NCBI GenBank assembly: GCA_031257835.1
Contig: JAIRNY010000008.1
Coordinates: 1 to 33,690 of the forward strand
DNA length: 33,690 nt
DNA from: Candidatus Endomicrobiellum cryptotermitis
Lineage (GTDB): Bacteria; Elusimicrobiota; Endomicrobiia; Endomicrobiales; Endomicrobiaceae
Direction: 5' to 3'
Shown: positions 1 to 33,690 of the stretch, one piece after another
Position numbering within the stretch: position 1 is the first letter of the stretch
Layout: each line of letters begins with the position of its first letter
Notes under the pieces: generated by a model
Database searches by the model: none
Told to the model about the DNA's origin: nothing
The model's input: only the letters and a program-made list of their open reading frames with translations
Translations under genes and position numbers: made by a program

Positions 1-1199
1 TTATAGACCAGTTAAAAATGGAAGTGCGATGATTACATGTACAACAGATAAAGTAGATATAAATAATGTAGAAATTAAAGCAGAAGTGAATGTAGAAGAA
101 GATGTTGAAGTTAATGACACGTATATTCTTATTAGAGGTATTGGTGGCTTTGATGGTGCTATTGACAAGAAAGTTAAGGTAAAGCAAGGACTATTAAATA
201 GATATGACGCATCTATATTTCTAAGTGATTTGACAGATTTAGGAATAGTGATAACAAGTGGGAAATATATAGATCCGAGAGCACAGATAATAACACAAAG
301 CAAAGCAGCTACTTTAGAGATAATAAACGAAGGGTTAGCCCTTATAGTAGAAGAAGGAATAGGATCAGCAAAGGAAGCAAGTAAGGTAGGAGAGGGGCTA
401 GTACCTTTTGTGTCAGTAAAAGGGAGCAAGTCGAAAATAAATACAGGAGCGGAAATAAATATAGAAGGGATAGAAGTTATGGGAGGAGTAGGAAAAGAAA
501 TTAATAAAGAAGGGAATAAAGTAACAATAGGCGGATTTGTAGAGTATGTAAGAAAGACGAGTAAATTGTCAGAGAAAATAGATTCTGATAAAATTTCAGC
601 AGATCTGACAGGAGATTATAAAGGTCTTGGTGTATTAATAATAACAGATATATTTAGTACTAGCTACATAGAAGGGTCAGCAAGGTTAGGGGGTTATAGA
701 GTTGATTTTAATGCAGACAATATAGACCAGGGAAAAGAAGAAAGAGTGACCTACGACTACAATAGTATGTATTTAGGGGGCCATGCAGGTGTAGGGTATA
801 TATAAACTAAATGATAGAGTAAATATAGATATGAGCAGTAAATTTATATTTATGCATCAGCAGGGAAAAGAACTAAAATTATCTTCAGGGGATAAATTAA
901 AATTTTTAAATTTAGAATCAGGGAAAGTAAGGGTAGGAGCAAATATAGATTATAAGTTGCCAAAGCAATGGAGGCCATATATAGGGATAAATTATGATTA
1001 CGAGGTTATAGGGAATAAGGTAGAAGCAAAAACGATAGATATAGATTTGCCTGAGGTGGATTTAGGACGAGGGAGATTTAGTGGTCAGGTAGGAATAAGG
1101 AAAGAAATAGGGAAGTTTAACATAAATGGTAGTGTAATGGGTTATGGAGGGAGTAAAGAAGGAATAGATGCAATGTTGAAAGTAAAGTTTTATTTATAA
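1..1199 (+). pseudogene. Autotransporter, C-terminal linker and beta-barrel (5' truncated by window, split by frameshift)
   Basis: The frame is open from base 2, so the gene begins outside the window and the ATG at 29 is internal. The first part runs to a TAA at 803-805. It holds the end of the passenger, then a linker with SKAATLEIINEG that resembles the 'RAATL.F.N.G' segment found just before type V barrels, then a barrel with alternating hydrophobic strands (VPFVSVKG, VTIGGFVEYV, YLGGHAGVGYI). The barrel continues in another frame through YKLNDRVNIDMSSKF to the terminal strand LKVKFYL, which ends in the hydrophobic residue usual for outer-membrane proteins. The frame change falls exactly in a (TA)4 run at 797-804; five units would give one continuous reading frame. 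The second part has no ribosome site of its own. I call it a pseudogene, but slippage-type variation or a sequencing error are alternatives. The passenger class is probably the same as that of the gene at the right edge. Confidence 0.8.
797..804. repeat. (TA)4 tract at the autotransporter frame break
   Basis: Four TA units follow GGG and precede AACTAAA. Adding one TA unit restores translation ...GYIYKLNDRVN..., the expected barrel sequence. The tract is therefore the lesion, and it is of a type prone to slipped-strand change. Confidence 0.7.
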
Positions 1200-1221
1200 T
1201 GAACCCTAACAAAGGATTTAA

Positions 1222-1404
1222 GGCAAGGAGGTTAGTGAAAACACAAAACTTGGAATTGCAGTCGGGCTTGAATATTTTCAATATCTAAGCCCTATTCTTG
1301 CTTTAGGATTTGGTAGAGACTATAATGTTCCTAGGGGAGTTAACAATTCCGGTTTTTTAATGTTTTTATATATGATTTTGCCTCCTTTTTGTCGAATCTC
1401 TTGA
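1222..1404 (+). pseudogene. Relic of an outer-membrane-like protein
   Basis: An open frame of about 60 codons lies between two stops and has no convincing start. It reads protein-like, with TKLGIAVGLEYFQYLSP, ILALGFGRDYNVPRG and VNNSGFL, a pattern of alternating hydrophobic residues and glycines like beta-barrel strands. It follows the autotransporter stop by 20 bases and faces the ilvD relic. It is too short for an intact protein and I do not recognise the family; it is most likely the tail of a lost outer-membrane protein. Confidence 0.35.
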
Positions 1405-1409
1405 AGTCA

Positions 1410-1460
1410 GGCTCTAGTTTAGAAACTTACCTACGTTACTAGAGCAACTCATTGCTAGCT
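1410..1460 (-). repeat. Interspersed repeat, copy A (inverted)
   Basis: The minus strand here reads TTGCTCTAGTAACGTAGGTA followed by AGTTTCTAAACTAGA. This matches the segments at 10787-10825 and 12815-12855, which share CTCTARTAACG.AGATAAGATTCTAAAC. The copy starts inside the last codons of the ilvD relic, so the two overlap. Confidence 0.5.
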
Positions 1461-1930
1461 ACAACACCTACTCCTGTTTTAATTTTAGGTTCACGTTTAA
1501 CAACCTTTAAAAGTCTTTCTTTTATTTCAGTGTCACTTAGATTAACGTTTAGAGTTCTTTTAGTTATGTTGATATTTATAATATGACCCTCATTAATAGC
1601 AGCTATTGGTCCACATGCTGCAGCTTAAGGAGAGATATGGCCCTAGAATACATGGTCCTCTTGTTTCTCCTGAGAAACGTCCGTCTCTAAGGAGAGCAAC
1701 AGAATCACGTAATCCTATACCGTCTTAATGCGCTTATAGGACTTAACATTTCTTGCATTTCAGTCCCGCCAGGAACAATTTTGTTGTCGATGATTGCTTT
1801 CATGGCATCCTCTTAGCAATTAAAAATGCGCGCTTTGCCTGCAAAAACTTTCATTTTTTCACTTACAGCCGCTTGCTTAACAAACACAACCGTTAGTGGC
1901 AATATTATATTGCCCTTTAAAATTGCAATT
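1439..1930 (-). pseudogene. ilvD: Dihydroxy-acid dehydratase relic
   Basis: Reading the minus strand in changing frames gives the C-terminal part of IlvD in order: [73 protein letters not shown], then [20 protein letters not shown] and a tail ending VVASNELL with TAG at 1439-1441. The DGRFSG...RGPCIG and SPEAA.GGPIA blocks are characteristic of the family. At least four frameshifts, an in-frame stop and a deletion between KIV and the EMQEML block break it, and the N-terminal two thirds are absent. IlvD is the common step of branched-chain amino-acid and pantothenate precursor synthesis, so loss fits reliance on imported amino acids unless a second copy exists. Confidence 0.82.
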
Positions 1931-1968
1931 ATTATAAGCAACAAAGAGCAAAGGTAGACTTATCAAAC

Positions 1969-2076
1969 ATGTACAAACAAATTAAAAAAGCACAAATGCA
2001 ATTACACGATAATTCTATGATAAAAAAGTCACGATCTTTAAAAATAGTAAAACCGCCTAAAGAAATAAACCAATAA
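1969..2076 (+). other. Short open frame, unrecognised
   Basis: An ATG-to-TAA frame of 35 codons (starts MYKQIKKAQMQLHDN, ends PPKEINQ) extends open upstream to about 1921 without a ribosome site. It is basic and lacks recognisable motifs. It lies between the ilvD relic and the glnN terminator, and may be the tail of a lost gene or chance. Confidence 0.2.
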
Positions 2077-2126
2077 AAAAAAAGCAAAATCTTCTATAAA
2101 ACTTTAAAATTCATGTAGAAGATTTT
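2074..2126 (-). terminator. Rho-independent terminator after glnN
   Basis: Inverted arms AAAATCTTCTA (2086-2096) and TAGAAGATTTT (2116-2126) form an 11-bp stem. Read on the minus strand it is followed by GC and then a run of nine T. It starts 15 bases beyond the glnN stop codon. Confidence 0.8.
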
Positions 2127-2140
2127 GTGTTTATTACAAG

Positions 2141-4240
2141 TTAGAAAGTGTTTAAAAGTTTTTGATAGCTTGTCAGAGGCCAGAATTCACCTGAAACTAA
2201 GTCTTCTACAGCGTCTACTTTTTGTCTTAAAGTATCCAAAACTTCTACACCTTTAGATGCAAACTCTTTTGCAGTTTCTGCTAGTTGACTATGTGCAATT
2301 GTAACAAATTTATCTAACTCCGAATTATATTTACTTATATCCTCATAAAGTTCAACTAACGTTTTAATTTCTTTTACAAATATATCTGACTTCAAGTTTA
2401 GTTCTACTAAATTTTTGGCAGTTTTAGAAACTTTGTCTATTTGTTTTAAAATTGCAGGTAAAATTAATGTGTTTACAATTTTTATAGCATACTTATATTC
2501 TATCTCTTTAGTTTTAATGTAATTTTCAAGTTTTATTTCTACTTTCGATTTTAGTTCTCTTTCATTTAATATGTTAAATTTAGCAAGAGAATTAACAACA
2601 TCTTGGCTTAAAAAAAGTTTTAAAGCTTCAGGTGTATTTTTAGCATTAGGAAGGCCTCTTTTTTCTGCTTCTTTATGCCAATCTTGTGAATATCCATTTT
2701 TTTCAAATCTTATGTTTTTTGTTTCTGAAATTATCTCTTTTACAACTTCTAAAGCTTTTTGCTTGACATCTACATTACCTTTTTTAGATTCTATCCTGTT
2801 ATAAATTTCATTAAATCCGTAAGCTGCTATAAAATTTAGTACGGTACCAGCTTCTGACGGGTTTGAAGAAGCCCCTAAAGCTCTAAACTCAAATTTGTTA
2901 CCTGTAAACGCTACAGGAGAAGTTCTATTTCTATCAGAATAATCTTTATTAACTTTTGGAAGATTTTGAACGCCAAGGGTAATTTCGTTTACTTCTTTCT
3001 CGTCAATAGTCCTTGCTTTTTCTATAGAATCTAACAAGTTACTTACATACTCCCCAAGGTACACTGACATTATTGCAGGAGGAGCTTCGTTTGCACCAAG
3101 TCTGTGGTCATTACCAGCATCTGCAACACTAGCCCTTAAAATTCCACCAAACTTTTTTACACCGAATAACACTGCACTTACTGCTATAAGAAAAGATATA
3201 TTTTTAAGAGGAGATTTTGAAGGTTCAAAATAATTTGCGCCAGTGTTATCACCAATAGACCAGTTAAAATGTTTGCCGGAACCGTTTATTCCAGCAAAAG
3301 GTTTTTCGTGAAGGAGTGCTACCATATTGTGCTTATCTGCAACTTTTTTTAACACTTCCATAATCTGCAGATTGTTGTCTATAGCTAAGTTAACTTCTTG
3401 ATGTAAAGGTGCAAGCTCAAACTGATTAGGAGCAACTTCATTATGCCTTGTCTTGACTGGGATTCCTTTACGATATAAAGTGTTGTCCACTTCTTCCATA
3501 AACTCTAAAATATTTTCTCGTATGTTGCCAAAATAGTGTTCTTCCATTTGTTGCCCTTTTGCTGGTTTGTTGCCAAAGAGCGTTCTTCCTGTAACTGTAA
3601 TATCGGGCCTAGAAGCAACTAAATCTTTTGATAAAAGAAAGTACTCTTGTTCTATCCCTGCAAAAACTTTAACTTGTTTTGCATTTTTGTTACCAAGCAG
3701 TTTTTGTAAAGCAATAACTTTTTCATTTAAAACTGTAAGAGACCTAAGTAAAGGTGTTTTTAAATCTAAAACCTCGCCTGTCCAAGAAAGAAAAACTGAA
3801 GGAATTACTAAAGTTTTTGTTCTTCCAGACTCTAAAAGAAATACTGGAGAAGTTGGGTCCCAAGCTGTGTATCCCCTTGCTTCAAATGTAGACCTTATGC
3901 CCCCTGAAGGGAAAGAAGATGCATCTGGTTCTGACTGTACAAGCTGAGATGCTGAAAACCTTTCTATTATCTCACCATTATCACCATAATCTATAAAAGA
4001 GTCATGTTTTTGTGCAGTCCCCCCTCTTTGAGGTTGAAACCAATGAGTGAAATGCGTCGTACCATTTTCTAATGCCCATTCTTTCATAGCGTGGGCAACT
4101 TCCCCAGCTATTGACTGGTCTAGAGGTTCTACATTATCTATAACAGCAACAAGTTTTTTGTAGATGTTTTTGCTTAGTTTTTGCTCCATAACTTTTTTTG
4201 TAAACACCAATTCGCCATAATAGTTGTGTATTGCTTGCAT
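2141..4240 (-). CDS. glnN: Glutamine synthetase type III
   Basis: ATP-dependent ligation of ammonia to glutamate in the cytoplasm. The roughly 700-residue length is typical of GSIII and far longer than type I (about 450). Visible family blocks are KGQQMEEHYFG, the NEVAPNQFELAPLHQE block, NGSGKHFNWSIGDN (ATP/glutamate site), RLGANEAPPAIMSVYLG, and DRNRTSPVAFTGNKFEFRALG with SNPSEAGTVLNFI. The C-terminal 200 residues are helical and lysine-rich as in the family. I chose the ATG at 4240 (MQAIHNYYG) because AAGGAG lies five bases upstream (4246-4251) and a promoter places transcription near the alternative ATG at 4270. It is monocistronic, with its own promoter and terminator. Next to two sodium-coupled amino-acid symporters it suggests nitrogen assimilation is a retained function. 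The gene is intact. Confidence 0.96.
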   Translation of the reverse strand: MQAIHNYYGELVFTKKVMEQKLSKNIYKKLVAVIDNVEPLDQSIAGEVAHAMKEWALENGTTHFTHWFQPQRGGTAQKHDSFIDYGDNGEIIERFSASQLVQSEPDASSFPSGGIRSTFEARGYTAWDPTSPVFLLESGRTKTLVIPSVFLSWTGEVLDLKTPLLRSLTVLNEKVIALQKLLGNKNAKQVKVFAGIEQEYFLLSKDLVASRPDITVTGRTLFGNKPAKGQQMEEHYFGNIRENILEFMEEVDNTLYRKGIPVKTRHNEVAPNQFELAPLHQEVNLAIDNNLQIMEVLKKVADKHNMVALLHEKPFAGINGSGKHFNWSIGDNTGANYFEPSKSPLKNISFLIAVSAVLFGVKKFGGILRASVADAGNDHRLGANEAPPAIMSVYLGEYVSNLLDSIEKARTIDEKEVNEITLGVQNLPKVNKDYSDRNRTSPVAFTGNKFEFRALGASSNPSEAGTVLNFIAAYGFNEIYNRIESKKGNVDVKQKALEVVKEIISETKNIRFEKNGYSQDWHKEAEKRGLPNAKNTPEALKLFLSQDVVNSLAKFNILNERELKSKVEIKLENYIKTKEIEYKYAIKIVNTLILPAILKQIDKVSKTAKNLVELNLKSDIFVKEIKTLVELYEDISKYNSELDKFVTIAHSQLAETAKEFASKGVEVLDTLRQKVDAVEDLVSGEFWPLTSYQKLLNTF

Positions 4241-4283
4241 AGATACTCCTTGTAAAAAATGTTTCTTCATTAACTATGCTGAT

Positions 4284-4312
4284 ATTTAACTATTTTGCTG
4301 ATAAGATGTCAA
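4284..4312 (-). promoter_or_regulatory. Sigma-70-type promoter for glnN
   Basis: On the minus strand a perfect -35 TTGACA (4307-4312) is followed after 17 bases by TTAAAT (4284-4289), a 4/6 match to the -10. Transcription would begin near 4277, giving a leader of roughly 35 bases to the chosen start. Confidence 0.5.
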
Positions 4313-4343
4313 GAAAACAGGAATTTTACTAAAAACGTAAAGC

Positions 4344-4379
4344 AAAAAAACAGTTGCGCCAAGAATATTGGCACAACTG
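4344..4379 (-). terminator. Rho-independent terminator after the NSS transporter
   Basis: Arms CAGTTGCGCCAA (4351-4362) and TTGGCACAACTG (4368-4379) pair over 12 bp with one G-T pair and a five-base loop. The minus strand then runs into seven T (4344-4350). It lies 24 bases past the transporter stop. Confidence 0.88.
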
Positions 4380-4402
4380 CTTAGAAAGTTATTGTATTAA
4401 TA

Positions 4403-5719
4403 TTATATCTTTAACTTTAAAATAGTTAGAAAATATATAAATAAAACCATTCCACACAAACCATAGCGTCCCATAGAGACAATCCACTTTCCAACAGGCT
4501 TTGACCGCCCAGTTTGAACTTCTTGCAAAACAAGATGTTTTGGAACAAACCAGAAGAAGAAAATAGCGCTTCCTAAAGCGCACAAAGGAATCAAATGTAA
4601 AGACAATAAATCAATAACCTTTCTTATGTTACCCACGACTAATACTTTACACAGCAAGACTGTAACTGTAGAGACAAGAAATATAGCCAAAAGACGTGGT
4701 ACTTTAAATTTATCATGCAAAGCCTGTACAACTACTTCAAGCTGTCCTAGAAAAGAAGTCAAAGCTGCAAAGAATATCGCCAAAAAGAAAGTAAACATAA
4801 AAAATTGGCCAAAAGGAATAGCTTTAAATATATCAGGCAAGGTTATAAATAAAAGAGCAGGGCCACTGTTTAAATCTTTTCCAAAAGCAAATACTGCTGG
4901 AATAATCATAAATGTGGCCAATATAGAAACAAATGTGTCTGCAAAAACAATGTATTTTGCAGAAGAAATTATATCGCTGTCTTTTTTCGTATAAGAGCCG
5001 TATGTAACCATTGTTGAACCCCTTAAAGACAGAGAGTAAAAGATTTGACCTAAAGCTATCATCCAAGTTTTTACATCAAACATATAGTGCCAATCTGGAG
5101 AAAATAAATAGTTGTATCCTGCAATTGCATTTGGCAAGAAAGCTACTCTTACGGCTAAAATTATAATGAGTATAAAAATTGCAGGGAGCATTATAGCGCA
5201 ACTCTTTTCTATGCCATTTCTAATCCCGCCAGCCAAAGCTACTAGAGCTGTAAGTAAAGTTACAATCATCCAAGAGAGAATGTGTTCATTGTTTGATATT
5301 GCAATATAGTATTGATTGCTGCTAACAGCGTTAAAAGCCGAACCTGTTAAAGAACCCAAAGTAAAACGTATAACCCAAGAAAACACTAACGTGTATCCCA
5401 CAGCCTGCAAAAAAGCGACAAGAACACATATCCAACCAAAGGCTTCGCCTGGCACTGCGTTTTTATTGCGTAACTGTAAAATTTTCTTGAAAGCTGTTGC
5501 AGGACCTCCACCTGTAAATCTTCCAACAGACACTTCGCCGATTAAGGCAATAAGTCCTAAAGCGATTGCGCATACAACATAAGGAATTACAAATGCTGCC
5601 CCGCCTCTTTCGCCAACACGATAAGGGAAAAGCCACATGTTTCCCAAGCCAATTGCGGTACTGGCAGCAGCAAAAATCAAACCCCATTTGGATGAAAAAG
5701 AATCTTTTGGCAAATTCAT
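4403..5719 (-). CDS. Sodium:neurotransmitter symporter (NSS) family transporter
   Basis: A Na+-coupled amino-acid importer of the LeuT/MhsT/TnaT type in the inner membrane. The N-terminal signature is clear: SSKWGLIFAAASTAIGLGNMW and FPYRVGERGGAAFVIPY, covering TM1 with its unwound glycine segment and TM2. About eleven hydrophobic segments follow, including the AFFAALTSFLGQLE segment (TM8 region, with the serine/threonine-rich Na2 site). At 438 residues it is of normal size for short bacterial members. AGGAG lies about 10 bases before ATG 5717-5719. Promoter and terminator make it a single-gene unit. The substrate cannot be read from sequence; tryptophan, tyrosine or other neutral amino acids are typical for the family. 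Confidence 0.93.
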   Translation of the reverse strand: MNLPKDSFSSKWGLIFAAASTAIGLGNMWLFPYRVGERGGAAFVIPYVVCAIALGLIALIGEVSVGRFTGGGPATAFKKILQLRNKNAVPGEAFGWICVLVAFLQAVGYTLVFSWVIRFTLGSLTGSAFNAVSSNQYYIAISNNEHILSWMIVTLLTALVALAGGIRNGIEKSCAIMLPAIFILIIILAVRVAFLPNAIAGYNYLFSPDWHYMFDVKTWMIALGQIFYSLSLRGSTMVTYGSYTKKDSDIISSAKYIVFADTFVSILATFMIIPAVFAFGKDLNSGPALLFITLPDIFKAIPFGQFFMFTFFLAIFFAALTSFLGQLEVVVQALHDKFKVPRLLAIFLVSTVTVLLCKVLVVGNIRKVIDLLSLHLIPLCALGSAIFFFWFVPKHLVLQEVQTGRSKPVGKWIVSMGRYGLCGMVLFIYFLTILKLKI

Positions 5720-5845
5720 TTGGCAAGTCTCCTATATTTTTTATCTTGTTGTCTAAATCTTGCTCAAAAAAAAACAAAGAGCCTAAAGAGAAACATTCTT
5801 TTAGAAACTTTGTTGTTTTGCTTAATAAAGAAGACAACATCTATA

Positions 5846-5874
5846 ATTTTATTTTTTTTTGAAAAATATATCAA
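5846..5874 (-). promoter_or_regulatory. Promoter for the NSS transporter
   Basis: Minus strand TTGATA (5869-5874), a 17-base spacer containing nine A, then TAAAAT (5846-5851): both hexamers match 5/6. The predicted leader is about 120 bases. I saw no riboswitch fold in it. The rest of the gap, 5875-6084, is AT-rich and shows nothing else I can support. Confidence 0.55.
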
Positions 5875-6084
5875 TACTTTTCTAAAGTATGTCATTAAAA
5901 AAAATAAAATCGGACAACTATAATACAACCTAACTTTGTCTTTTAAGTCCCTACAATCTCTACTTCTTATGAGAGAATCCTGCAAATCTTCAAAAAAAGG
6001 ACAAATTAGGTTTAAGGTAACATTGTTGCGATACTACTATATTAAATTAACTCTACAACCAAGTTTATATTTTTTCTGTACAAC

Positions 6085-7263
6085 TTAAAGAATTTTAGTG
6101 TTTGGTTTAAGTTTTTCAACAAATTTTGTAAGTATAAGTGTTAGAGCACCGTCTCCTGTAACATTGCAAGCTGTACCAAAACTGTCTTGCAATGCGAAAA
6201 TACTAAGTATAAGCGCTGTTGCACTACTATCAAACCCAAGCAGACTGATGATAAGACCTAAAGATGCTATTAATGTACCACCTGGTACACCTGGAGCTCC
6301 TACAGCAAAGAGTCCTAACAACAAACAAAACAAAACCATAAGCCCTACAGAAGGCAAGTGACCATAATAGATTTGTGAAACAACCATTACAAAAAACACT
6401 TCAGTAAGAACAGACCCACAAACATGTATATTTGAAAAGAGCGGAATACCAAAATCTACCATATCTTTACGTAAGACTTCTGACTTTATTGCACTGTCTA
6501 ACGCTATAGGGAGAGTAGCAGCCGAGCTCATAGTGCCAATTGCTGTAAGATATGTAGGCCCATAATATTTTAAAATTTTAAAAGGGCTTTTTTTAGAATA
6601 TATAGCAGCAATGCCATACAAAACTGCAAGCCATATATAATGCCCTACAATTACAATTAACACTACGATTGTAAAAATCGGTAACTGCTTTGCGATAACG
6701 CCTTCATAAGACAAAGAACAAAATGTGCAACCAACAAAAAATGGTAACATTGGAATTAATATTCTTGTAAGTATAGAAAGAACTATTTGATGAAATTCTT
6801 CTAATAATTTTATTGTTATTGTAGACTTTGTCCAACAAGTTGCTATCCCAACAGTAACAGAAATAAATAAAGCACCCATCACATTTATAATCGGAGTGAC
6901 ATTTAACTCAAATATTACTTTTGGTAACTCTTTTGCCTGCAGAACATGGGAACTAATGTTTAAATGAGGGATAAGCTCAAACCCTGCAAATAAAGACATA
7001 AATGCTGCGCCAATGCTTGATATATAAGCTAGCAAAAAAGCAAACCCTAAAACTTTAGAAACACTTTGTCCTAGTTTAGTAATTGAGGGTGTTATAAAAC
7101 CAATTACAATAAGAGGAACACAAAAGAAAATAAAAGATCCTAAAAGTTTCTCTATAGTAACAATAACTTGCATAATATTATTTCCAACATAACAGCCAGC
7201 TATACTTCCAACAATCATGCTGAGAATCAACTTTGCTGGCAAACTATTTACAAACTTTCTCAT
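6085..7263 (-). CDS. Dicarboxylate/amino acid:cation symporter (DAACS family)
   Basis: Imports glutamate, aspartate, serine/threonine or C4-dicarboxylates with Na+ or H+ (GltP/GltT/SstT fold). Signs are the multiple hydrophobic segments from residue 5 on, the serine-rich re-entrant loop AIGTMSSAATLPI, the GVPGGTLIASLG hairpin (HP2 region), and the NVTGDGALTLIL stretch in the last membrane helix, which carries the Na+/substrate-contacting N/D residues of this family. Length 392 is normal. The start at 7263 (MRKFVNSLP) is preferred over the upstream ATG at 7287 because AGGGAG stands eight bases before it. Together with glutamine synthetase it could supply glutamate for amidation. The substrate is not resolved. 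Confidence 0.92.
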   Translation of the reverse strand: MRKFVNSLPAKLILSMIVGSIAGCYVGNNIMQVIVTIEKLLGSFIFFCVPLIVIGFITPSITKLGQSVSKVLGFAFLLAYISSIGAAFMSLFAGFELIPHLNISSHVLQAKELPKVIFELNVTPIINVMGALFISVTVGIATCWTKSTITIKLLEEFHQIVLSILTRILIPMLPFFVGCTFCSLSYEGVIAKQLPIFTIVVLIVIVGHYIWLAVLYGIAAIYSKKSPFKILKYYGPTYLTAIGTMSSAATLPIALDSAIKSEVLRKDMVDFGIPLFSNIHVCGSVLTEVFFVMVVSQIYYGHLPSVGLMVLFCLLLGLFAVGAPGVPGGTLIASLGLIISLLGFDSSATALILSIFALQDSFGTACNVTGDGALTLILTKFVEKLKPNTKIL

Positions 7264-7294
7264 ACTTAACTCCCTTTTTATTAACAACTCGATT

Positions 7295-7323
7295 TATATA
7301 TCAAAACGTTATGAATTTTGCAA
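7295..7323 (-). promoter_or_regulatory. Possible promoter for the DAACS symporter
   Basis: Minus strand TTGCAA (7318-7323), 17-base spacer, TATATA (7295-7300). Both hexamers match at 4/6, so this is only a candidate; it would give a short leader ending at the AGGGAG site. Confidence 0.35.
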
Positions 7324-7583
7324 AAAAGTATAAAAGTATACTTGATAATTATTTAATGTTAACTTTGTTACCCCTTTGATAGGCACATATACTCAAACCA
7401 ACTTATAAAATTTTTACTACAAATTTTTTTGAGTATTAAAATACTAGAAGATCGTTACGTAACTTTAACTTGTTAAACATTTGGTTGGAAATTGTTTGCA
7501 ATGTTGTAGTATTACTACATCGTAAAAAATCGTAAATATTTATAGTGTGTTTATTATTTATATTAAAACTGTTAGTTATAATC
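7324..7583. promoter_or_regulatory. Intergenic region with two short palindromes
   Basis: No gene is visible. Two near-perfect dyads stand out: TGTAGTATTACTACA (7505-7519, 7-bp arms around one base) and AGTATTAAAATACT (7432-7445, 6-bp arms). They lie upstream of the leftward symporter and downstream of thiE, so they could be operators of the symporter; they could also be chance in AT-rich DNA. Confidence 0.25.
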
Positions 7584-8213
7584 TTAATCATCAATTAATT
7601 CTTTTACTTTTTTGATTGTAAATTTTATGTCTTTGGACATTACAATTTCTGATATCATGCAAACGTTGTCAGGCTTATATTTTAAGACTTGTTCAATATT
7701 TGAAAATTTAATACCACCAATTGCAACTTTTGGAATTTTTATGTTATCTCTACAAAATTTTAAATACTCTAGACCTACAGGACCCGAAGCATCATCTTTT
7801 GTAAAAGTTTGGTATATCGGCCCTACTCCTATATAATCTGCACCTTCTTCTTGCGCAAGTAAAGCTTGATTTTGGTCTTGCGTTGATAAACCTATAATCA
7901 TATTGGGTCCTACAAGTTTTCTGGTTTTCCTTATAGGCAAATCGGTTTGCCCTATATGAAGGCCATCACTTTTTACAGCTAAAGCTATGTCTATATCATC
8001 GTTTACAATAAAAAGACAACTATACTGTTGCGTCAATTTACGTATCATTTCACATTGTTTAAATTTTTCTATTTTTTGTTTATGTTTTTCTCTATACTGT
8101 AAAATTTTTACTCCGCTGTCTAACATCTCTTTAACTACTTCGATGTTATCTTTCCCATTTGACAACTTTTCATCTGTTATCGCATAAAATCCTTTTGGCA
8201 TTATCTTCTTCAT
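7584..8213 (-). CDS. thiE: Thiamine phosphate synthase
   Basis: Couples HMP diphosphate with the thiazole phosphate to form thiamine phosphate. At 209 residues it has the full TIM-barrel length, with family blocks in order: FYAITDE, ILQYREK (phosphate-binding strand), FIVNDDIDIALAV, GLHIGQTDLP (Mg2+/pyrophosphate site), GADYIGVGPIYQTFTK (the T.TK motif), and PKVAIGGI. No other thiamine gene is nearby and I see no TPP riboswitch upstream, so its supply of the two precursors cannot be inferred from this window. The start is uncertain between the ATGs at 8213 and 8201. Confidence 0.94.
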   Translation of the reverse strand: MKKIMPKGFYAITDEKLSNGKDNIEVVKEMLDSGVKILQYREKHKQKIEKFKQCEMIRKLTQQYSCLFIVNDDIDIALAVKSDGLHIGQTDLPIRKTRKLVGPNMIIGLSTQDQNQALLAQEEGADYIGVGPIYQTFTKDDASGPVGLEYLKFCRDNIKIPKVAIGGIKFSNIEQVLKYKPDNVCMISEIVMSKDIKFTIKKVKELIDD

Positions 8214-8350
8214 AACACTACTTAACCCTTTACTAATTTATAGACTATGTTAAACGAACCTGGAACCTAACAAAAACATTGGAAAACGTTAACAAATGTA
8301 AAGCAAATATTATCATATAAAGATATAAACTCGCAAATAACATATCCGCA

Positions 8351-9118
8351 CTAATGGTTGATTAAATCAAAATCATCACAAGACAAGTTGAAATGTTTAA
8401 TTATCTCAGTCATTGCCTCTGTAGCTTTTAATGGAATAAAAATGTCTGTAATATTGTTTGTAAAAGTTGAGGGCGAAGGATTAATTTCAATAATAGTGGC
8501 ATTATGCTTTTTTACTTCAAATGGAAGTGAAGCTGCAGGATAAACAGTGCCAGTAGAACCTATAATAAGCATAACATCACATATAGAACACTCCTTTATA
8601 GACATTTTTAGGTCATACTCTGGCAACATCTCTCCAAAAAACACAAAGTCTGGCTTTAGTATTGCATTACAAAGTTTGCAACGAGGTGGAGCTTGTAAAT
8701 CAAAATCTATAATAGAGTACTTACTATTGTCTTTCATGCAGATCAGTCTTTGCGCATTACCGTGAAGTCCATATACATTTTTATTTCCAGCTTTTGTATG
8801 TAAATTATCAATATTTTGAGTAACTACAGATTTTAATAACCCGCCTTGTTCAAGTTTGGCAATTGCAATGTGAGCTGCGTTTGGGATCGCTTTAAGAGTA
8901 GTTTCATAAAACCCGTCGCAAAGCATACCCCAAGTTTCTTGTGTATGGTTTATAAAATAGTTTATATCAAAAAGTTTTTCTTCATATTTGTTCCAAATAC
9001 CATTTTTTCCACGGAAAGGAGGGATACCACTTTCAACAGAAATGCCTGCACCTGTAAAAGATATTACGTATTTTGATTTACTTAAAATATTTATAGCTTC
9101 TTGTACAGCTTTTTGCAT
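8351..9118 (-). CDS. cobB: Sir2-family NAD-dependent protein deacylase (CobB-like)
   Basis: Removes acyl groups from lysines using NAD+. The Rossmann signature GAGISVESGIPPFRG sits at residues 23-37, then TQNIDNLHTKAG, the catalytic histidine in YGLHGN, the PPRC..C zinc half-site with DFVFFGE, and IIGSTGTVYPA near the C-terminus. The usual first zinc pair (C-x2-C after the catalytic histidine) reads ICMKDN: one cysteine is followed by aspartate where the second cysteine is expected. The zinc site therefore has three cysteines plus a possible Asp. AAGGG stands six bases before ATG. The gene is intact at 255 residues, normal for bacterial sirtuins. Confidence 0.93.
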   Translation of the reverse strand: MQKAVQEAINILSKSKYVISFTGAGISVESGIPPFRGKNGIWNKYEEKLFDINYFINHTQETWGMLCDGFYETTLKAIPNAAHIAIAKLEQGGLLKSVVTQNIDNLHTKAGNKNVYGLHGNAQRLICMKDNSKYSIIDFDLQAPPRCKLCNAILKPDFVFFGEMLPEYDLKMSIKECSICDVMLIIGSTGTVYPAASLPFEVKKHNATIIEINPSPSTFTNNITDIFIPLKATEAMTEIIKHFNLSCDDFDLINH

Positions 9119-9243
9119 ATGTTACCCTTTTTTAACAATTACAAATTATTTAAAGAATATCTATAATTACTTTCTTATTAATCATAAATACAAAATCACT
9201 GCTAACCTTATTTTGAATTCTGTGTTAGATATACAATAAAACT

Positions 9244-10481
9244 TTATATTTCTAAAACCGGTACAATTATAATATTTTCGTTTGGTATAGACATTACTTT
9301 TTCATACAGACAAATTACAGCCCCTGTACCAACCTTTTTTTTAAATATAGAAAGAGTTTCAAAATTTTTATAGTCTCCAAAGGCCGGGTTTGCAGTTTTT
9401 TTAACTTCTATAGGATACAAAGTCATATCTTTCTCAATTATAAAATCAATTTCTTTTTGGTCTTTATCTCTATAAAAATATATATTTGGTTTATAGCCAT
9501 TGTGCAAATAAGATTTTAAAATTTCAGAAAATACGTAAGTTTCAAGCATGGTTCCGCTTTGTGCACCATTTTTGAGAGAATCAGGAGAATCCCAAGAACA
9601 TAAAAACGATGCAAGTCCTGTATCAAGAAAATAAATTTTTGGCGTTTTTATAACTCTACTTGCAATGTTTGAACTGTATGGGTAAATTAACTGTACTACG
9701 CCAGAACGTTCTAAAATTTTAAGCCACAACTTTGCTGTTCTTATATCGATATGCACATCCTTGCTCAAGTCAGAATAATTTAAGAGTTGGCCTGTCCTTG
9801 CAGCAACCGCAATAAGAAAATTATAAAAATCTAACTCGTTTTCTATATTATAAAAATCTCTAACATCGCGTTCTATATAAGTTTGGATATAAGAATCGTA
9901 AAAAATTTTTCTATCAGTATTTTTGTTAGCTATAACTCGTGGGAAAGACCCTTGCCATATTTTTTCAAAAATTTGAGGCGACGTAAAAGGTTTTGACAAA
10001 CTTTTTTTTAAAGCTAGCTCTCTAGATGGCAAAAATGGTTTTGACTCAAAAGGTTTTTTAACAATTTCTTTATGCGATAGCCCTAACATATCAAGTATGG
10101 CAACACGACCCGCAAGCGATTCTATAACACCTTGCATAAGTCTGTATTTCTGCAAACCTGTAAGCCAAAATAGTCCATCTTTATTTACCTTGTCAGAATA
10201 AATTTTAATATAAGTAAACAAGTCTGGAGCGTATTGTACCTCGTCTATTATGACAGGAGGCTCATTTTCTTGAATAAATCTTTCAGGATCATTTTTTGCA
10301 AGACTGCGAGCTTTTAAATCATCAAGGGTTACACACTTGCGCCCTTTTTCTGCCAATGATTCATCAACCAACTTTTACCAACTTGTCTCATCCCAGTTAA
10401 CAATATCACAGGGAACCCTTTTGTTATTTTTTCAATTACAGAGTCCCTTGGGGGAAGTTCGTTTAAACATACTTCCCTTTT
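9244..10481 (-). pseudogene. DUF4143 AAA-type ATPase, N-terminus frameshifted
   Basis: The downstream frame (9244-10371) begins only at a TTG after the P-loop. Reading on in another frame recovers the missing start: KREVCLNELPPRDSVIEK, then ILLTGMRQVGKS, the Walker A, so the frame breaks right after GKS near 10372-10380. No start codon precedes KREV, so initiation may also be lost. Walker B is PPVIIDEVQYAPDL; the sensor region reads TGLQKYRLMQGV where the intact paralogue at 20995 has TGSQQYSLMKGV, another sign of drift. The C-terminal DUF4143/nuclease-like block is present: YFLDTGLASFL, ETYVFSEILKS, DKDQKEIDFII and PIEVKKT. The biological role of the family is poorly defined; this copy should not bind ATP. 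Confidence 0.85.
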
Positions 10482-10893
10482 TTAGTTTCGGATATTTTGG
10501 CATGGCTATGTAATTATAAACGAAAAGAAGTTGATTGTCAAAAATAACTCATCTTAGCTACTAACAACTGCAATATGTGCAATGTTTTTACTTGTTATGT
10601 ACATAAAAATAGAAAATATGTTGTTTGGTCTAGTTTTAGAATCTTATCGGAGTTACCTCAAAGAGCGTTCTATGAGCAATAAACATTTAATATTGCAAAT
10701 TCGCATTGTCTGAAGTAAAATACTTAGAAGTCTTTCTTGTCTTATCATTTTGTTAGTTTGCTAATTTGATTAAATAAATGTTTGTTGCGATTGCTCTAAT
10801 AACGGAGATAAGATTCTAAACTAGACCAATATCTGTGCCACATTGTGTGTGTTGTTGCGCTGGTGTAGATAGCTTATTTGCTATAATTACGTT
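10482..10893. other. Non-coding stretch with an inverted-repeat element
   Basis: No intact gene. It is filled largely by repeat copies D (10621-10705, inverted) and B (10731-10840, direct). Short protein-like readings persist in the copies (for example LESYRSYLKERSMSNKHL on the plus strand from about 10636), so the repeat may derive from a gene rather than being purely structural. Confidence 0.45.
10625..10829. repeat. 205-bp element bounded by ~24-bp inverted repeats
   Basis: The left end TTGGTCTAGTTTTAGAATCT (continuing TATC, 10625-10648) is the reverse complement, apart from one extra T, of the right end GATAAGATTCTAAACTAGAC (continuing CAA, 10807-10829). Weaker inverted similarity continues inward (AAACATTTA on both sides). 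No target duplication is obvious. It resembles a MITE-like element or two head-on repeat copies. Confidence 0.55.
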
Positions 10894-12083
10894 ATGAAAA
10901 AGCCAGAACTTTTATTGCCCGCAGGGGCTCTCTTTCAAAGTTAAAGATAGCGTTTCTGTATGGGGCAGACGCTGTGTATGCAGGCATTGCAGAAATGTCG
11001 TTACGAGCAAAATCAAAATTTCCTATATGAAGCATATGCATGAAGGAATTACTTTTGCTCATAAATTAGGCAAAAAAGTTTACTTAACACTCAACTTGTT
11101 TTCTCATAATAAAGATATTCCAAACCTTAAAAATTTTGTTAACACAATAAAAACATTAAACCCATATGGAGTTATTATTTCTGATCCTGGCATATTTGAC
11201 TACATAAAGAAAGAAATTCCTAAAATGCCTATACATATTTCTACTCAAGCAAATGTATGTTCTTGGTTAACAGTAAATTTTTGGCAAAATTTGGGAGCGT
11301 CTTTGTGCGTTTTAGGAAGAGAGGTAAGTTTTTTAGAAACTAAAGAAATACGTGAAAAATGTAAAAATATAAAGCTAGAAGTGTTTATACACGGAGCAAT
11401 GTGCATAAGTTATTCTGGAAGATGTTTATTGTCTGCTTTTATGGCGGCCCGAAACGCAATCAAGGAGCGTGCGCTTATTCCTGTAGATGGAATATAAAAG
11501 TAAATTGTTATTAGAAGAAGAGTTAAGGCCTGGAGAATATATGGAGATGCAAGAAGATGATAAAGGCTCTTATATTTTAAATTCTAAAGATTTATGTTTA
11601 ATGTCTAAACTTAACAAACTCATAAAAGTAGGTATAGACTCTTTTAAAATAGAGGGTAGAAATAAAAGTGAGTACTATGTTGCACAAACTACCAGAGTTT
11701 ATCGTAAAGTTATTGACGATTATTTCCATGACCCAGGCAATTGGCATTCAGATGCATATATACAAGAACTATTGACGTTACAAAATAGAGGTTATAGTGT
11801 TGGCTTTTTTGATGGTGTTCCTGACAATACTGCTCAAGATTACAACGAAACGATAAGTAGGAGCGATTATCGAAATGCTGCTATTGTAACAGACATTAAA
11901 AATGGTATGTTGATTGTTGAGTTAAAACATAAACTAAAAATGGGTGACCAAATAGAGATACTGTCTCCATACAAATTTGAGCCAGTAAAATTAATGTTAA
12001 ATGAAATTTACAATAGTGATAGTAACTGTCTTGTAGAAATGCTTGCTCCTGGCAAAACAAATCAGTCTGTAAAAATACCCTAG
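10894..12083 (+). pseudogene. Peptidase U32 family protein (TrhP/RlhA type), multiply frameshifted
   Basis: The full length of a U32 protein (about 396 codons) is present, but in pieces. MKKPELLLPAGA shifts to LSKLKIAFLYGADAVYAG and SLRAKSKF, then to EGITFAHKLGKKVYLTLN, HISTQANV, GREVSFLETKEI and EVFIHGAMCISYSGRCLLS. A further shift is needed for NQGACAYSCRWN, with the family cysteines, and another for LLLEEELRPGEY, NSKDLCLM and GIDSFKIEGRNKSEYYVA. At least four frame changes in 1.2 kb make it clearly non-functional. Intact members act in tRNA wobble-uridine or 23S rRNA hydroxylation in E. coli, with an Fe-S cluster held by the conserved cysteines. The C-terminal domain frame (11487-12083) is clean. 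Confidence 0.9.
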
Positions 12084-12179
12084 AGTGGCGAGATTTCATT
12101 ATTTCCAAAACAAACAATAATTAGATTAAAAATCAAATAACTTAAATTTATAGTAATTTTAACATCGGAGGATTTGTGT

Positions 12180-12530
12180 ATGTCTTACGAAAAAAATGAA
12201 GATTTTTTTGAAACTTTAGAACAATGGATTGAACAAAATGGAATAAGTATAGATAGATCAAAAGGTACTTCGCATCCACGATTTCCAAACTTAATTTATC
12301 CTATAGATTATGGCTATATTAATGGTACCAAATCTCAAGATGGTAGTGGCATAGATTTGGTAAAAGGCGATGGCGAAACTTTAAAAATTGTGGGTATAAT
12401 TTGTACTCTGGACCCGATTAAAAAAGATTCCGAAGTAAAAGTACTCTTTAATTGTACAGAAGAAAACATAAAAACTGCAATGATGATGTTTAATAATCAT
12501 ATAATGAAGGGAATACTATTAAGAAGATAA
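12180..12530 (+). CDS. Short inorganic-pyrophosphatase-like protein
   Basis: A 116-residue protein with the core of the family I pyrophosphatase fold: IDRSKGTSHPRFPN, then YPIDYGYINGT, DGSGIDLVKG, IICTLDPIKKDSEVKVLFNC and MKGILL. The acidic residues in the DYG and DG.GID segments correspond to the metal-binding face of soluble pyrophosphatases. It is much shorter than the usual ~175 residues but matches the ~120-residue proteins of this kind in other bacteria, so it is probably not truncated. GGAGG at 12167-12171 stands eight bases before ATG 12180, which decides that start over the TTG at 12174. Activity on pyrophosphate is not assured for this short class. Confidence 0.75.
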   Translation: MSYEKNEDFFETLEQWIEQNGISIDRSKGTSHPRFPNLIYPIDYGYINGTKSQDGSGIDLVKGDGETLKIVGIICTLDPIKKDSEVKVLFNCTEENIKTAMMMFNNHIMKGILLRR

Positions 12531-12570
12531 AACATTTTTATTAGTAAATTTATCCTTCTTTTTATTTAAA
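12522..12570 (+). terminator. Possible terminator after the pyrophosphatase-like gene
   Basis: AGAAGATAAA and TTTATCCTTCT pair with a bulge around an AT-rich loop and are followed by TTTTATTT. The stem overlaps the stop codon region. Weak but well placed. Confidence 0.35.
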
Positions 12571-12753
12571 AGTATCTTAAAACACATTCCTCCCGTCCAC
12601 TATAAAGTGTAGCAGGTCAAATTATTAATTTAGTAACTCACAGCACGTTTACCCTGGCAAGGAATAGTTTAAGTGCGTTTATCTCTATGTCAAGTAATAT
12701 AATTAATTAATTAATGTTAATGCGCACTATGAAACGTTAGTTGTGTTTCTGGA

Positions 12754-12870
12754 GCGTCTTTTCATTTTGCAAGTTTGCTATTTTGTTTAAATGTTTACTT
12801 GCAATTGTTCCCTTAGTTGATTACTCTAGTAACGTAGATAAGATTCTAAACAAACTATATCTGTGTCATG
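12754..12870 (+). repeat. Interspersed repeat, copy C
   Basis: Aligns with 10731-10840 over about 110 bases: GTCTTTTCATTTTGCAAGTT and TTGCTATTTTGTTTAAATG, then CTCTAGTAACGTAGATAAGA followed by TTCTAAAC and TATCTGTG.CA. There are small indels. On the minus strand it keeps a protein-like frame (ASKHLNKIANLQNEKT), so it may be a degraded gene family. Confidence 0.55.
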
Positions 12871-12871
12871 A

Positions 12872-12994
12872 AATACCATAAGTAGCGAGCTGGCTGGATA
12901 TAGGGCAAGCTTAGATGTCTTTGCTGCATATTTTGGGCTTGACGATTCGCCTGATTTGACCAGACTTAATGAAATGTGGGGAATTTACTTATAA
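12872..12994 (+). pseudogene. Unidentified C-terminal protein relic
   Basis: A 40-codon open frame without a start reads SSELAGYRASLDVFAAYFGL, then DDSPDLTRLNEMWGIYL and a stop. The composition looks like a real protein end (amphipathic helix, no low complexity). I do not recognise the family. It follows repeat copy C directly. Confidence 0.3.
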
Positions 12995-13065
12995 AATTGT
13001 TAGCTCTAGTAATATAGTAAACTCTGTCGATTAAGTCAGGTATAAAAAGTTAATATTTTTTATAA

Positions 13066-14244
13066 TTAAATTTCTGCATTTTCAGGTACGATAACTTCGA
13101 AAAATTTTTTATTAATTTTTGTAGTGTCTGTTATTATTGTTATATAGTTATCAGTAAGTACTTTGTTTTCTCCTATTTTTACAGTTTTTCTTTTTTTACC
13201 GATATTTTTATTTATAAACTCTTTTCTTTTCTCTAAGTCTATTTCAAATAAATCTTTTGCTTGGCTCTTAATTATGTTTTGTGGTACTTTGTTAATAAGT
13301 GACGATGCTTTTGTACCGCTTCTATCAGAATATCTGAAAACGTGAAGTCTTGAAAATGGGTTTTGTTTTATAAAATTACAAGTTTCTTTGTGATGTTCTT
13401 GGTTTTCTCCGGGGAATCCTGTGATAATATCTGTTGTGAGTGCTAAATCTGGCAAAATGTTTGTTATGTGTTTGATTTTTTCTTCAAAAGTTTTGGTTAG
13501 ATATTTTCTATTCATGTATTTTAAAATATCGTCATTACCTGACTGTAAAGGAATATGGAGGTGATGGCATATTTTTTCAGGGTAGTTTTGCATGAGTTCT
13601 ATTAGTTTGTTGTCAATTTCGTTTATCTCTATTGATGAAATTCTTACTCTAAACTCTAGAGGAATTTTAATTATTTTATTAAGTAGATTTGAGCAACCTC
13701 CATTATATTTGCCTACATGTATGCCAGTTAAGACTATTTCATTATAACCGTTTGTTACAAGGTTTGTAATTTCTGAAATAGTTTCATTTTCAGGTTTACT
13801 CCAAAGAATATTTCTAACATATGGAACTATACAATAACTGCAAAAGCAGTCGCATCCGTCTTGTATTTTTAAAAAAGCGCGAGAACGTTTATCAAAGCTT
13901 GTAATTGTTTGTTTTGTAGGTTCAGGAAACAATGTTGTTTTGTCTTGTACAATTATTATGCTTTCATTTTTTAGGTTTTGTTTTATGTCGTCATGTTTAT
14001 TTTTTGCTAAGCATCCTGTAAGTATTATCTTAGGATTATTTGGGAGTTTAGAAGTTTTTCTTAAAAAATATTGACATTCTTTATCTGCTTGTTTTGTTAC
14101 TGTGCAAGAATTAAAAATAATAATATCTGCTTCTTCTGGAGTTCCTACATGTACAAAGTTGTCTTTTTTATATTTTTCATATATAAGTTGAGATTCATAT
14201 TGATTTACTTTGCAGCCAAAAGTATAAATATAAAATTTTGTCAT
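13066..14244 (-). CDS. mtaB: tRNA t6A37 methylthiotransferase (MtaB-type radical SAM enzyme)
   Basis: Converts t6A at position 37 of ANN-decoding tRNAs to ms2t6A using two Fe-S clusters and SAM. The N-terminal UPF0004 domain carries its three cysteines: YTFGCKVNQYESQ, NSCTVT and LTGCLAK. The radical-SAM motif is GCDCFCSYCIVPYVR (C-x3-C-x2-C). GYNEIVLTGIHVGKYNG, HLHIPLQSG and DIITGFPGEN are family blocks that fit MtaB/MiaB, with the shorter spacing and KVNQYESQ of MtaB. A TRAM-like basic tail ends the protein. At 392 residues it is slightly short but complete. It follows rsmE directly (rsmE TAA at 14245-14247, this ATG at 14242-14244), so the two are one transcription unit. Confidence 0.92.
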   Translation of the reverse strand: MTKFYIYTFGCKVNQYESQLIYEKYKKDNFVHVGTPEEADIIIFNSCTVTKQADKECQYFLRKTSKLPNNPKIILTGCLAKNKHDDIKQNLKNESIIIVQDKTTLFPEPTKQTITSFDKRSRAFLKIQDGCDCFCSYCIVPYVRNILWSKPENETISEITNLVTNGYNEIVLTGIHVGKYNGGCSNLLNKIIKIPLEFRVRISSIEINEIDNKLIELMQNYPEKICHHLHIPLQSGNDDILKYMNRKYLTKTFEEKIKHITNILPDLALTTDIITGFPGENQEHHKETCNFIKQNPFSRLHVFRYSDRSGTKASSLINKVPQNIIKSQAKDLFEIDLEKRKEFINKNIGKKRKTVKIGENKVLTDNYITIITDTTKINKKFFEVIVPENAEI

Positions 14245-14974
14245 TTAAATTGACCCATTTATAAACTGAATTGTTAAAATACTTGCTGCTATTGCTGCAG
14301 TTTCTGTTCTTAGAATATTTTCTCCAAGGATTAGTGTACTAATATTTAAAGATCTAGCAAAATCAACTTCTTCATTTTCAAAACCGCCTTCAGGACCTAT
14401 TAAGAATATTTGCACTGTTAAATTTTGATTTTGATATTAAAGATTTCAAGGTATTACTACTTTCCTTTTCCCAAGGCAATATGGTTATAAAGTTTTTGTC
14501 TTTTGTAGCGCTTATACAAGCCTTTTTAAAATTAACAGGCTCTTCTATTTGCATAATATCGTTTCTGCCACATTGAGAGCTTGTAGATATTGATATTTTT
14601 TTATATCGTTCTAGTTTGTTTTTTGATATGTTTGTAATTATACTTCTTTTAGTGTGTATTTGTATTATTTTAAATACGCCTATTTCAGCACATTTTTCTA
14701 TTAACCATTCAAATCTGTCTCCTTTTGGTATACAAGTGTAAAGATTTAATATAAAATTAGGCATTTTATAAGAAGAAGATAAAATATGTCCGGAAATTTT
14801 GTTTTTATTTATAGAATCGATTTTTGCTTTATAAGAGTTTCCTTTCCCATCAAAAAGCATTATTTCTTCATTTTGTTTAAAACGACGTACATTAAATAAA
14901 TAGTGTGACTGTTGTCCTTGCATAGAAAAAATGTTGTTATTAATATTTTCAGGATTAACAAAAAAATGTGGCAT
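14245..14974 (-). pseudogene. rsmE: 16S rRNA m3U1498 methyltransferase, frameshifted
   Basis: The first 190 codons read as RsmE: an N-terminal PUA-like part (HYLFNVRRFKQNEEIMLFDG), then YTCIPKGDRFEWLIEKCAEIGV, TKRSI, QCGRNDIM and ILPWEKES. They end in a stop after KFNSANILNRS. One base of frame change there restores FLIGPEGGFENEEVDFA, then LILGENILRTETAAIAA and a normal stop next to mtaB. The lost sequence is the SAM-binding GPEGG/LG..ILR.ETA knot, so the truncated product would be inactive. The break lies in AATATTCTTAATAG, consistent with loss of one T. Everything else is well kept, so the mutation is recent or is a sequencing error. An alternative is programmed slippage, for which I see no signal. 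Confidence 0.88.
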
Positions 14975-15000
14975 ACAAAAAAGTTCCTTTTAATAGTCTT

Positions 15001-15044
15001 ACTTGTGCCCTGCAGCACTATATATAGCACCACAGACACCACCT
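15001..15044 (-). pseudogene. Macrodomain gene fragment
   Basis: The minus strand encodes GGVCGAIYSAAGHK, nearly identical to GDGVCGAIYGAAGHN of the intact macrodomain lipoprotein at 28049-28735. At DNA level GTGCCCTGCAGCACTATATA matches GTGTCCTGCAGCACCATATA near 28468, and the match continues through TAGCACC.CAGACACCA. It is only the ADP-ribose-binding loop; nothing else of a macrodomain remains. It lies just upstream of rsmE. Confidence 0.7.
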
Positions 15045-15144
15045 CAATTATGCATGCTTATTTCAAAGAAAAGTATAGCTGAAACATAAATTTTTAGATC
15101 AAATATTTTAGCAATATTGCAGAGAAAGTAGAATACCTTAGAAT

Positions 15145-15173
15145 TTGCTATTTTGTTAAAAATTTGATAATAT
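15145..15173 (+). promoter_or_regulatory. Promoter upstream of the HIT-rpsU series
   Basis: TTGCTA (15145-15150), 17-base spacer, TAATAT (15168-15173): both hexamers match 4/6 at ideal spacing. It would start transcription about 25 bases before the HIT gene. Confidence 0.4.
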
Positions 15174-15205
15174 TCCGCCATTAAGATATTAAAACTGGGA
15201 TTTAA

Positions 15206-15553
15206 ATGTTAGAAAATTGTATTTTTTGTAATATAGCTAAAGGAAAAGTTTCCTCCCATAAAGTTTATGAGGATGAAATTATTTTTGCTTTTAAGGATAT
15301 AAATCCCAAAGCACCTATTCACATCATAATTATTCCTAAAAAACACATAACTTGTTTAGGAGATGTTTCTTGTCAAGAAGAGCAAGTATTAGGGCATATA
15401 CAAATTGTTGCTTCAGAAATAAGTAAACAATTTAAAGAGATGAAAAATGGTTTTAGACTTATAAATAATTGTGGCATAGATGGTGGGCAAACTGTTTCTC
15501 ATATACATTACCATCTACTTGGAGGAAGAGTTTTTGGTTGGCCTCCAGGTTAA
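15206..15553 (+). CDS. HIT-family nucleotide hydrolase (HinT-like)
   Basis: A 115-residue histidine-triad protein, probably a purine nucleoside phosphoramidase. The zinc half-site C-x2-C is in NCIFCNIAKG (residues 4-13). Other blocks are KVYEDEIIFAFKDINPKAPIH, IIPKKHI, GFRLINNCGIDGGQTV, and the catalytic triad SHIHYHLLGGR (H-x-H-x-H) near residue 100. Length and order are exactly those of HinT. It precedes rpsU by 65 bases with no evident terminator, so it may be co-transcribed with the following operon. Confidence 0.95.
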   Translation: MLENCIFCNIAKGKVSSHKVYEDEIIFAFKDINPKAPIHIIIIPKKHITCLGDVSCQEEQVLGHIQIVASEISKQFKEMKNGFRLINNCGIDGGQTVSHIHYHLLGGRVFGWPPG

Positions 15554-15618
15554 AAATGTGTAATTTAGTAAGTTTTTGCATAAAATAAGCTTTTTTAAGA
15601 AAGGCGGTGTTTTAAAAA

Positions 15619-15831
15619 ATGGTAAATATTAAAGTTCGTGAAGGTGAATCTATAGAGGAAGCTATTAGGCGTTTCAAAAGAGAATGTGAAAAAAATGGAA
15701 TAATGCAAGAAATAAAAAGACGTGAATTTTATAAAGCACCAAGTGTATTAAAAAAAGAAAAGCTTGCTGAAATTAAAAGAAAAATACGTCGTAAAATGCT
15801 TAAAGATAACAAAAAATTTAGAACTGCATAA
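15619..15831 (+). CDS. rpsU: 30S ribosomal protein S21
   Basis: A 70-residue, strongly basic protein with the family pattern VKVREGESIEEAIRRFKREC at the start (here VNIKVREGESI), KRREFY in the middle and a lysine/arginine-rich tail. It binds the 3' minor domain of 16S rRNA in the small subunit. A GAAAGGCGG site lies upstream. Together with dnaG and rpoD it forms the macromolecular-synthesis gene set known from proteobacteria, here with a NIF3-family gene in between. Confidence 0.96.
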   Translation: MVNIKVREGESIEEAIRRFKRECEKNGIMQEIKRREFYKAPSVLKKEKLAEIKRKIRRKMLKDNKKFRTA

Positions 15832-15879
15832 AATAAGAGAGGGGAAGGGTGTTAATTTTCAGGCGCTCTCTTTTATTTT
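15829..15879 (+). terminator. Terminator/attenuator between rpsU and the NIF3-like gene
   Basis: AAGAGAG (15835-15841) pairs with CTCTCTT (15866-15872), and flanking AAAATAA pairs with TTATTTT around a small bulge. The right arm runs into TTTTATTTTG. It sits directly after the rpsU stop. In E. coli a partial terminator at the same place lowers dnaG output relative to rpsU; this may serve the same purpose. Confidence 0.6.
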
Positions 15880-15891
15880 GTTAAGGTAAAT

Positions 15892-16851
15892 ATGAAATTA
15901 AAAAATATACAGGATTTATTTGTTCAGGAAGGTAAAAAAACAGACCCCAGAGACAAATCCGTTGTAGAATTGGATTTGCTAAAACGTAAAGAAGAGTATG
16001 ATATTCTTTCTGATAACAAAAAAGCAAATTTTGATACAGAAAGCTTAACAAATCCATATTATGATTCTAGAATTTTATATGGTGATGAAAACTTAGAAAT
16101 TAAAACAGTTATGGTTGGCATAGATATCGAAACGCAAGAGCTTTTACTTGCAAAGAGTTTAATAAATTCTGGCGTTAAAATAGATTTAGTTATAGCTCAC
16201 CATCCTGAAGGGTATGCATACTCTACGTTTAGTAATGTTATAGGTATGCAGGCAGACATTTTAAATAAACAAGGTATCCCTATTAATATTACAGAAAAAA
16301 TTGTTTTTGAAAAAATAAAAGAAGTTTATAGAAGCGTTTTACCTCAAAACAATGAAAGGGTTTATGATGCTGCAAAGTTGTTAGATGTTCCTTTGATGAC
16401 AGCTCACACTATTGCAGATAATCATGTAGCCTCATTTTTACAAGATAAAATTGACAATTTAACCCCTGTATATTTAAAAGAGATTGTTGAACTGCTTGAA
16501 AGTTTTTCGGAATATCAGCATGCAATAAAAATAGGACATGCCCCATTTATTCTTAGTGGGAATAGTTATTCTAAGTGTGGAAAAGTTTTTGTTGATATGA
16601 CAGGTGGTACAGAAGGGCCTATAGAGTCTTTTGAAAAGCTTGCTATAGCAGGAATAAGTACTGTAGTTGTAATGCATTTGAGTCCAAAAGCTGTAAAAGA
16701 AGCTGAAAAACATCATTTAAATATTGTCTTAGCAGGGCATATTTCTTCTGATAATTTAGGATTAAATTTGCTTTTTGATAAGTTGGAAAAGAAATTTGTT
16801 CAAAAACTTGAATTTGTAGAATGTTCAGGTTTTAGAAGATTTAGAAGATAA
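15892..16851 (+). CDS. NIF3-like (DUF34) protein
   Basis: A 319-residue member of the NIF3/DUF34 metal-binding family, sometimes labelled GTP cyclohydrolase 1 type 2, whose cellular role is unsettled. Metal-ligand signatures are visible: LVIAHHPEGYAY around residue 100 and LAGHISSDNLGLNLL near residue 280. The middle has PLMTAHTIADNHV and KVFVDMTGGTEGP. The N-terminal 60 residues are charged and look like an extension. It lies two bases before dnaG, so translation is probably coupled. Its place in the operon suggests it is expressed with primase and sigma factor, but it does not prove a role in replication. Confidence 0.88.
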   Translation: MKLKNIQDLFVQEGKKTDPRDKSVVELDLLKRKEEYDILSDNKKANFDTESLTNPYYDSRILYGDENLEIKTVMVGIDIETQELLLAKSLINSGVKIDLVIAHHPEGYAYSTFSNVIGMQADILNKQGIPINITEKIVFEKIKEVYRSVLPQNNERVYDAAKLLDVPLMTAHTIADNHVASFLQDKIDNLTPVYLKEIVELLESFSEYQHAIKIGHAPFILSGNSYSKCGKVFVDMTGGTEGPIESFEKLAIAGISTVVVMHLSPKAVKEAEKHHLNIVLAGHISSDNLGLNLLFDKLEKKFVQKLEFVECSGFRRFRR

Positions 16852-16853
16852 AA

Positions 16854-18602
16854 ATGGCAATACCTGATGATATAATTGAAAAAATAAGATTATCTAACAA
16901 TATAGAGTTAGTAGTAAGAGAATACATCCCTGATTTGAAAAGAGTTGGGCGTAATTGGCAGGCATGTTGTATTTTCCATAATGAAAAAACCCCTTCTTTT
17001 ATTATAAGTCCTGAAAAAGGTATTTTTAGATGTTTTGGTTGTAATGTTTCTGGCAATGTTTTTAAGTTTGTTATGCTTGCTGACAATATCTCTTGGATTG
17101 AGGCTGTAAAAAAACTTGCTAAGAAAGCAAATATTACAATACAAGATGTAAAACAAAACTCTCGAACTACTTCGCAAAGACTTTTGCTACTTGACATATT
17201 GGAAAATTCAGCTATATTTTACCATAGATGTTTAATGGAAAATGCTACTGCAAAAAAAGCGATGGACTATCTTATAAAGCGTGGGATTAGTCGCGATACG
17301 ATAGTTAAGTTTAAAATAGGTTTTTGTCCAAAGGGACAACTTATACAAGCAGCTATAAAAAAACGTTTTACAGTTGAAAATCTTATTAAAGCAGGCATAA
17401 TAACAAAAACATATAAAGGAACTTTTTTTGAATATATGTCGGGAAGAATAGTGTTTCCTATTTTTGATGTTCAAGGTAGAGTTGTAGCATTTGGAGGGAG
17501 AACTCTTACAGATCAACAGCCAAAATATATAAACACTCCTGAAACAACTATTTATTCAAAATCGTCTAATTTGTATGGTTTGTTTCAAACTTTGCCACAA
17601 TTACGCAAGGAAAGAAGAATTATTGTACTTGAAGGTTATATGGATGTTATTATTCCGCAACAGTTTGGTGTTGTAGGGACTGTTGCTAGTTTAGGTACGG
17701 CTTTTACACAAAAACATGCTAAGTTAATTTCAAGGTATGCAGATAGCGTTACTTTGCTTTTTGATTCAGATAGTGCAGGTAGAACTGCTGCTCAGAGGTC
17801 TCTTGAAATTTTAGTTGAGGAAGTTATAGATACAAGAGTGTCCTCTTTGCCAGAAAATGTTGATGCAGACGAATATTTAAATCAATATGGGAAAGAAGCG
17901 TTTCTAAGGCTTATTGATACTACTTCTAAAAGTGCAATAGATTTTATGATTGCCAGAGTTTATGGTAGTCAAAAGGATAAATCACCTGAAATTAAAGCAA
18001 AAGCCGTATCAAATCTTTTAGATTTTGTATCAAAAAGTGGTAATATTGTAGTTCAAAGTGAGTGGATAAAAAGTATTTCACAATGTCTAAATGTTGATGA
18101 AGCAATTATTTATAAAGAGTTTAAAAAGAAAAAAACATTAAAATTTAATGGATATACGAAAGAAGAAAATGTAAGTTTAAGTAAAATAATTAATAAAAAT
18201 AAAAAACTTTCTATGTCTTTAGAAGAAAATTTGTTAAGTATTGTTCTAAATAATAGAGAATTTGTTGAAAGAGTCAATGTAGATTGTTTTTTTGATGCTA
18301 GATGTAAAAAGGTTTTTGAATTTATTTCTGCAGGTTTGAACGATGCTGAAATTATAAATTTGCTTTCACAAGATGATGCAAATTGGTTTTCAGAGGTTAC
18401 TTTAAATAGTATTAAGTACAATAATGTAAACGAAGCTTTTAACACTATTTTAAGAGATATTGAATTAAATATTTTTAAAAGAAGAAGAGCGGCATTAGAA
18501 AAAGAGATTCTTCTTATGACGGAAGGTAAAAAAGAAAAAGACGAGGAGTTGTTTGACGAATATAAAAAACTAACAGCCCTTTTAAAGGGATCAGGGAAAT
18601 AA
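16854..18602 (+). CDS. dnaG: DNA primase
   Basis: Synthesises RNA primers for replication. The N-terminal zinc finger is C39-x2-H42-x17-C60-x2-C63 within a [18 protein letters not shown] context. The catalytic core has [20 protein letters not shown], and the TOPRIM domain has VLEGYMDVI (about residue 260, catalytic Glu) and [12 protein letters not shown] (about residue 303, metal-binding Asp pair). The C-terminal part is lysine-rich and divergent, as usual for the helicase-binding domain. Length 582 is normal. It is translationally linked to its neighbours: the ATG is two bases after the NIF3 stop, and its stop is one base before the rpoD ATG. Confidence 0.97.
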
Positions 18603-18603
18603 A

Positions 18604-20322
18604 ATGACAAAAAAAGATTCATTTAAAAATTTAATTGATTTTGGAAGAAAGCAAGGTTATCTTACTTATGAGGACATAAGTAACACTATTCCCCAAAAAT
18701 CTATTGTTGCAGAAAAAATAGACAGTTTTTTTGTGACTTTAGATGATTTAGGTATTAAAGTTGTAGATAATAAAGAATATTTAGAAGAAAGGATGCAAAA
18801 AGATGCCGAAACTATAGAACAATCCGCTAAAGGTTCTAAAGGGGAAGAAGATATAAATCCTGTTAGAATGTACTTAAGTGAAATGGCTAAGGTGCCTCTT
18901 TTAGAAAGAAGTGTAGAGGTTGAACTTGCAAAAAATATAAGAGAGAATGAAAAAAAATTAAAATTAATAGTTTTAGAATCTCCTCTTATTATAAAAGAGA
19001 TAAGAAACTGGGAGACTCTTATAGGGCAACAAGAAATGACAACAAAAGAGCTTATGCCTAGAGGTAGAAAATCTCAAGCTCAGCTCAGAGGTATGAGAGT
19101 AAAAATTAAAACTGTTGTTAAAAAAATAAATGTCATAGAAAAGAATATAAACACTTATGAAAATAAACTAAAAGGAAAAATTTCAGTTAAAGATAAAGAA
19201 AACTATTTAAACAAAATAAAAGAATTACGTTTAGAAATTGTTAAGTTGATAGTAGGCCTTAACTTAAATCAAGATAAAATAAAAAGGCTTATTAATAAAA
19301 TTAAAACGACAGCTCAAAAATTGAATGAAATAAAAAATGATCTAAAAAGATTTGAACGTAAGTACAAAAATCCTGTTTCAAAAATTAAAGCTTTGTATAA
19401 GAGTTACGAGATAGGTAAAATTTTTGCAGTGGATTTTAAAAAACATACAGGAGCTACTGTAAAAGATGTAAAAGAAGATATGGAAAGAGCACAATTTCTT
19501 TTAGATAAAAAAGCCAATATGCAAGAAAGTTTTGTTATAAGCACAGAAGAAATGATAGAAACAGATAGAAAAATTAGAGAGCTTGAAGATATTATCCATA
19601 GAGATAAAATGAAACTTATTGAAGCCAACTTTAGGCTTGTTGTTTCTATTGCTAAAAAGCATGTTGGAATAAGTAATTTAGAATTATCAGATTTAATTCA
19701 AGAAGGAAATCTCGGTCTTTCAAAAGCAGTTGAAAAATTTGAATGGAAAAGAGGTTTTAAATTTTCAACCTATGCAACGTGGTGGATAAGACAAGCTATT
19801 AACCGAGCTATTGCAGATCAAGCAAGGACTATTAGAATTCCTGTCCATATGAAAGAACTTATTTCAAAACTTACAAAATTTAAAAAGAAGTTTCAGCAAG
19901 ACATAGGTAGAGAGCCAACTATTGAGGACTGTGCGAAAGTTTTAAAGTTTTCTCCAGATAAAATTAGGAAAATATTAAAGATGATGAAAGAGCCCGTTTC
20001 TCTTGCAACACCTGTTGGTGAAGAAGATGACTCTCGTCTTGAAGATTTTGTAGAGGATCACAATAGTCCAAGTCCTGTTGCTAAAATGCAACAATATAGG
20101 CTTGAACTTGAACTAGAAAAAGTTTTAAATACTTTAACCCCAAGAGAAGCTGAAATAATAACTTTAAGGTATGGTGTAGGTGTTGGTTATCCTAGCACTC
20201 TAGAAGAGATTGGCAAGAAGTTCGGCATTACAAGAGAAAGGGTAAGGCAAATAGAAGCAAAAGCCATAAGAAAGTTAAGGCACCCTAGCAGGAGTAAATC
20301 TTTAAGAGAATATTTGGATTAA
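18604..20322 (+). CDS. rpoD: Primary RNA polymerase sigma factor (sigma-70)
   Basis: Main sigma factor directing core polymerase to housekeeping promoters. Region 1.2 is [18 protein letters not shown] (about residues 84-101). A long lysine-rich, helical non-conserved region follows (about 110-330). Region 2 is [20 protein letters not shown] and [20 protein letters not shown], then [10 protein letters not shown]; region 3 is [15 protein letters not shown]; region 4 is [14 protein letters not shown] and [20 protein letters not shown]. An N-terminal region 1.1-like segment is present in the first 60 residues. At 572 residues it is complete. A GGGAAAT site before the ATG overlaps the end of dnaG. 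Confidence 0.97.
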
Positions 20323-20328
20323 CTCATT

Positions 20329-20363
20329 ATATAGATATGAGTGGTAAATTTTTATTTCAATAG
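20329..20363 (+). pseudogene. Autotransporter barrel fragment
   Basis: ATATAGATATGAGTGGTAAA with the next nine bases matches 823-851 of the left-edge autotransporter at 26 of 29 positions, encoding IDMSGKFLF against IDMSSKFIF. It ends in a stop after FQ. A second barrel gene or a recombined copy must once have lain here, immediately after the rpoD stop. Confidence 0.5.
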
Positions 20364-20806
20364 AAAGGGTATAAGCCAGAGATCAGAGGTAACCTCTAGT
20401 CAATAAGTGCAATTAAGTTTTTTGTTAATAGTTGTGCAAGTGTGGTGATAGATGTAGCATATCTAGAAAAAAGACTAGGCACAATTCAGATAGTTTTTTA
20501 TTCTTGAGAATTTTGGATTTCCAATGTTTAGAACAAAGTAAAAGTAAACAATAGTTTCAAAGTAGGAATATGTAAAAATAACCTGTTTTGGTAAAAAAGT
20601 AAAATAGGATAGAATAAATTAGTAAAATTGAGAATGATAAAAAGATAAATTTAAAAGTTTACGCATATATTCTCAGTAACGTATTTTTAAAGAAGAGGCA
20701 GCGTTTGCTATTTATTTGCATGAAGACGGATTTAGTGATGGAACAGTATTAGAGTTTTAGCACACGCAAAACAATAACACTTCTAACTTTAAATATCTAG
20801 ATAAGA

Positions 20807-20855
20807 CTGTTATTAGTTGAAAAAAAATAGCAAACTAGCCAATAATAGTTTTTTT
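20807..20855 (+). terminator. Possible rho-independent terminator
   Basis: CTGTTATTAG (20807-20816) and CCAATAATAG (20839-20848) pair over 10 bp with two G-T pairs and a 22-base loop, followed by seven T. It is 485 bases beyond rpoD, so its gene is uncertain. Confidence 0.35.
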
Positions 20856-20994
20856 AAGATAATAAGTTTTTGTATAATAATTTGGAATTAAAACCGGTCA
20901 AGTCAGGAAACCAGTAGCAACTTTATTTTTTTATTCAAAATGTTATAACCAAAATAGTTAAGTCAGAAACAAAAGCCGTGCGGTTTGTTCTAAA

Positions 20995-22206
20995 TCAAAT
21001 ATCCCATATAGAAATAGAGTTGGCGTTTTCTGTTAAAGGGCGTGGTCTGTCCGTAAGACAAATTAAACTTCCATACCCTGTTTTTTCAATCTTTGCAAAC
21101 TTTTCAAAAGCATGAATGTCATTTTTATTAGGATTGGAGGTCTTCTTTATTTCAATAGGATAAAATTCCCCGTCTCTTTCTATTAATAAATCAATTTCAA
21201 TTTGATTGGAATCTCTATAATAATATAGCGATGGAAACAAACCGTTATGGTGGTAAGATTTAATTATCTCAGAAATCACAAATGTTTCAAAAAAAGCTCC
21301 ACTCATTGCTCCTGTTTCTAAACTTTTTGAAATATTCCAAGATGCAAGATAAGCGCATAAACCAGTGTCAGTAAAATAAAGCTTAGGTTTTTTTGTAAAC
21401 CGTTTTGCGATATTTTTATAATATGGTTTTAATAAATATACAATCCCTGAAGTTTCAAGAATAGAAAGCCATTGTTTTGCAGTATTTGGGGAAATTTCAA
21501 CATCTTTTGCAATGTCTGCAATATTTATTTCTTGTCCTGTTCTTGACGCAACAACACTTAAGAATCTTATAAACGACGATACATTTCCTATATTTGTAAT
21601 TTGTTTTACGTCTCTTTCAATATAAGATTGAACGTAAGAAGAATAAAAAAGAGACCACTTATCATCGCTTTCAGTGTCAATTTCTGGGAAAGAACCTTTC
21701 CAGATAATTCTGTATGTTTCGGATAAATCTTTCTTTTCTAGCAAACATGCTGGGGTAAATGCAGGAATAAACGGTTTTTGAATTGCTCCTTTGTTTGCTC
21801 TTTCGTATATTGATAAACCTAACATATTTATAATTGCAATCCTTCCTGCCAAACTTTCTGTAACACCTTTCATAAGAGAGTATTGTTGAGATCCCGTCAT
21901 CCAAATAGTTCCTTTTTTATCGGAATTGTCAACATACATTTTTATATATTTAAATAGTTCAGGAGCGTATTGTATTTCATCTATAAAAACGGGCGGCTTG
22001 TAAGTTTGGAAAAAAAAATCTGCCTCACCTTTTGCAAGAAGTAAATCTTTAGGGTTATCTAAAGTAACATACTGTCTATTATTTTTTTCTATATGCTGAA
22101 GGAGCGTAGTTTTTCCGATTTGCCTCATGCCTGTTAATAGAATAGTTTTAAAACTTTTTGATGCTTCTAAAACAATTTTTTGTAAAGTTCTTTCCTTATA
22201 TACCAC
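20995..22206 (-). CDS. DUF4143 AAA-type ATPase (intact)
   Basis: An ATPase of the AAA_14 + DUF4143 type. Walker A is ILLTGMRQIGKTTLL near the start, Walker B is PVFIDEIQYAPELF, and the sensor is WMTGSQQYSLMKGV with ESLAGRIAIINMLGLS after it. A winged-helix part follows (NTAKQWLSILETSGIVYLL), then the C-terminal DUF4143 domain with YFTDTGLCAYLASW, ETFVISEIIKS, DSNQIEIDLLIERDGEFYPI and EIKKT, where the acidic/lysine residues resemble a PD-(D/E)xK nuclease core. I chose GTG at 22206 because GGAGG lies six bases before it; upstream codons are non-conserved. The family's function is not established (chromosome-associated ATPase or defence-like roles have been suggested). It is a paralogue of the broken gene at 9244. 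Confidence 0.9.
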   Translation of the reverse strand: MVYKERTLQKIVLEASKSFKTILLTGMRQIGKTTLLQHIEKNNRQYVTLDNPKDLLLAKGEADFFFQTYKPPVFIDEIQYAPELFKYIKMYVDNSDKKGTIWMTGSQQYSLMKGVTESLAGRIAIINMLGLSIYERANKGAIQKPFIPAFTPACLLEKKDLSETYRIIWKGSFPEIDTESDDKWSLFYSSYVQSYIERDVKQITNIGNVSSFIRFLSVVASRTGQEINIADIAKDVEISPNTAKQWLSILETSGIVYLLKPYYKNIAKRFTKKPKLYFTDTGLCAYLASWNISKSLETGAMSGAFFETFVISEIIKSYHHNGLFPSLYYYRDSNQIEIDLLIERDGEFYPIEIKKTSNPNKNDIHAFEKFAKIEKTGYGSLICLTDRPRPLTENANSISIWDI

Positions 22207-22696
22207 ACAGCACCTCCACTTATGCAAATTTGCAATATAGCTGCATTTTAGCATAATAGCTTGTTTATAGTCAATGCAAATCTGCAGCATGATTGCTTTT
22301 TTGCATAAATAATCTATTTTCGTATAAAAATAATTGTCCGATTGGTTCTTAACTTCTCAAACGTTTGTGTCCCTATTGGTAACCATTTCATTGCTTGTCC
22401 CTTTTATCTATGCTGTAATATTTGTATTATTTACAAGTGATATGTGCCAGGTTTGGGAATAGAAGTTTATACAGCTGTAGTCGGGAGTGGTTGATGCTGA
22501 TAGTTTAGCGTTTTTGGATACGTTACCTCAAATGGCAGACTATGCGCTATAATTCAAGAATACAATTTTCATTTTTATTTAAAACTGGGCAAGTCAGATA
22601 GTAAAGAAACTCAAATAATTTTTGAACTCAATGATAAATATTTTGTAAAATAGCCTAAATTATGTGCATATTTTAAAACGGTAGTTTTTGTTACAA
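22207..22696. other. Decayed intergenic region
   Basis: Contains a frame without a start (about 22504-22653) reading VFGYVTSNGRLCAII, then QEYNFHFYLKLGKSDSKETQ and FELNDKYFVK before TAG. In another frame (22496-22552) it reads ADSLAFLDTLPQMADYAL before TAA. An AAGTCAGAT motif lies at 22590. No promoter or terminator is convincing. I do not recognise the proteins. Confidence 0.35.
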
Positions 22697-24682
22697 ATGA
22701 TAATAAAAACATTTAATTTTGAAAAATACGTTGACTCTATACTTAAAATAATACCTTTAAACATTGTTATGTTTTTAATGATGACGTTGTACAGGGTATT
22801 TTTTTTCTTTTATTTTAAAAATGGACTTATATTGGACGGACTGTACAGTTCTTTATTTAAATCGTTTATACTGGGTGCTCGGTTTGACATATCCATACTT
22901 GCCTATATAAACTTAGTTGCAATATTCACATTTACTATTTTTCTTATTATAAAGAATTTACTAATATTTAAAATTTCTATGTTTTTCTTAAAAGTTTATT
23001 ATTGTTTAACTTTTTTTGCTATTTTTCTTTTAAATATTATAGATTTTGGATTTTACACATATTTTGGTGGACATATTAATATTTTAATTTTTGACTTTTT
23101 TTTAGATGACACTTTTGCTCTTATAAAAACAATACTTTATGATCACCGCTTTTTTATAGCTTTAATTTCTTTGTTTGTTGCAACTTTTATAATATATAAG
23201 TTAGTTGCATTTACAATGTCCAAACTCACGTCTAAACATAGCATTATAGACACTTCCATACTTAATATTGTAACTAAAACGTTGTCTGTTTTACTTGTGC
23301 CGTTTGTTACGTTTGGTTTAGCTAGAGGTACATTTTCTATGTTTCCTTTAGGTAAATTTTATGCTCAAATATCTAGTCCCCAATTTATAAATGATGTTGC
23401 GTTAACAAGCATACACTCTTTTCAAGATGCGTTGGACACAAAAATTTCTCAAGTAAACAAATATGTTGATATAGCAAAAAAATTTGATGTAAAAAAAGAA
23501 GAAATAGATGTCAACATTTTTAATAAAGTTTCTATTGTTAACACAACAGCGCAAGAAGTAAAACCTAATGTAGTTTTTATTGTTTTGGAAAGTTTTGGCG
23601 AACTGCCAATATTGTACAACAACCACAATTTTGACGTTTTAGGTGAACTTGATAAGCATTTTCAAGAAGATTTTGTTTTTTATAATTTTTTGTCTGCAGG
23701 GACAATAACTGTACACGCTTTAGAATCCACAGTGCTTAACATGCCTCAAAGACCATTTTCTTTGCAAGTTACTCAAACTTCAAAAGCGTTTAAACAGTTT
23801 TCAAGTTCAATGGTTTTGCCATACAAAAAAGCGAACTATTTTACAAAAGCTGTTTATGGGGGAAGTTTGTCATGGAGAAACATAGACAACTTTTTAAAAG
23901 TTCAAGGTTTTGACGAAGTTTATGGGGAAGGTTCTATAAAAAATGAGTATAGACACCAGTGGGGTATAAACGACGCACAATTTTTTGAGTTAGTCTTAAG
24001 AGAACTAAAAAATAGTAATGGTTGTCCTACGTTCATCTATGCAATGTCTACAGCAACTCATCCTCCTTACCAAACGCCTCCATATTACAAACCGTTAAAT
24101 ATTAATATACCTGAAGACATTTTGCGTATGATGCCAGGAGAAACTAAGTATGGCAATAGAATATTTGAAACTTATCAATTTGCAAATAGAGAAGCTGCAA
24201 AGTTTTTAAGTGAAATAAAAAATTCTGAACTTGCTAAAAATACAATTGTTGTAATAACTGGCGATCACAGTTTAAGGGAGTTTAAAGCTACTGTTCCAGA
24301 AGAACTGTTCAAAAAGTATTCAGTTCCCATGTATATGTATGTGCCGGAAAAACTAAGAAAAAATATGGACGTAACCCTTAGTGGTTGCCATATGGACATT
24401 GCTCCTACGTTGTACGATTTATCCCTTTCACAAGTGGAATACGTTGCAGCAGGCCAAAGTCTGGTAGAAGATAATATAAACCATATTGCTTTTAACAGTG
24501 ACGGATTTATAGTGTCTAAAGATAAAGCTGTTTTATATAATCCTGACAACACAAACACAATATACTTTAATTTTGACACTAAAACTAAAATGTTGGAAAT
24601 AACACAAGAAACGCAAGAACACCAAGAAATGCTTAAATATTATAAAAAAGTAGTTGCTACTTCAAACGAATATTTAAATTAA
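22697..24682 (+). CDS. LTA-synthase-like membrane sulfatase/phosphotransferase
   Basis: A 661-residue membrane enzyme of the alkaline-phosphatase superfamily. About five hydrophobic helices fill the first 210 residues, followed by an extracytoplasmic catalytic domain. PNVVFIVLESFGELP provides the first metal-binding Glu; SAGTITVHALESTVLNMP contains the expected nucleophile threonine; HQWGINDAQFFE, TATHPPYQ, NTIVVITGDHSLREF (metal-binding D/H) and SGCHMDIAPTLYDLSL complete the fold. In Gram-positives such enzymes polymerise lipoteichoic acid; in a Gram-negative cell a phosphoglycerol or phosphoethanolamine transfer to periplasmic glycans or lipids is more likely. ATG at 22697 is preferred to the TTG at 22688, although no strong ribosome site is visible. 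Confidence 0.88.
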   Translation: MIIKTFNFEKYVDSILKIIPLNIVMFLMMTLYRVFFFFYFKNGLILDGLYSSLFKSFILGARFDISILAYINLVAIFTFTIFLIIKNLLIFKISMFFLKVYYCLTFFAIFLLNIIDFGFYTYFGGHINILIFDFFLDDTFALIKTILYDHRFFIALISLFVATFIIYKLVAFTMSKLTSKHSIIDTSILNIVTKTLSVLLVPFVTFGLARGTFSMFPLGKFYAQISSPQFINDVALTSIHSFQDALDTKISQVNKYVDIAKKFDVKKEEIDVNIFNKVSIVNTTAQEVKPNVVFIVLESFGELPILYNNHNFDVLGELDKHFQEDFVFYNFLSAGTITVHALESTVLNMPQRPFSLQVTQTSKAFKQFSSSMVLPYKKANYFTKAVYGGSLSWRNIDNFLKVQGFDEVYGEGSIKNEYRHQWGINDAQFFELVLRELKNSNGCPTFIYAMSTATHPPYQTPPYYKPLNINIPEDILRMMPGETKYGNRIFETYQFANREAAKFLSEIKNSELAKNTIVVITGDHSLREFKATVPEELFKKYSVPMYMYVPEKLRKNMDVTLSGCHMDIAPTLYDLSLSQVEYVAAGQSLVEDNINHIAFNSDGFIVSKDKAVLYNPDNTNTIYFNFDTKTKMLEITQETQEHQEMLKYYKKVVATSNEYLN

Positions 24683-24700
24683 AAATGCTGGAGGCTATTT

Positions 24701-25261
24701 ATGCAAGTTCTTATGATTATTGTTGTTTTAATTGTCCTTATAGGAGCATACGTACTTTCAATTTACAACAAACTTGTAACTTTTAAAAATAGGGTAATAG
24801 AATCTTGGAGCGACGTAGAAGTGCAAATGAGGCGTCGTTACGACTTGATACCTAACCTTGTTGAAACTATTAAAGGTTACGCCTCACATGAAAAAAATAC
24901 TTTAGATGCGGTTATAAAAGCTAGAAATACAGCTGTTAGTGTGACTGGTATTGAAGATAAAGCAAAAGCAGAAAATATTTTGTCTGGCACGTTAAAGTCT
25001 CTTTTTGCACTATCTGAAAATTATCCTAACCTTAAAGCAAACGAGAATTTTTTAGAACTTCAAAAAGAACTTGCAAATACAGAAAACAAAATACAAGCAA
25101 GTCGCAGATTTTACAACTCAAGCGTTCTAGCTTTAAACATCAGGCTTGAAACGTTTCCAAGCAACATTATTGGCAAGATGTTTAATTTTGAAAAACAAAA
25201 TTTCTTTAAATTAAACGAGTCAGAGCAAGATGCAAAAAATCCTGTAAAGGTTTCCTTTTAG
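24701..25261 (+). CDS. LemA family protein
   Basis: A 186-residue protein with one N-terminal membrane helix (about residues 2-22) and a helical domain. Family blocks are YNKLVTFKNRVIESWSDVEV, QMRRRYDLIPNLVETIKGYA, HEKNTLDAVIKAR, ENYPNLKANENFLELQKEL, ENKIQASRRFYN and LETFPSNIIGKMF. GGAGG stands seven bases before ATG. It is 18 bases after the LTA-synthase-like gene and four bases before the M48 protease, a common LemA-protease pairing, so the three probably share a transcript. LemA proteins are thought to act in envelope stress handling; the mechanism is unclear. Confidence 0.95.
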   Translation: MQVLMIIVVLIVLIGAYVLSIYNKLVTFKNRVIESWSDVEVQMRRRYDLIPNLVETIKGYASHEKNTLDAVIKARNTAVSVTGIEDKAKAENILSGTLKSLFALSENYPNLKANENFLELQKELANTENKIQASRRFYNSSVLALNIRLETFPSNIIGKMFNFEKQNFFKLNESEQDAKNPVKVSF

Positions 25262-25265
25262 TTAA

Positions 25266-26279
25266 ATGCCAAAGATTACAACTTATGATTTTATAGGTTC
25301 TAACACTAGAAAGACAGTTTGGTTAATGATATTATTTTTTATTAGTTTAATTGTGCTTGTATATTTAGGAATTTTGTGTGTAAGTCTACTACGACTTGAA
25401 AATATACCAAAAGAGTATTCTCAAATATACACTCAAACTTCTGTGTTTACTCTTGCTAACCAAACTGCAATGTATGTTTTACCTATGGTTTCTGCTGTAG
25501 CAATTTTGTGGATTTTGATAAGCTATTATTCTGGTCACCAGTTTATTTTGTCTACTGTTAAAGCTGTAGAACTTAATAAACAAAACGCTCCAGAAATAGT
25601 AAAAATTGTAGAAGATATAGCTATAACTGCTGGGCTTCCTATGCCTAAAGTGTACTCCATAAATGATACTGGCATGAACGCTTTTGCTACGGGCCAAGAT
25701 CCCGAACATTCTTATGTTGTACTAACTAAAGGAATAATAAACGGGCTAGAAAAAAGCGAGTTAGAAGGTGTTATTGCCCATGAAATGGCACATATAGGCA
25801 ACAGGGACATAAAAATTATGCTTGTAATGGTTGTATGTATTAGTTTTGCAACTATTATTGCAGAAATACTTTTAAGAATTGCATTAGTAACAAGAACAAA
25901 TAGCTCTAAAAATAGTGCAGGTGCAATACAAATGTTTTTGTTTGTTTTTGCAATATCTTTATATGTCTATGGATATTTAGTAGCCCCTTTAATAAGATTT
26001 GCAGTTTCTCGTACCAGGGAATTTCAAGCTGACGCAACAGCAGCTTTAATAACTAGAAATCCGCAAGGGTTGATAAGTGCTTTAGAGAAAATTTCTGGTC
26101 ATTGTGTGGTAAAAAATTTAAGTGATAAACAAGCAATGTCGCCAATGTGTATAGCAAACCCTTTAATAAAAAGTAAACAAAATACTTTCTTTTCAAAAGT
26201 TTCTGGTCTTTTTGCAACTCACCCGCCAATAGAGAAAAGAATACAAGCTCTTAAAATTATGGATGGATACAGACAATAA
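25266..26279 (+). CDS. M48 family metalloprotease (HtpX-like)
   Basis: An integral-membrane zinc protease. Two N-terminal helices (about residues 17-40 and 60-84), the catalytic VIAHEMAHIGNRD with HEMAH at about 171-175, two further helices, and SRTREFQADATAALIT supplying the third zinc ligand Glu. PMPKVYSINDTGMNAFATG precedes the active site and THPPIEKRIQAL closes the protein, both typical of HtpX. At 337 residues it is slightly long because of the N-terminal extension before TM1. It forms a pair with lemA. Likely role: quality control of membrane proteins. Confidence 0.94.
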   Translation: MPKITTYDFIGSNTRKTVWLMILFFISLIVLVYLGILCVSLLRLENIPKEYSQIYTQTSVFTLANQTAMYVLPMVSAVAILWILISYYSGHQFILSTVKAVELNKQNAPEIVKIVEDIAITAGLPMPKVYSINDTGMNAFATGQDPEHSYVVLTKGIINGLEKSELEGVIAHEMAHIGNRDIKIMLVMVVCISFATIIAEILLRIALVTRTNSSKNSAGAIQMFLFVFAISLYVYGYLVAPLIRFAVSRTREFQADATAALITRNPQGLISALEKISGHCVVKNLSDKQAMSPMCIANPLIKSKQNTFFSKVSGLFATHPPIEKRIQALKIMDGYRQ

Positions 26280-26452
26280 TACACCAAGTGCCTATCTAAA
26301 AGTACTAATATTTTATAATTTTTAAAAAAGATGATTTATTAATTTAAATACTCTTTATCTTATAGCATGTAGGATTTTAGTATTATAAGGTTCTACCAGT
26401 TTCGACAAAATTTGCTATGACGTATTCAATAGTGGTAAAAGTTTTTTTATAT

Positions 26453-27738
26453 TTATTCCAACAGCCAATTTAAAATATTTTTGACGATTATGCCGTCATA
26501 GGATTTAACAAAAGGTGTGTCTGCCGTTAATATTGTTTTTTTATAGTTGTCTTTTAAGGTCATAAGAGGTGTAAGTTCGCGTTGTTTTGTGTTTTCGTTT
26601 AGCATTGATTGCGTCACTTGATAATACTCAACACCCTTAACTCCTTCAACTACAAAATCTATTTCTGCAGATTTCATTTTTGCATCTTTTTTATCATAAA
26701 TGTCAGACTTGCCGACATAAACTTTAAATCCACGTCTTATTAGTTCCAAATAAACAATATTTTCTAAAATTCTACCACTGTCGCAATCTTTGTCACCAAG
26801 CAAATAATACCTTAAACCTATATCTGAAAGATAATATTTGTCCTGCGTTCTTAAAAGATTTTTCCCTTTAATATCATATCTTTGCACCTTATAGAAAATA
26901 TAGCCGTCGCACAAGGCGTCAATATAATTTTCAAGCGTTTGTGGATGAATTTTGAACCCGTCAGAAGACATAATGTCGCTTATTTTTTTTATAGACGTTA
27001 AGTTGCCTATATTGTCTGCCATAAAACGAATTACCCGCTCTAAACGAGATATTTCCTGTACTTTTTTGTGTTCTCCAACATGTTTTAAGACTATGGAATT
27101 ATATATTCCGGATATATATTCTCGTATTTGCAAGGATAAATTTTGAACGTTATTTTGCATAATCATTTGAGCAACATATGGGAATCCACTAAATCTTAGA
27201 TATTGCTGAAACAGGCTGCTCTTATCTTGATCTTTGTCAAAAATATCGTTATATTCCTTAAATGATAAAGGCAAAATATGTATCTGTATATAACGTCCAG
27301 CAAGCATAGTAGCCCACTGACCGGATTGGAAATGCGACTTTGACTCACTTAAGTATAAATCAACATTGCTTTTAATAAACAATCCGTCTGCGGTACGCTG
27401 AAAGTCTTCGACATTTTGAATTTCATCTAAAAAAACATAATTTCTTATCATTTAATAACTTGGATTGAACATAGTCAAACAATATTTTCCACTCTAAATT
27501 AAGTTATGATAATTAGGATCTTCAAAATTTATGTTTATTATTTGACTTTTATCTACACCTTCAGATAACAATCAGATAACAATTTTTCTTGATATAATTT
27601 AAATAAAGTTGATTTGCCCGAACGGCGAATGCCTGCAATAAATTTAATTACTTGTTTGTCTTTCCAAGATACTAGTTTTTGAATATACTGCAGTCTTTGG
27701 AACCTAATGATGTCTCCTTTTATTAAAAGACAATACAA
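26453..27738 (-). pseudogene. Second-type AAA/DUF4143 ATPase, broken by frameshifts
   Basis: The N-terminal frame (27553-27738) has KLVSWKDKQVIKFIAGIRRS GKSTLF (Walker A) and stops at KLLSDCYLKV. Removing one copy of an 11-base tandem duplication (27562-27583) gives continuous KLLSEGVDKSQIININFEDP, followed by a stop and then EWKILFDYVQSKLLNDKK in another frame. A third frame starts at NYVFLDEIQN (Walker B) and runs clean through the sensor, winged helix, YYLSDIGLRYYLLG and SAEIDFVVEG to the end. AAAGGAG at 27714-27720 is followed five bases later by ATT (27706-27708) where a start codon is expected, so initiation may also be lost. It belongs to a different subfamily from the genes at 9244 and 20995 (GIRRSGKS rather than GMRQ.GK). 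Confidence 0.88.
27562..27583. repeat. Exact 11-bp tandem duplication
   Basis: CAGATAACAAT occurs twice head to tail (27562-27572 and 27573-27583). Eleven bases shift the frame of the ATPase gene; deleting one unit restores the conserved reading, so this is the inactivating event at that point. Confidence 0.9.
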
Positions 27739-27761
27739 AGTATACTATAAAAATTCATAAC

Positions 27762-27866
27762 TTACAAGACATTTTTATTTTCGATTATAAAAATATCTGG
27801 TTTATTTGCTTTTTTTATGATTTGTGATAAATCTTAATCAAAAACAACCAAATTTGTGCCTGGCAT
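27762..27866 (-). pseudogene. Unidentified relic with one internal stop
   Basis: Minus-strand ATG followed by PGTNLVVFD, a TAA, then DLSQIIKKANKPDIFIIENK and NVL with a stop. Both halves are in one frame and look like a protein, so a single stop may have split a small C-terminal segment. I do not recognise the family. Confidence 0.3.
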
Positions 27867-27872
27867 TTTTTC

Positions 27873-28043
27873 CCTGACTTATCCGGTTGTAAACGTTTAC
27901 TTATTAACATTAACTTAAATGCATAAAATAGCATAAAGGCTATGTTATCTTAGCCTTTATGCTATACTTTAAACCATTTAGTTTAAGCTTTTATACTAGA
28001 TATTTATTACTCTTATGTTTAATTCCCAAAAGGTTAAGTCAGG
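27873..28043. repeat. 171-bp segment with 12-bp inverted ends
   Basis: CCTGACTTATCC (27873-27884) is inverted against GGTTAAGTCAGG (28032-28043) with one mismatch. The ends match the AAGTCAGG motif seen elsewhere in the window. The palindrome at 27928-27965 lies inside. It looks like a small non-autonomous element, without visible target duplication. Confidence 0.4.
27928..27965 (-). terminator. Perfect 15-bp hairpin, possible terminator of the macrodomain gene
   Basis: ATAGCATAAAGGCTA (27928-27942) and TAGCCTTTATGCTAT (27951-27965) pair perfectly around an eight-base loop. On the minus strand it is followed by TTTATGC, a weak T tract. It lies about 84 bases past the macrodomain stop, so a structural or mobile-element role is equally possible. 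Confidence 0.5.
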
Positions 28044-28048
28044 AGGTA

Positions 28049-28735
28049 TTAAATTAAAGATTTGTAAATTTTGTAGTTTTCTTTTCCATCTGAACCATAA
28101 CAAACAATAATGATTTCGTCAAAATCGCTGTCGTTGGAAGCAAGAAAATTTTTTATAGCATTTAAAGCTATAGGAGCTGCTTTATCTTTTGGATAGCCAA
28201 ATATGGCAGTTGAAATACAAGGAAAAGCTACAGTGCGTAGATTATTTGTTTTTGCAACTTGTAAAGAGTTTGTGTAGGCACTTGCAAGTAGATTGGCAGT
28301 TTGCGCGTCAGAATAGCTTGAGTATACTGGCCCAACTGCATGGATAATAAAATGAGCAATTAAATTAAATCCTGGCGTTATTTTTGCATCTCCAATATTG
28401 CATCTGTCTGTACTTGATCCTGGAATAGAGGGTATATTACTTTTTATATGTGAATCTAGCAAATTGTGTCCTGCAGCACCATATATAGCACCGCAGACAC
28501 CATCACCTGGATTAAGTTGTGCGTTGGCAGCATTTACTATAGCATCAACTGGTATTTTTGTAATATCTTCGTAAACTAAGCTAACTTTTCCTTTAGTAAT
28601 TTTTTTGTAACTTGTGTCACCGCTATTGGGACTTGTAGTATTATTTTCGTTAATGCGTTGTACTACATTATCTTTTGAACAACCTAAAAAGAATATTATT
28701 GTAAAAAATAAAATATATACAGTAAGCTGTTCCAT
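28049..28735 (-). CDS. Lipoprotein with a macrodomain
   Basis: A 228-residue predicted lipoprotein: hydrophobic N-terminus and lipobox FFLGC with the modified cysteine at residue 19, then a polar linker of about 25 residues and one macrodomain. Domain blocks are VDAIVNAANAQL, GDGVCGAIYGAAG (ADP-ribose loop), NIGDAKITPG, HFIIHAVGPVY, LASAYTNSLQVA and AFPCISTAIFGYP. Compared with the E. coli YmdB loop as I recall it (GGGVDGAI), the catalytic-loop Asp is Cys here. GGAGG stands seven bases before the ATG, supporting the start that includes the signal peptide. Family members bind or hydrolyse ADP-ribose derivatives, normally in the cytoplasm; export to the envelope is unusual. The gene is alone, with a possible hairpin downstream. 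Confidence 0.9.
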   Translation of the reverse strand: MEQLTVYILFFTIIFFLGCSKDNVVQRINENNTTSPNSGDTSYKKITKGKVSLVYEDITKIPVDAIVNAANAQLNPGDGVCGAIYGAAGHNLLDSHIKSNIPSIPGSSTDRCNIGDAKITPGFNLIAHFIIHAVGPVYSSYSDAQTANLLASAYTNSLQVAKTNNLRTVAFPCISTAIFGYPKDKAAPIALNAIKNFLASNDSDFDEIIIVCYGSDGKENYKIYKSLI

Positions 28736-28844
28736 TTAGTAATTCCTCCGGCTTATAAATTATCAATTGTTTTTTTTAAATATAGTTTAACTTTTTATAT
28801 GAAACAACAGTAAAATGAAAAAAGTTGTGAATTAATTGTAAACT

Positions 28845-29600
28845 TTAATAGATGTCTATAGATATGGGGCAGTGGTCAGAACCTAAAATTTCTTTTTCTA
28901 TGGTAGCTGCTTTTAAAAATTTAGTAGCGTTTTTTGAAACAAAAAAGTAGTCTATTCTCCAACCAACATTTCGTTCTCTAGAAGCTGTTTTGTAGTCCCA
29001 CCAAGTATAGTTGTTAGGTTCATTGTTAAAATGTCTAAATGTGTCAACAAAGTTGTTAGCAACAAGGTTGTCCAATTTTTCTCTTTCTATTAGCATAAAC
29101 CCTGAATTTTCTTCGTTTTGTTTTGGTCTTGCTAAATCTATTGTAAAGTGTGCAGTGTTATAATCTCCACATATAATTACGTCTACATTTTTTAAAGTTT
29201 TAATATATTCTAAAAAATAATCATAAAATTCTAGTTTATAGTTAAGACGATCTTTTGATGCTCCACCGTTTGGGAAATATACATTAAAAAGCACAAACTT
29301 TTCAAAATCAAGTTTTAAGACTCTCCCTTCTTTGTCAAACTTTTCATTTTCTATACTAGCGCTTACAGATTTTGGCTTTATTTTAGGCCACACAGCAACA
29401 CCGCTATATCCTTTTTTTTCTGCGCAGGAATAATAAAAATTGTACCCTTTTATTGTCTCTACATCTTTTGGAAATTGAGATTTGTCTGCTTTTGTTTCTT
29501 GCACACATACAATATCAGCATTTTCTTGATTAAACCACTTAAGAAAGTTCTTTTTATATATTGCTCTTATACCATTTACATTCCAAGACACTATTTTCAT
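28845..29600 (-). CDS. xth: Exodeoxyribonuclease III
   Basis: AP endonuclease / 3'-5' exonuclease of base-excision repair. Blocks in order: MKIVSWNVNGIRA, DIVCVQETKAD (metal-binding Glu), GYSGVAVW, FNVYFPNGG, VIICGDYNTAH (catalytic Asp/Asn), YTWWDYKTASRERNVGWRID and YFFVS, and GSDHCPISID with the catalytic Asp-His at the end. At 251 residues it is full length. AAGGA lies seven bases before ATG. No neighbour suggests an operon. Confidence 0.96.
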   Translation of the reverse strand: MKIVSWNVNGIRAIYKKNFLKWFNQENADIVCVQETKADKSQFPKDVETIKGYNFYYSCAEKKGYSGVAVWPKIKPKSVSASIENEKFDKEGRVLKLDFEKFVLFNVYFPNGGASKDRLNYKLEFYDYFLEYIKTLKNVDVIICGDYNTAHFTIDLARPKQNEENSGFMLIEREKLDNLVANNFVDTFRHFNNEPNNYTWWDYKTASRERNVGWRIDYFFVSKNATKFLKAATIEKEILGSDHCPISIDIY

Positions 29601-29682
29601 TTTAATTCCTTAAAGAAAAAATAACCACCAGCATCATTATTATAATTATACATTAAATAATACTTGCTTGCGGTTAAAAAAA

Positions 29683-30149
29683 TTAAAATTTTGCGTTTGC
29701 AATTATCATAACAGGCAGTTTTCCTGTTTTAATAAAATTTGCAAGACCTATTTGTATACCTTGCATATTTTCTGTAGGGATTAACGTTTATAAAACCAAA
29801 CTGCAATCCCTTAACAGATTGAGCTTTATTAAAAAAGCCCCACTGCACTCCGGAAACTTCATTTTCATTCCAGTTTACAAAACCTGACTGTAACCCTTTA
29901 AACGAGTTTGTAATTGTAACAGTTCCTGTTTGCCAGGCTGTTGCGTTGTCAGTTTTAGAATAAATCCAGTTGAACGCTACACCTTTAACGTTTGGAGTGT
30001 ACGTACCAATACCTAGCTCGAGTCCTTCGAGTGTGTCATTTTGAGGTATAGCAATTTTGTACCATAAGGAAAGCTTAATTTGGTGTTGACGCAAAAGAAA
30101 AGCAAGCAAATAATGCCAATGTGGCTAAAGTTAGTAAAACTTTTTTCAT
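29683..30149 (-). pseudogene. Surface-repeat protein (LA_2272-like), two frameshifts
   Basis: ATG at 30147-30149 with an excellent AGGAGG site starts a signal peptide, MKKVLLTLATLALFACFSFA, which runs into a stop after STPN. Another frame resumes as KLSLWYKIAIPQND and LGIGTYTPNVKGVAFNWIYS. It then carries repeats of the type GLQSGFVNWNENEVSGVQWG, FFN and GLQFGFINVNP. A second shift leads to TENMQGIQIGLANFIKTGKL and PVMIIANAKF with the true stop. The G.Q.GF.N repeats resemble the surface-repeat proteins annotated as LA_2272 family in other bacteria; function is unknown. Intact length would be about 155 residues, and two lesions in it make this a pseudogene. Confidence 0.8.
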
Positions 30150-30468
30150 TTACTGCCTCCTTTGTGGTATACGTATTATTTTATTTGTCCTTATTCCGTG
30201 ACTGCATAGTTAGTATTTTTTCAATTTTTAAAAATATATAAATATGTACTACATACTTTATGGAAATATCTATAAGTATATCGTATATAAAAAAATAGAT
30301 AGTGGGTTATTCATTTTGTTAGTTGTAGATAACTTTAATATTTAAGTTAAGACACAGATTTCACAAAAAATTCATATTTAATCTCAAAAAGTTAGCATAT
30401 TTAGTGATATAATATTAAAAGTTAGGATTTTAATTAATTTTGCAAAAGTAATTTTATTAATGGGATAA
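30150..30468. promoter_or_regulatory. Divergent intergenic region
   Basis: AT-rich spacer between the leftward surface-repeat pseudogene and the rightward lipoprotein. A perfect TATAAT at 30408-30413 could be the -10 for the lipoprotein gene; no good -35 stands at the right distance. I see no further structure. Confidence 0.35.
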
Positions 30469-31203
30469 ATGTTTAAAATTTTTTTATTTACAATTTTGTT
30501 ATTGCCTTATATGTTTATTTGTGGATGCGGCAGTGATAATTATAATATTTTTAGAAGAATTGCAAAAACTACAGCAACCACAGGAAGTCGTGTTAGTGAA
30601 GGGCAGACTGCATTAGCAAATGGGAACTATGATCAAGCTAAAGAAATTTTTAAACAGATTATAGATACATCTCCTAGCGATAGAAAAGCTATTGCAGGGT
30701 ATATAACAGCTACTGTTGGTATGCCTGAGCTTATAGGTAAGATAGTAGAAGCTAGTCAAGAATTTAAGGATAGCGGAAACAAAACAATAGTTAATAATTA
30801 CAAAAATGTTGATATAGAGACGGTTCACGAAATGAAAGTAGATCTTGACTATTTGCTAAAAAATCCAGTTGCTCTACAAACAATGTTAAATGAATCAGAT
30901 TCTCAAGCAAATGTTAGCAACGCGTTAGTTTTTGGCCTTGCTGCTGTTGTAACAATTGCTGATAGTACTGATATAAAAGTGGCTCTTGGGATAGTCGGTG
31001 ACGATGTGGATTTTAACAAAATAATTAATAAAGATTTACCGGAGACTCTTAAAACAAGACCAGAAGCAATGGATGTAATTAGTCAAGCTAGCCAGCTCCT
31101 CGATTTTGCTCAAATGTGTGCTACTAAGATAGCTGGTAAAGATAGGGTTATTATGCTAGAAATGGTTGCTAAATTACAAGATGCTCTAAAGATCAATTAT
31201 TAA
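30469..31203 (+). CDS. Lipoprotein with TPR-like repeat, unknown function
   Basis: A 244-residue predicted lipoprotein with a hydrophobic N-terminus and lipobox FICGC (modified cysteine at residue 20). EGQTALANGNYDQAKEIFKQ with IIDTSPSDRKAIAGYI after it resembles one tetratricopeptide unit (about residues 43-80). The rest is helical and rich in alanine and aspartate, without motifs I recognise. It precedes the PorV-like outer-membrane protein by 52 bases in the same direction. That pairing (TPR lipoprotein plus PorV-like barrel) suggests both are outer-membrane components of one unit, though this is inference. Confidence 0.75.
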   Translation: MFKIFLFTILLLPYMFICGCGSDNYNIFRRIAKTTATTGSRVSEGQTALANGNYDQAKEIFKQIIDTSPSDRKAIAGYITATVGMPELIGKIVEASQEFKDSGNKTIVNNYKNVDIETVHEMKVDLDYLLKNPVALQTMLNESDSQANVSNALVFGLAAVVTIADSTDIKVALGIVGDDVDFNKIINKDLPETLKTRPEAMDVISQASQLLDFAQMCATKIAGKDRVIMLEMVAKLQDALKINY

Positions 31204-31255
31204 GAATAATGGCCTCAGTAAATAAATAAAAGACAAGAATGAATAGAGAAGTATT

Positions 31256-32551
31256 ATGAAATATAATGAGAAGTTATTAATATTTTTTATTTTATTAAGT
31301 ATTGGTTTTGCAAAAATACTTTTTGCAGTAAAATATGAAAACAATCTTTTTATAAAAGATGTTCGCCCTATGGGAATGGGTGGAGCATTTACTGCCATTA
31401 GTGATGATGAGGATACGTTTTTTTATAATTGCGCAGGGATAACCCAAATATATGAGGACACACTTCAAATTTTTTCTTTAAGGGCAGATGTGGATAATCA
31501 TGTAATTAAAGCTTACGATTTTTATAATGAAAACAAAGACAATATTCTCAATTTTATGGATCTTTCTCCTGAAAAAAAAGGAGAATTTGTTGATAAGATA
31601 GTAAATAGTAATATGTTAAATTGCGCTCCAAACGTTTTGGTTTCTTTGCCAAACATATTATTTATAAAAAGACCAATAGCCATTAAAAGAAGCAAAAATT
31701 TTTTAAATTTTGGCTTAGGTTTTTTTTCTTATGTTAAAGTTATTGGAGAGTTTGACAAAGGTGCGTTACTTCCATCATTATCATATAAAGGTGAGGTTAC
31801 AGGGGTTGGGATGTTACCGATAGCGTTTAGAATATATTCTTTAAATTCATTAAACCTTCCAGGCGTGCTATCTTTGGGAGTTAATTTAAAATATATGTAT
31901 AGGCTAGTAAATTCAAAGGAAGACCTTTCTCTTATAGAAATAGGAAATTTTGATTTTGGCGGTAATTTTTTTGATGCAACAGCTTTTGGGGTGGATTTTG
32001 GAGCGATATATTATTTAAACTCTAGGTGGCATTTGGGGATAAACACAACAGATTTATATAATTCTCAATTTAAATATAAAAAATCTAAAATCCGTTTTGG
32101 TGATGATAAAAAGTCAGATTCAATAGCAGATACTTATGACTCTCAAGAAATCAGTCCGGTCTTAAATATAGGTTGTGCATATATCCCAGAAAAGTTTTAT
32201 TATTGGCCTGGTAAATATATATATACAAATGAGAATATCACATTTGCGTTTGATTTGGCAGATTTAAATAATCCTAATGAATCGTTTTCTTTAACACCTT
32301 TTAAAAAGATTCATATTGGAACTGAATGTAGGTTAAAGCCATTTTCTTTAAGAGCAGGTTTAAATTCAGGTTATCCATCCTTTGGCGCAGGTATTAGTTT
32401 AAAAGCGGTTAATCTAGAATATGCTTTTTATGGTGAAGAAAAAGGCATATTGCCAGGGCAAGATCCAGACTGGGTGCACAGTTTTTTACTGTCTATTAAG
32501 TTACGTTGGGGGAGGGCGATAAGTTTAGTAAAAGAAAAAAAGCATTGTTAG
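31256..32551 (+). CDS. PorV/UPF0164-like outer-membrane protein
   Basis: A 431-residue protein with a signal peptide ending near FAKILFA (about residues 1-24). It then has the motif VRPMGMGGAFTAISDDEDTF and FYNCAGI, which resembles the R..GMGGA..A..DD..A..YNPAG start of FadL/PorV/UPF0164-type barrels, with cysteine in place of the usual proline. Later segments alternate hydrophobic and polar residues as in beta-barrels (GLGFFSYVKVIGEF, GVNLKYMYRLV, FGAIYYLNSRWHLGINTTDL, LRAGLNSGYPSFGAGISLKA), and it has FAFDLADLN and KIHIGTECRL near the end. The very last residues (VKEKKHC) are not the typical barrel end. The role is unknown; in other phyla such proteins assist secretion or act as porins. Confidence 0.75.
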   Translation: MKYNEKLLIFFILLSIGFAKILFAVKYENNLFIKDVRPMGMGGAFTAISDDEDTFFYNCAGITQIYEDTLQIFSLRADVDNHVIKAYDFYNENKDNILNFMDLSPEKKGEFVDKIVNSNMLNCAPNVLVSLPNILFIKRPIAIKRSKNFLNFGLGFFSYVKVIGEFDKGALLPSLSYKGEVTGVGMLPIAFRIYSLNSLNLPGVLSLGVNLKYMYRLVNSKEDLSLIEIGNFDFGGNFFDATAFGVDFGAIYYLNSRWHLGINTTDLYNSQFKYKKSKIRFGDDKKSDSIADTYDSQEISPVLNIGCAYIPEKFYYWPGKYIYTNENITFAFDLADLNNPNESFSLTPFKKIHIGTECRLKPFSLRAGLNSGYPSFGAGISLKAVNLEYAFYGEEKGILPGQDPDWVHSFLLSIKLRWGRAISLVKEKKHC

Positions 32552-32639
32552 ATATTTGGCTGTGTTGATAGAAACAAGATTATAGAGACAAGAATAGTTT
32601 ATAAAGTTAAGTTATTCTATAAGGGGAACCTTAGAGAAA

Positions 32640-33690
32640 ATGATAGAAAAATATAGGGTAAAATTATTACTAATATTTTGTCTGATTTTGAATATATCAG
32701 GTTATTCATCGATAGCTCAAGACATAGTAATAAAAGATAGAGTAGTTGATCATGAAGTTATTGGAAACGGAATCCTCCCAGATGGCGCTAGTCCTGCTCC
32801 TGTAGGAGTAGCACCTTCTAATAATAATGTAACTATTGTAGGTACAGCAGGAAATGGTCCGATTGCGGGGTTGGATGTTGCTGGTGGGGTTTCAGAAGTG
32901 GCAATGGAAAATGTTGTGTCTAATAGAGTTGACATAAATATTGTTGCGGACGGCGGGGGAGCAGGGACTATTACTGGTGATGTGTACGGAGGTTGGGGTG
33001 ATTTAGATGTGATAAATAACAAGTTAAAAATAACAGGAGGGAATATTGGCGGAGCAGAGGGAGCGTATGGCGGGTCTTCTGTTAAAGGGAAAGCAGAAGA
33101 GAACATATTGGAGATCAGAGGAGGGGCTATTAGTGCAGATGTGTACGGAGGGGTGGGTGATTTAGATGTGATAAAGAACAAGTTAAAAATAACAGGAGGG
33201 AATATTGGCGGAGCACTAGGAGCGTATGGCGGGTATTCTGTTAAAGGGAAAGCAGAAGAGAACATATTGGAGATGGAAGGAGGGGCTATTAGTGCAGATG
33301 TGTACGGAGGTTGGAGTGCTTTAGCTGTGATAAAGAACAAGTTAAAAATAACAGCAGGGAATATTAAAGGTAAAAGAGGAGCGTATGGCGGGTATTCTGT
33401 TACAGGGAAAGCAGAAGAGAACATATTGGAGATGGAAGGAGGGGCTATTACTCATGGAGATGCGATAGGAGGTTGGGGTGATTTAGATGTGATAAATAAC
33501 AAGGTAAAAATAACAGGAGGGACTATTAAAGGTAAAAGAGGAGCGTCTGGCGGGTATTCTGTTAAAGGGAAAGCAGAAGAGAACATATTGGAGATGGAAG
33601 GAGGGGCTATTAGTGCAAATGTGTACGGAGGGAGGGGTGCTTTAGATGTGATAAATAACAAGGTAAAAATAACAGGAGGGAATATTAAAG
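32640..33690 (+). CDS. Autotransporter/adhesin-type protein, N-terminal passenger (runs off window)
   Basis: ATG at 32640 opens a frame that stays open to the last base (350 codons). MIEKYRVKLLLIFCLILNIS plus GYSSIAQ is a signal peptide with probable cleavage near SIAQ-D. A short segment with NNNVTIVG and a glycine-rich stretch follow. From 32979 on, the chain is a series of 53-residue repeats with the pattern DVYGG.(4-5)LDVI.NK.KITGGNI.G plus AYGGYSV.GKAEENILEMEGG. This type (GDVYGG...N.V.I.GG.I) is common in passengers of autotransporters with a C-terminal barrel, like the one at the left edge. The barrel would lie beyond the window. No stop lies inside the window, so ORF finders needing one list only the antisense proline-rich frames. 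Confidence 0.82.
   Translation, partial: MIEKYRVKLLLIFCLILNISGYSSIAQDIVIKDRVVDHEVIGNGILPDGASPAPVGVAPSNNNVTIVGTAGNGPIAGLDVAGGVSEVAMENVVSNRVDINIVADGGGAGTITGDVYGGWGDLDVINNKLKITGGNIGGAEGAYGGSSVKGKAEENILEIRGGAISADVYGGVGDLDVIKNKLKITGGNIGGALGAYGGYSVKGKAEENILEMEGGAISADVYGGWSALAVIKNKLKITAGNIKGKRGAYGGYSVTGKAEENILEMEGGAITHGDAIGGWGDLDVINNKVKITGGTIKGKRGASGGYSVKGKAEENILEMEGGAISANVYGGRGALDVINNKVKITGGNIK
32979..33690 (+). repeat. Tandem 159-bp repeats coding for 53 residues each
   Basis: Units start at 32979, 33138, 33297, 33459 and 33618; spacings are 159, 159, 162 and 159 bases. The longer unit has one extra codon (THGD in place of SAD). Blocks such as GCAGAAGAGAACATATTGGA and GATGTGATAAA.AACAAG are nearly identical in all units. 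Each unit is itself two related halves, both of the form YGG...N.L.I.GG.I, so it arose by duplication of a ~26-residue module. The fifth unit runs off the window. Confidence 0.9.

Follow-up and report, generated by a model that had tools for sequence, protein, structure and literature searches.

The window analyzed here, a 33,690-nt stretch of Candidatus Endomicrobiellum cryptotermitis DNA (assembly GCA_031257835.1, contig JAIRNY010000008.1), carries on its minus strand a gene (28049 to 28735) for a protein of 228 amino acids (P0001, identified as an ORF and by profile search) that is predicted to be a lipoprotein with a macrodomain. Bacterial macrodomains have generally been studied as cytoplasmic enzymes, and no report of a lipoprotein macrodomain was found in the literature that we searched on exported or symbiont macrodomains; judging from its sequence, the new element here is a MacroD-like macrodomain of the cysteine type that appears to have been turned into a lipoprotein. 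We consider, with moderate confidence, that the protein is an ADP-ribosyl hydrolase of MacroD-like type that is anchored by a lipid and acts outside the cytoplasm. Members of Endomicrobiellum are Elusimicrobiota endosymbionts of termite-gut flagellates (PMC11257099), and the whole genome to which the window belongs (1.05 Mb, 87% complete) contains one macrodomain.

Start site, lipobox, and export route

The ribosome-binding site GGAGGA is located 8 nt 5′ of the ATG (28744 to 28749, minus strand) and is identical in the two ~90%-identity homologues, which come from MAGs of Candidatus Endomicrobiellum roisinitermitis (L002) and incisitermitis (L003). From codon 2 to at least codon 75, no ATG, GTG, or TTG codon occurs in any of the three genes. 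M1 is therefore the sole conventional start before the macrodomain, and any translation of the domain must include the signal region. This bears out the statement of the first-pass annotation that the ribosome site selects the start that includes the lipobox, and it rules out a cytoplasmic protein with a misassigned start. Neither promoters nor terminators stood out from chance in a scan of the sequence surrounding the gene.

The predicted signal peptide (residues 1 to 18, MEQLTVYILFFTIIFFLG; 28682 to 28735, minus strand) is hydrophobic and is followed by C19SKDN, so that the lipobox reads FFLG|C19, with the cysteine (28679 to 28681, minus strand) in the range of about 15 to 35 that is typical of lipoproteins. 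Both orthologues (91%) retain signal and lipobox (MKQLTVILFFTIIFFLGC in L002 and MQQLSVYILSFTITFFLGC in L003). Orthologues lacking the lipobox, or starting after residue 30, had been named beforehand as the mark of a cytoplasmic protein; they are not what was found. Analogous signals occur in two more distant relatives at another locus, adjoining serS: the 44%-identical protein of genome G009 has its own FISC lipobox (MIKILSIILTVSFCCCFISC, then GKYN), as does that of G063 (MRLKIIKILSSILAVSFCCCFISC, then GKDN), where a frameshift follows (DNA read by eye). When the first 30 residues were shuffled, a lipobox arose by chance in 0.6% of cases, and of the 398 long open frames in a 267-kb portion of the window genome, 5 passed the lipobox screen. 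Since it is rare in both and is conserved in L002, L003, and the G009 protein, the lipobox, called clear in the first pass, exceeds chance expectation.

According to the PROSITE rule PS51257, a lipoprotein has Lys or Arg among its first seven residues. Such a residue is absent from the window protein (MEQLTVY) and from L003 (MQQLSVY) and present in L002 (MKQ), G009, and G063. In our reading, the protein would be exported by Sec, Cys19 would be lipidated by Lgt, and LspA would cleave before it; the genes for Lgt and LspA adjoin each other in the window genome (G000:C5:31032-32224). Under the +2 rule of Escherichia coli, a Ser after the cysteine directs a lipoprotein to the outer membrane, and the window protein has Ser, not Asp, at this position. 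The flexible linker of 28 residues (residues 20 to 47; 28595 to 28678, minus strand), which is rich in Asn, Ser, and Thr and has low confidence in the predicted structure, would thus tether the macrodomain outside the inner membrane or, likelier by this rule, to the outer membrane. A search for LolA succeeded in G009, G017, G031, and G034, gave a weak match in G065, and found none in the window genome, an 87%-complete MAG; LolC/E-like proteins were identified by reading the sequence in G017 and G031 and by a match in G009 and G034. Endomicrobiellum is described as retaining murein, LPS, and several outer membrane proteins while having lost many envelope genes (PMC11257099). The four cysteines of the domain count against our reading, being unusual for an oxidizing periplasm, although the host is anaerobic.

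The residues after the lipobox cysteine (CSKDN in the window, CGKDN in G063) resemble the surface export signal C-X-K-D of Bacteroidetes, a likeness that is suggestive only, with so few lipoproteins to compare. A second predicted lipoprotein of the window (30469 to 31203, plus strand), with weak TPR similarity, has the lipobox FICG|CGSDNYN, whose post-cysteine start resembles the CSKDN of the macrodomain protein; a relative in L003 reads CDKDNYN. This could be a shared sorting motif, though the cases are few.

Macrodomain class and active site

The macrodomain spans residues 48 to 228 (28052 to 28594, minus strand), as delimited by Pfam, the model, and the structure search, and is indeed complete: the Pfam Macro profile (PF01661) is matched over its full length (1 to 118 of 118) with 115.6 bits against a cutoff of 22 (E value, 1.6e-33). 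The overall pLDDT of the AlphaFold model is 84; most values exceed 90 from residue 50 on, and residues 9 to 45 fall below 50. A comparison of a predicted structure with YmdB had been suggested; a Foldseek search with the model groups it with human MACROD2 (closest; E value, 5e-18), OiMacroD, and YmdB. By sequence and fold, the closest solved relatives are of the MacroD type, with MACROD2, MACROD1, OiMacroD, and YmdB among the top ones. The best score against the NCBIfam PRK00431 models (YmdB/O-acetyl-ADP-ribose deacetylase equivalogs) was 159.6 against a cutoff of 200, and the protein fell below every PRK00431 cutoff. The Zn-Macro class was rejected: its structures match more weakly than MACROD2, and macrodomains of ~280 amino acids in other genera of the family, taken to be Zn-Macro, sit on a separate branch away from the Endomicrobiellum clade. 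The TARG1/PARG type was set aside in view of the MacroD-like catalytic and F179 loops.

The catalytic loop reads GDGVC81GAI in the window and GGGVDGCI in MACROD2, confirming that the loop Asp of MacroD and YmdB enzymes is replaced by Cys81 (28493 to 28495, minus strand). This cysteine lies 10 residues after Asn71, the spacing of N30 and D40 in OiMacroD, and corresponds in position to Cys49 of the rubella virus (RuV) macrodomain (PMC10878246). The two residues of the classic Asp-His dyad are replaced jointly: the window has Cys and Tyr, and Firmicutes homologues have Cys and Phe. The catalytic-loop pattern of MacroD enzymes, Nx(6)GG[VLI] (PMC10878246), is matched by L002, L003, G009, and G063 (GGV); the window has Nx(6)DGV, and RuV, which deviates at the same place, is still classed as MacroD type (PMC10878246). 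The pattern of the β6-α4 loop, G[VIA][YF]G, is likewise missed, with A177-I-F-G in the window, L002, L003, G009, and G063 and SIFG in one of two G034 genes (G034a). In OiMacroD, G132, V133, and Y134 bind diphosphate. Because two MacroD signature positions deviate (D78 and A177), we call the window protein MacroD-like rather than a canonical member.

The first-pass annotation had taken the Asp-to-Cys change to imply that binding without hydrolysis is possible, which bears on a rival explanation: the protein might be an exported reader or scavenger, an adhesin or capture protein that attaches to ADP-ribose or to tagged host proteins and performs no useful catalysis. In line with it, D78, unique to the window among the seven Endomicrobiellum sequences aligned over the active site, and A177, which takes the place of the diphosphate-loop Gly in five of the seven (window, L002, L003, G009, and G063), modify the loops through which distal ribose and pyrophosphate are contacted. 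However, Asn71, G180, and Y181 are present in 7/7 rows and F179 and C81 in 6/7 each (F179 is missing only from the divergent G034b), the GGGV loop of the two orthologues (L002 and L003) is canonical, and a cysteine at the site of the catalytic Asp is associated with activity, not with its loss. RuV Cys49 contributes to de-MARylation, half removal being reached at 500 nM with C49A versus 20 to 25 nM (PMC10878246); Cys34 of Getah virus reacts with ADP-ribose (PMC10878246, PMC7729036); a catalytic-loop cysteine occurs in 241 of 1,706 microbiome macrodomains (PMC7729036); and OiMacroD D40A, with reduced activity, keeps ~14% of its catalytic efficiency (PMC5413906). The cysteine therefore does not carry the earlier implication, and hydrolysis by the window macrodomain is to be expected rather than excluded. 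We thus regard a noncatalytic reader as unlikely and a hydrolase as the better description: the domain most likely binds ADP-ribose and would hydrolyze ADP-ribose esters, whether on mono-ADP-ribosylated proteins or as O-acyl-ADP-ribose, with Asn71 and Cys81 acting in the manner proposed for togavirus-type macrodomains.

Distribution, selection, and genomic context in Endomicrobiellum

The macrodomain gene was found in 7 of 42 searched genomes of the genus, including one that has just a degraded copy, and was absent from the other 35. In the tree, the seven Endomicrobiellum macrodomains that could be aligned group in a single clade (support, 98/97) with three sublineages at different genomic places, and each carries an export signal or carried one before a frameshift. 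Genome G034 has two of these genes; the signal of G034b is of the Sec type without Cys, and a homologous Sec-type signal stands in another reading frame of G034a. To look for such signals more widely, we screened 115 distinct macrodomains (6 from Endomicrobiellum) by hydropathy and lipobox pattern, and a convincing N-terminal export signal was found in none of the 109 from elsewhere. Among the flagged exceptions, L023, L034, and L097 have hydrophobic segments far upstream in long fusions, and L044 and L136 have stop-to-stop extensions that are probably untranslated. The proposed search for further lipoprotein macrodomains was thus rewarded within the genus, by the FISC lipoboxes of G009 and G063, and not among the 109 macrodomains screened from outside it. 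As the relatives are Endomicrobiellum MAGs and the lipobox is conserved, the earlier proposal of an envelope-anchored macrodomain in an intracellular symbiont is supported. The genus-wide export signals suggest action on ADP-ribose tags outside the bacterium's own cytoplasm.

The gene is dispensable: at the place of the window gene, G023 has a pseudogene (L024) broken at the lipobox and by frameshifts, G063 and G034a are frameshifted, and most genus members lack it. The degraded copy and the frameshifts, together with a dN/dS among the three orthologues (0.29 to 0.46) above that of the neighboring exodeoxyribonuclease-like gene xth (0.16 to 0.25), would fit a nonfunctional relic that recently entered a genome undergoing reduction and is now decaying there. 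Yet the three full-length orthologues show a significant nonsynonymous deficit (P = 0.0002 to 0.03), so that the gene is under purifying selection, and ribosome site, lipobox, and active site are conserved; we give the relic very little credence. The patchy distribution and shifting loci also fit a conflict gene that shields the symbiont from envelope-acting, ADP-ribosylating toxins made by competitors or phages. This seems quite improbable, however: no toxin partner was identified, and few competitors share the intracellular niche. As to origin, a recent transfer from the cysteine-type proteins of Firmicutes was not supported, the Firmicutes/Chloroflexota Cys clade being separate from the Endomicrobiellum clade in a tree whose deeper nodes are poorly resolved. 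A phage or plasmid origin was likewise rejected, with only ordinary macrodomain matches below 60% identity, the best of which did not align to the signal region.

SIR2 was found in 7/7 macrodomain genomes of the genus and in 13/35 of the others (Fisher P = 0.003, with relatedness uncontrolled), and a SIR2-family gene is located in the window itself (8351 to 9118, minus strand). This would suit housekeeping clearance of sirtuin-made O-acetyl-ADP-ribose, as proposed for YmdB-type enzymes, with the location of the protein incidental. Sirtuins are cytoplasmic, though, and the macrodomain protein is exported; the association is weak among genomes more than 90% complete (4/4 versus 5/11; P = 0.10), and 13 SIR2 genomes do without the macrodomain. 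We hold this explanation to be improbable.

Several further observations concern copy number and gene content. The two G034 macrodomain genes lie on different contigs (L081, 1 to 1545, and L082, 1 to 1008), the second with a degenerate catalytic loop. Their C-terminal stretches are identical and reach the contig end in both cases, which makes it probable that the assembly broke at a repeated C-terminal module. In L003, ~1.8 kb before the intact gene, a decayed fragment (about 2170 to 2280; G031:C34:5738-5848) with internal stops resembles macrodomain residues 91 to 127 (51% identity) and adjoins an apparent ribbon-helix-helix/PIN toxin-antitoxin pair; it is possibly the relic of a second macrodomain copy. 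A DUF4143/AAA_14 ATPase-family ORF of the window (26453 to 27451, minus strand) begins partway into the protein that L002 has as an intact 426-amino-acid version, and the gene therefore looks broken in the window. The window also encodes a type III glutamine synthetase (2141 to 4270, minus strand; GSIII_N, 9e-73), and all Endomicrobiellum have been stated to lack the glutamine synthetase GlnA (PMC11257099); the search behind that statement may not have covered the type III gene, or the lineage may differ.

Proposed role and known systems

Taking the protein as a lipid-anchored hydrolase, its likely setting would be the interface with the flagellate host, and its most likely role there would be the removal of ADP-ribose from proteins or metabolites. 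A bolder version, which we put forward only tentatively and think less probable, is that of a genus-specific exported macrodomain family that erases host ADP-ribosylation at the symbiont surface, two lineages having arrived there by lipoprotein anchoring and a third by Sec secretion, as a cellular counterpart of the viral macrodomains that blunt the ADP-ribosylation defense of their hosts. A lipid-anchored macrodomain that is kept in reduced symbiont genomes and exported in every lineage of the genus points to ADP-ribose chemistry at the symbiont-host boundary, and it offers a compact, testable protein for asking whether protist hosts mark symbionts by ADP-ribosylation.

With human MACROD1 and MACROD2, Oceanobacillus OiMacroD, and E. 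coli YmdB, the window protein shares the fold, the NAAN motif, the catalytic-loop Asn, and the β6-α4 aromatic residue. It differs from them in its predicted export and lipid anchor, in Asp to Cys81, His to Tyr85, and Gly to Ala177, and in an extra segment around residues 98 to 110. The Togaviridae/rubivirus-type macrodomains (RuV p150 and Getah virus nsP3) have the cysteine at the Asp position and act in or near the eukaryotic cytoplasm, the latter a likeness only under the role proposed here. The likeness lies in this residue; the window protein is cellular, bacterial, and a predicted lipoprotein. The Firmicutes/Chloroflexota GGGVCGAIF proteins (L005, L008, L012, and others) have the same loop cysteine and aromatic pair but no export signal, several have C-terminal extensions, and they form a separate clade. 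The chlamydial Inc macrodomain proteins (PMC3048545) are likened by fold; they are type III secreted with a bilobal transmembrane anchor and are not lipoproteins. As membrane-anchored macrodomains of an intracellular bacterium that are proposed to face the host (PMC3048545), they nevertheless provide a conceptual precedent for a host-facing macrodomain such as the one envisaged here.
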